Of a stretch of DNA of 64,000 nucleotides, positions 1 through 64,000 are shown in pieces (within the stretch, counting starts at the first letter, position 1; each line of letters starts with the position of its first letter). The translations under genes were made by a program, and so were the position numbers. The notes beneath the pieces were generated by a model. It searched no databases and was not told where the DNA came from. It saw only the letters and a list, made by a program, of their open reading frames with translations. Source of the stretch: Carposina sasakii (Eukaryota; Arthropoda; Insecta; Lepidoptera; Carposinidae); NCBI GenBank assembly GCA_014607495.2, contig CP053150.1:11738495-11802494 (forward strand). Direction: 5' to 3'.

Positions 1-1
1 C

Positions 2-133
2 CAGCACGTATCTCCTGTTGTCAACGGCATCGGTGGCTACAACCTCAGCATCATCTTCTCTACCGACGGTCTTCCCTACTTCTTCCAGTTCTCCCTGGCT
101 CTCTCAGGACACAACTCAACTGGCAAAATCTAA
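2..133 (+). CDS. 3' terminal exon of an unidentified gene (partial)
   Basis: Frame 2 is open from the window edge to a TAA at 131-133 and reads 43 residues rich in Gly, Ser, Phe and Ile, including VNGIGGYNLSIIFS and YFFQFSLALSGHN. The other two frames also lack early stops, but this one has the most natural composition and ends cleanly. AATAAA signals follow at 392-397 and 752-757. I do not recognise the family. The alternation of hydrophobic and small residues suits a secreted or structural protein, but that is only an impression. The 5' part lies outside the window. Confidence 0.45.
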   Translation, partial: QHVSPVVNGIGGYNLSIIFSTDGLPYFFQFSLALSGHNSTGKI

Positions 134-1233
134 AAGCAATTTCTCTGACTTTACCCAGTCATATTCAGTTAATTTATAACTAAAGATATTCTTCTTCCTT
201 TACCAAGTCTATCTTTTAGTTTATAGTTTATTTGCTCCGGATGTTAATTATTGTATTTACCATTTCTGAATAGTGGGAACTGATGCTCACAAAATGTAAT
301 GCTGGCGGCTCGCGGCCCCATTCTAATACCTCAGTTAGTTTTTGCATGATCTAAATACTAGTCTATTGCTAACACAACTGTGATTTCAGATAATAAAATA
401 CTGTTATATAATATAGAATACTATTAATGATCATGACATTTCATCCTACGCACTTTCGTGCTCCTATTCATGTAGTAAACAACGTTACAGCATTTGCAAA
501 TGAACCACCCACTATGTAATTATAGTCTTAAATCTGGCCTTTCATCAATATCACGCTGCAAACTTCAATATTATACCTAGATAGTGAATATAAAGATTTC
601 TTTGATCAATGCTCGTATTATATATACCTATTGCAGCAGATTTGGATTGTTATATAAGTATATTATATATTTTATGTAATCAAGGGGTGAATCACATGTA
701 CTATTTAATTTTGTAGTCAAACCATGTAATTTTTTGATTTACGGTTTCCATAATAAAGATCAAGAACGGCGGGTCGTAGATTAAACTGTCAATTGTTTTC
801 GTAGACAAGTTCTGTTTATATTCGAATAATCATGTATAACATCAATGCGCTTGTATTTGTATTATACCTACATATCGCACATCTGCTAAAAACACAAAAC
901 TAAAACAAATAAACGTAAATTATTAGGTCATTAAATATTAGGTCTTAGAGCAACGCGGGCTTCCTTAAAGTATAGTTAGACTAGTTTTGATACAGTTTTT
1001 AACGCATGTATGTGATATTCGGGTATGTTATGCGATATGAAAGGGTGATCCAAGCTTATCAGGCCAGTTTTCCGACAAATCTATCGGACCATTTTAAAAT
1101 GAGCAACTAACTTTAAAAAATATATAATTTTAAGACAATTTTGTATTGAACTGCCATTACCTTTAAATTATATTAACTGAAATAAGGTAAAATGAATGAA
1201 CAAATAATTACATTATTATATTATTTTATTAAA
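134..1233. other. 3' UTR and intergenic stretch
   Basis: AT-rich sequence without a supported gene. It probably holds the 3' UTR of the plus-strand gene at the left edge (AATAAA at 392-397) and, from 1233 leftwards, the 3' UTR of the minus-strand gene (AATAAA read on the minus strand at about 1223-1230). Around 1020-1090 is a short block (GGGTATGTTATGCGATATG, then CTATCGGACCATT) resembling the copy near 49510-49600, so probably a MITE remnant. Confidence 0.5.
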
Positions 1234-4200
1234 TTAAGCAGATTCTATAGATACAGTGTCTTCATCGTTCAGACCCTGGTCATCGCTGTTGGCTCCTGGG
1301 AATGAGGAAGGCGGAGGTGTGGACGAAGGGAATGAAGGAGTGCTAGGTTGTTGAGGGATTTGAGGTAAAGACGGATTGCTGGAGGATGGGGGAAATTGTG
1401 GCTGCGACCCTTCGGGGAATTGCGGGAATAAAGGAGATCCCGACGGAAATTGAGGCAAAGAAGGCGTACCTTGTGGGAATTGTGGTAAAGAAGGAGAGGC
1501 TTGCGGGAATTGGGGGAAAGATGGAGTTCCTTGTGGGAACTGAGGTTCAGAATTTTGAGGGTTGAATGGCGAAGCGTCAGCTGAGGTTTCTGATGGGTAA
1601 TTTGGTGACGAGGGCGATTGGGATGATTGTTGGGGGAATTCTGCTGAGTCGACTACGGCTGTATCAGAATCTCCAGCTGGTTGCTGCGCGGGGAAGTTCT
1701 GGCTCGAACCCGGATATTCGGGGACGGCAGGAGAGATCGGAGCAATGGGGGAAACCGGGGATATGCCAGCGATGGGTACTGGGTTACCTTGGGGATAGTA
1801 GATGCTAGCGGGGAACAGAGATGATCCTGGGAACTGATAGTAGGATTGTTGTGGAGCGAATGTGCTGTACTGTGGCACCTGGTACGTGTAATAGGGACTT
1901 ACTACTGAATACTGGTGCGGTAACTGTAACAAACATATTAATATTTGTTAATTAGAGATGTTCGAGTAAAAATACAAAGTTATTTAGGATACAAAAAAAA
2001 GTAGAAAATAATTTGTTAAATCGCCAAAGAAATGTTTGAACTTGGTATGGTAGGTGACATCGACAACCGACCACCACCGAGTAAGCCACTGGTTGATGAT
2101 TCGTATAAACAAAACTATTTGGGAATGAGAAAGAGATGAGTGAATTTCAACATTTGTAATTTTTATCAAATTTTGGTGGATTTTTTTATCTTTAGACTTT
2201 TTGATGGTTTTTTGTATTTACCTATAGATGCGCAAGGGACGTGTTTTATATGTAAATTTAACTAAGAATTTAATTCGAGTGAATGCTTTAAAAGTTATGC
2301 ACTACATCTAGATTGCAAGTACACCAAAATTACATTACCTCACCAAAATTTTATTTGCGACCACAAAAATTGCTTTCACAGGCACCAAAATTAAAATAGA
2401 TAACCAAAATTAGAAAATCTGTTGCTTTAACTGTTTTTTTAAAGCACTGACAGTTCAAATTATACTAAAATTAGATATGCAGTCACCAAAATTTTTTTAT
2501 GTTACCTAATTAAAATGTCATGTTATTAAATTAACTGTTTCCATAAATCATAGCTGTTCCATAAAATACAAAATTTTTGTTTAAGTTTAAGAAAGTTGAG
2601 AAAAATAGTAACTTAAAACAATGTAACGCAGTTATTTAAGTTCTCGCTGATATTGAGGATTTCTACGCCTGGCATGCGCCAAAGCGTCCCCTGACGCCAG
2701 CGCTCCAGAGCTCCAGTCTCCCGCTTCTTTACGGACGATCTCCCGGACGAATATATCGGGGTGGCTCTCAAACAGCTTAAGAATGGGAAGGCCTCACGGG
2801 AGGACGGAGTAGCGTCTGAGCATTAAGAAGCTAAGAGGCCACTCCGTCCTCCCGTGACCTGAGAGAAAACCGGTTCCTGAGGAGCAGAAAAGGTTATCTA
2901 ACTCCATAATAGCTAATGGGACTACTCCAAAGATGTGGAGCAGACTAGGTGTAGTTGCATTGTTTTTCAAGAAGGGATACAAAACGCTTATCAAAAACTA
3001 TAAGCCGATCACACTCCTGAGCCACGTCTTTAATTCGTTCTTGAGACTCGTTACGAATCATTTCGCAAAGAACCGTGGATCACATCCATGCTGTACGGCA
3101 GGTTATGCAGAAGTCAGAGGATGTATATTGCTTTTGTGGACTATTAATTAGTCTTCGACTCCTTGGAATACTTTGTAGGGATTCCAAATTGACTGGCGAT
3201 ATGTGGAGGTACTGAGAAATATCTACCAAATGGCAACAATGTCCATTCAAATTTAAACCTACCAAACAGTATCAATATGAATACTCCGAGATGTAAGACA
3301 GGGTGATATCATAATTAACCCCGAAATTCTTCACCAATGCCGTGGAGAAAGTCTTCAAGACGCTGCAGTGGGAAGAACGACGTCAACATCAATTGTGAAT
3401 ATCTCACGCTTTTCTTTGATAATATAATCTTAATGGCTGATTAGCTACAAGACCTGCCTGAAATACTGTCTAGTCTCAATGCTGCGTTGACGCATGTGGC
3501 ACTCGGGATGCACCTGGATAAGGTCATGTTCAATGGGCACATCATTTCTGAGTCGGTTCCTGTCGAAGGTGTAGCCCTAGAAGTTGCCCAGAAATATGTA
3601 TACCTTTGGAAAACATTGCATTTGGTTAAAGACAACTTCAAGGGAGAATTTTCCAGAAGAGTGCAGCTTGGCTGGGCAGAGTTTGGAAACTTGCGTCATA
3701 TCTTTAAGTCATCCTTGCCACAATGCCTCAAGACTAAGGTGTTCGATCAGTAGGTCCTACCAGTTCTTACGGAGCCGAGACGTAGAATCTTACGGTGGGG
3801 CTGGCCCACCGATTGCATTTCACTCCGAAAGCTATGGAAAGGTCATGGAAAGGCTCGGAATCTCGCTAATGGACAAAGACCGAAACAATTATCCAGCAGA
3901 AGACTGTGTTCTGGACACATCTGTCGTAGAACCGATGGACGGCGGAGATTTTACAATATTGGTGACCAAAACCACCAAAATAGCCACACCAAAATTGCAA
4001 TTTTGTAGTTTTTCGTAAATAAGTAATGACATATAGTATTTACGCTTTTTGCTTCTCTTTTAATTGAAATAGGTCCCCATTACTTAAGCTGTACATTAAA
4101 GTTCATTCTGTTACAAGTTTTCCCAATATTTTAAATTCAGACACCAATATTGCAAAAAAACTGTCGCAGTTCTCTGAAAAAGATTTCATAAATTTCTGAC

Positions 4201-6329
4201 GGGAAAACTATAGCACGTGGAGTAGAACTGATCACGATGGGGGGGGTGACCAAGACATGCTTAAAATAGGGATAAGTTCCTGGTTCTTCGAAAAGCACCG
4301 TAGGGATGTATAGAGTCCCTTTTATCATTTTCACCAAAGTTGTGTATTTCGCTCGGACAGATCTTTTATGGGTGTTTTAAATTTAACTGTTGTTCTAAAT
4401 ACCCTGATTATAGTATTAATTAGTAGATTTATTCAATATGTTCAGAAAATAATACTCGTTTTGTTCGTATTTCTTACGTTTTTTCATTAAACAATGAAAA
4501 TACACATCAAAGTAGATTGTGGACAGACCACCAAAATTTGAAATGAGTAGTTAATTATTTTTTATCTCTTAAAATATTCTATACAGGAGATTTTTAATTA
4601 TTGCCTCATTAGCGTAGGTACAAGTACTACTTTTAAAAAATATAATTAAACAGAAATACCTATTTCACAAAATACCGCATTTTCAATGACGCCGCGAAAA
4701 AAATACGCCTGTGCAATTCACTCAGATACACAAGTAGCTTTTGTTTGAATATTTAATGAAAAATCCGATGCCCGATAGAATAAAAACGTTCTAAATACTA
4801 GGGACCTGAGATCAATAACCATTGAAATTCCAATTTGTTTGGTTAAAAAGCCGATTATGTTTAAACTACATTAAGCTAACTACCATCACCCAGTTGAGTA
4901 TAAGATTAAGCCCCATAAAAACAAATTAAATTCAAAAAACTATTTTGAATTTTTATAAGATAGGAACGGATTTAATTGAAGCTTATGGCCATAATATTAT
5001 TGAACTTAAGAAAAACCCATCCCAGCTATGACCGTCGAATATAAGATAAATAAAATAGGCTTTTGTTTAAGAATATTAATAAAATTAGGTACAAGCATAG
5101 AGGAATAAGATGTCATATAGTGCTAATGTCATACTAATTGTTTCGATGCACCATTAGACTTTTCGGTGCCTCATAATTCTAGTCCTTAAAATACTAAAAA
5201 AAAGAATTGAAAAAAGTAAAAGCACAGATATAGTGAACTAGCAACCCACCCCGGCTTCGCATGGGTGTAATGCTGATACTGCTACTGGCCCTCGAATCTA
5301 AGGACTCATGATTGCGATCACAGACAAATCCGTGGTGGGCCATTTGCAGATTTTAACCTCCGAATAGTAATTGTTGATACAATCCAATATTGTGGATGCA
5401 TCTAGCGAATACAGTTATGGGTTATGAATCTTTATTAAAAAGATTACAGTTTTCGATGTTACTACTTACACAAATAATCAGGAGTAAGTATAGTCTGGAT
5501 TAAAAATGCATTACCTTTGCATTAGTATTTTCAGAATATGGGGATTGATTACATTAAAAGGTTTAATGTAAATCAATCCCCAAATTCTGCAAATACTCTA
5601 TCGAAAGACGATATTATGAAAAATGAAATGAAAATGAAAAAGTTTATTTGGTTAAAACATATGGTTAACAATCGAAAAAGGTTGGGGGCTTCTTGAAGGT
5701 AATAATGACAACTTACCGCATTAATATACTGAGTGGTGGAGTATGCGAAATTCCTCGAATATGGTGCTATGACTGGCTTCAGAGGGGTGGCGAGGGCTAG
5801 GGGATTGACGTAGGAGGTGGCGAACCCAGCCTCACACGTGGCCAAAGCCAGCAACACTGATAGAGCGACCACCTGGACGACAAACAACACAAATTTTAAA
5901 TCAAACAGATAGTTTTTTTTGCACACATAGGGATTTAGATCGGACTTCACACACACACGTTGAATAAAGAAGTTTGCATAGCCTAAAGGCACTTTGTTAT
6001 TCCAAAGTCTATTTTACTTATAATAAATTTTACCAAAATAGTTTCAAAAGTGAACTAATGCAGAGTGCACGCGCTCGTATTTAATTATTATAATTTATAT
6101 AAAAGTACACCGGTTTTTTATTATTTAATTGACATGAAATATGACAATTTTCATATCTACTACAATACACAGCACAAGCACCTCACAAGCACATAACTAT
6201 AACACTTAATTAATTACGGAATTATCATAGCAAGTATATTATGTATAACATTTTTAAATAACGATTATTTTATGATAACTTTTTTATAAACAACAAATTT
6301 GTTAAAAGTTTGAATGGTCGAACCTTCAT
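1234..6329 (-). CDS. Secreted Pro/Gln/Ser-rich protein with FPQ repeats, three exons
   Basis: Proposed exons on the minus strand are 6329-6324 (ATG AAG), 5872-5717 and 1923-1234, all joined in phase 0, giving about 283 residues. Exon 2 supplies the signal peptide: joined, the start reads MKVVALSVLLALATCEAG, a textbook secretion signal. Its acceptor is TCGTCCAG and its donor GTAAGT. Exon 3 follows GTTTGTTACAG and opens LPHQYSVVSPYYTYQVP. It is rich in Tyr, Pro, Gln and Ser, has about five 10-residue units of the form FPQGTPSLPQ near residues 175-225, and ends with an acidic tail before TAA. A two-codon first exon is common in insect cuticle and silk-gland genes. The weakest point is the exon 1 donor (GTTCGA). 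Extra exons inside the 3.8 kb second intron cannot be excluded. Likely an extracellular structural (cuticle, eggshell or silk) protein; the family is not recognised. Confidence 0.68.
1398..1553 (-). repeat. 30-bp coding tandem repeat (FPQ units)
   Basis: Within exon 3 of the secreted Pro/Gln/Ser-rich gene, about five imperfect 30-bp units encode FPQGTPSFPQ, FPQASPSLPQ, FPQGTPSLPQ, FPSGSPLFPQ and a shortened FPEGSQPQ. The differences are mostly in the third to sixth residues of each unit. The array is likely to vary in copy number between alleles. Confidence 0.8.
2315..2505. repeat. Degenerate ACCAAAATT array, left block
   Basis: At least six copies of (C)ACCAAAATT or a close variant recur every 17-30 bp in one orientation, separated by variable A/T-rich spacers. 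The spacing is too irregular and the units too diverged for a satellite or microsatellite. A second block in the same orientation lies at about 3955-4160, beyond the LINE relic. Confidence 0.6.
2640..3990 (+). mobile_element. Degenerate RTE-like non-LTR retrotransposon (reverse transcriptase relic)
   Basis: Frames broken by shifts and stops still read as one lepidopteran RTE-type reverse transcriptase. About 2780-2830 gives NGKASREDGVA; 2940-3110 gives VALFFKKGYKTLIKNYKP and the following TLLSHVF; 3300-3430 gives the finger and palm segment; 3487-3750 gives KVMFNGHIISESV followed by LEVAQKYVYL; 3750-3930 gives the segment with RLGISLMDKDRNN. The catalytic FADD box is decayed to FFDNI at about 3410-3425. 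There is no intact start, endonuclease or 3' tail, so the copy is dead. It sits in the second intron of the secreted FPQ-repeat gene, in antisense orientation. Confidence 0.82.
2794..2857. repeat. 17-bp perfect inverted repeat inside the LINE relic
   Basis: TCACGGGAGGACGGAGT at 2794-2810 is repeated as its exact reverse complement at 2841-2857, with a 30-bp loop. The left arm is the native RT coding sequence (reading ASREDGV); the right arm is an inverted duplicate that has displaced the next RT codons. Confidence 0.85.
3955..4160. repeat. Degenerate ACCAAAATT array, right block
   Basis: GACCAAAACCACCAAAATAG, ACACCAAAATTGC and ACACCAATATTGC occur within 200 bp, with further single copies near 4333 (CACCAAAGTT) and 4527 (CACCAAAATTTG). 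Same motif and same orientation as the block at 2315-2505. Confidence 0.5.
5240..5345. repeat. Fragment of a lepidopteran interspersed retroelement
   Basis: CCACCCCGGCTTCGCATGGG followed by GTAATGCTGATACTGC resembles the CCCGTGCGAAGCCGGG block of the interspersed tails listed at 7270 and 47473. Only a fragment is present, with no terminal structures. Confidence 0.4.
5532..5589. repeat. Compact near-perfect hairpin, 58 bp
   Basis: CAGAATATGGGGATTGATTA (continuing to 5558) is followed after about 3 bases by a near-exact reverse complement running to 5589. The arms are about 27 bp with a mismatch or one-base bulge. It lies in intron 2 of the secreted FPQ-repeat gene, about 130 bp downstream of the exon 2 donor. 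It could be a foldback element remnant or a small-RNA precursor; the loop is shorter than in usual animal pre-miRNAs. Confidence 0.7.
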
Positions 6330-6381
6330 AGCGCGTGTCGGTGAGATGGGTGTATAGCCGAGATGTTACATTCTCGAGTTT

Positions 6382-6388
6382 TATATAG
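6382..6388 (-). promoter_or_regulatory. TATA box of the secreted FPQ-repeat gene
   Basis: On the minus strand CCTATATAAAACTCGAG lies about 55-60 bp upstream of the proposed ATG at 6329, a usual distance for a short 5' UTR. No TCAGT initiator is seen at the expected spacing. Confidence 0.6.
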
Positions 6389-6704
6389 GAAAGGTACCCC
6401 GCCCATGGCCGACGACATAAACTAGATTATTTCAATGCGCTTGAAGCCTGACGCACAAAGATAAACCACCCAAATAAGTATACTTACCTATTGAGATATG
6501 TAGATGCACTTTCTACGTTAAAACTAAAAAGTTCTAAGCACAGATGTAAGGCAATCTCTTAAGCTTTCACAAAATTAGGGCCCTATTTATCAAGTATAAA
6601 AATAAATATAATAAGGGTTGCATGCAAATCCTTACCTTTTACTGAGATCGGTAGCAACTTATTAAAAAAAAAACTAATATTACACCATTTTCTCAATCCA
6701 ATGT

Positions 6705-8385
6705 TCACACTTCACTAGTAAATCTATAGGCCATATGATTTTCCTTAAGCTTGTTGTTTATACGAACTATTGCCTTTGTATAGTCTTTAGGATTATTCAT
6801 GTTATAGTTGAGGATATCCACACCATCCCAGAAGATCTTAGCCACAGTTTTGGGTATTCTAGGGCTTAAAATATGATTATCATCACTCCAGATATTGGAA
6901 AAAAGCCTGAATAGTACCCGCATTAGCGATGGGTTTCTCATCTCTCTTTCTATGTGATGGTATGCTGATAACAGAAAGTTTAAAACAGGGTTTGAAATAA
7001 TTATTGTTCTAGTTATATCCAAAGAAATCTTAGTTAACATAAAAAAGTAAATTAATTATCCTTACCATATTTAGATTGTATTGGACGCCTTAATCGCACT
7101 TTATTTAATTCCGATACTTTACTCGGTTTTGGAGGTCTCTGAGAGACTTTTGAATTTCTAATGTATTTTAGGGCCTTTGTATCATTAAACTGCAAAGCAA
7201 GAAAAAAATCTTTACATCGTTACATTGTTGAAAAAAGTGATGGTAAAATATACTGATATACTAACTTATACTAGCGGCCGCCCACGACTTTGTCCGCGTG
7301 AGGGGGCATTGCACCCGTGCAAAACCGGGGCGGGTTACTATATAGCTTATAGCTTTTCTCGATAAATGGGCTATCTAACTCTGAAAGAATTTTCTAAATC
7401 GCACTAGTAGTTCCTGAGATTTGCGCGTTCAACCAAACAAACAAACTCTTCAGCTTTATAATATTACAATATGTAATAATATATCTATTATTATAAAAAT
7501 GAATCGCTAAATGTGTTGCTAAACGCAAATCTTGAGAACAACTCAACCGAATTCGCAATTTTATTTAGAATATTCCTTGAAATACAAGGATGTATCTTAC
7601 AGAGAGAAAAAAATAAAAATTGCCTTAAAAAGTCTAAAAATAACACCCGTGCAAAGCCGGAGCGGATCCCTAGTTAAGTATAGATAAGAGTAAGTATTTT
7701 ATAAAAAAGAAGATAGTGAAAAAAAAGAAAAGCCAGCACGTTATAATATAATATTATAAATATTGACTCATTTGGAAATCAATAATTCTGTTATTTTAAT
7801 TGGGGGAGGCCAATAGATTTCCTATATTATTTGTTAGTAAGCGTATCTAACCCGTAACGTTCCCTTAAACTTTATTGCATTGTTCATCCCAGAGTATTCC
7901 TCGTTCTTAGGTATCTCAATCTCAACGTTCTCACTATCTGTTTCGGGGATATCATGAAAAGTTGGTTCAGGAATTTCGATAACATTCCGTGTGTGTTCCT
8001 CATTTGCGTATTCCTGTGATGAGGAGCTATTATTATCTGTTTCTGATGCTGTATCAGAACTTTGACTATTAGATATTATTCGATCAAGAGCACTTTCATT
8101 TCCACTTGATTGTATATTATCTCCAGAATTTCCAGAACTCTCATTAGTTTCTATATTATCCCGAGAAGTTTCGTAATTTCCACTGTCCGCACTTGGTTCA
8201 ATATGTCGTACTGTTTCACTATCGGAAGAACTGTGATAGCCTTCAGTATATCCTACGTTAATGTACTCCGATTCGCTACCACTGGACACTTTCACTGGGA
8301 TTGCTATTTCTTTATAATCTTCATTCGCTGAGGCGACACATAATTTTAGTAAAATACTTACCAGAATTATATATTTTTTATACAT
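6705..8385 (-). CDS. Secreted acidic Ser/Glu-rich protein of unknown family, three exons
   Basis: Exons on the minus strand are 8385-7852, 7189-7066 and 6964-6705, about 305 residues. Phases agree: exon 1 ends in phase 0 (donor GTTAGA, weak), exon 2 runs from TTTGCTTTGCAG to a GTAAGG donor in phase 1, and exon 3 follows CTTTCTGTTATCAG with two bases completing an Ala codon. Residues 1-21 form a signal peptide (MYKKYIILVSILLKLCVASA). About 24-165 is a low-complexity acidic region rich in Ser, Glu, Asp and Asn. The rest turns basic (NKVRLRRPIQSK) and ends in an ordered-looking segment with LMRVLFRLFSNIWSDDNH and AKIFWDGVDILNYNMNN before TGA. If the exon 1 donor is not used, a 183-residue protein ending RVRYAY results. 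I do not recognise the family. Confidence 0.68.
7270..7467 (+). repeat. Interspersed retroelement tail, type 1
   Basis: Starts ACTAGCGGCCGCCCACGACT and carries CCGCGTGAGGGGGCATTGCA, AAATGGGCTATCTAACTCTG and AGTAGTTCCTGAGATT, then ends CAGCTTTATAATATT. It matches 47473-47671 over its whole length. It lies in intron 1 of the secreted acidic gene. The class (SINE or LINE 3' end) cannot be fixed by eye. Confidence 0.75.
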
Positions 8386-8465
8386 TTTAATTAGATCGTT
8401 AGCACACCAGTCATTACATTAATGAAATGTGCAAAAGTTATTTAAAACGATGCGTTAGTGCAGTA

Positions 8466-8473
8466 TTTATAAA
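8466..8473 (-). promoter_or_regulatory. TATA box of the secreted acidic gene
   Basis: On the minus strand GTTTATAAATACTGC lies about 80 bp upstream of the ATG at 8385. It is the only good TATA in that interval and fits a 5' UTR of about 50 bp. Confidence 0.5.
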
Positions 8474-8790
8474 CACTTCTCCATATCATTTTATTTATAA
8501 ACAAATAACATTAACAAATATTTATAAATCTAATAAACCACATCCTATATTACTAGGTTATTTTTATTTATATTTGACACTAGTTAAATAAAAACAAGAA
8601 ACACTGCTTACTACTTACTACTTATTATTACTTACCTATTTTTAAATAAATACCTACATTATTATCTACAACGTTCTCCAAAAACGATAAAGCTGCTTGA
8701 TCTGCAATTAAGCTTACCTAACTAATATTCGTTAAAAACATTAGTCAAACCATCGAATTTCATTTCAGAATAATTTGGTCTTTATAGGCA

Positions 8791-9018
8791 ACTACCTGTT
8801 GCCCGCGACTCCGCCCGTGTGGACTGCAGAATAAGCAAAATGTCGAAATTATCCGGGATTTAAATATTTTTCCCGGGATAAAAAGTAGCCTATGTGTTAA
8901 TCCAGGGTGTCAGCTAACACCATACCAAATTTTATTGAAATAGCTCCAGTCGTTTAGACGTAAACAGGTAACAAACATACACACTCACAAATTTTCGCCT
9001 TTATAATATTAGTATGAT
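8791..9018 (+). repeat. Interspersed retroelement tail, type 2
   Basis: Contains GCCCGCGACTCCGCCCGTGT, AAATGTCGAAATTATCCGGG, GGGATAAAAAGTAGCCTATG and AACAAACATACACACTCACA, and ends TTTATAATATTAGTATGAT. The same family is present at 18185-18402 and, inverted, at 62311-62542. It is a common lepidopteran non-LTR or SINE-like family. Confidence 0.75.
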
Positions 9019-9245
9019 CTACCTATATACAATCAATCAGTACGCGCAATAATAAGTAACCAATAATTTAAGAGCTTATTACACACTAAACGACACAATT
9101 TTTTTTTTTAATTACATCCCACATCCCACTATAAGACTATATCATGTTGTCCAGATAGATTAGAGATCTGTGGCATTTAAGAAGGCCAAATTCACATCTG
9201 ATGACATTTAGGGTGCATATTTGATACTATCACATCGAAAATAAT

Positions 9246-9721
9246 ACAGGGTGTGGGTGACAGCCAGGCAAATACTGAAATGGTGAACAAGTACCATTGT
9301 GTTGAGTTATACGTCAGTGTTATTACTCGCAGGAAATGTATTTTTAATTTGATTGTCAGTAATCTTTGCTTTCCGCGCCCATTGAATCAGGCGATCCTGT
9401 GACTCGTTAAATGGGTTTATTGGTTATTGTGTGATACATAACTGTTTTTTTATCACTTTTGACTCTCCATTAGGGTTGATAGATAATTGGAACTTTTTTG
9501 AGGTCAACTTTTTTTCGAAGATCATCCTTTGGGTAAAATTTTATTTTAAAGTCATAATCTAAGGCCTAATTAAACGAGCTAAACAATTTTGTTCCTGAAA
9601 AAATAAAAAGAGGTCGGAAAATTCTGGAATTTTCCTGCGAAAATTTTCCGTGGTTTTCGACTCAGAATCATGGTCTGAAGTCAACATATCAATATTTGCC
9701 TGGCTGTCACGAACACCCTGT
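9246..9721. mobile_element. MITE family A, complete copy
   Basis: Terminal inverted repeats of about 29 bp: left ACAGGGTGTGGGTGACAGCC, right (reverse complement) ACAGGGTGTTCGTGACAGCC, both continuing AGGCAAATA, with two mismatches. Flanked by ATAAT on both sides (9241-9245 and 9722-9726); a TA target with ends CAGGGTG is equally possible, as in Tc1/mariner-type elements. There is no coding capacity. A second copy lies at 61411-61853. Confidence 0.85.
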
Positions 9722-9917
9722 ATAATACAACCTCATGTCCAATCACTTATAGCAGCAGTATATGTATCTTAGAGTTCGACTTCACAGGTATGAAATTCTA
9801 AGCGCAGATTAATGTAGATATGAAAAAACATAGTATACCTTTCGAAATTAAACAGTTCATAATATGACAGATATATTTATATTTACTGTAATAATCGACT
9901 GGTCTAAAGTCTATAAG

Positions 9918-10078
9918 CTAATATGGTCGATTCCAGCAGTCACACTTAAACCTAAACGTAAAATTAGTCCTACCTATCCTTTTCTGTCTCAGCCATTTAT
10001 GTTAAGAACGGAGAGAGATAGACTTTAGATAAGATTAGGTTTAGGTTTAAGTGTGACTACCGGAATCGACCCTAATAT
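9918..10078. mobile_element. Short palindromic MITE
   Basis: GGTCGATTCCAGCAGTCACA and the following CTTAAACCTAAAC are mirrored at 10039-10073 by a near-exact reverse complement (CGGAATCGACC at the far end). About 160 bp, non-coding, arms about 40 bp with a few mismatches. Confidence 0.75.
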
Positions 10079-10755
10079 CCATTGTGGTAGCGAATATAGC
10101 TCTACACTGCATGCTGTCTCACTTCCGTTACGAAAGCAAAATTGGTTTTGCAAGTGATGGTTGAACATGCTCCTGGTCACATAATAACACAAGAACATGA
10201 ATTTGGCGTCAGCGGTAAAATATGCCTTTCATTGTGTCGCTTTGTATGCCCGTACCAGGGATTTGGTATCTCGTACCAATCAAAATTACCCAAACATTAA
10301 TCTTAAATTCGCAAGTCAAAATCGAACATAACGATGAGTACCAAAAACTTTTTGTTGTCTTTCTTTTAATACTGATAAAAAACTTTTTAATTCCAAACTG
10401 ACAAAGTGACAGTCCACTTTTATAGGTTATAATTAGATTGATACAAAATTTCAATAAACCGAACAGTCAATTGCTTAAAAAATTGGATTGCAATGAATAA
10501 CGGGACACACTCTAACAAAAGGATCAGCCTGTACTGTGATGAATGAAAAATGTCTGGTAAAATATTTTGGCTCCCAATAAAATCTTAGGTTATGATTTCT
10601 GCATCTACTCATCATATCTTGACCTATTTCAGCATGCCCAGCTTTTGAACGGGGAGCACAGACCCCAGAATTCAAAAAACCAACTAAAAAGAAAAGTGAG
10701 TTTTTTTTAATATTCCGGTGAACTAGTCCTGTGTCCTGTGTTGTTATTTACAAAG
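10079..10755. other. No gene seen
   Basis: AT-rich single-copy-looking sequence. The two minus-strand open frames here (about 66 and 81 codons) have no recognisable content and no splice context that supports them. Confidence 0.5.
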
Positions 10756-11560
10756 TAATAATAATAATAAATTTTTTATTCAATATCGAAACATTTCCTA
10801 TACATAGGTACATTAAAATCTTACTATTTAAATAGGTAGGATATACAGGTTACCTAAACTAGGCTGGGCCTGTGCCATAAGTTTGCAAAACCTCATATCT
10901 TAAGAAAAATAAATTAATAAACACATGTATAACAATAATAAAAGATTCTTTACATTTCGATCTACTTATATAACTATATCTTTACATGAAAATAAATTTA
11001 AAAAACAAGTATTAGTACTATTTATCTACCGTAAGCAAGTTCTCAGTTTCGTCATAAGGTAACTCCTGCAGACACTTGTACACTTTATTCTTACAGTCAA
11101 AGTAATTAAGTTTATAAATGTAATTAATTTTATTTATTCTATTGTATAACAAGGGTCCCAAATAGGCGAAAAATCTATTTGTAAAGGCAAACGGTGTTGA
11201 TGAGTCAGTATACACAATATCTTTCCGTCTTTTGTTAGTCACGTCATGATTATAAGCAAGCACTTTGTGCTGTTTTAGAACAGTGTGCATTATAAACACA
11301 GAACACATTTACTCAAGCTGGCGGACAGTTAGCACCTTGCAAGAATTATATAGTAGGAAAGTTGGAAAGAGGAAGAAACGAAACGTAGCCACCTTAAGTA
11401 TTGCACGTTGAGCCCGCTCGAGAGACAGTATGATGGTTTTATGTGTTCCACCCCATGAGCTGGTACAGTACTGAATAATTGATTGACCAAGGGCCTGATA
11501 TACTTGTTTAATTAATTTTGAATCAGCAAGTCTAACTAGCTAGAGCTTAAGGTTACACAA
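10756..11560 (-). mobile_element. 5'-truncated jockey/CR1-like LINE, reverse transcriptase C-terminus
   Basis: Read on the minus strand, 11530-11320 gives KLIKQVYQALGQSIIQYCTS and LERAQRAILKVATF, and 11308-11018 gives TVLKQHKVLAYNHDVTNKRR, RFFAYLGPLLYNRINK and CLQELPYDETENLL, the usual C-terminal region of lepidopteran jockey-type RTs. The two parts are in different frames, so the copy is dead. A 3' UTR follows to an AT-rich end with an ATT/AAT microsatellite at 10756-10785. Confidence 0.78.
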
Positions 11561-11608
11561 GTTTGGTAAGTAAAGATTCTATTAATATCCTGTAATAACT
11601 GCGAGACA

Positions 11609-11745
11609 CAAAAATCAATTATAAAATTATTAATAAAGAAAATGGAAAAAATTCTTCACCCGAGTGGGAATCGAGCCCACGACCACTGCAAACCGTGCAA
11701 ATCAATGACAAACACTCGACTGCTGAAATTCCTTCAAAGAATACA
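11609..11745 (-). mobile_element. tRNA-derived SINE, copy 1
   Basis: On the minus strand, TGGTCGTGGGCTCGATTCCC (B-box region) is followed by ACTCGGGTGAAG and an AT-rich tail ending TTTATTAATAATTTTATAA. The A-box side is degenerate. B-box and tail match the copy at 33050-33125. Confidence 0.7.
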
Positions 11746-11882
11746 AAAAAACTTCAAACAGTGATACTGGAAAGTGGTACCATTTGGACTGACAAAGGCT
11801 GAATGGATAGCTCTATTAGTTCAATATGTCTATCATTTACAACTCATCTGCGTACGTATAGGAAATGCGAGGAAAATATTTT

Positions 11883-12000
11883 CCGGTCGGCAGTCAGTAC
11901 GCCGCGCGCCGCCCGCCCCGGCGAGTCTCAGTCCGCTCAGTCGGCTTGCGGCGGTCGCGACGCGCACACCTCGCGCCCTCGCTGGCATTGCATACACTTG
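11883..12000 (+). promoter_or_regulatory. CpG-rich block, possible promoter or 5' UTR of the carboxypeptidase gene
   Basis: A sharp GC- and CpG-rich island in AT-rich surroundings: GTACGCCGCGCGCCGCCCGC and GGCGGTCGCGACGCGCAC. It contains TCAGT initiator-like pentamers (GGCAGTCAGTACG, CTCAGTCCGCTCAGTCGG). It lies 2.1 kb upstream of the first coding exon of the carboxypeptidase, whose ATG is preceded by an acceptor-like CTATGCTTCCAG, so a non-coding first exon upstream is expected. The open frames here are by-products of GC content. Confidence 0.4.
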
Positions 12001-12029
12001 TTTACTAAATACACCCGACTAATGTGAAA

Positions 12030-14085
12030 AGGACTTCACAGCACTCACCCACGTACGTCCTACAAAGTTAGTACACGTTGTCTCTAATCGATAGGGCTAT
12101 TGAGCCAGCCGGTTGAGTGTCAATGAAAAGTAAATATTACGGCTTCCGTATTTTGATGAATCACAAAAACAATAGTAAAGTTTTGGTTTGTTTTGTTTAT
12201 CTATCGGTGTCGAATTTGCAGATGTAAATACTACCTGCATATTTACTTAATTTATTCCGGGAAACATATTGTTATCATGGAAAACATATATTAACTATAG
12301 ATACAATCATTTCACTCTACGCTAATATTGAGAACATACAACTGTTCTTCCAATTCGAAGTGCCAACATTTTTTACACTTGGCTTATCACAAGAACATAA
12401 CGATTTCAAAGAAAACGCTCCATTACTTAATTTTTTAACAATTTATTTTGGTGATTTGTTGAGATCGAACTCAGGTCATTTCTTTTTTAATTGCAAGATC
12501 ATGGTTGCTGCTCGATTTTGTTCCCCATACAAAAATTGGCTATTCCAAGTATATAGAAATTCTATTATTTTTGCGACACATTACGTGTATGAAGTCTACG
12601 AATACACACGAAGACGGGTCGTTAACCTCATTCGGGAGACGTTATGTAGAACACTGCAATGTTTCATAACAAACCTGAAAACAATTAAATTGTTAAGCAA
12701 TAATACCACAAATTTTACAAATATGAAGAATGTATGCTATTCTTGCATGCAAAACTCTCCTGAACTTCTAACTTATATACGTTAACTACATGTGAGAATA
12801 ACACATATCGAAGATCCATTTACGTGGACAAAGTCTCGGGCGTCAGATAGTATAGGTACTACATACATACATACATAGTATAGGTACGTGCAACGTTGCA
12901 ACTAGCCGATTATCTCCTTCCAAAAGTCGATGTATACTTTTTACATCGGTACTCTTGGCATACATTATTCCAGGAGTAACCAGGGCTCATTCGATAATAA
13001 AATTATATACCATGAAATTATCTCTGATTCCGACATATTTGCCTAGAGAAATATACATACATAGTTATAGAAAATTGTAGGTGGCGCGCCACCCTCTACA
13101 TAGATAGAGCATTACGAGTATTGTCGGAAAACTTTAGTAGGTAATATTCCTACTTCGTTAACCATAAATCGTATGTCAATGCCCTCTTATCGTCCTTATC
13201 GTAATCATTTTTCGTACATGAAAAATTTACTGTCATTATCTCACTCTTTATACAAATCGTTTCGTGTTACTATACCTATACATATTATTACTTGTTAGGG
13301 GCAGTATTTACATCGATACTCGTAACGTAACCATGTGATCTTTTCTTACGTGTAGGTAATAGTTATAGTAAATTATTATATGTTCAGGTTTAATTTGTAT
13401 GTTAACTATATTTATATATCGTTTCGTTTCGTGAAACATGCTTAGGTATATCGTAAATATTCAAGTACAGACTTTTATATTTAGGTACTTATGTCACGTT
13501 ACGTTACTCCTAATAGTAAAGGTTACCTATTATCGTAACTTTATATACTCATTACCCGAACCCTACCTATACTTTACTTCAGTATCAATACAATATTGAT
13601 CATCAGGTTCGGAACAAGAGTACGCGGATTGATGACAGAGATCGATTTGTTATATATTAGAAATTGCTCTATTGACGACACTTTATTAAGATATTTCAGA
13701 GTTTACAGTACATCGTTGTATTTTTCACAGCTATCCTTGATATCATTCAGATGTATCCGAGTAACTCTAATTCTGAGACGCCATCTCTTAATGATAAACG
13801 ACGATTCACACATGTAACAATACTTTTACCAAGCCACACACTTAGATCCCTTTGATCTTGTGTCGTGAGTACTAAGTAATTTAAATACATAAATAAATAT
13901 AGAAACATCCATGGAAATTCATCATCAATACCTACCGGGATACGTACTCATGACCCGGCCTGTGCGCGGCAGGCACAACTGTACCAGTCTGTAGTCAAAA
14001 TAAATATATCCTGGAATTAGGCTGTCTTCTTGTGCCTGCTTAGTTACAAATCTTACGAAGACTGTCTAATTGTCTATGCTTCCAG
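12030..14085. other. No gene seen upstream of the carboxypeptidase
   Basis: AT-rich, probably the first intron of the carboxypeptidase. Holds an ACAT microsatellite at about 12860-12882 and the sequence TGGCGCGCCACC near 13082. A 141-codon plus-strand frame at 12360-12785 begins with GTG, is Asn/Phe/Thr-rich and resembles nothing known. Confidence 0.5.
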
Positions 14086-14096
14086 CAGCATTCCGT

Positions 14097-17000
14097 ATGG
14101 CGGATGAGACGGCTGCGGAGTGCCTGTTTGAGAGGTTGCGGCTGCATCAGCAGAGGGCGCCGGACGCCACCGAGGTGGGAAGAGCCATCACTGCGAGGAT
14201 CAACTCGAGGCTCACTTCACATGGTATGTTCATTATCCTAGACTAGCGACCGCCCACGACTTCATCCGCGTGAGAGAGCATTACACCCGTGCGAAGCCCT
14301 AGTTATACATATAAATCTTCCTCTTGAATCACTTTATCTATATAAAAAACCGCATCAAAATCTGTTGCGTAGTTTTAGACATCTAAGCATACGGACAGAC
14401 TAACAGCAGGAAGAGACTTTCTTTTATAGATGTAGTTGTCCCAATGGTGACTTATAGCATTAGCCTGATGAACCTTGAGTGAGGAAGTGAGTACCCTAAG
14501 CTGGCTCCCAACATGATTTAAAATAAGTCCTATCTGCCGTTTGTATGTACATCCAGTAAGGTCGGTACACTTGACCTTAATCTAAACTATAAACGCTGAA
14601 TCGATAGCCAGACGGCTGTGCACAGGGGCGCATAAGCGTAGTAATACACCTCTCAAAGTTGTACCTTATTTTAAGAGCATCGGCCAATAATGAAACAATT
14701 CCAAGTTCAGTCAGAGACTTCAGTCACAAATTCTACAAACCAGAAGTATGACTTTTGAAGGCTCTTTTGCTGTATGGTAATGTGTTAAAAATATGTGACC
14801 AAAGTCTTTAATAAATACTAATTTTCGTTTACAAATAGGTACTAACTGAGACAGGAGAATATTCGTAACTAATACCTATACATATAGAGATCTCTTTATC
14901 ATCCTATTTAGATCAAAACCAAACAGGCGATGCACATTTCAACTAGACTGCATTATTATTATTACATTAATCTACAAACAAATTGCAGGTAATTTTGGTT
15001 TAAGTAAACTATTACTTGTGGCCATAATTATTTCCATCAGGTTAGTCATTCTCTTACTCTTTTGGAAGAACCTAGTAACCGAACATTCAATGAAACTATT
15101 AATAGTTTGACTTATTATGCGCATGATGGTGGAATCAAAATGTTTACATTCGTATCTTGAGATCTAGGAATAGCGGCCAATTTAACGTTGTTTATTGGAC
15201 AAATTAGCGTACCTTTTAGATCTTTGACAAAAACTTTGATATCATGGTGCCAACAATTTATTGTAAGTTGGGCACCTCTGGCACCTTGATGTAAATAGTT
15301 ATAAAAATAAAGTTAAAAATAAAATAAATAAATATTTCACACTTAAATCCAGAGAATAAGGATAAAGTGATTTTCAAGTGCAATGACTTATTTTATCTCT
15401 ACCGACAAAATTGGCAATTTATCTAATGCGCTATATATTGATACTGTTGTAGCGCTTAGTCAAGGTTCTGGTGAATCAATGTCACGGGAACCCTTATTAG
15501 CATGTAAATAGATTAGTGACAATAATATTATACGGTAGTTTCGTTTAAAGCGAAGCAACTGTAGAAATTGTCTTGTCTTTTTGCAAATAACGTTTTCCAA
15601 AAGACATTACCTATAAGTTTAATAGTAAACGGTACCTATTGTTGGATTGTTGGACAATAATACTTTGATATTGTTAATTTATAGTCCCACCGCCCGTTTC
15701 TCCAACGGTAATCAACCGTGCGTCGGTGTCACATATTATCCTGAAGCATTTGCGCTGACGTGCTTTTCAAATATGGTTAGTAGTGTTGACTGTTTCTGCA
15801 ACCGAGTGTAAATAAAACATAGTAAATACCTATATAGAGCGTAGAAAACATAGACTAGAAGAAAGTTAATAAGCACATATTATGTCGCGGTCGTCGTAAA
15901 AATTGACCAAATAAGAATCTAAAACTCCCCCTGCCCTCGTTGTATCGTGTAGACAACAAATAAACAACGTACCTAAGCGTCTACAAAACTGCATTTTGGC
16001 GTCATTCCAAAAGCGGTTTTTGACGACTTTCATTACTAAATAAAAAGAAGCATGGGCTTCGTGAAGTGCGAGTTTCGAAGTTTACTTTTGCGTAATCCAG
16101 TTCTGTAGGGACTTCTGCCAATTTTTTCTTAAACAAAGTCTATAGTAACTGGGCAGCGGTGTGTCGAAACATGTGTGTAGGATGTGTCTAGAATGTAACT
16201 AATGACTACATTCATCATCGTCTTTAAAATAATTGCTGTTTTATCAGCGCTGTTTGTGATTTTCTTGTGAATTTAAACTAGTACAGGAAATTTTCAAATA
16301 ACCGTTTTTTGTAACTTTTAGACGGGATTGCAGTTACAATGTAGGTCACCTTTTTTACTAACTTCGATGTGATTGGGGTAAAACTTTTGTAAAAGACTAC
16401 TATATGTATAGATATTCTATTAGCTCAACTTTACAAAACTCGAAGTCCCAACAAACAGACTTGATGACGTGCATCAAAGCCATAAGGCTTTAGAAACTAA
16501 AACTGATTAGATAGTGAAGTGATATTTCAGATAATTTTCCTTCTGGAAACCGGAATTTGTAACCCTAATATTAATGGTGCTAGAAGTTCTGCAAAATGCG
16601 TAACTGAGTTAGAAAGTTCAACCCTTGCGTGTAGCAGCCCGCTCAGCTAATTTCCTACCAATAAAACTAATACTTACCCTCGAAAATGTTGGTTATCTTT
16701 CATTTATTTTAGAAATCGGCCCAAAATGCCTACACCAATTTTGATGGAATTTTCAATTAATCTTATCTTAGCATCCTTTATGTGTATATTTTATTATACC
16801 TACACACCCGGACTCTTATCTGAGAAATCACTAGTGACCAAAAATCCTAAGTAGGATACGAGTATTTGAAATAGATTTTTGCCATTATCAAAGTTGCGTG
16901 CTAAGCTAACTAGACTATTTGACGTAAAAGCAATGAACCTTGGCGTGCAGTCTTACACCCCTACACGCATTACAAGGGCGATCAGTGCCGGAATAGGCAC

Positions 17001-20000
17001 CCTCGATTGTAAAGCTGCATACATTGGTTAAAAATATCAAATATGCAAATAGCTCTAGATATACCAACCAAAGTCAAAATTAGTAAAATCAACTTAAACT
17101 GTGCATGGCTCATCCTATAACGGACGAGGCTCAAACAGCATTTAAAATGGCGAATGAGTTCGGTTATTCCACTATTAGGTACCTACATATGTATTCAAAA
17201 GTAGGTAATACAAATTAAGTATAACTCTATTGAGGCATACATAACTTGATCACCAGCTTTTACCGTGTCGATTCCTTGTACATATTACTAGGATAAAAGG
17301 TGATGTAAAATAAATACATTGCAAATCTAAGTACCTGCGGCTAGGTGCAATATTGCATGTTTAAACGCTGTTTATTATAAAATTTTGGTGCAGTCGGCCC
17401 CCGGCGAAGAGCGCTCGGGCCGATACCAAGTGTTACCATTATCATTCTGAGTAACACTACACTTCTTACTAGTGTTACATTCGGTACTGTCAGTACCAGG
17501 GTTACCATCTGGTCCCTTGTGGCAATTTGTTCACCACTTTGGCACCAATAACGGAAACTGGGTCACGCGAAAAGGCATTTTGTCATCAATTTTATTTGTT
17601 TTAACGTAGTTTGTTATTATCTTAGCTATCGTTTTATTTAATTCAGCAGTAGGTATGTCGACTTAAAATTGTGTAACTTTTAAAAAATGAATAATTAAGT
17701 ACTACATTTCTCTATTACTTTTCATATGTAGTAGATGTTGAACTATTCACTTGGTTGGCCGTTACGGTAGCATCATCGTGCCTGCCCTCACATAATTACA
17801 GACTAGATAGCTACGAGTATAAAATAGCAATAATTAACACGCGTTGGTTATTTCTGGACAAGTATAAATCAGTTGGTAACCTTGAAATTGGCAACTCTGC
17901 TCTCCCGGAGTATGCGACACAGATGCCAATAAACTTCGTTTTATTGCATACAATTGGTGTAATTTGTCACTGGCAATAAATCGGATTTTCCTCATGTTTG
18001 ATACCGAGGTATTGTTACCGCTACTGCTGCATAGTGTTTTAATTATGCATTACTTTGAAAGTTTTGGTGAAAACGCGTTTGAAATAAATGTGTAAATTAT
18101 TTGGGTTAGTTTTATGAATTTTACCTTTGCATCGGAGAAGTGTAAGTTTTCAGTATCTCTTGAAACTATTGAAATATATTTTGTACTAGTGGACGCCCGC
18201 GACTCCGTCCGCGTGGACTACAGAAAAATCAAAATGTCGAAATTATCCGGGATAAAAACTCCCGGGATAAAAAGTAGCCTATATGTTAAGTAGGACCTGT
18301 CACAATATATTCCTGAAAATTGCATCGAAATCGGTTCAGCCGTTTCTGAGATTAGCGTGCACAAACGCACAGACAAACAGACAAGCATCTAATATTAGTA
18401 ATACAATGTAATCTGAATACCAATTAAGATGCAATCTATTTAATGCAGCCATTGTAAATAATGCACCAAATTATTCAATTACATTGGTAGGTACCAGAAC
18501 AGGAAGATGGGTGGTTATTTGGCATTTGAGACTACATACTGGTATGTTATAAATCCGGTTTTAAATGCTCGATTAAAATATCGATTACTTGTGATTAAGT
18601 ACCATGGAAATAAAATCGCGATTGTTGTACAACGAATTCAAAATAGTCAAGATTATGTGCTGTCCATTGCCAAATTTGCGATAAGTATTTATGATCAATT
18701 AATTGATTTTATTTAAAAGACTAGTTAACTAGCTAAACTTCAACTATTAATAACTAAACTTCCTTATTTTAATAAACTTGAAGTAGAGACGTCATAACTT
18801 AGTGTAGGTGTAACATGAGATGGATGAGAACGACATCGGTATCTCACTTGTAAATGTCAAATACACGGACCAAATACTGTATTTTGGGTTTTAAAAGCCT
18901 TAAAAGCAAGCAATTAAAAGGAATTCTCTGCACAATTTTAATCGGTCCGCACTCGAATGTTGTCATCTTGCACTCTAAGTAGGGCTTTGCACTCCTTTTT
19001 ACACACGAAGTAAATACACATTTGGTCTAGTTATTCTAGGTGTGTCGATATTGATGTTTCTATGTGAGATACGCCACTGTCACACATCTCATGCTTTACT
19101 GAATTTTAAGCAAAAGAAAAACAATAACAATTAATTTTTAAAATTTATAATTTCAGTATTGTTCAATCCCGTAAAGTGTGTGCCGATCTAGATTATTTAT
19201 GATTAATTTGGCAGCTGGTAACAGGGACATGTTTACAATTTTGTTGTCGGTGTGCGGTGCCAATGATATGATGTCTCTTGGGACAGCAATCTGCCGTGTA
19301 CCAGCACTTCCTATCATTCATCATATTAGTCTCTCATTTCCGAAAATGTTTTTAATCTCATATATAAATAATTTATGACAGATTGTAGTGTCTTAGTAGT
19401 ATATCTTAGGTAGATATTTTGATGCCCAAAATATATTTTGTGTTCTTGTTAAGAGTTTTTTTGTCATTATCCATCACCAACTCACGACTAAAAAATAGTT
19501 TCATGAAAGTTTCAAATAAATAAGTAGGTAATGAAAAATTAAACATTTTTTTAATAATAATGCGTGGTCTAGTTGAATAGTGTTGGCAAGGTGGAGTCCT
19601 TTTCATGGAATAACTTCTTTGCCTGATTTCGGAACTAATATATTTGTTTTGTAGCAACACAGATAAAGTTGTCATGCACATTGTAACTAGCGCCATTATC
19701 CACGGTCCATCTTGGCGGTGATTTTATGTAGGCACGAACCACGAAGTAAACGGATGTCTTGCTTCTGGCAAAACGTTTTGTTACTATGCTCCCAAATTGC
19801 CCATGACATCATGAATGTCTAAAATTTTAATGGCTTACGTAGATGTTATATGGTTCGATGCATCCGATAAAAAAATTATGAAACGCATTAACAGATAACT
19901 ATGATATGAGACAGAACAGAACGGGGCATGAAGGGTTCAAACAAATACTTAGAATTAGCTAGCATAGTAGTTAACTTAATATGTATGTCTTCACTGAGAT

Positions 20001-23000
20001 TACTTCCCCGCCTCGCTCTCCTCTGCCTACCTTAGTGATTTTATAACCTCAAGTAAAGGAAATAATTTTTATGAAAAAATTTTTTGTTTAGTTTTGTTAT
20101 CATAAAATTATCCAAAACTATCCCTTGCAAATGAACCCGAAGCTCATTATACTATAGAAACGCTGATACGCCGCCGGCAGCGGATTTCCCTGGAGAGTTG
20201 CCAATATGGCGACCGAGACTCATTGTCACGACCGCGAGAGCAAAACACCCGTGCAGTATGCGCTATGCACATGGCCTAGTAACTGGTATGCCGATACCAC
20301 GATCGGTATGCCACTGGTACTGAAGAAGATATGTCCGGTACTGCATTCAGTCAGAATATTGCATAAACAATAAAATGTTTAGACTGCTATGTTTACTTCC
20401 GCCTCGTGTGTGAGATCAATACTCAAATTATCCAAGCGTCATGTTATTTACTGGTGCAATGGAACATAAGGAGTAGACTGTAACTACACACAGGAGTTTT
20501 AATCCATTGTTTAGTTTCTGCTACGACAAAACCAACCTTAGCATGCAATAATGCATATCATGGTACCATAACCAGAAAGTATGATTTAGTTTTATAGTTG
20601 TAAAGCTTGTATACGCTAAGAAACGTCTCCAAACCTATGCAAGATTTCGTATTTCAACATACGAACCTTTCCCTTTCCCATCTCCAAAGAATAGAAAGTT
20701 AGAAAGACAGTGAAGTACGTTAGCGTACGACACGAATTCAACCAGATACTAAAATATCCCTCTACAATCCATCACGAGATAGCCAGGTTTTAAAGCCTAC
20801 CATATTTAAACATGCAAATTTCTACAATGTAGGTACTACATAATTCACCGTAAGATTTCCATAACCAGTTCGTCATAGCATTATCCTATAATTATATATA
20901 AAGATTGCTACATTCGGTTTACTCATTGTGTGACTTATAGGTAGAGCAATTATAGCAGAGAGACGTATTTTAGATGGATAAAAAGAGCACTAGGCGGCCT
21001 CGGGAGTGCTCCAGTTGAGGTGCCATGGCGGAAATGGTGGACCGTCGTCGTCGCGCCGCCGAGGCCGCCCTTTCGCTACAACAATCATTTTATCTTCAAA
21101 TACCCGTTATTCTTTAAATAGCTCTAATTAAGTAAGTGTCGATTTATCCAAACGTCAGATAGCCTATCAGAAGAATAAAGTTTATGTTGTCTTTCTCTAA
21201 AACTTGATCATGATAGAGACATCATCAACTTTATTCTTCAGATAGGCTATCTGACGTTTGGAAAAATCGGCCCTAAATTGAACAATAATTAAACCTACTT
21301 AAAATAAATCTCGAAAAATCACATGGGCCGTTTAATAAAATACTTATGGTAGCTCAGGTAGAAACTACAAAATAATATAATGGACTTATTGTTTATTTGT
21401 AATTTTTATTATCTTGAAAATCTCGCCTTTGAACATTGTCTATGTTAACTATTTTTCCGTACGTATATTTTTGTGTCCAATAGAGAATGAGAATAAAAAT
21501 ATATGAAATCATACCCACATTGGCGAATCGAATGTGTTAGTACTTTCAGCATGATTACCTAGGTACATAAGTTGCTCATGATAGTTTATTTGTTTGCAGA
21601 CAAGCATGTCCGTCAGAGCACACTGGACAAACTGTGGAACAAGCAGACTGGAGCTATTCAAATGCTACTGTCAATATTGGAGGTAAGCTCTGCTGTTTTG
21701 TAAAAATGTTGAAGAAACTCTCTTTAATAAGTACCTATTACATCGAGTTCTTCAATATTTGCCTACTGGCAAATAAATCAAAACTGTATAAAAGGTGTTT
21801 TGTAGGCGATGGGTTGACCACCTGTCACTACTAACCGAACTTGTACATCTCAACTATACCCTAAAAATTGGTCAGAAGTGGCACCATGTGGTTCTATCGG
21901 CCCTTGGTGATCTGCCTACCTCGTAAGGGATAAAGGCGTGATTATATGTATGTATACAGGGTGTTTTTTGTGGCAACCATTAACGAAGGGTACATACTCT
22001 ATACATCAAATAAAGTAAGTTTTTTTTATTTTTTTTTATTTTTTATTTTTTTTTTATTACTTGATCGGGCGAAATTTATAGTGTCTAGTATTTATGTTAG
22101 TTTTTTTATAGACAGATATTAATTATTTCTCGTGAAAAAATCTTGCTACGCGCGTCTATGTGCATTTATTCAGAAAAACGCAGTCTATTTACTCAACTTT
22201 GGACCTTAATATTTTGAAAACCAGACACTTCCCAGGTATGCTTCCATGGAGAAAAATGATCGTGATGATGAGGAGATTCCGTAGTTTTCGGGAACGTTGA
22301 CGACCAAAAATCACCCTGTACATAAATTTCTCGTAAATAACTAATCGCCGTACAAAAGGTAAAAACAGTTTTCAATAGCAATAGTTTGAAATAAATAACG
22401 ACTAATTCATTGTGTAACAACTATGTAGGTAATCCTTGATCAAACGATACTATGCTCTCTTGTGAACTGGGGATTCGCCAGAATTCTAGAATACTTCAGC
22501 AGCATCTTCTCCCAAGCAATATCTCCTTCTTACAAGGGACTCAGGCTATGGATTAGCAACTGCCATCTTTTACATCTGGCATAATTATTATGACGAAGAA
22601 TCTCTTTCCTGATTTTGCGGCTCTGGTTAGGTACCCTTATTGGTTTATTTTTACAGAATTCCAGAGATGCGGCAACGTGCACATATGTCACATCAATACT
22701 GCGGGAAGCTCTTTGCTTGAAACAGGGGAAAGGCAAGAAAAGCTCAGGTGATTTATATTGATCTGTTATTATAATTACAAAGATATAATCCAAAATAACG
22801 AGATAGACATATTGTGTAGACTGTGTTAAGTCACCTAAAGTCATATTAAATTTAACAAAGTAATGCGACGAATTTTGAAAGTTTGATGAACAGAGCGAAG
22901 AATAAGTGCTTTTAGGTGCTTTAGAATATATCACATACTAGTTTTAACACACTTCGTCAATCTCGTTAGATTAGAGATTTCTATTTATTTTAAAATATAT

Positions 23001-26000
23001 TATATTAGAATTTGTACATTTCATATAAATATTTATTTTTAATATTAGATATGTATATTTAAATACAACTATCAATATTCAAGGACATAATATAACAATA
23101 TTGTGTAATAAAATATACCTATAGTTCAATCGGAAGTTCCAGCGAAGAAGGAAATAAAAAAACCCGGCAAAGAGAATATAGCACCTCTGGCGAAGAAGGG
23201 TATGTCATCGTGTGCAGCTTAATAAACAGGAAATTTGTAATTAGCTAACATTTAACTTTGTCCAATCAGGGACAGGACTTTAAACAATCGATTAGGAAGA
23301 TATTTAAGGTGGATATAGTTATTTTTTATGTGACTTAAAAAAGTTGTAACCAATATTTCTAATTTGTAATTACGTTTACAATTACAATAAATTGGCTAAA
23401 CCCCGTAAGTCGGTCCGTTTTAATGCTTATATACCTACTCGTATAATAGCGTTAACTTTTCCTAACCAAATATCATTGTTAAGTAAATAGTTAATGCAAA
23501 AATAATCACATCAAAAATAATAAATTCACTAACTGGTCAGCTAAAAAGCATGTCTGTGGTCTTTCTGCATAGCGTGTGTATGTGATTAACAAAATGATAA
23601 TTTAGGTAACACTCATTTAATCTAAGCTGTATCTGCGCTCTATCAAATATTTGATACCAGTTTATTCTGGCCCACCTATACTGACATTTAAGACGAGCTT
23701 ACATGACAACTTGACATTGGACTACTTGAAAACACGGCCTTCTAATCTTCATTATTGGAGCGACTGTATATTCAATTGTCATTTTACGGCACTCAATCAA
23801 ATTAGCATTATTTCAACAATAGCTGCAATATCACAGATAATCTATTATACATCTACGTGGGTGGTAAAAACATTAGAATAATTTAAGCTCCAAAAGATTC
23901 CCTCTATTATCTTTTGGAAATAATGTACTGAAATCACGAATTTCATTTCAAAACCTTAAACTGATAATCTATTTCATAAAAACGAATCCCATATTGGCAA
24001 TCAAAATTTTCAGCGAACAACATTACAAGGCAACAATGCTCGCAACATTTCATATCAATAAACGGCACGCAAGCGATGATTCGTACGTTGCTTTTGACGC
24101 ACTCGAAAAGGGACGGAAACGTCGGCACTGAGCTGATGATGCAAGATCTCATATGGATCCTCGCGGCCCTCGCGCCCAAAGGTATGGCCCAGCTAATTCG
24201 GCACTTGTATTCCAGCTAACAACCTCGAACGCCAAAGATTTGCACAGTTAGTCATCGAACTGAAGGGTACAAAAGTGATCCTTCGAAAAATCATTGCACT
24301 AGTCCATGGAAGACGAAACCGCCACAGCCCAGCGATAGGCGTAATCGTTGAGGATCTCTTGTGGTTGCTTTTTCCTTTGGGATCTAAAGGTTAACCTATT
24401 AGTTTTTTTACTGCCTATTAATAAGGATAGCATACAACTTTACAGCTGTATTGGGGAACTGATAATAAATATGTTTATTTCTTTCAGATCCAAAATTTGC
24501 GATGAAAGTTAGAATGCTAGGCTGCGTCAGGACTATGCACTTGGTATTGAAAGGACATTTTACAGATAATAAACTAATATTTCCACTCCTTGTTATAATG
24601 AAGCAACTGGCAAAGAACCGTAAGTATTACATTATTATATGTGCAATTATATTAGCCGCGTGGTGCCGGCAGAGTAGAATTCGTACCACCCCATGTCTGC
24701 CCGTGGGTATCGTACGAGGCGATTAAGGGTTTCCGGGAGGTGGGCAGCAGCACCTCCCGTGTTGACAACATAGTCCAAAATACAAACTGCGGTCACCAAC
24801 CCGCCTGCCCAGCGTGATGACTATGGGCAAATACCCCTTATGGCAGTCTTGTGGCGTGCCCTGGGGGAGGCCTACGTCCAGCAGTGGACTGCAACAGGCT
24901 GATAATAATGATGATTTTAAAATGTCTTGAAAGTATTTTTAACTATTATCATTTGGAGCTATTCCCAGTCCTTCAGCGGCCCATGAGAACTCGTTAACAT
25001 ATGAGTAAGTGTGATTATTATATTTTTAATAAATGTGTATATCTTTTTCAGCTGTTACAACATCTATCCTGATACGAGATGGTGTCATAGCCACTTACGA
25101 AAGAGTTCTTGTAAGTCTCGGGTTCATACCGACAGCACGACTTCGCTTATGTCTCGATGCCATTGATTATTTTAGCAAAAACAGTTAAGTATACAGATTA
25201 TTATTCCCAAGTATTTTTACCCTTGTTAAACCGTGGGTAATATAGTAACTTCCAAGGCCACAATGGTCATTTATGTGATTAATTATACCCAAGTGCTAAT
25301 ACAATAAGATGTTTCATATTAGTTGACGACCTACACACAGTCACCTGTCAACCCTGTTGTCGCATGACGATGTATGTCACCGAAACAATGTGCATCGTGT
25401 TACACTATAGATTTATTGTACACCTACTCCAAACAATAAATTAATCTGACAAATAAATTAATGAACGTGATCGTAGGTACATTACATGGTTGAGACGACA
25501 CGAATAACTCTTGCGTTTATTTTTAACGTTAAAGTGGAAAAGTGTGATTTTGTCACACAATTTAGTAGTACTGAAATATACGAATATTAAATAAGAAGCA
25601 TATTAATAAAAAATAATTGGTATCTTCTTACGTTAATTGCATGATCCAATGACGATACATACAATATCTACTGAGGTAGCTATTTTGGACATTTTGGGAA
25701 ACCGAGGTATTGAAAGGGTAGATCTTCTACCTTATAATGAAAAACATTACAGAAAGTGTTAACAATACAAAATTCACATAAAACACAGCATCTACACCTC
25801 CAAATTATATGTTAGCATGTGGTTATTTACATGTCACAATTGTACAAATGCATAACTCAAACAGAGGTGTGCTGCATGCAGATAGTGAAGACAGGCCTCT
25901 GTAGCGTTCTTCTGAGGGTGTTCGACCGGTGGGACCGGTACGAGGGGCGCATGCGGCTGAAGATATGCGCACATGTACTCCAAACTCTTCAGCACCTGTG

Positions 26001-29000
26001 CAACATTAGTACGTATTATTTTATTTCTTTAAAGAATATATTTGTTTCAACTCTCAGCAGCACTTATTGGAACCCGGTCGCAGTGCCACCTTCCGGATTC
26101 AACTATGCGTTAAAATCCTGTCTGGATCAACCGAAATATACTCAAAATTTATTTATATTATCAATCAGCAGCAATCATTTCTATATGACGCGACGTAAAG
26201 AAAGATCAAGATCCGTCCAACCATTTTATTGTAATAGATAGAGTTAGTTGACCGTTTAAATGAAAGTCATACCATGACTGAACAAATACTGACAGAATAA
26301 TATACGTTATTTCAGAAATGGGACGTCGAGCACTCTGCACCAAGAAACATGTGCAAACACTCCATCGCTTCTGTTCACAATGTCCCGACGAGCCCGAGTT
26401 CGATGGACTCCTCGCTAGAGTGTGCTCCGTCATCACACTGTGCCTCAAACACCAGAGCTTACCTATTCCTGCCAGCAGTCCTGCTAACTACAACCTTACA
26501 CCGATATTAAAAGGTATAATTTTTGTGTTTCATTCAACTAGAGCCTATTTACCTCTGGTCAGTAGCAAAACTATAAAACATTGCTAAGATTATAAGTTTT
26601 TAATACCATAACTTACTGATTCTCTGTAAGTTTATATTTATGACCTGAAAAGTAATTGTTATTAATGGCTGCACTTGCAGCAATATGCCAAAGTTATTAA
26701 TATAGTAAGACCACTCTGAGTCTAATCAATTTTAGACAATTTAGATAACGTTATTTACGTAACTTTACAGGAACTAATGCTAGCTGGCCATGCCATGAAG
26801 ATGAAGAAGATGCTGCCAATTCTGATGCTAAGACTATAAATTCAGATGTAGATGATGATGATGGACAAGATACTGATTTGGAGGGGATCGATGAATTCCC
26901 TGATACAGATTTAGATGAGACTGAAATAAAGCCTGACATCATAAAGGGTGAAGACTCTAATAAAACTATTTTAAAAAGTGAGGAAAGCATGCAAAGCTCG
27001 CTTTGGATAAACCCTAATGAGAGAGATTTGGAAGACTTAAAAAAGTTAGTTCTGCTAGTTCTCTAGTAAAAAATATTATTAGGTACAATATTTCTACAAC
27101 CCTGATCTTCAAAACTTTTCCATTTTTACTTTCAGATATTTTATATTTTTCAAAGAATTTGGTTCCTATAATAAACAAGTAAGATTAGTGAAAAGTCGAT
27201 CTAATTCAAGGGGCTCGATCTTAGAAGATTTCTTACATACTCAATCGGGTGGCAGAACTGTTTCTTCCTCGTTGAGTCTGTCTCTCAGCGCCGCTTTCGG
27301 CAATACTGATTACGATCAGAATTTCGGCTTGCACTCCCCTTCTGCCAATCTCTTCCATAAAATTCATGATAGTACCTCATGTAAGTAATTTAGTTGCGTA
27401 TATTTTAGTCATCTTTCTCTTTTATAGTGGCGTAAAATTGTCTTGAATAATAATGACGTGTCACTTTTATCATAAATTTTATAATGTTACAAAATTATTA
27501 CCTTTCAGCTATAACTTCAAATTCCATCCTTAAAATCCATAAAGATATTTCGAGGTTCTGTTCTTTTGGATCGGTGTACAGTATTATAGCAACTAGAGTT
27601 CGCAGTGTCATTCCATTTGTCAAAGTGGCGTATCCAGACATGATGGGTGGTCAGGGTCTCAATCATCCTGAACCACTCAACCAGATGGAAAGATCCGCTT
27701 GCAGGTTAGTTTGCATGGTATCCATTTAATAAAGTATGAAAGTGAAATACATTTTTTTTGTCTATATGTTTTTTACAGAAACAAGTTATTGGCGTGTGTT
27801 GATAGAGCTATCAATCCTGAATCGTATATGAGTGAAGTAGTATATGATCTGGATGCTCTATGTGCGAACGTTGATGCACAGAAGAGGTATGTATAAATTT
27901 TTCTTATATTTTTTTATAAAGACAGGCGTTCTTGAAGTACTTTCTTTTATGATTTCGTTCATTTAAATATTTTGCACGTAATTGCGGCAGATTAAAACAA
28001 CTCAGATCGTTTAAGATTAAATCTGATGGCCTACTTTTATTTTCGTCATCACAAAATGCTTGGAGCTTGAATTATTGTATTTTATCTTATGGTTCCAAAG
28101 TATAAACCCAGATAATTTATAATATATCTCGGTTATAATCGAGATATTATTGTTTCTTAATATAAGTAATTTATTTAGTTCCAGCTCAGAAGGCATACAC
28201 CAGCTTGGAAATACTGACGAACAAGAAATCACAAAAGTTAACAACTTTTCATCACGCTTGAACTTTGAATCTAGGTTCGAATCCGGAAATCTTAGAAAAG
28301 CTATTCAGGTAAAATTCTATAACTATTGAGATGTTCTAAGCGTAATAAATAACCAAATAAATATTCACCTGAACTAAAACTTCAATTTCTATAATTTTTT
28401 AGGTAGGTCCAAGAGAATACGAACTGATATTGATGCCAGATGTCAACTCATCAAAAAGACACCAGTGGTTTTACTTTGAGGTGCGGAACATGACGCAGGG
28501 GCGGCCTTATGTGTTCAATATTGTTAACTGTGAGAAATCCGACAGCCAATTTAATTTTGGAATGAAGCCTGTCATGTATTCAGTGAAAGAAGCTGTTTTG
28601 GGCAAACCAGGTAAGAAACTTTCATTACCTATTTCAATTTTAAAAATCGGTCTCTATGATAAGAAATGTTTGGCTAAAAGAATATTACAGAAGGATAACT
28701 TTCTACGTTAGCAAGTACCTAAATTTTTTTAAAGTATCTAACTGGCCTATTTAAACTTTTATATACTAATGTTATTTGTCTTATGTTTTCAGGTTGGATA
28801 AGAGCAGGTACAGATATTTGTTACTACCGGAACAGCTACTACTATGCCAACCAGAAGAGCCACGGCAAGTGCTACCTGACCGTCACCTTCAACATCGAGT
28901 TCCCGCACTCCAATGACGTGTGCTATCTCGCTTACCACTTCCCTTTCACCTATTCCATGTTGATGGTAAGATTTTAATTAGGGTATATATGGATGTCTTT

Positions 29001-30366
29001 ATCAATAGGTTTCTATAGATGGATTGTCTTTATCAATAGTCAAAAAAATACCTTGTACTTTGCGGAGTACCTTCCTAGTAATAGGTATTTTATTTTGAAG
29101 GCTCATTCTCAGAAGACTTAGGGTTATACATCATTCTTTGGTTAGCTTTTGGTTATAGGCCACAGCCATATGTATACGTATATAGAAATAGGTTATAATG
29201 ACAAATTCAGATGTCCTAATCATTCATCAGCAAAAAAACTGAACAATAAGTTATATAATAATAATCGTTTATTGCTTCCAAAACAAAGGTAAATTGTACA
29301 AACAATAAGATAAAATCTAAGTTATGTACATCCATTTACACTAAGGATCCTTTGTCCCCTGCACTAGGTAAAACCTGTCACTGCAAGGTTACAATGACTT
29401 TCCTAAGCGAAATAAAATATTACAAATTTATAAAGAATGAAAGGTCTACCTTGAATATGTTGCACCAAGTTGGTTGCAGACACGATTATGATTGAAAATG
29501 GAGATGCAACGCAAATTATATGACAGTTCTATATCTAAAGGCTTCGGTAAATTACGTTTTCAGACGCGAATTTTCCAATGGGGTCACCAAATGCCACCAT
29601 CTACTTACTTCAGAGCGGAACCCCTCTGCTACTCACTGAACGGCAACGAAGTACCTGTGCTCACCATCTCGGCAGAAGACTCGCCCTCCAATCCCATTGT
29701 GGTACGTTTATTTTTGTTTGCTATAATTATGTTCAGTATATTTTTGCAATTACAGTATTAATCGATTTAAAAAAAGGATTTCAAGAAATAGTAGCTATCA
29801 AATATCTTTTGGGGTATAAAATCCTGCAATGCGCGGAGGACTTGTTAATACGTCCATTCCAGGAAATTAGTTCCTCATAGATACTGCTTATAGTCTGCAA
29901 GAGCCTTGTTTTAATATTATAGAGCTAAACACTGCATTCTTAAGAATAGATTGCTCTGCTGATACAGTGATTCGCTAAAATACAACGGCTGCATCTCCTC
30001 CCGTGAACTCGGGCATTCTCTCAGGCGATAAGCTAGCAACTTGTCACTGATCATTTCCATTTGTTCCCCGTACTGTGGGATCTCCCTTATGATCACGCAG
30101 GTCTGGTTATCCCATTTTGGGAATACATCCGTGTTTATGTATAAGTATGTTAATTGATTTTTTAAATACTTTTCTGTTTTGTTGCAGGATCGTGACATAA
30201 TATTCCTGACGGCACGCGTCCACCCCGGCGAGAGCAACGCTTCATGGGTGATGGACGGCACTTTGGCCTGCCTGCTGGGAGAAGCGGCTGCTACCGCGGC
30301 TCTCAGGGCCAAGTACGTCTTCAAGATTATACCCATGCTCAACGTGGAAGGGGTCATCAACGGGTG
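14097..30366 (+). CDS. Cytosolic carboxypeptidase, Nna1/AGTPBP1 (CCP1) type; 3' part of catalytic domain not found
   Basis: M14 metallocarboxypeptidase that in animals removes C-terminal glutamates from tubulin tails. Exons: 14097-14223, 21600-21682, 22657-22747, 23125-23199, alternative 24014-24181 or 24216-24389, 24488-24619, 25052-25183, 25865-26008, 26316-26513, 26771-27044, 27136-27380, 27509-27704, 27779-27886, 28179-28308, 28403-28610, 28793-28965, 29564-29701, 30188-30366. Every junction agrees in phase, giving 933 (or 935) residues so far. About 1-370 is an ARM-like helical N-terminus ([18 protein letters not shown]). About 390-465 is acidic ([14 protein letters not shown]). About 590-830 is the N-domain of CCPs ([50 protein letters not shown]). 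The zinc motif [13 protein letters not shown] holds ligands His886 and Glu889. The exons for the third zinc His, the substrate Arg and the catalytic Glu were not found in this window. Start: first ATG, 7 codons before a Cys-Leu-Phe-Glu stretch, preceded by an acceptor. Confidence 0.93.
14242..14442 (+). repeat. Interspersed retroelement tail, diverged
   Basis: Begins ACTAGCGACCGCCCACGACT, then CATCCGCGTGAGAGAGCATT and CACCCGTGCGAAGCCCTAG, and ends with ATACGGACAGACTAACAGCA. The front half matches type 1 (7270, 47473); the rear differs. Confidence 0.65.
18185..18402 (+). repeat. Interspersed retroelement tail, type 2
   Basis: ACTAGTGGACGCCCGCGACT, CGTCCGCGTGGACTACAG, AAATGTCGAAATTATCCGGG and AAATCGGTTCAGCCGTTTCT are followed by a TAATATTAGTAATA end. 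Same family as 8791-9018 and 62311-62542. Confidence 0.78.
20993..21069. repeat. GC-rich inverted repeat with a short open frame
   Basis: GGCGGCCTCGG at 20993-21003 is mirrored exactly by CCGAGGCCGCC at 21059-21069. Between them is a GC-rich segment with ATGGCGGAAATGGTGGACC (ATG at about 21025) that opens a 34-codon frame rich in Arg and Ala. It lies in intron 1 of the carboxypeptidase. Confidence 0.7.
21134..21275. mobile_element. Palindromic MITE, 142 bp
   Basis: CGATTTATCCAAACGTCAGA, TAGCCTATCAGAAGAATAAA on the left are matched by the reverse complement of ATCTGACGTTTGGAAAAATC on the right; arms about 45 bp, few mismatches. Ends 325 bp before coding exon 2 of the carboxypeptidase. Confidence 0.8.
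21957..22318 (+). mobile_element. MITE family B, copy 1
   Basis: Starts TA-CAGGGTGTTTTTTGTGG and ends GACGACCAAAAATCACCCTG-TA. Internal landmarks: TTACTTGATCGGGCGAAATT, TGCTACGCGCGTCTATGTGC, ACGCAGTCTATTTACTCAAC and AGGAGATTCCGTAG. Includes a T-rich run at 22020-22060. In intron 2 of the carboxypeptidase. Three more copies are in the window. Confidence 0.85.
24014..24181 (+). other. Carboxypeptidase alternative exon 5a
   Basis: 168 bp, phase 1 at both ends, 56 codons when completed by the G of exon 4. Acceptor ATCAAAATTTTCAG, donor GTATGG. Reads [20 protein letters not shown] and ends [11 protein letters not shown]. It aligns with the segment of vertebrate CCP1 around ILLQLLM to HSILAKIGPKD. 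Homologous to exon 5b. Confidence 0.9.
24216..24389 (+). other. Carboxypeptidase alternative exon 5b
   Basis: 174 bp, phase 1 at both ends, 58 codons. Acceptor CTTGTATTCCAG, donor GTTAAC (weaker). Reads [20 protein letters not shown] and ends [14 protein letters not shown]. It matches exon 5a in length (plus two residues in the middle loop), phase and pattern: ANN at the start, R.Q, I..GT, then D-L-[IL]-W-[IL]-L and a final K. The gap to exon 5a is 34 bp (24182-24215). Confidence 0.9.
24655..24915 (+). mobile_element. Lepidopteran LINE 3' end with GAT-type tail
   Basis: GCCGCGTGGTGCCGGCAGAG through ATGACTATGGGCAAATACCC and GGGGGAGGCCTACGTCCAGC to CAGGCTGATAATAATGATGA. A widespread lepidopteran non-LTR 3' UTR; shorter copies end at 35488, 50010 and 55487. 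Inserted right after the donor of the carboxypeptidase exon at 24488-24619. Confidence 0.8.
25184..25864 (+). other. Carboxypeptidase intron, no other feature seen
   Basis: Donor GTTAAG, acceptor ATAACTCAAACAG. AT-rich and without recognisable repeats. A later AG (GCTGCATGCAG) is out of phase with the preceding exon; the chosen acceptor keeps phase 1 and gives [14 protein letters not shown]. Confidence 0.6.
28966..29563 (+). other. Carboxypeptidase intron with probable LINE 3' UTR remnant
   Basis: An AT-rich block beginning ATAATAATAATCGTTTATTG at about 29260, running to about 29450, resembles the minus-strand 3' end of a jockey-like LINE (compare the start of the copy at 10756). No coding remnant is seen. 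Confidence 0.4.
29880..30180. repeat. Interspersed repeat fragment in the last visible carboxypeptidase intron
   Basis: CTCAGGCGATAAGCTAGCAA and CTTGTCACTGATCATTTCCA recur in near-identical form at 58973-59010 (CTGAGGCGATAATCTAGCAA, then CTTGTCACCGATTACTGGCA). It is probably a retroelement fragment; orientation is unknown. Confidence 0.5.
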
Positions 30367-30518
30367 GTAAGTCATTTTCATTATTGTTACGTTTCTTTTG
30401 CCTACTTTCATGGCAAGGGAATGTTAAGCTCAGATTTATGTGCATGCTCCACTTTTCGTCATATACTCGATACTTTAAGTTGAAAAGTGTATCTTATAAA
30501 TGGAATATTAATTTTAGC

Positions 30519-30560
30519 AATAAAATAACTTGATAGATATCATAAAGTTTAAACTTTATT
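30519..30560. promoter_or_regulatory. Convergent poly(A) signals
   Basis: AATAAA on + at 30519-30524, about 150 bp past the in-frame TAA that follows the last visible carboxypeptidase exon, and AATAAA on - at 30560-30555, 549 bp past the lectin stop. In AT-rich DNA such hexamers are frequent, so this is weak evidence for 3' ends. Confidence 0.35.
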
Positions 30561-31108
30561 AACCTCGCTACATCACTAATCTTTAAATTCTTGAGTTCCA
30601 ACTTAATATACTTAACTAGGTACGTCACGTTTATAAACACTATACTTATCCACTACAACGATTGATATGTCCCGACAATAAACGTCACTCAATTTTCTTA
30701 AATTACATTAATACATTTTACGGTTTAAATGAAACACTGGAGATCTGACACATCTACTTAAATTATCTTAGCGAAGTTTAGGTACCTATATCTCGTGGAA
30801 ATCATACTCGTGTTTTGTGATATTCGACGTTAAGGAAGACGGAGGCAAGTCGCAATAGGCGAGTCGCCAGCACCTTCAAGGATTCTAGTTTTGCCCCATA
30901 AGAAACCACAGTTGTCCCCGACAGGTTCTCGTGCTCAACATTTATCCCGGAGAACTCATTTACAAACGCTCATATATAACCAATCACACCCTCAACAGTC
31001 AGCATAAAATAAGCGTCAAAGAAATGCATGAAATGAAATAATACTTTTGGTAGAGAATTTGCTCGATACTAAACGCTACGGTAGACTGTCATCCACTGGA
31101 GCAGGACC

Positions 31109-34100
31109 CTAGTAAGAGGGGGGTGCCAGCATGCCGCTGGCGTGGACGGAATGCTCAGTAGCGTCCGGCTCGGCTGTGGAGGCGTCCTCTCCGGCGTCCT
31201 GCAGATAGGCCGAGGGGTCGTCGCCGGCCATGCCGTCCTCTTCTTCGTACGGGACGGCCGGCTCCTCCTTACGGTCGTGATGGGCGTCGGCGGCCCTCGA
31301 GTAGTGGGAGTCGATTTGCGGGGGCGACTTGAGGAGGTTGTTGGTCTTCAAGTGCGGGGACTGGAGGCCGTCGAGCGAGGAGGGACGCAGCTTGCCGATG
31401 AGGTCGTTGAGGGTGAAGTGGGTGGGCAGGTGCTCGGAGCGCGGCGGCGGCGGCGACGGCGACGTGAGCGGCAGCGCCGTGGTCGTCGTCGTCAGCGACA
31501 GCGGCTTCCTGCCAACACGCACGACCCTCGTGTTAGAGAGTCGCTTTACACTCATTGACTGCCAATCATTATTTATTATATTAGACACCATACAAATCAG
31601 CGTTTTTGTTGGCATGATATCCCACCAAATAATAACGACAATCAATAGGTAAGTAGTCGATAGATCACACATATATAGAAAAGTAATTCATTACCACGTA
31701 CAATTATATTTTATGTGATGTTTTTGTGATGGCATTATGTGCATTACGAGTAACACCATAAAAACGTGTCAATTATGATTGGTCCCAGGTTTTATACAAG
31801 GATTTGAACAACAACAATTAACTCGTACGTATTAGTGAAATAGATGAGAAATACAATAATATAAGTACAGTTAGTAACACACAACACAGTATCGCTTATA
31901 AAGAGATACCAAGCAAAGCCCCCTTCACCCACCCACCAAATGATTTGCATAAATTTTGATCAGCTAACTTCTAAATATTACAAACAAAATGGCCGAAATT
32001 GAATACTGTTGGGTGTAGGGCTCTTGTTTGGTGGTTGGGTTGCCGCAGAGGCCTTATCCCGCGGGCACACGCGCTTCGGTCTCGAAATTCTTAAGGGCAC
32101 ACATCTAAACTAAACTGTTAGGTTAGCACACTCACTACTTAATCTAGTTACTACTAAATGTCCCGTTGAAGTCGACAACAGACTTTTTCGAACGGAACAT
32201 AGAGATAAGCTACAGAACCCGATAGTTGGGGAGTGGAGAGAGCGCGCGGCTAGTCGGGGAGCGGGCCTCCGGAGACGGCTGGCATCTCACCTGGCATTAC
32301 CCCTGCGCGGAGGACACGGGGATGGACCCGTAGTTGTAGTAGTAGCAGCGCGTCTGCTCGCAGATGAAGTCCTTGATCTCGCCACAGTGCTGCGGCTCCC
32401 AGTGGAAGGTCGGGGCTTTGAGCGCTACGCAGCCGTTGGTCATCACGTGTTCCGTTCTGCCAGACAGACTATTTATTATGCAAAAACGACTTCCTAGAAT
32501 GGGCAAAGTCAACCTATATACAGGATGTTTTTTGGTCGTCAACGTTCCCGAATACTACGGAATCTCCTCATCATCACGATCATTTTTCTCCATGGAAGCA
32601 TATCTGGGAAGTTTCTGGTTCCCAAAATATTAGGGTCCAAAGTTGAGTAAATAGACTGCTCTTTTCTGCATAAATGCACATAGACGCGCGTAGCAACATT
32701 TTTTCACGAGAAAAATTAATATATGTCTATAAAAAAACTAACATAAACACTGGACACTATAAAAAAAACATATTTTCCCAGTATTTTTTTTGCATAAAAT
32801 TACTTTATTTAATGTATAGAGTGCGTACCTACCCTTCGTTAAGGGTGGAAACCAAAAAACATCCAATATAGACATTAAAAAGTGCAGACCAAATGACAAA
32901 TGGCAGCTTCATTAACCTCATTCATACCTCTATTTCTAAAACCTATAAAAATTATAAAAATATAAGTAGATGGCGTATCCAGAAAATAAGAATCAAATTA
33001 CGTTACGTTAAAATAATGATGCTTTTAAACTAGGTATAATATAATTTACAATATTATAAAATTATTAATAAAGAAATGGAAAAAATTCCTCACCCGGGTG
33101 GGAATCGAACCCACGACCTCTGCATTTACAATGTTAAAAGAATTATGCAGATAGGTAGGTACCTAGCATTTTGCGTCAAGACAACTGCAAACTCCTCGTT
33201 CATAAAATGTTGCTATTTAAACATCATGATTATGTAGTTTTGAAACACAAGCTGCGTAATCAACATATCTATGCCTGGCCATCAAGTACTTTCGAGACAC
33301 AAGCTCTGCTGCATAAGCAACCTACCCGTGTCGGGCAGTGCGTTGCGGCGCCGTGCTGCCCTGCGGCACGTCGAGCGGGTCGATGCTGTCGTCCGCATGC
33401 TGGTTGGGGGTCTCTAAGACCCGGCGCATGTAGTTGAAGGTGGCGTTGAACGGCAGACCGGTACTCATCCACAAGTACATGTCAGTACCCAGATTGTTAC
33501 CGGACGTCCAGAAGTCGTATTTGTTGTACCCTGGAATGTTATTTGAATCATCAGCGGAAATATTGCGGGTCTTTGAATTTGCGTACTTAAACGATAAGTC
33601 TTGAATTTCTAACAAATTTAGTTTAGCTTAAATTTTTTTAAATTAGCTATGTAAATTATCTGATTCTGCTAGAACTTTAGATTTTTGTACCTCTTAAAAT
33701 CTAATTGACAAATTAGTAATTTAAAACTGCTCCTATGGATATTTGCGGTAAACATTATTTAGACTTTGTAAATAATATATATTGTAATTTGTGTGCAATA
33801 AAGTATAAAGTAAAGTAATATAGTAGAATCCAAAAATACAATAAACGAGTTACGAGAAATTATTACATACCTGCATTCGTAAGATACGTAGTTATGGAAT
33901 CAGCCTTTTCTTTTGTTTCAAATGATGCTAGCTGCAAACCCAAAGACCTGAAAACAAATGCACATATTCTTTAATAAAACACAATTTATGTACTCAATAA
34001 AAGATCTGAATAGGGCCTTTAATATTCTAGACCTAAAGGTGGGAGGTATACATAAAGAAGGAAGAAGAAGAAGGAAGGAAATTATTTATTCAGCTTTTTA

Positions 34101-37100
34101 AAATGTTAAAAGGATACTGGAAGAGTTCCTAAATCTACCAGAAGTACTGGTCCGCACAGGGAATCAACGCCGGACCAAAATAAGCTTACCCTGCACTGAA
34201 AAATGCTGAACATAATTTAAATTGCTGCTGAAATTAAATTAATACGTTTAAGGGTCGGTTCATATCTGACGGATGATGCGTCGAGCGTATCAGTTAACAA
34301 TAGACGCTGTACGCTCGACGCACTAACGTATCATCGGTTGAGTGTGAACGGTCGAGTGTTTTTCTATACATTTTGTCTAGTTCTGGCGTTACGCGACCGA
34401 TAATACGGGACGCATGTTCCGTCAGATATGAACCGACCCTAAGTCATATTGTTGTAAACTGCGCGAAAGCTGGTAGATCAGTCTAAGGTCTCTTTATGAA
34501 ACGCTTATAGGTAACATACTAGCTGTACTATTAGCTGTTTGTGATTCTTGTAAATATGGCCTAATATACTAGTTAAATATCTAACGGACCTCTTTCAAAT
34601 GATGCTATATTACGCAATAAATAATAATATATTTTACACGTGAAGTTTCCTAGTAAATTAAATCCATTCCACAAATCCGTATGATTTGCAACGGAGACTT
34701 TAAATGGTTTCTTATCCCGCTCATTTGTCACTCAGTTCAATGTACCTTATGCTATTGAATATATACAATGTTGCTCGGATATAGAACCCTTATTTGTATA
34801 ACTATCCCAGCTAATAGTATTCAGCCTTAAGCCCACATGGAGTTCGCCAGGATCCTGTTCGCATGTAACTTATCCGGTGCGATAAGCTGCGAGGCTGCAT
34901 TCCTCGCCCTGGGTTCATAAAACTCCGATAGATTAAAAACGTTTACGATCGACTTCATTGATTGGAAGCAAATAGCTTTTCTAACTTCATCAAAACATAA
35001 TAAAACAATAACCATGGATAACTTATTTGTGCACGTCTATATCGGATGGGCTCATTTCATATCTACAATGGTTGTGTTGAGTACTTTCTTACTTCAAGTT
35101 AATATTTATATTGTTTTTAGTATATTAAACGTACTAATTAGTACTATATATTTTTTATTGCATTTGACTATGTGATTTGAGAGAACTTTGCAAATAAAAA
35201 ACACATTTATGTGTCGTCTTAAATTGTTTTTTGCAATTTCTTCTGGAAGGTGCTATTAATCATAAAATTTTTATTAAGCTATTAAGTTGCCGTAATTATA
35301 CGTATAATGTGAAGTTACGCATGTATACTTTAAAATTAGTAATAATTTTTAGCTAGTATCCAAGCAAATAAGAACATAGTAATCATGTATGTGGTGACTA
35401 TGGGCAAATACCCCCATGGCAGTCTTGTGCCGTGCCCTGGGGGAGGCCTACGTCCAGCAGTGGACTGCAATAGGCTGATGATGATGAATCATGAACTAGA
35501 AATTTATTATTTATGTGTTGGTCTAGTTTAAAATATAGACCTGCTTTAATAATGCTTAGCTTTTGAATTTGGAAAACCTAGCAGGGAAATTACAATCTTG
35601 ATACATTCCAGTATTTTAGATTTCTAGTTTAAGACGACTGCAGATACCAATTTTAATTTTAATTTAATGCAAATACGGATTCCCTATTACAGATAACCGG
35701 ATGGAGTGTGTTCAATTTTTCTATAATCTGGCCATTATGATCCTCCCCCTGATTACGTAAAAGCAATAGTAAAGTCGAAGCAAAGCGATAGCGAAAATTG
35801 TACAATATTCGCCTTGAAATGTCAAAGTTCCTTTGAAATTCATTTTACGTAATACGAATTTGACAAGCAATCAGCGATTTTTTTACAATTTTCGCTATCG
35901 CTTTGATTTTGCTAGTTAGGTAATAAGGGGGCCGATTAGTGTTTGATGGATAAAATTATGGCTTATGAGATTAGGGTCTTTCTAGACACGCTACCAATTC
36001 TCCGGTTTTATTATAGAGCGCATTGTAACAATTATCTAGCCTTGCTCTAACTATGGGATCTGTGCAAATAAGAATCAACCTCCAATTTTTTACAATCGTC
36101 AACAATAGAGTTTAAAAAATACTCGTTAACCCAAACATAAATCATCAATAACAATTGCGGCTGTCTATAGTGCAATAAGACATTGATGCAATAAAAACCG
36201 TGGATGTCCATCATGCATTGCTGTCACAGCGGTACCGTTAGCGCCTTTTTGCGGCGAAGAGACCGTAACGGCGAATAGGCAGTTTGTAAATTATCCACGG
36301 CCACGGAGCCGGGTGCAGGCGACGCATGGCACTTCGGCACGGAATGTGTTACAGGTGCTGTATGAGGTGTGTAACTAATCTACCTCGACTACTGCGCTCA
36401 ATTTATTCCTATTCCTGTTTAGTTTTCACATACTACTAGCCGGGTAGCAGCCAGAGTTTTTTGACATCGAGTAGGTTTGGAAATAAAATTTCAGGAACAG
36501 TAATTATTAAGATATGTTTTGTTGCATATACAATATGACTAATTGAATCATGTCAGTTATAGTTATTCTTAAACAAATTGGCAATTTTTTTGTAGATTGT
36601 AAATGAATGGACTCTACAAGCATATTCTCGCACAAGGTAATTTAATTGAATCTGCAACGCAATCTAAATTATTTTTATACTAAGAATTGCTTGCATTGCT
36701 TATTTACGCATAAAATTGCAGTTGCTTGGTTTACACCAAGCCTACGCCTGTCCCAGTCCTAATGCCTTAGGGACCATTAGACAAACATATATCCGAATTC
36801 TTGAATACGTAAAAGGTGCCTTGATAGAGTACTAATGTTGGGATTAAAAGTGAAAGATTTACAAGCAGCGGTCATTAAAATACAAAAAGAGATACATAAA
36901 ATATTAATCCACAGCCTCTTCAAGCTAACACCATAACTTACGAAATGATATGAAACGTTGACACCAATGGGGTCTGAGTGTCGTTAACAATGGGAACTGT
37001 AAATAGGTCGTGACAGCGACGCTCTAAGGACATCGTGACCGAACAAGGAGGCAGTGACCCCCGCGGGTCTCCGAGCGTGAACCACGTGCTTAGATCTAGA

Positions 37101-40100
37101 TCAAAGCTGTGGGAACTAACTGGGATCTGAATGGTAATTTTACTAAATTTACTTGTTCCACAAGACGATTTGCATAACGGGATCGGAATGGCCGTAATTA
37201 ATTAGTTTCCTGTTACAATTCCAATTTACATCAAATTAGTAACGATTTGAAAAAGTTTTAAATTAGTCTAGCAGTTACTAATGAACTTGTATAAGAACTT
37301 TAGTCAATGAATATTGGCGATGCCAACGTCATAAGCTTCAACACTATATTAGGTGAATGTTGACTAGGAAGCTTTAGTTTTTGTAGGCTTTGTTAAGATG
37401 ACGTTAATGATCACTCTAACATGAAAACGGCACCAATCACTGTTAAATTTATTTATTGATATAGGGATATTAATTGTTAATAAAAATTTTATTACACCTA
37501 TTAAAGCAACCATACATTGATCAATCAAAATTATTTGCACACGGTGGCATTCGAATATGACTGAACCGATATTGTTCTCGGGAACTACAGAAAGTCTAAC
37601 GGTAATGCAAATTCATTACACTTCCTGGTCACAAGTTGGTCGATGCTTCGAGCTGAGCCTTGACCACTCACGCCTGTTAACCAGCTGACTAAGAACTGGC
37701 CCTTAGCTTTGTAAGGACGTAAACAAGACTAGAAATACAAGAGATAAAGCTTCGCAGTCACGTCGTTACTGTAGCCACGTCTCGCGTCGTGCAACAACGT
37801 GTTGCGATAGTGAATAATGTACGGGTGTTAAAAGTACGGGTTGGATGTCAGAGTCTGTAGGAAAACTTAAGCAGATGCTTTAAATAATATTTGCCTATTA
37901 TACCAGTACTCTGATTTAATAGCGTCGGATGATAGTCTAGCATTAGAGCATATAAATAGGTTTAAAATAAATAGGTTTATCTCACCTGCAATATTGGTAA
38001 GCTAGGAAATAGTTGAGCTCCGGGCTGTAAGGGTTCATCCGGGATATGAAGTACTGCACGCCATCTAACTGGATGGTCGTTATCCTCTGGGCTGGAACAA
38101 TAAATGGAAGTATATTTAAATATCCTCGTTATATGCGCAGTCTAACAATTCACGTCTCGCAGCATCCCATCGTTTAATCTCACGAGCGTTCCTCGATAAG
38201 ATTGAGGATTCTTATGATTCTGCGAATCGTCTGTCATAAATCAAAATGTGGAATCTTGGAGGATAAAATTATGCCAGTAATAATCAATTCCGTTCAAAGC
38301 GGAGGATACAAAGGACTAATAACATGTTACACCTAATCTGAGTCAGGCTCGCCAACTCTTGTAATTGGCTTTGGTTTCGTGCTCAATGATTGACGTGGGC
38401 AGATTTTAGCAAAAACATTCGTTAAACGATTATTTTGGCACGGAAAAATAAAAATTGATTTTGACAGTTACAACAACCGCTTCACAAGTTTTTACATTTC
38501 TTTCACACGAATCTTACGAGTTTAACATGTTTTTTTACCAGTTTCATAACATCAACTTTAAATAAAAAAATCTTAGCCGCATTACATATATCATATATTA
38601 ATTTTAAATCTATCAAATGAGTTTCACAGAGGGGCATTGTGACAATGAATGAAGTAATCTAATGAATATGACCCCGAGACGAGGTGTTCTACGACATTCA
38701 TCTTCATGAAGAGACGCCTCCACTTAAAACACCGATTTGAACATTATAAGAGACTATATCAGCTTCATCATTCATCAAATAATTCTACTTGAGCCAGTGA
38801 GAGTGTTTTAATTAATTTAGTGCTTTAGGGTGGTACAATGTCCCCTGTATTTCAATTAATTTTTTAGTATTCTAAACTCCTCCTCACTCATATTTAATAA
38901 TTCTACTTCACCATTCTTGTCTTTTGTATAAAATTCAAAATTGTGTTTATTCTGAATTAAATTATTTGCCTTAAAGCTATTTTTCAAATAGACAACAAAA
39001 TATCCAAACTATAAGTTAATTGACACATTTAATAATAACAGCTCCGCTTATTAATAGATATAATATAATATTTGAGAAAAGGTTATCTAATCGAACAATC
39101 ATTTAGATCGAGGTCAAATATAGGCTCTTTACAAAATAAAATAAAATCATGGGCACAATAAATTTTACAAGTCACTGTATTGTCGCCGACTATAGTAAAC
39201 TTGAACTTTGTATAAACTATCAGAGTTCAGTGCACTTGGATGATGGATTAGAAACGCATTGTCATTGCCACAGGGCCGTTGACGCGAATCTTGCAATCCC
39301 ATCTAAGTACACTCCATCTCCAAGACAATAATAAGAGGCCTAAACTGTAGACCAAGCGAATGGCCCTTTCTTTTAAATGATAGACGGACAATAAAACTTG
39401 AACTGTACTTACTCAACTTCATACTAAATAATGTCTACCTAATTGGTAAAACTATAATTTACTTGTTCCTTTATTTTAATTTATATAACTATTACACTTC
39501 TTAGGTGTACCTTTTCCTCAATAACCATTCATGTTATAGAGGAAGAGATAGACCTAAGAAGTGTTGGATGGACATGAGAGAGGATATGCGTGTACCGGGA
39601 GGCAATAATGAGATAACGTATATTAGGGATCAATGGAAGAAGAGTAGGTACATATTGCGCCGACCCAAATAATAAATGATGGCAGGAAGAAGGATTACCT
39701 ATACGGTGCCAACACCATAGGCACCTACTGATATTAATTTAACTAGATATTGTTTTTGTAAATTTAATATGTAATAACAATTTATTTATTTGCCTTCCTT
39801 AAGTTTTCCATTGACAGACATATAATTGCACGGTATGCATTTTAGTTCGCAGCGTACCTACTCGTACATCTGGGCTGTTAGAGACCCTCAGTCTGCAATC
39901 GGCATCCATGCATAATGTACCTTCATGCATAAACTATGTCGCGTATTACTAGCTCCTATGCTTTTACCTTTTATACAATCTTCCGAGTGATGCATGTGTA
40001 TTCTACAGTCAGTTTAATGGCTGTGTCCATCCATGTACTCGTATCTCAGCCATTTTGCTGTCGTTTAAGGACTCTATATGGTACATCACGTACTAATACA

Positions 40101-43100
40101 ATCTATCATGGCATTTAATAACTCAAAACTTATTGAATCGAAATATGGCGTCGTCGTCGTAGAGAAATTGTACTTTGTTAGAATACATCGATATTGAAGT
40201 AGTATTGCAATGTTTAGTTTATATGAAAAAGGAAAGACAGCATATTCGTAAGGCGGTAAAACAGAATGCTGCTGAAATTTTATGTTCTATTCAGATTAAT
40301 TGGCTCTTCAAGAGAATTATATTTTAATTTTTTGTATAAATTACATATAAGGCTATAGGTATTAATAAACGATGTACTAGAGAAACGATGGTTGTTGAAG
40401 TAACAATAAGTTTGGAGGCGGGACACGTTGCGTGAGTCATATTCGTGAGTCGCATACTGATGCGCGTGCGCACGCTCAGAGTCGGATGCAACAGAGCTGT
40501 TACAAATTGAGGTTTTTGAATTGGAAACCTTGGCAGTGAACCTTATCTTACAGACGGCTATAGTGGTTTAACCATGCCGCAGGATAAGCGTGAAATGAAC
40601 TTATTTCAAATAAACCTGAAATTTGTAAAATTAAAGACGCTATGTTAATTTATGTTCATTTTCACCGCAGTTAAGGATAATATTTGTAAATTAGCAATAC
40701 TGCATATTACCTATAGGTACCAGAATGTTAACGTAAAAATACTGAAAAGTAGATTTAAAAAACGTGTAGATCAGTAGCAGCAGGTTCCAGGCGGTCATCG
40801 ACTTGGTTTCTCATTATTGCGGTTATTTATACCTCTACGGCACATATTGACGTTTTCCACGTCGCATATCCGGTGGCTCATCCAACATCCGGTCAGTTAG
40901 TACTATAACGGACGCATGGCCAAAAACTGAATTTCACAATATTTTGCACTATGTATATTGCATATATTGATTGGAGATCGAGACTATAGATAGTTTAACA
41001 AGGAGGTTTGTAAATACAACTGTACCAAAATAACGTGAACATAAAGTTAGACATAAAATATTGAGTTTTGTAGATAAACTAGCGGACTTCCGAATAGTAA
41101 GTATTTTGAGAAATCTTTATAGGATGTCTAATTGTACGGCACACAAAGGACATACCCTCAATGTTTCAGGTTTTTCAGATCTGCGGTTTAGGCAGTGCGT
41201 TGATTTGTCAGTCATTCAGGACAAATTATTATGTATAGGTGAACTAAAAGTAGCACTCACAACAGTTGCGCTTAGTGCCAGCCTAAATATAGGACATTTT
41301 GCAAGATTACGTTACTGTTTCCTTAATTTCATTTTAGATTAATCAAAAGAGAAGTGAAGTGAAAAGAGAACCCAAGTCGCAATGGCCGCTTTCCATGAAC
41401 AAATCAGCTCTCTTTGTGGGCGTAGAAAATTTAAAAAAACCTTTACACCCATGTGAGTCATATATCCAACATTTCGTTCAAAACTTTCGCATAAATTTAA
41501 AACAAATTATTCAATTTACATATAACGTAACAATTTATATGTGGTAAAAATAGCGTTGTTAAGGATGTCGTCAATCAATCCATCTCGATCGGAAATGAAT
41601 GATCCACTCACTTGCATACCAAATGAAAATATTCATTATATTATAATTACCATACATTTATTTACGAATAATATGCTATAAGGATATTATAAGCGAAGAA
41701 AGTGTCTAAATAAAATATTGTGGACGAATTTAAACCCGTCTACTGATAAACAATGCATGCAACACAACAATGACAAAACGCTGCTCTACCCGCGGCACTA
41801 TATTTCTAATGTTCGAATCGAACCTCAATAGGTAATTGATATGATGAATATCTATGTTTTTTTCGGAGTCTTGTATGTTTCTATAGTTATCTTTGTATTT
41901 ATATACCGTTGCTTAGTACTCACGACACAAGACCTTAGGGATCTTATTGTGGGACTAGATTAATGTGTTGTAAATGTGTGCGATTATTTATAATTTTAAC
42001 GATAAGAGCTTTCGGGTCTGCGTAGTAAGTTAAGCTTTTATACCGGCGCCGCGTGTAATACTTACCTACTGATGATGATTATTCAAAAGTGCTCTTCTTT
42101 CATAATGCCTCTATATTTGCTTGTAGAGATCTCTTAACGATGTAACGTTATCGTAATATGTATTTTTCTTTAAAACGTTTTCTCAAAATTTAAACCCAGC
42201 GTGTGACGCCTACAGCAAATATTAAAAAAAAAACTTTTGTATAATTTCTCAATATTTGCTCCTAAATCTCCTAATGTTCCTACTAATACTTATCAATGTG
42301 TTTCTTGTTATAAAATATATTGAACCTACTCGTAAAATCTGAAAATAGCTCAATATATGCTAACATTATTTTTATTATTGCTATTAAAGCTATGTTTAAA
42401 GACTATAACAATCTGTAAGAGCTGCACAGTTTCAGTCACCTGTGCATGATATAACATTTCAATTAAACATAACATTTGTTTTATTAGAAAAAAAAACGGC
42501 ATTTTTTATTACACATACGGTCCAGTGATTGCAAACCTAAGAGAGTATTTTTTATTATTCCCCTTTACATATTTCATGATATTTATTGCAAGCAAGGTAC
42601 ACTCTACTGCATCATATAAATATGTATATGACTGTATAGTAAAGGTTAGTAGTAATTATATTAATTGTAATTGCCATTTCCGACTTTAGAATCCTTTGGG
42701 GTTCAAATCATCATAAGTTTGTTTGCGTTTTTTGTTACTCTTTTCTCTAATCATTTACTATAAATAACAAGTGGCATTAGCATTCACGGCGATTTTTTTA
42801 TTCACAAATTCAAAATGGTTTATGGTCGCTTCACATAAGCGGACCGGTGCCAACACTAATGTTTGCCCCAAAATTATATGCACGAATACTCATATGCTAG
42901 AATATTACTTGCCCGAATTTCATTTGCCCGAATCTGTTATTTGCCATAATATTTATGTGCCATACTCTTTGTTTGCCCGAAAATTAGATTCCATAATAAT
43001 CCAAATGCCATATATATTATGCTCTAAAGTTATTTACAAACTTGTTTTAAATACATTGGTGGGCACTGGGCAGGCAAAACATTTGTAGGCGATATTTATT

Positions 43101-46100
43101 GACAATAGTATAACTGCGTGCACAATAGTTCACTGTTTAATTTGTGTTCAAAATGAATATAAATAATGTTTGTCAATTATTTACAACAACAAAAGTTACC
43201 GTATTGGTATTGGTAGGTATTTTTTATTTCTAATACTTACCTACTTATTACTATAATAGAGCCTTTGTCCTAAAATGCCATTAGCATTCTAGCACTTCGA
43301 CTACCCGCTGCCGCGGCATGCTCGATTCGCTCGCTCGGCTTGTGAGTTGTTTGTCAAACTCTAACCTAACCTAACCTACCCAAACCAAAGCTAAACCTAT
43401 TCATCGATTAGTTTAAACCGATTTTATGCTTTTTTTCCTAGAATAAATTTCTACGGCAAATGATTTTATGGCATATGATAATTATGGCTTACAATGATTA
43501 TGACAAATGATGTTATTGAAATTGACTTTATGGAAAACAACTTTCTAGTATATTACTATTATGGCAAACAAGTGAGTATAACACTTGAAATTATGAGAAA
43601 CAATATTATGTCTGTTGACCATTATGGTAGATGAAATTATGACAATTGAAATTCTGGCAAGAGGAGGTATCCCAATCTGAACAATATCCTCCCTCATAAT
43701 GGTCCCCACATTCCCTGCAGGTAGGTAAGTTCCATGTAGAGATTACTACCTCGTAAAATGTTATTTCTTAATCCGGCCATGTAAAGCAATGTCATGTTTA
43801 TAGAAAACTATAAATAAGTAATAAACTTCTACTTTGGAGACTTGAGGAGAAGGAATAGACGAATATATCGTGGAAATGTTTTCTCTATCCTCCTATCATC
43901 CTCCTATTGATATCGATACACTATATTAATGACATGCATTTTGTATATCCTAAGTAAAATCAAAACGCTCATTATCTATCCGTCGATCTTTATATATTAT
44001 GCTACATAATTTATATTTGTATTTGAAAACATGCAATGTGCAACTTGTGAAACGATATTTAGATTTAGTTTATTCAGATTTTGAACACATAATTTAGCAG
44101 ACATAGGGGAACTAATCTGCTCTATTCTATCTAATATTTCTCATATGAAAATGAATGAATGAATGAAAATTTCCCGACCGTATTTCGGCCAAGGCGGCCA
44201 ATCTCTACGGAGATTAGTCAGGTACGCAGGAGATATTATAGTGCACAAGTGTGTGTGCAAACACAGATGCACTCTCTATTCCGTCACTTCCATAGTCCGA
44301 TGGCACGGAAAGCCGACACGACCGGAGAGAGATCAGGCGCAGGACCAACAGTTTTACGTGCTTTCCGAGGCACGAGCTAAGTGACAATTTTACAACATTA
44401 AAATCTATACATGAAATAAATTCATTGGTACAGGCCCGTGACTGGAATCTTACTTACGCCTCCCGCTTGGAATTGGAAGGTGGAATTTCTCATATATTAT
44501 GATTATGACGATAATTAGAACTTGCTATCTTGTACGTTAAATAAAAACTTACTTACTTATGAAAATGTAAAAGGTAAGTGTCTGTCGGATGCAGTGGATA
44601 GACCTAAACTGTATGCTAAATATTGGAATGCAGTTGTAGAACCTGTGCCGATGCAATGGCGCCGGTCTCGTAGCCACATGAGTTTGTGTGCAATAGCCAT
44701 TGCATAACAACCAGTTAGATACCATGACAGCGCAGACCCACCACCCGATTCACGGCCCAAGCGCAGTATTATAAACTACAGCCACATTTCACGGCCGCGC
44801 TGCAAGTTCAGCGCTTAACGTTTATCAACTACAAGCTCGATAACAATTTATACGATCAAGATTAAACCACACCAATCAGATCATTGCAGAATTTATTACA
44901 TCCAGGATAAAATCAGTAATGGCCGCACTATTTACCATTACTCAGATGACAATCGGCTTATGTCAAAGACCCACAAATCCCATTACAGTAATCTCTTAGT
45001 TCGAAGGAATTTACAGAGCAGCGCGATAAACAACAAATTATTTTAAGTTAATGAAGCGTATAAAATGTGCAATTCGATTTGATCGCCTATCAGAAGTTCT
45101 AGAATACTCGCATCCGTGGGAACATTGATTGGTTTGTTCGCGGTCGGATAACTATCGAAACGCAAAAAAGGGATCATGATAATAGCGAGCGAAGCAAACA
45201 GGAGACGATGCCAAGGACGGCGCGCGCTCCCTCCGCTCCCGCCCTCCATGGAATGCACCAACCAGACTATTTTTAGTAATCAAACCCGATGTCGGCTCCG
45301 TCCAGACCAGCAGACAAACGAATGATCGTGAATGCTATCAGTCCCATTATATATGCCACCTTCAAAAGAACTTTGATCTTTTTCTGCAAAAATACAAGCA
45401 GCCATTTGTGACTTAAATTTCCTAATGATCTGCAATGACTGACGTGACAGGATCTAGTTGTCATTTGATCAAATGTTACTGATACGCAGACATGGCATGC
45501 ATGATATAGATATAATGTAAATTTAACTTTTAATCTATGCCGGCAATACTGGAGACAAGCAAAAAATGGACAAAGGGGTTGTTTATGTCACCACTAATCA
45601 TGTGAGAAAAAATCTTACAGAATAATAAAGCCTCCTGACGGGATGTCACATAAAATTAACCTGACCATTAAAATTTTTTGGAGAGCACGTAAGTAATCTC
45701 GTATTACGTTTATCCGGAATAGAGCCTAATCCCGGGGGGCCCGTCTACTAGTAATTTGATACAATCCTCCTGTCGAGCCAACCGCATTATTTTTGAATTA
45801 TAGCGACAAAAAGGACGAAATAGAGGAACACAATAAAAACCTTTAACTCGCTTTGGGTGCCGACAGATTTCAAGATTATCGCCCCATAATGCTCACAATA
45901 TTATAGCCTTAATCAGAAATACCTTCATCATTTTTTTGTTTTGTAATAAAACTCGTGAGCACATATATGAGAACTGTGAAATGATACCACTGGAATTAAT
46001 GGTTAGTAATGGTCAAAGTATGTGAAGAGTTATATAAATAGTGAGATGGTTTATGTAACGGACTTCTGTTCATTAGAAAATGTTTATAAATAGTAAGCTA

Positions 46101-49100
46101 ACTATATAAGATATAACTTAATGACCTCACCGTTGGGCACACCTGATTTCTATTGTTTTGCAGAATCTTACCTAATATTTAATAACTAGTGACAAATCGT
46201 TAATCCATATAATAAGTATTACTCTAAATATATGGACGACTTGATGATGTATAAACATTATTGGATCTTTAACATTTATTGCTTACTTAGATCTCTTATG
46301 TCCTACCTAGGGGTATGGTATGACCGCTGTACAGTGTGACTTTATTTTGTTATTCACTAAGTCTTGTCCATTCTTATTCCCCCCTGAATGGGAACATGTA
46401 CGTCAGCCTGCGTATGTATTCTAGGCTGCAAATAGCCATGTTGCCCTGAACTAGTCGGCCGATGAACCCCGCACCTGTCGCTACTCTACGCACACCCTCG
46501 CCGTTTTTTCTTGCATCTAACTTCCGTCGAACGTTTTTATCGACCTACCGGTAACCTGTCCGGTAACCACGGATACGCCTCATTAGAGAGATCACTCCAA
46601 TGCTGATTGCCGATTGGTACCCCGAGACTCCAACATCAATGTCTTGATGAGGTAATTCACACCGTTTGCAGAAAATCGCTGCCCACCAGAGTGTCATTGA
46701 CATTGACTAATTGGCTTCTGAGAACGTACGCAATCATGCAAATGCAAAAGCGAGCACCTCAATTTAATGTGCGATTTAAAAGTTTCAGTGTAGTAATTAA
46801 TAATCGACCTATTAAGTTCGTTGTTTCTTTATGAAGGCTTTCTGACTTGCTTTCGAAGTAATATTTTTGTCTGAACAGAGTTATTTATATGGTTGATCTA
46901 TGAGTTCAACACGAAGCATTGTTCTCGGCGCCGCATACCCGGCAGGCCTTGCACTTGAGTCAACACACGCGAAACGACCGCTTTATAGCCAGCTTTCGAT
47001 GTCATAAGCTTTGTTGATATTACGCTTGGTACGGCGTTACATTACATGGAAACATTGAAATTTTATTTTGTAATACGCGTAACATTATGCGTTGTTGCCT
47101 GTAATGTTTCCATGGCAGACTTGGCCTTTACAGTTTGTTTTTAGATTTAATTTGTTTTTATTTTTTTAGGATCTTGTTATTCGAGGTGGCTACATGATGT
47201 TTTTGAGGCTCATAATAATAGTTTCTTTTCTCTTTTCATACGTCTATAGTTATTGTGTTTTCTTTACTTTTATTGAGTTTTGATGAATCATTTTTCACGT
47301 CGAATAAGTTATTATTAATAATTTTATAAGTTATTATTGACTACAATATGTATTTTAAGTTCACTTGTGAAGCTTTTTCCTATCGAATAACTTTTCCAAA
47401 AATAATTTGATTTACATTTATTAAAAAAATATATTATGTATCTACGTAAACCTGTGGTCAATGCTTATCAAATACTAGCAGCCGCCCACGACTTCGTCCG
47501 CGTGAGGGGGCGTTGTACCCGTGCGAAGCCGGGCAGGTTGTTGTATAGACTGTAGCCTTCCTTGGTAAATGGGCTATCTAACACTGAAAGAATTTTTCAA
47601 ATCAGACCAGTAGTTCCTGAGATTAGCGCGTTCAAACAAACAAACAAACTCTTCAGCTTTATAATATTATATTAAGTATAGATTTAAAAGTTTCCGCAAT
47701 ATTTATCATACAAATTAAATTCGTCTAAATTTTAAGTCTAAGTTTTTCCATGCATTTTGCAGTTAAATGTCACCTTAAATGTGTGATTTGATTATAGTTA
47801 GCCGCGGTTTTGTAAAAACACCCCATATACTTTACGTTAGGAACGAAAAGGTTGCTTATCCAAAGATGTACTCTAATAGCAGTATAGGATACCCGATTTC
47901 AGTAGGCACTGACCGTAGTAACATTAGAAATAGCAGCAATATTATTTTACTGTGCCATAAAATAGTCCTATGTTGAAACATACGAGTATTCAAATATCCC
48001 TTTATGCAATTCCTGCATCATTCCACATTTCCGCAACATGATTCCAACGAGTACGAGTGGGTCGAAAGTACTAGCGCCACAGAATTCCCAAGGAAGTAGT
48101 TATTAGTGTAATGGTCGGTATTGAGAGGTGCGCGGTGCAGTGGCGTCGTGGTGCGCTGGTAACAATGAGGGTCGAGGACCTTCGGGTCACCACCGCTGCC
48201 GGCGTTGCTTCGCGTTCTGTGTCATCTCTTTAGCTATTATGCTATCCATGTGATGGTATTTGGATTCGAAATTCATCATTCATGTTTATATGCAGAATAA
48301 AGACAAAAATTTCAAATATTTTTTTTTATTGATTTTATAATTTAGCATTTTTGTTTTATAAAATTATTCATTTTAGTTTTTTCAAAAACTCGCAGAAATC
48401 TTCTATTCTATAGGTGATATGCAAATTGCTTAGGTCGATACCTAACAAAATAAGTAGAATTGGGATTTGAATGTTATTCTATATGTATACGAGAATGTTA
48501 TTTTTGTTGGTAACCTAAACCTAAATGTAAACAATATGATCAAGCCACTTTACCTATAAATGTATTTTTAGTTATCCAGCCTTGCATTACTCGTATAAGC
48601 GTGTAACACAATAGTAGGTATACCAGTTATTTTATAAGTAGGATGGTTGGAACATCAGCCCCTGATTACCTAATCTGCAATAGCAAAGCCGAAGCAAAGC
48701 GATAGCGAAAATTGTACAATATTCGCCTTGAAATGTCAGTTCCTTTGAAATTCATTTTTCGTAATACGAATTTGACAAGCGATCAGCGATTTTTGTACAA
48801 TTTCGCTATCGCTTTGCTTTTGCTAGTTAGGTAATAAGGGGCGGTTATCACCAGTATGTATGTAGAGTCAAGGCTCGACACACCCGATGCGTGTGCGTGC
48901 ACGTAAGCGTAGATGTATACGTACCTCTGTGTTGTAATGTATGGAACTGTATAGGCACGGGCAGACCGGATGCGTATGCGTAGACGTAAGCATAGACGTC
49001 AAGCGGTGACAGTTCTATACATTAATCTCAGAGGTACGTGTACGTCTACGCTTACGTGCACGCATACGCATCCGGTGTGCTCGAGCCTTCAATCGCTCTT

Positions 49101-51798
49101 TTATGTCATTTTAAGTGGTTCATATACGTTGTAGATATAATGTCAATATTATCCATATATTGTGTTCGATTTTTTATATTTATATTAGAATATAATAAGA
49201 TTCTAGTTCAATCAACCTTATCAATACATTTAACCAAATCTTGTCCTAATAGTTTCAAAATTTGTTCTTTTGTATTATGAAAATGGATAAACGTTTGACA
49301 CCTAAACGGAAATTTAATCCTAAAAAAATACTGTAGACTAGTGTATCCATTTAGCCAAGTAAAATTTGATAGGTTTGTGTTATTATTTAGTTGTTTATTT
49401 CTAATTGTCCCGCTGAAATTGATTCCAAAAATAAAACCATGTCTGTTAAAATAAAATAAAAAATTGTTATTCGCCCAGACTAAAAAAAAAATATAGTCTA
49501 TGCATTTTCGGGTATGTTGTAGACAGAGCTTTGACAGACAACATCAACTTTAACCTTTACATAGGCTATCGGACCATTGAAAATATCGGCCATTGTTATA
49601 AAGGTATTATGTCATACCCATATTGTTGAATAGTCCATATCTTAAAATGGTCAATATAATCTTGTATATTAATAATACTATCGTAAAATCTTACATACTA
49701 CATATTATAGATTACAAAGTCTCACCCGAGTGGGATTTGAACTCACGACCTCTCGCAAACCGTGCTTTTGTTCTAACCAACTGAGCTATCGGGTCATTTA
49801 ACTCGGATGACGAATTTTACCATCTCTTTTAAATTACGTTTTTGGCGAAGTTATTTTTTCATCCCGATAGCTATACACTAGCCAACTATATTTTAGACCA
49901 TATTACTCGTATGGTCATGGATATAATAAACCATTTTATAATTGTATTTATCCTTACCTGACCATATGAAATTGGGGGAGGCCTACGTTCAGCAGTGGCT
50001 GAAATAACTATTAATACACGTTAAAATCTAAGTTTATCTTGATTTAAATGTGTATATCGCGGAAAGCTCTATCATTTGGTATAAGTATGTAGAGCAAATT
50101 ACACAACAGATAGTCAGAATGCGGGTCGACCTTAACTATTCTATTTATTTATTTATTACAGCTCTGTGGACAACCAACAGCTTATAAAACAATATAATAT
50201 ATTCTATAGCAACAAAGAAGCCAATTACAGGTTAAAACATGTAACAATAACATACGTAGTTTTAAGAAGTTAATAATTTCAATTATTACCTAATAGTAGA
50301 ACTGCCTTAAAAATCCATGAATAGAGAACATTGACATCATGTGAATTTATATATGAAGTACAAAAGCTGCGTCAGAGCAACAATACCCGCTGCCCAACTC
50401 ACCACTACTGTTCCGAATCAAAGAATTTACTGCTTATGTGCCGCCTAACAATCGCCACACTCTTACCGTTAAATAAATTGATATCCAGTTCATACGCTAG
50501 CTCATTCAATGCTTTGCTAGCCCTCCAAAGAAAAGCATTCTGTTGGTAGTTCGTACGAACTCTGGGGAGAGAGATAGGAGGATAATAGCGCCTAGACTTA
50601 ACTGGTACAGAAAATGAAATTTTTCCCAATAATTCCATAGAATCAATCGCTCCCGTAGTGATGCCTAATAAGTAGGTTAGATCTGCAATTTGCCGCCTAG
50701 ATTGAAGTGGCAATAAATGATGTTTCCTACATAAGGCCAAGTACTGACTGGAATCGTATGGATACTTGCACCTAAAACAGGTGTACTTAATGAACCTACG
50801 CTGAATAGCCTCGATTCTGTCTATATAGATGTCATACATTGGGTTCCATACTTGTGTTGCGTATTCCAAGTTACTCCTGACTAAACTGCAGTAGAGAATT
50901 TTAAACGTTTTAATTCTGGAGAAACAAGATGAGCTGCGAAACACAAACCCCAGCGCTCGAGTAGCCTTCTTAATTATGCCATGTATGTGTTCGTCAAACA
51001 GAAGTTTGGAGTCATGTACGACACCCAAATCTCGGATAGTGGACAATCGTACAAGCAACTGACCTTTAAGGTCTATCCTGAACAGGGTCCTTGCACTTAA
51101 CAAATATTGAAACATGATTGGTTACCAAAAGTCATTAGGTATAATTTACACTTACCTATCTATTTTATGTAAGTGATTTTTGTGTCACGATTATTGACCA
51201 ATTTTTTCTGGAGTGGTGCGATGTTTAAAATATTTTGGTTATTTTTGGTCTACGTATTAGATTTCTGTTTAATCTTTTCGTGCATCAGTTCAAATATCAG
51301 ACATTTGATCTTCCGCTGTTTGTCTTTACTGCTATGCGCCGAATGTTTAATCAAGTGGACTATGAATTATTCAAATAAGATGGACCATTATAGGTATAGC
51401 TTAAGACAGCGGATATCCGTTATTGGTTGGCTAAGCTTTTATTAGAGCGTTATTGAACTCTATCTTTCGATCTTTAAAAAAGGATAGGCATTTTTTTACT
51501 ATTTTTATTGCATATTATTTATATTACCCATCTTATGCTAGAAATAAAAATACTTAAAGCGGGATATTTAAAAAAAATATATCTCGATATTTACCCATAA
51601 ATTAAACCAAATATAAAATGTTATCTTTAAGCTACTGAAATGATTTCAGTGATTCTCAATTAAATTCAATTATGTAGTGACATTATTTTGATATTTCTAT
51701 TAGATAGATTCAGAATGTGTATGTACTAAAGACGTACCTGCAATAGGGGCGAGGGTGGCTGCGAACAGCAGAAGGGTTGTGGCTAAAACGAGCTGCAT
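31109..51798 (-). CDS. Secreted C-type lectin-domain protein with Ser/Thr/Pro-rich tail, six exons
   Basis: Exons on the minus strand: 51798-51738, 38091-37986, 33947-33871, 33530-33326, 32456-32301, 31508-31109. All phases agree and give 334 residues. Residues 1-20 are a signal peptide (MQLVLATTLLLFAATLAPIA). About 30-187 is one C-type lectin domain: YFISRMNPYSPELNYF, Cys55, LGLQLASFETKEKA, FWTSGNNLG at 88-96, YLWMSTGLPF, Cys159, Cys174, FICE with Cys182. The expected pairs are 55-182 and 159-174. The loop at about 127-155 is longer than usual, and the WND calcium motif before Cys174 is HWEPQHC, so classical calcium-dependent sugar binding is doubtful; ETPNQH may be a remnant of an EPN motif. 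Asn110 is in an NAT sequon. The last 132 residues are extracellular-looking: TTTTTALPLTSPSPPPP, then a mixed acidic tail (YEEEDGMAGDD). It could be a haemolymph or cuticle-associated lectin; Drosophila Clect27/schlaff-like proteins are a possible relative. The symbol is not certain. Confidence 0.9.
32521..32866 (-). mobile_element. MITE family B, copy 2
   Basis: TA-CAGGATGTTTTTTGGTCG at the left, degraded right end CATCCAA-TA. Contains the inverted landmarks GAATCTCCTCATCATCACGA and GCACATAGACGCGCGTAGCA. It lies in a lectin intron, its edge 64 bp from the acceptor side of the exon at 32456-32301. Confidence 0.8.
33050..33125 (-). mobile_element. tRNA-derived SINE, copy 2 (truncated)
   Basis: Minus strand GAGGTCGTGGGTTCGATTCC (perfect B box), CACCCGGGTGAGGAA, then the tail TTTCTTTATTAATAATTTTA. 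The A-box half is missing. In the lectin intron between 32457 and 33325. Confidence 0.75.
34252..34439. mobile_element. MITE with perfect TIRs and TAA target duplication
   Basis: GGGTCGGTTCATATCTGACG (to GGA) at the left is the exact reverse complement of the right end, 22 bp; TAA flanks both sides (34249-34251, 34440-34442). A 3-bp TAA duplication is typical of PIF/Harbinger elements. 188 bp, non-coding, with an internal palindrome (GCGTCGAGCGTATCAG / ACGCTCGACGC). In lectin intron 2. Confidence 0.88.
35385..35488 (+). mobile_element. LINE 3' end with GAT tail, short copy
   Basis: GTGACTATGGGCAAATACCC, GGGGGAGGCCTACGTCCAGC and TAGGCTGATGATGATGA match the end of 24655-24915. Confidence 0.78.
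35745..35931. mobile_element. Palindromic MITE family C, copy 1
   Basis: CCCCCTGATTACGTAAAAGC and AAGCAAAGCGATAGCGAAAA at the left are mirrored at the right by TTTTCGCTATCGCTTTGATT and TTAGGTAATAAGGGGG. About 187 bp, no coding. The second copy is at 48659-48841. Both lie in introns of the lectin gene. Confidence 0.85.
39535..39670 (+). mobile_element. LINE reverse transcriptase C-terminal fragment
   Basis: One frame reads RPKKCWMDMREDMRVPGG, then EITYIRDQWKKSRYILRRPK and a TAA: the usual extreme C-terminus of lepidopteran RTE/R1-type RTs (GRPKKRW...DM...DR..WK pattern). Short and 5'-truncated. Confidence 0.7.
42850..43650. repeat. Inverted pair of degenerate TTTGCC(C/A) arrays
   Basis: 42860-43015 (plus sense) holds repeated words such as GTTTGCCCC, CTTGCCCGAA, TTTGCCCGAATCTG, TTTGCCATAAT, TGTGCCATAC and GTTTGCCCGAAAA about every 18-22 bp. 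43450-43640 holds the reverse sense: ACGGCAAATGATTTTATGGC, ATTATGGCTTAC, ATTATGACAAATGA, ATTATGGCAAACAA and others. The 430 bp between them are ordinary, including a short CTAACCTAACCTAACC run at 43361-43377. No clear terminal repeat or coding is seen. Confidence 0.65.
44165..44385 (+). repeat. Interspersed repeat with pseudo-open frames
   Basis: GACCGTATTTCGGCCAAGGC through CACAAGTGTGTGTGCAAACA to GACCGGAGAGAGATCAGGCG and GTGCTTTCCGAGGCACGAGC. I recognise this block as a recurrent lepidopteran genomic repeat, probably part of a retroelement. Two 73-codon frames cross it but have no protein-like conservation. It is preceded by a GAAT microsatellite (44150-44167). Confidence 0.6.
47473..47671 (+). 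repeat. Interspersed retroelement tail, type 1
   Basis: ACTAGCAGCCGCCCACGACT, CCGCGTGAGGGGGCGTTGTA, AAATGGGCTATCTAACACTG and a CAGCTTTATAATATT end; near-full match to 7270-7467. In lectin intron 1. Confidence 0.8.
48659..48841. mobile_element. Palindromic MITE family C, copy 2
   Basis: CCCCTGATTACCTAATCTGC, AAGCAAAGCGATAGCGAAAA, CAATATTCGCCTTGAAATGT and right arm TTTCGCTATCGCTTTGCTTT ending AGGTAATAAGGGG. Very similar to 35745-35931. Confidence 0.87.
48871..49088. mobile_element. MITE with long TIRs and TCA target duplication
   Basis: AGGCTCGACACACCCGATGC and GTGTGCGTGCACGTAAGCGT at the left, CGCTTACGTGCACGCATACG and CATCCGGTGTGCTCGAGCCT at the right; arms about 55-60 bp with a few mismatches. 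TCA flanks both ends (48868-48870, 49089-49091). A middle segment repeats the same GCGTATGCGTAGACGTAAGC theme. 218 bp, CpG-rich. Confidence 0.85.
49500..49600. repeat. MITE remnant related to the 21134 element
   Basis: GGGTATGTTGTAGACAGAGC, CAACATCAACTTTAACC and ATAGGCTATCGGACCATTG, then TATCGGCC. Words shared with 21134-21275 and with 1020-1090. Confidence 0.45.
49715..49800 (-). mobile_element. tRNA-derived SINE, copy 3
   Basis: Minus strand GACCCGATAGCTCAGTTGGT (A box), TTAGAACAAAAGCACGG, then GTCGTGAGTTCAAATCCCAC (B box) and TCGGGTGAGA. ACCCGA at the 5' side pairs with TCGGGT at the 3' side as in a tRNA acceptor stem. The poor anticodon arm and matches to two other copies make it a SINE head rather than a tRNA gene. 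Confidence 0.78.
50140..51115 (-). mobile_element. 5'-truncated jockey-like LINE, RT C-terminal 236 codons
   Basis: An uninterrupted minus-strand frame from 51115 to a stop at 50405 reads VRLSTIRDLGVVHDSKLLFD, ATRALGFVFRSSSCFSRIKT, YCSLVRSNLEYATQVWNP and IDRIEAIQRRFIKY: the thumb and C-terminal region of jockey/I-type RTs. The catalytic part is absent. A 3' UTR runs to an ATTT-rich end at about 50148. The open frame suggests a fairly young insertion. In lectin intron 1. Confidence 0.88.
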
Positions 51799-51868
51799 GT
51801 TGTTAATGTGAAGAACGGCGCGAGATTCACGAAGTTGTGCGCGCACGCAACACGGGACACACGGGCAC

Positions 51869-51903
51869 ACTGAGCGCGCGCACCTCGGGACCCCCCCTTA
51901 TAA
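51869..51903 (-). promoter_or_regulatory. Core promoter of the lectin gene (TATA and initiator)
   Basis: On the minus strand TTATAA (51903-51898) is followed about 31 bp later by TCAGT (51873-51869), the arthropod initiator, inside GCGCTCAGTGTGCCC. The predicted 5' UTR is about 70 bp to the ATG at 51798. The upstream 52040-52260 is CpG-rich (GGCGGCGCCCGCCGCTCGAC), fitting a regulated promoter-proximal region. Confidence 0.8.
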
Positions 51904-52963
51904 CCACGAAGCGTCCCGCGTGCGACACTACACAAATATCTAAGGGACCGCTACGACGACAATCGACAAATGCCCCGTATACATCGACTGACCGGACCAA
52001 CTTTTTAAGACGTTGCACAAACTGACACGGCGATGGAATGAGCTACGTAAATAAGGTTAAAATACACGGTGCGGGATAACGCTGGCACGGACGTCCGGAG
52101 CGCGGATGTTCGACCGGCGGCGCCCGCCGCTCGACACGGGAGTTATCTCGGCAAATCGTACCGCACAATAGTTCGCGCTCAATTTGCTCTTGTTGCGGTC
52201 GACGCGGATTCTTCGCTTGTCTAAAGGGTTTATCGTAGTTTTTTCTTGGCTCACGACCGGGCACGGCTTGCTTCAAGAGTGTGCCCTTTGTTAATCTGCA
52301 ATTGAGGATCGACTGTGCAATCCTGTAGCAATTACTGCAAAAGCACTAATTCATGTTCGCAGCTTTATTGTTTTATAATTTTCAGTTCATAATAACGATC
52401 TTTATATTAAATTCCTGCGGCATTGATATTTTGTAATGTCAGTGTTTGATTTCTTTTACCTCAATCCATAATAAATATTATAATAATATTATAAACATAA
52501 AACAGTGAGATATTATTGATATTTTATTTTTCTTTATTTTAAAATAAAATCTAAGAAAGTGCATCAATTACCAAACTATAGTATATGTATAAATGAAGTG
52601 CATAAAAACATAAATATCAATTGAAAGAAAATAAGATAGGTCAAAGACGCCGCGCCGCTGTCTGGTTCAGCACTTAGACATGTTGTTTTGAGAACACCGA
52701 TAATTGCTCTCCATATGTGCGTGCGACTGTCCTCACGCACAGTGTGTAGCGCCCCTTAGATCACGCATAATGCTTCCACTGTAGAGAAGTAATTAGAAAA
52801 ACAATGCATTAAAGTTGTTAAATGATTTAAATTGCCGGTAAGAAAACACGTGTGGGGATAATGGGCTAAAATAATAACTTACCTTCTGCATTATTGACTC
52901 TTAAAGTCTGAAGTCTAACCATAAAATATTATCTATATGTATATTATTATTGTAGATATTATA

Positions 52964-53332
52964 CAGGATGTTTTTTGGTCGTCAACGTTCCCGAAAACTA
53001 CGGAATCTCCTCATCATTACTATAATTTTTCTCCATGGTAGCATACCTGGGAAGTGTGGTTCCCAAGATATTAGGGTCCAAACTTGAGTAAATAGACTGC
53101 GTTTGCTCCATAAATGCACATAGACGCGCGTAGCAGAGAAATAATTAATATTTGTCTATGAAAAAACTAGCATAAACACTGGACACTATAAATTTCGCCG
53201 GATCAATTAATTAATTATTTTTTTCTAAAAAATTAACATCGTTTCCCAGCATTTTTTTTTTGCATAAACTTACTTATTTTGGTGTATAGAGTACGTACCC
53301 TTTGTTAAGGGGGGCAACGAAAAAACAACCTG
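52964..53332 (-). mobile_element. MITE family B, copy 3
   Basis: TA-CAGGATGTTTTTTGGTCG to AAAAACAACCTG-TA, with TGCACATAGACGCGCGTAGC and TTTCGCCGGATCAATTAATT inside. Upstream of the lectin promoter by about 1.1 kb. Confidence 0.83.
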
Positions 53333-55445
53333 TATAAATATATTGACTAAATGCATTTTCATGACTTACATTTATTTTTGAAGTAGAAAAATGTAAAAAA
53401 GCGAAAAGACTATTTTAACTAATAAAAACATTGCTACCATAGTTGTACTTTGTCAACGATGAGTAAAGTATTTTATATACATAAATATATATCTAAACTT
53501 TGTCAAAATTGTTGTTTTTTCACAGAGTTGTGAGAAATAAGCGAGTTATATTTTCATTTAAATATAGTTTTACCTTAAATCGGGTCAACGATGAGTAAGC
53601 GAGGAATTTAGTAGGCTTACCAGAAACCTACATAGATATTAATAAACGCGCCATAAACAAATAGCAAGAAGACAACATAATAAGAATTTTAAACTCAATT
53701 TATCTCGATATTTCATAATAAAATGATTAATACTTCCATTCATATTAAAGCTTAGCGCCCCAGATATCGCACTCCAGAGCACGCGATTGCGAGCCCGCTC
53801 CGAAAGCCTTCGATATTTTTAAGATCTTTTTTAATCGCATCCACTCGATTGTTTTACAATCGATGAGTTACGTTCATCGCCGATAAAAAGAATCGACTGT
53901 TTTTTTCCTTAAAAAAAATCGTAGCATTACTTTAATAGTAGCAAAGAGAGCAAAAGCGTCGTGATGCGATGGTTACAAAGAACTTTTTTCAATTGGAGAT
54001 GTTACAGAGAATTTAATTGACCGGGGGCATGACTGCGGTGTTTTGAATAATATTAATAATGATGATAGTGGTCAATAAAAGACCGCACATGGTGGTGACC
54101 TAAAAATAAATAAACTGTAATTTACTTGTCGGTAATAGAAAACAGCAATTAAGTGGGATAATATGTAGCGCTCGCAATCATTAAACAGGCAATGCATGTT
54201 TTAGTACGAGTATCTATTAGTAAAGGGTTAAACTGTGATTAGGTACTAAAGCTATAAGCATGAGTCTGTCTATTTGGGGTAACCTTCGAATGAAATTATA
54301 GCCCTGCAAGCGTAGCATGACCTGTGAAACACGTTATGATAAACCGATTTATCGACATTTTATTTAGCCTGTCAAAATACGATAAATATAGCCGCCATGT
54401 TGAATTTTGAATAGAGACGATACGATATCGGACGATACGATATCCACGATGCGTGATCATGCTAGGCAGGCAGGTATCTACAATAGTATCTACTATTTAT
54501 TCTAATTCTCGTTGAAAATAACGTCGTTATGGCTGACTGAAATGATTTGACTGACTATAGCAACGCAGGCAAATGGCCCTAGTAATTTGTTATAGATATT
54601 TTGACCATTTTGGTTCTAAGTATTCTTATGTTTACAAATATAGGTTTCTCTTACGCCCATATCGTTACGTTTGTTAACTATAGAATGAATTGTCGAAATT
54701 GACTCTTGAGTAAAGGTAATTACTACTTATAGATATGGGTGCTAAACTGCGTACCTAAGTTAGTCCTAATATATATGTAATACAACTCCAACGTATTCGT
54801 TTTACCGGCAAATCAATAATCTCAGCTGCCTAACGTGCCCGTCCACGGTGGTCGCCTGATTGCGGGAATAAAAACGCAACCGCTATCGTTTTAATGCGGC
54901 ATTTTATAAATAAATGCGTAATAGTCAACCGCAGTACCAATGGACACTAAAAATAAAATATAAAGTACACGGCGCAGGCTGACGTCCCAGAATAACATTC
55001 GGAATACTGTCGAGTCATTATGCGAACCATGCGAGTCCTGCATTACCATAGAGCCTATTATTAAAATTGTGTTTTTAGACACGGCGCGAAATAAAATCGG
55101 TACGGGATTCCACTGCGGTGCACAGACTGCTACTGCAGCTATTGCTTTGCATTCACCTATTGTTTAGTTTACTTTCGATAGTTTTTTGCTACACAGCATA
55201 TATACAAGCTTTTTTTGTTTTTATTTTAAAGTTTAACATATACAGAAAATGTCCGTGCATAAAGTAAATAATAATAAATAAATAATAGTTTTCTTATATG
55301 TGATAATTTAAGGTTTAATTATTAGTAAATTAAAGCACTTGAACTTACTCAGATAATCAACCAATATTTATTTATTAATATTATTGGAATAAAAATAATC
55401 CATTTTTGTCATTTCAAAAATCTAATCTCTATGTTATATATTTTA

Positions 55446-55487
55446 GGCCTAGGTCCAGCAGTGGACTGCAATAGGCTGAAGAAGAAG
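55446..55487 (+). repeat. LINE 3' tail fragment
   Basis: GGCCTAGGTCCAGCAGTGGA then CTGCAATAGGCTGAAGAAGA, the terminal part of the family at 24655-24915. A similar fragment (GGGGGAGGCCTACGTTCAGC) is at 49973-50008. Confidence 0.7.
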
Positions 55488-57625
55488 AATCTCTATTTTA
55501 GTTCCCTTTATATTATGTATAGTTACTTAAAGTTACTTTTATTTCAAAAGCTAGCTAAAGTCACCTTTAAACCTTGTGTTTTTTAAATTGAATAAAAACA
55601 TAATTTCATAATGGGAGGAAATGAAAGTTCTGAATGGAATCACCGAGAACTTCACGTTGAAACGTTTTCTAGCAGAACGTATGTAAACATGAAATTGACT
55701 CGACTAAACCTACAGGTGATTGTTTTAATACATAAATTTCAAACATATTTTAATATTACTTGTTTGTAGTATTGTGTAGTTTAGCTTAATCCTAAAAACG
55801 ATTAAATATTTTGTTACTTACAGACAACGGTACGGCCTACGGCTTTACAGTAAATATAATTCATACAATTTATTTCATGTAATGAATACTCGAATTTGCA
55901 CGTAATTATAATTTAAATAAATAATAGCATGTAGCATGCAGATAAAAGAGTATTTAATAAATTTTCGTTACGGACATTGTTCAGCCTTTGTAGTTCAAGT
56001 ACGGATATATACCTACTCACTAAAAATCTGCCTGATAAAACAATACAAGTCAGTGTATTTTGTGAATCAGCCTGTATAGCTAAAGTAATGGCTTCCTAAC
56101 TCGAGCAAATCGAGCAATTGCGTTCTAACTGAAGCAAATCCCGCGGACAGAGCTTGCGGTCAGAAAGTCTCGGATATACGAGCAAATATTTACGTATTTA
56201 TTTTGCCCGGGTTCCTCCTATTGTAGTTTTACAAAGAGAGGTGCTTTTTATTTGATATTGTTATTTAGGCGGGGAACTTTGTTACTTATTTGAAAAAATT
56301 GTGCCCGTATGTTTTATACTTTCGGCTATTAACGATTCTATGCTTTGTATTCTTTATTTAAGGAATAATAACTTGTATTTCCATGGATGTACCTTATGTT
56401 ACCAGTTACCTTTGAAAGTAATTACTTATTCCATGACTTCACAGAGAAACTACCTTAGTGAACGCAGCACGTAGCCATTAAATTCTTTATTGATTCGTTG
56501 GCTGCAAGCGACTCTACTTACGTGCGTGGGCGACGTAATTTTACGAAATTAAGTTATTGGAGCCTGTATCGTATTACATAGGTAGCTAGATCATTATCCA
56601 ATGGTAAACATAGGCCACCCCCAATGACCTCCACTAAAGCGGCCTGCTCGATCTAATGTCAATAGACGCTTTTGCATTTCGAATTCACTAATGGAAAGAG
56701 CCGCTGACTCCAATCTGTTTTCCGTTTCACTGGTGATGAGTTGAATGAACCAAATTTCTATTACCCAAATTGGATCGTACAAGTAAATGGGATTAAAAAC
56801 TTTTTGCTCGCTCTGAGATCCTGTTGGCCGCCTGTGTTTCTTGCTCCATGAAATTACCCAAATTGTATTCGTGCTCTAACGATCTCTGTAATAGAGATGC
56901 AATGATTCGGTGTGTAAAATTCCAATTATTATTTATATCTAACTTACCTATTCCAAAACAGAGATCTCAGACTATCGCAAAATATTGTACTACTAGCTAA
57001 TTTGTACATATTAAAAATTAATACTTTGTACTATCAGGCAAGATGGAGAACAAACAAGGGCTAGTCTACCGTAAAAGAATATTCCGCAAATAGCCGCCAT
57101 TACGCTTAGGTAACCTTTTCATTTTCAGACAGCTATAATTTCGCCTTTACCGTTAAAACAATATGTGTTTATTCTGCAACAAGCACATACATCGTGTGAG
57201 ACAGTATAAATTGCTCCTAATGCAAATAATATGCAAGATGGGCTGGGAGAGGCGCTGTTCAGCGATGCTGTACACGTAATAATTATGATAGACCGTAAGG
57301 GACGTGGATATTATTGATTCCTTCACAAAGGTCATTACTTGGTGGTGTAATTTATTCAATAAATATTCCTGGTTCTGGTAAAGAACATCTTGTCTCCTAT
57401 TAAGTAAGATGCTATACTTCGCTAGTATTTTTAGGAAAATTTATAACATATCTGAATGGTAACTTCAATATCACCCTTCCACAGTACATGATTAATGTGA
57501 AAGCTTGTTGCATAATACGGGGGTCTGTCTGCGATTCGGGTGCGTCCATAACCGCAGCATTTACCTGATCATATACCGTTATAATTGGCGTACATGAGAC
57601 TAAGCTGAGGTGTCAGGAATTCAGG

Positions 57626-57739
57626 ATGGAGCTGCAGGACGTAAGGTTCCGCCTCGCGGGCTACAATTACCCGACCAAAGGCCGACAACCCTTCATTATA
57701 ATAGTGTTTAGCGGAATCAAAATTTTCAACACGCCATAA
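57626..57739 (+). other. Short open frame in a GC-richer block (weak candidate)
   Basis: ATG to TAA, 37 codons, starting MELQDVRFRLAGYNYPTKGR and ending IKIFNTP. The block has higher GC than its surroundings and no repeat signature. It may be a conserved non-coding element rather than a peptide gene. No promoter or splice evidence. Confidence 0.2.
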
Positions 57740-58944
57740 ATATTACGAAAAGCTTGTCTCTCAAATCAATTACGTGGAAATTGAAACATAAACACTACAA
57801 TTAGGACGCTGAAACGATTTATAAATATAATAAATATCTACCAGTTTTTATTCCCCGTTATGTGTAAGTGTTTTTAATAATACTCGTATAAATTGCCTGT
57901 TAATTTATCACGTGCGGATTGTGTATGAGTTTTACGTGGCGTCCGATGTAATTAATTATGCCATTTCCGAGGTCGTTGGCGCTTTAACTGGGAATTTAGT
58001 TACAGGGTATTTATTCACACGTATGATAAAGTCAAGTAACTTCTGTGTACTTACGTACATAGTAGCTTTCTCCGGTTGCAGATCGACTGCAAGTGCATCA
58101 ATCAGAATCAATCACCCTTTGTATATCAGATGTGAGTAATAGTTTTTTCGTATGTAGCTACTTTTTCCAATAGTTGTTTCCTATAACCCACAATAAACAC
58201 AATAATCGTGAAGGAACTGAAAAGGTCACAGGAATTTGTTTTGTTTCCTGCAGTCGATAAGGGACGATTAATATTGTAGGTGTCGAGGTGTGATTTCCTT
58301 CCCACAGGTTCAAGGTTACAAACGTGATTTTGAAATATCGTAAATCCAATCTCAATGGCTCATCTGTGGCTGGCGCCGATCACTTCTTTCTCACGACCGC
58401 TCACCTTCGATACTGTACCAATGTCAATTCTGCCCCTAAAGCTATAAGGTACACGTTTTGTGATTATCACTTTAGAAAAATGTTCCCTTTATGTGTTTTA
58501 TATAAGAGTTTTGTTTGATGGTTGTTTAGCAACCAGTTGTGCGGTTCTTTGTTATCTCTGTTTGCTTGGTCAACATTGACTTGCTCTCGCGTGGAGTATT
58601 TTTGTTTGTTGTACCCGAATGAGAGTCAAAGTGGTTCTCGGTTTGTTTTCGATGACATCGAGAATGCATTTTTCTCTCTGATGCCTCTTTCTAAGTGTAT
58701 TGAGATTTTATGCAGTTTTTATATAACCTTTGTAATGGTTGGATAGCTGTTCACTGTAAATCTCATTAGACTCACGCAAATACTGCCCCTATATAAATAG
58801 GTGATAAAAACTTTTCTGCGTCAGTAATAGAACATTGTATGTGTACTCGTAACTATCAGTTTAATTTACATTTAATTAATTTGACCTGTACTGATGCGGG
58901 GCTTCACAAGAATACATCAGCTACATATCCTTCCGTGCAGGTCG

Positions 58945-59030
58945 TGAGAGTCGACTAAGGAACTCGGTCCTTCTCTGAGGCGATAATCTAGCAACTTGTC
59001 ACCGATTACTGGCATCTGTCTCCGCGAAGT
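58945..59030. repeat. Interspersed repeat fragment
   Basis: CTGAGGCGATAATCTAGCAA and CTTGTCACCGATTACTGGCA; same family as in the carboxypeptidase intron at about 30010-30050. Confidence 0.5.
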
Positions 59031-59565
59031 TCTTATATGTTACTAGAAGTGATTCATCAGATGGCTATGCGATAAATATATCTAATAGGTACATCTTAAA
59101 AATGTTAGTTAGTCTTATAGTCTGCAATCTCGATAACGAATGCATTTTTCCAGTTAAGATCTAAAAAAAAATATTGTTCACATTATTGCGTCACTCGTCT
59201 AGCAAAGAGTCACAGGAAAATAATCTGAGAAAAGTGTAATGGCGCTGACGATAGCCGCGGGGCGTGGATAAAGTGCAATTGCACAATTAGTGCACTAGCT
59301 GGCTAAAGGCAAGGTTACAATACATAAAAGATATTTATTTATTTATATAAGGTACATCAGCAGTAATATGTATAACATTTATTTTTATTTACGCGTTCTA
59401 TACACATGTACTACGTTTGCCATCAAAGAGGCGTTGTGCACGTTTATGTTGTTTTATAATATCCAGAAAAAGGTTCGATTCGAACTATATCACATACTGC
59501 TAAATTTCAGGTTTATGTCAGCAGAGATAGGCACAAGCATAATTAAAATTGCGCCCAGTAGTTAG

Positions 59566-59754
59566 CTAGTTTATATGATGCTGTGGCCTAGGCTTTAGCT
59601 TCATGTGGGCTCTGCGATTCTCTCGGGATCGGCGCCGGCGCAGCTTTCTGCTCGACTGAGTAACATACGATACCTCGCACTTTACACAGATTACCCGCAG
59701 GCTGTGTTTGATCAACGGTACATAATCTTGACTTCCACATTCTAAAACGTCCTT
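59566..59754 (-). CDS. Possible terminal coding exon, Cys- and Arg-rich (weak candidate)
   Basis: On the minus strand an acceptor-like AATAAGCTCTTCAG after a T-run is followed by 62 open codons to TAG: KDVLECGSQDYVPLIKHS, VICVKCEVSYVTQ, then a strongly basic RKLRRRRSRENRRAHMKLK. It is GC-richer than its surroundings and has the look of a 3' exon. No upstream exon was found to join it, the phase is unknown and the family is not recognised. It could equally be a fragment of an unrecognised repeat. Confidence 0.25.
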   Translation of the reverse strand, partial: KDVLECGSQDYVPLIKHSLRVICVKCEVSYVTQSSRKLRRRRSRENRRAHMKLKPRPQHHIN

Positions 59755-59957
59755 CTGAAGAGCTTATTTAAAAAAATTAAGTAGTAGGTAATAAAAATAA
59801 CATATATTACTAATCCCATCAGTAGCTGTATTTTCTAGGACCTGACCGTTAAACATTCTGTCTGGGTTCAATTTATACATAAAATGAAATCTACAAAATA
59901 ACAATATATTTATCACTTTTAGTATAAGGGCATCTAATACGCAGTAATTCACTTATA

Positions 59958-60324
59958 CAGGGTGTTTCTTCGTTGCCACCCTTAACGAAGGGTGCGTACT
60001 CTATACATCAAGTAAAGTAAGTTTATGCCTAAAAAATGCTGAGAAAAGATGTAAATTTTTTTGAAAATAAATTTTTGATTACTTGATCGGGTGAAATTTA
60101 TAGTATCCAGTATTTATGCTAGTTTTTTCATAGACAGATATTAATAATTTCTTTTGAAAAAATTTTGCTACGCGCGTCAATGTGCATTAATGCAGAAAAA
60201 CGCAGTCTATTTAATCAACTTTGGACCCTAATATCTTAGGAACCAGACACTACCCATGGAGAAAAATGATTGTGATTATGAGGAGATTCCGTTTCGGGAA
60301 AGTTGACGACCAAAAATCACCCTG
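59958..60324 (+). mobile_element. MITE family B, copy 4
   Basis: TA-CAGGGTGTTTCTTCGTTG to GACCAAAAATCACCCTG-TA, with TTACTTGATCGGGTGAAATT and TGCTACGCGCGTCAATGTGC inside. The TIR ends are intact, which makes it one of the best-preserved copies. Confidence 0.87.
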
Positions 60325-60329
60325 TATAA

Positions 60330-61200
60330 ACATAGGTACATTTTAATAAAAGTTTATGTTTTATGAAACGAGTTTCAATAAAAAATTGATGTTCAGTTTA
60401 CGCGAGTTCTACGAATGCACATTTTATTTGCCGTCGCCCGTTCAACTATTGTTCTTACATTCCAATGTTCTGCTTGAAAATAATCAATTTATCGCTCGCA
60501 CAGGCTGGTGTGCCTAATATGAAACATTATATCCTATTCTTACATCCTAAATAATAAACCTAATTAACAATGACCAAAGATTCTCACGCGCTTTATAAAT
60601 TTATTCGCGCCATTAAAGTGTTTATAGCTATTTGACAACAATTGCGAATCAGCGGTAAAGAGAGTTGGAAGTGATGCGTGAACACGCGCGCCTTAGCGCG
60701 GTTAGCCCGTTGGCCCACCACGCGTGGCCAAAACATTTGGCTTACACGAGGACGCGGATCTGACGCACGGCGATCAGCCCATCCTTCCAGGAAATCCAGT
60801 TTAGAACTGACCTTTCACAGTATCTTGCCTGTTTAAAGCCACGACTCGTCAAACCCACACGCCAACAAAAAGATTTCAACGCGCTCTCGTGCCTCTATCT
60901 CTTTAGTATTCATGGCAAACTTTACGATACCGACGAACACACACATTTGGAAAGCTTTTGATTGAACATGGTCACAAATCTTTTTTTATTATTTATGTTC
61001 GCTTCGGACTCAGTCAAAAATGTTAGAGCTTATTTCAAATTGTCAATTCAATCAAAAATAAGAGCTAAGTAGGTAGTCTATTTTGCCCACCCAGACATTG
61101 AGGTATATGAAATTAAAGTCTAACAAATTTTAGGCAAAAATGCACTCAAGGTGTTTTTTTTGCTGTGGGTGTTACTCAAATCTAGGCTGTTTACCCCCTA
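60330..61200. other. No gene seen; GC-richer block
   Basis: 60660-60850 is CpG-rich (GAACACGCGCGCCTTAGCGC, GGCCCACCACGCGTGGCC with an internal palindrome). No open frame, repeat family or promoter pair could be supported. Confidence 0.4.
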
Positions 61201-61204
61201 TTAA

Positions 61205-61335
61205 TTACAATAATATTATAAATACGAAGGTACGTATATTTGTTTGTTACCTATTGTTAGGAGTAGATAGGTAGGTAGGAGTAGGTATGGACATAGGTAT
61301 GCCACATTCTGTAGTCCACGCGGACGAAATCTAGC
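61205..61335 (-). repeat. Deleted copy of the type 2 retroelement tail
   Basis: AATAATATTATAAATACGAA at one end and CTGTAGTCCACGCGGACGAA, ATCTAGCTAATAG at the other match the ends of 62311-62542, with the middle lost or replaced by a TAGGTAGGTAGGAGTAGG microsatellite. Confidence 0.6.
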
Positions 61336-61410
61336 TAATAGACTAATAGGACTGAAAGAGGCGAAATGAGTCTAAGTTACAAACTGAGATTTAATAATAA
61401 ACTTAACTTA

Positions 61411-61853
61411 CAAATACTGAAATGCTGAACAAGTACCATTCTGTTGAGTTATATGACAGTGTTATTACTCGCAGGAAATGTATTTTTGATTACATTATTA
61501 ATAATCTTTGCTCTCTGCGCCAATTGTATCGGGCGATCCTGTGACTAATTAAATGGGTTTTTATGTGACACATTGCTGTTTTTTGGATCACTTGTGACTT
61601 TCCATTATGGTTGATCAGTTATTTGAACTTTTTAGAGAGGTATTTTTTTTAAATCATCTTTTGGTTAAAGTTTTATTTTTAAGTCATTATCTAAGGCCTA
61701 ATTAAACGAACTATACTCTTTTTTTCCTAATAATATGAAAAAAAAATCGGAAAATTTCGGAATTTTCCTGCGAAAATTTTCAACGTTTTCCACCTCGGAA
61801 TCTTGGTCTGAAGTCATGGATCAATATTTGCCTGGCTGTCACAAACACCTGTA
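61411..61853. mobile_element. MITE family A, copy 2 (left TIR lost)
   Basis: CAAATACTGAAATGCTGAAC onward follows 9246-9721 closely (TTATTACTCGCAGGAAATGT, GGCGATCCTGTGACTAATTA, TGGTCTGAAGTCATGGATCA) and ends TATTTGCCTGGCTGTCACAA, ACACCTG. About 22 bp of the left terminus are missing and the right end has lost one C. Confidence 0.83.
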
Positions 61854-62310
61854 TATAGCTCGAATAATTGTCTACGTACTTGAGTTATTTTTTGTGTTTT
61901 CAAACCTACACAATTTTAATAGCCAGTAACTAAAACTGTTAATCCCTTTCGCTATTAAAATAGCCAATAAATCATGAAGGTCTCGGTTAATATTTTAAAT
62001 CAACTGACTATAATTTAGGATTTAGGAGAAACAAACTTTACAAAAAATATTGTAGATACTCATTTGTTCCAAGAATTTGTTTTATGACCGAAGTGAGATA
62101 ATTATAGTGTGTTATGCTGATATGCAAAAGCATAAAGATGTTAGAAAAAATGTATGAGGTCATATTTTATGTGTTAACACTTTTAGGTTTATTTGTTTGT
62201 CTGCGTATTTGTTCATATCACGCACTGCTTCGCACCTACGATAGTTTCAGCCATGAGAAGTCCACTGCTAAGCGTAGATCTCCCCCAATAACCTCCTCAG
62301 TGATTGAATC

Positions 62311-62542
62311 ATACTAATATTATAAAGGCGAAAGTTTGTGAGTATGGATGGATGTATAGATGTTTGTAACTCTTCCACGTAAAAACGGCTAGAGCGATTT
62401 GAATAAATTTACCATGGAGTTAGCTGGTACCCTGGATTAACACATAGGCTACTTTTTATCCCGGGAAAATATTTTTATCTCGGATTTTGACATTTTGTTT
62501 TTTCTGCAGTCCACGCGGACGAAGTCGTGGGCGTCCACTAGT
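62311..62542 (-). repeat. Interspersed retroelement tail, type 2 (complete-looking)
   Basis: ATACTAATATTATAAAGGCG, CCACGTAAAAACGGCTAGAG, ACACATAGGCTACTTTTTAT, CAGTCCACGCGGACGAAGTC and CGTGGGCGTCCACTAGT. Reverse orientation of 8791-9018 and 18185-18402, and the best preserved of the three. Confidence 0.82.
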
Positions 62543-63089
62543 CTTACATAATGTATTTCATGAAATTATTAACTTGAGTTTTGAGGGCAAAGAGGGCTCT
62601 TTGGTAATAATAAAAATTCACCTTAGAATAGGCGGTGGAAGGTTAGGAAATCTGAAATACCAAGGGCTAGTTGAAACTTAAATACTAGATTTTATATAGC
62701 TTTAGCACATAACCAACTTGGCATCCAATAAATCAACAAGAGGCACGCAACAAACTAATGAAAGGGTCCCAAGAAAGGTACATTGTTGGGCTCGTAGCCT
62801 TGACCCTGGCTCTATTCAGATGTCCTTATTATTCCGCACTTGTGTCCATTAAGAGCGAGATGCAACTTTTAGAGTATTATACAAAGAGTAAAGTCCATAA
62901 ATAACGTGAGGCGAGTACAGTCGGCTAATGAATTACGATGGAGGGTTATATTATAATGGCGGGCGACGGCCGCGGGCTGGCGCGGGCATGGATGAACGAC
63001 ATACAGGAGTTGGTATAAAGGCCAAGATCCCAGGACCTCCAGATGACTTATGATGATTACCTATATTGACTTCAGATGATCCACTTGAT

Positions 63090-63240
63090 TTATGTGCCTA
63101 TGTCCCCTAGACGGGGCTGAGGGCCCTCCACAGATTTCCACCATCCCATTCGGTTCTGAGCTTCGCGTTTTAATTCGCTCCAGATATCACATTATCTCTC
63201 AAATGCTGCATCTCCTTCGGTGCATGTCGGTGAACATCAG
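63090..63240. repeat. LINE-derived interspersed fragment
   Basis: TGTCCCCTAGACGGGGCTGA, CTCCACAGATTTCCACCATC and TTAATTCGCTCCAGATATCA form a block I recognise as recurrent in lepidopteran genomes, antisense to RT-type elements. It has no intact frame. Confidence 0.5.
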
Positions 63241-64000
63241 AATGACGGGTGTACGTAAAAAAATAGTAATTCTATACACATGAAAGCAATATTCTAGCAA
63301 TGTGAGGAATGTGCGTAAAATTTGAAGCAATGTGCTTTTAAAAAACTAGGGTTATTTCAGAAAGTTAATGAGCCGCCAGCCTGATATCATGAGCAAATGA
63401 CTTACTATCTAAGGTTGAAAACATTACCATAACAATGTTCCTGCAATGTGCTCAAATATACCAAAATCACAATCGGATGCGGTGAAAGGTTTAAAGGTAA
63501 TTTTAATGCTAAAAAATTGAAATTTCAACGTCTGCTGCTTCGAAATAGCCAATATTTCTACCTATTCCTCTGATCGCCTGTATGAAATCAGCAGGCGTTG
63601 GAATTTCGAATTTTTAGTATTAGTCATTGTTTTTTACATCTGGTCTCACTATTCTAAACGTGGCTGTAGAATCTCCTTCGTGAACCTACAGTGGTGGCTA
63701 TTTTGGGAGCACAGCCGTTTCAGGGTGTAGGTATATCTAATTCACTCAATTTGTTCAACCAATCCAAAAATCTGTCCAGTAACAAGTAAAGGACAAACGG
63801 AAGGGTAACTTACTCTATGATGGGAGACAAATGTTAGCCTATTACTGGCTCATACTGACCTGCGAAGGCTACATTTGCTGTTTATATTATATCTCCTCAT
63901 TGTTCTTCGTACATGTCCGCGCGGCCAGACCAGCATTACTCATCCGATGTCGCTTGTGACCGCGGCTTACCCATACAAAACTATTCTGCAAAACCATACA

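Follow-up and report, generated by a model that had tools for sequence, protein, structure and literature searches.

The CCP1-type carboxypeptidase gene in a 64,000-nucleotide stretch of the Carposina sasakii genome (hereinafter, the window) contains two adjacent homologous exons with the same phase, c1 and c2. In lepidopteran CCP1, these two most likely arose by tandem duplication and are spliced in a mutually exclusive manner, the spacing between them presumably enforcing the exclusivity. The pair itself is real and conserved, and its members are very probably mutually exclusive. A lepidopteran mRNA apparently uses one exon only, so that one unit of the docking domain of the enzyme can be swapped.

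The exon pair and the surrounding gene

The coordinates of c1 and c2, their lengths of 168 and 174 bp, the phase 1-1 arrangement, the GT and AG dinucleotides and the 34-bp gap between the exons, all of which were given in a preliminary description of this DNA, are confirmed in the sequence (Table 1). The homology of the two encoded peptides, also claimed there, is borne out by 32.8% identity over 58 aligned columns, with a BLAST score of 39.3 bits. As had been noted, the reading frame is kept with c1 alone, with c2 alone or with neither; c1 joined to c2 is also in frame, both lengths being multiples of three, so that exclusion would rest on spacing rather than on the frame. When the 34-nt gap is retained, translation runs into a TAA stop at 24217-24219, just within c2 (the c1 frame spans 23980-24219). 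Comparison of the exon-pair DNA with the 399-Mb genome of Carposina sasakii gave one match, the window itself, and no third copy of the exon was seen either in this DNA search, in which diverged copies would be missed, or in a tblastn search of the window.

Table 1. Coding exons and other features of the CCP1-type gene, in window coordinates
Feature	Position	Strand	Description
First coding exon found	14088..14222	+	tblastn only; boundaries approximate
Exon a	21600-21682	+	ARM domain
Exon a2	22657-22747	+	ARM domain
Exon b, upstream of the pair	23125..23199	+	75 bp; lacking in some isoforms of relatives (e.g. P0032, P0024)
Exon c1	24014..24181	+	168 bp, phase 1-1, ANNITRQQ...AALAPK; c1-type armadillo repeat
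GT...AG gap between c1 and c2	24182..24215	+	34 nt; probably too short for splicing
CTAAT, branch-point-like	24193..24197	+	pattern match only; A at 24196 is gap position 15, 19 nt before the gap end; candidate c2 branch point, too near the c1 donor
Exon c2	24216..24389	+	174 bp, phase 1-1, ANNLERQR...FPLGSK; belongs to the c2 class of Lepidoptera and evolves fast
Exon d, common, downstream of the pair	24488..24619	+	DPKFAMK...QLAKN; 97.7% to Choristoneura
Common exons e-p	25052..30366	+	remaining ARM domain, Pepdidase_M14_N domain, first part of M14 catalytic domain
Exon p	30188-30366	+	first part of M14 catalytic domain

The gene looks like a complete CCP1-type (AGTPBP1-type, M14D) carboxypeptidase, a predicted tubulin deglutamylase. 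Its exons, which extend from 14088 to 30366 on the plus strand, match lepidopteran CCP1. In Pfam searches, the CCP1 N-terminal helical domain (PF25571) was detected with E 4.3e-58 in the version with c1 and with E 1.1e-53 in the N-terminal part of the c2 version; the M14_N domain (PF18027) scored 37.1 bits, with a cut-off of 23.2, and the M14 catalytic domain (PF00246) reached 20.4 bits, just below the cut-off of 21.6, in a query from which the 3' exons were left out. The assignment to CCP1-type enzymes with an ARM-like N-terminal domain, proposed in the preliminary description, is thus upheld by the PF25571 match and by the armadillo-like Foldseek matches discussed below. The probable starts of exons j and k, 27509 and 27779, lie upstream of the model starts, 27590 and 27806, so that the homologue-search and Pfam queries were without some residues of these two exons, c1 and c2 being unaffected.

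The remaining catalytic exons, encoding HRCGLTNEDLNRRW, YCDYHGHSRKKN and SYTMEASFCG, were located by tblastn downstream on the same contig. These 3' exons lie beyond the window, at L002:9204-9604 and L003:282-7723, and the intron that follows exon p is accordingly ∼42.8 kb long, running from window positions 30367-64000 on to L002:9204. A truncated or broken gene, as might be suspected from the absence of the last exons from the window, was rejected because these exons are found downstream, past the long intron; hence the gene looks complete, with both the M14_N domain and the complete M14 catalytic domain present when the downstream exons are counted.

The ∼42.8 kb intron contains open frames on both strands. 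Two of these, on the minus strand (32297-32554 and 33322-33627), are C-type-lectin-like by eye, with no Pfam match at E 0.01. A 238-residue frame at 50405-51121, also on the minus strand, resembles by eye the terminal part of a LINE reverse transcriptase; its sole Pfam hit is unrelated and below the threshold.

The c2 class in Lepidoptera

A homologue search over 5.8 billion proteins yielded 65 homologues, of which 64 come from Lepidoptera. Isoforms are hidden by the clustering of the database at 90% identity, so that the lack of c2 in a row carries no meaning. The c1-type segment alone is present in 51 of the 65 homologues and the c2-type segment in 11, the other 3 being without a usable match. 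The preliminary description had suggested checking further Lepidoptera for the duplication, and the c2-type segment was indeed found in 11 species, from Plutella to Danaus: Achroia, Pieris, Choristoneura, Danaus, Spodoptera frugiperda, Arctia, Plodia, Leptidea, Hyposmocoma, Mythimna loreyi (partial) and Plutella. Six of the 11 c2-bearing homologues are NCBI-numbered isoforms, such isoform models being predictions. Two of these models, Choristoneura X5 and X4, have a common prefix of 142 residues and a common suffix of 960 residues, this exon being their sole difference; in Plodia, there are likewise NCBI isoform models with c1 and with c2. The window c1 is 75% identical to Choristoneura P0012 and 80% identical to Bombyx P0023, and the window c2 is 46% identical to Choristoneura isoform X4.

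The choice between c1 and c2 is combined with variation at exon b, a lysine-rich cassette that may be present or missing in relatives' isoforms whichever of the two exons they carry. All four combinations are represented across species, namely, b with c1 (P0012), c1 without b (P0024), c2 without b (P0032), and b with c2 (P0028 and P0035). Isoforms of the relatives also vary at the C-terminus (Choristoneura X3 vs X1), and the corresponding exons are located at L003:5313-7723.

Proteins P0066-P0126 make up 61 further rows, in which those that are named are non-lepidopteran and some are unnamed; 11 of these outgroups were aligned, and 7 were put in the tree. Each of the 11 aligned outgroups, the caddisfly Arctopsyche among them, shows one segment; with one sequence per row, a second exon may have escaped notice. 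Altogether, alignments A1 and A2 take in 43 of the 126 proteins.

The maximum-likelihood tree was built for 49 segments: 30 rows of the c1 type, 10 of the c2 type and 7 outgroups, plus both exons from the window. It omits redundant isoforms, c1 rows of some species and the incomplete c2 of P0055. In this tree, which is based on an alignment of 56 columns and contains several long branches, all 11 c2 rows, the window c2 among them, form one group with the support of 99/100, and the c1 rows are not resolved as a clade. The single c2 group implies that the exon was duplicated no later than the divergence of Plutella from the other c2 species.

Conservation of the duplicated exon in other Lepidoptera, another expectation of the preliminary description, was assessed through protein identity. 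In the five species with both exons, the identity between c2 segments is greater than that between c1 segments in 8 of the 10 species pairs; in the other 2, it falls short by 0.01-0.02. By this measure, the two exons are conserved to a similar degree. Together with the substitution test described below, these comparisons point to purifying selection on both copies at the protein level.

The window c2 itself has diverged far. Its branch length is 1.09, compared with 0.10 for the window c1, and in a comparison with c2 of five relatives, it shows 36% identity to Plutella and 47-48% identity to the other four, whereas those four relatives are 79-86% alike among themselves. This divergence, together with a weak donor (GTTAAC) and a weak acceptor, is compatible with the decay of c2 in Carposina sasakii, where the exon would seldom if ever enter the mRNA although the pair is functional elsewhere in Lepidoptera. 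The lack of stop codons says little against such decay because, in simulations of neutral drift to 50-45% identity, the c2 frame remains stop-free with a probability of 0.12-0.15; therefore, the absence of stops was dropped as proof of c2 function, and a test of conservative substitutions was used instead. The conservativeness of the changes in the window c2 was reached in none of the 3000 neutral simulations for four of the five comparators and in 1 of the 3000 for Pieris. Changes this much more conservative than neutral indicate that c2 has been constrained through most of its history. In addition, the frame and the GT/AG dinucleotides are intact, and three of the four c2-diagnostic residues are retained, with none changed to the c1 state. 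Decay of c2 in this species thus appears unlikely, although the window c2 may have undergone recent relaxation.

Splice signals and the 34-nt gap

Several lines of comparison, most of them with human genes, bear on the spacing of the two exons. A human survey associates a donor-to-branch-point distance of <50 bp with potential steric interference (PMC5740500), and the 34-nt gap, with its branch-like A at 15 nt from the c1 donor, falls within this human 50-bp limit. The human ultrashort introns are given as 43-65 nt long (PMC8363638), and, this gap aside, no intron in the present gene model is shorter than the 74 nt between exons j and k (with k starting at 27779). No intron-length limit for Lepidoptera was found among the literature matches listed, and the limits cited here are human. 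The region 23200-24488 contains one inverted repeat, of 14 nt, with both arms in the upstream intron.

At the level of annotation, the NCBI isoform models of Choristoneura and Plodia use one exon or the other, as expected under mutual exclusion, but c1 and c2 are joined directly in P0002 (Achroia, an NCBI model) and P0056 (Plutella, an unnamed product). Such in-frame joins, to which the multiple-of-three length of both exons lends itself, could mean that c1 and c2 are sometimes included together, adding a repeat, so that the pair would be variable and not strictly exclusive. Joint inclusion is nevertheless highly improbable: a 34-nt gap is shorter than even the human ultrashort introns (PMC8363638), and c1 is absent in 8 of the 11 c2-bearing homologues, though P0055 begins inside c2. 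The Spodoptera frugiperda model P0041 includes both segments with 12 residues between them; by codon count, these extra residues correspond to the read-through of an inferred 36-nt gap by the predictor, so that P0041 appears to support the short spacing rather than splicing of the gap. As for c2 being no exon but an open frame that resembles c1 by chance, the notion can draw on the shortness of the single frame and the weakness of its splice sites but is practically ruled out by the grouping of c2 with isoform segments of other species (99/100) and by its BLAST homology to c1.

Under the preferred reading of a spacing-enforced, mutually exclusive pair, the c1 donor and the c2 branch point would share a single 34-nt gap, such that the U1 and U2 snRNPs could not both assemble, resulting in steric exclusion. 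With small weight matrices derived from this gene's own sites, which include the exon k acceptor of the old model start 27806, the donor scores are 7.91 for c1 and 4.75 for c2, and the acceptor scores are 4.23 and 1.88, respectively. Because the splice sites of c1 score higher, it is reasonable to infer that c1 is the default exon and c2 a regulated choice; inclusion of c2 would then depend on the repression of c1 or the enhancement of c2.

The swapped repeat, its possible role and known systems

In the AlphaFold models of the Choristoneura isoforms X5 (with c1) and X4 (with c2), the segment consists of the same three helices, 140-154 and 157-170 in both models, and a third one at 176-192 in the c1 model or 177-196 in the c2 model. 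The segment lies within an all-helical solenoid that spans residues ∼36 to 374; the overall pLDDT is about 60, with values of 62-92 across the ten-residue blocks from 141 to 200. A Foldseek search of the PDB with the c1 model returned CCP5 and bacterial M14 enzymes at ranks 1-13, and the rest of the best 50 listed are mostly beta-catenin armadillo structures; a sequence search of the PDB matched catalytic domains only (6 sequences). Judging from the Choristoneura isoform models, each exon seems to encode one whole three-helix armadillo repeat, which agrees with the earlier proposal that the swap involves one helical repeat.

CCP1-type enzymes trim glutamates from microtubules. CCP1 is described as helping to set the level of microtubule glutamylation; mutations in AGTPBP1 lead to childhood neurodegeneration, and mouse AGTPBP1 alleles cause ataxia and defective sperm (PMC8464709). 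The exon swap might adjust one side of the ARM solenoid, by which the deglutamylase is positioned, and could act as a switch of partner or substrate. A more specific scenario, which is tentative and rather unlikely, is that the swap yields a second, cell-type-specific deglutamylase, for example, one for sperm axonemes or for a class of neurons, and that the fast evolution of the window c2 reflects a reproductive role; Lepidoptera produce two kinds of sperm. Whatever the role, a natural, long-conserved swap of one repeat is a ready-made experiment, with two isoforms that differ within ∼57 residues, and, with a gap small enough for widening in a minigene, the pair also lends itself to testing whether spacing makes splicing exclusive.

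Mutually exclusive exons are well known. Among the literature matches listed, in a search that did not extend to most subscription papers or to the main Drosophila survey, which may have a CCP entry, no paper describes ARM exons of a CCP gene as alternative. The earlier statement that no description is known therefore holds for these literature matches but not for the sequence databases, where the isoform models already contain the alternative.

The variable exon clusters of Dscam in insects are a case of mutually exclusive choice, and the CCP1 pair resembles them as a probable choice of this kind in an insect gene. Unlike in Dscam, there are two exons only, and docker/selector pairing looks unlikely from the one inverted repeat in 23200-24488. 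Mutually exclusive exons with steric spacing occur in alpha-tropomyosin and in OGDH (exons 4a/4b), and a steric class is described for human genes (PMC5740500). The present pair likewise consists of duplicated alternative exons, with a spacing that would act sterically; it differs in a gap of no more than 34 nt, in its CCP1-type gene, and in that all the homologues found to have it come from Lepidoptera. With CCP1/AGTPBP1/Nna1 (M14D), the gene shares the N-terminal helical domain, the Pepdidase_M14_N domain, the M14 catalytic domain and the conserved catalytic segments; what sets the lepidopteran gene apart is the alternative ARM-repeat exon, of which the literature matches listed give no description.
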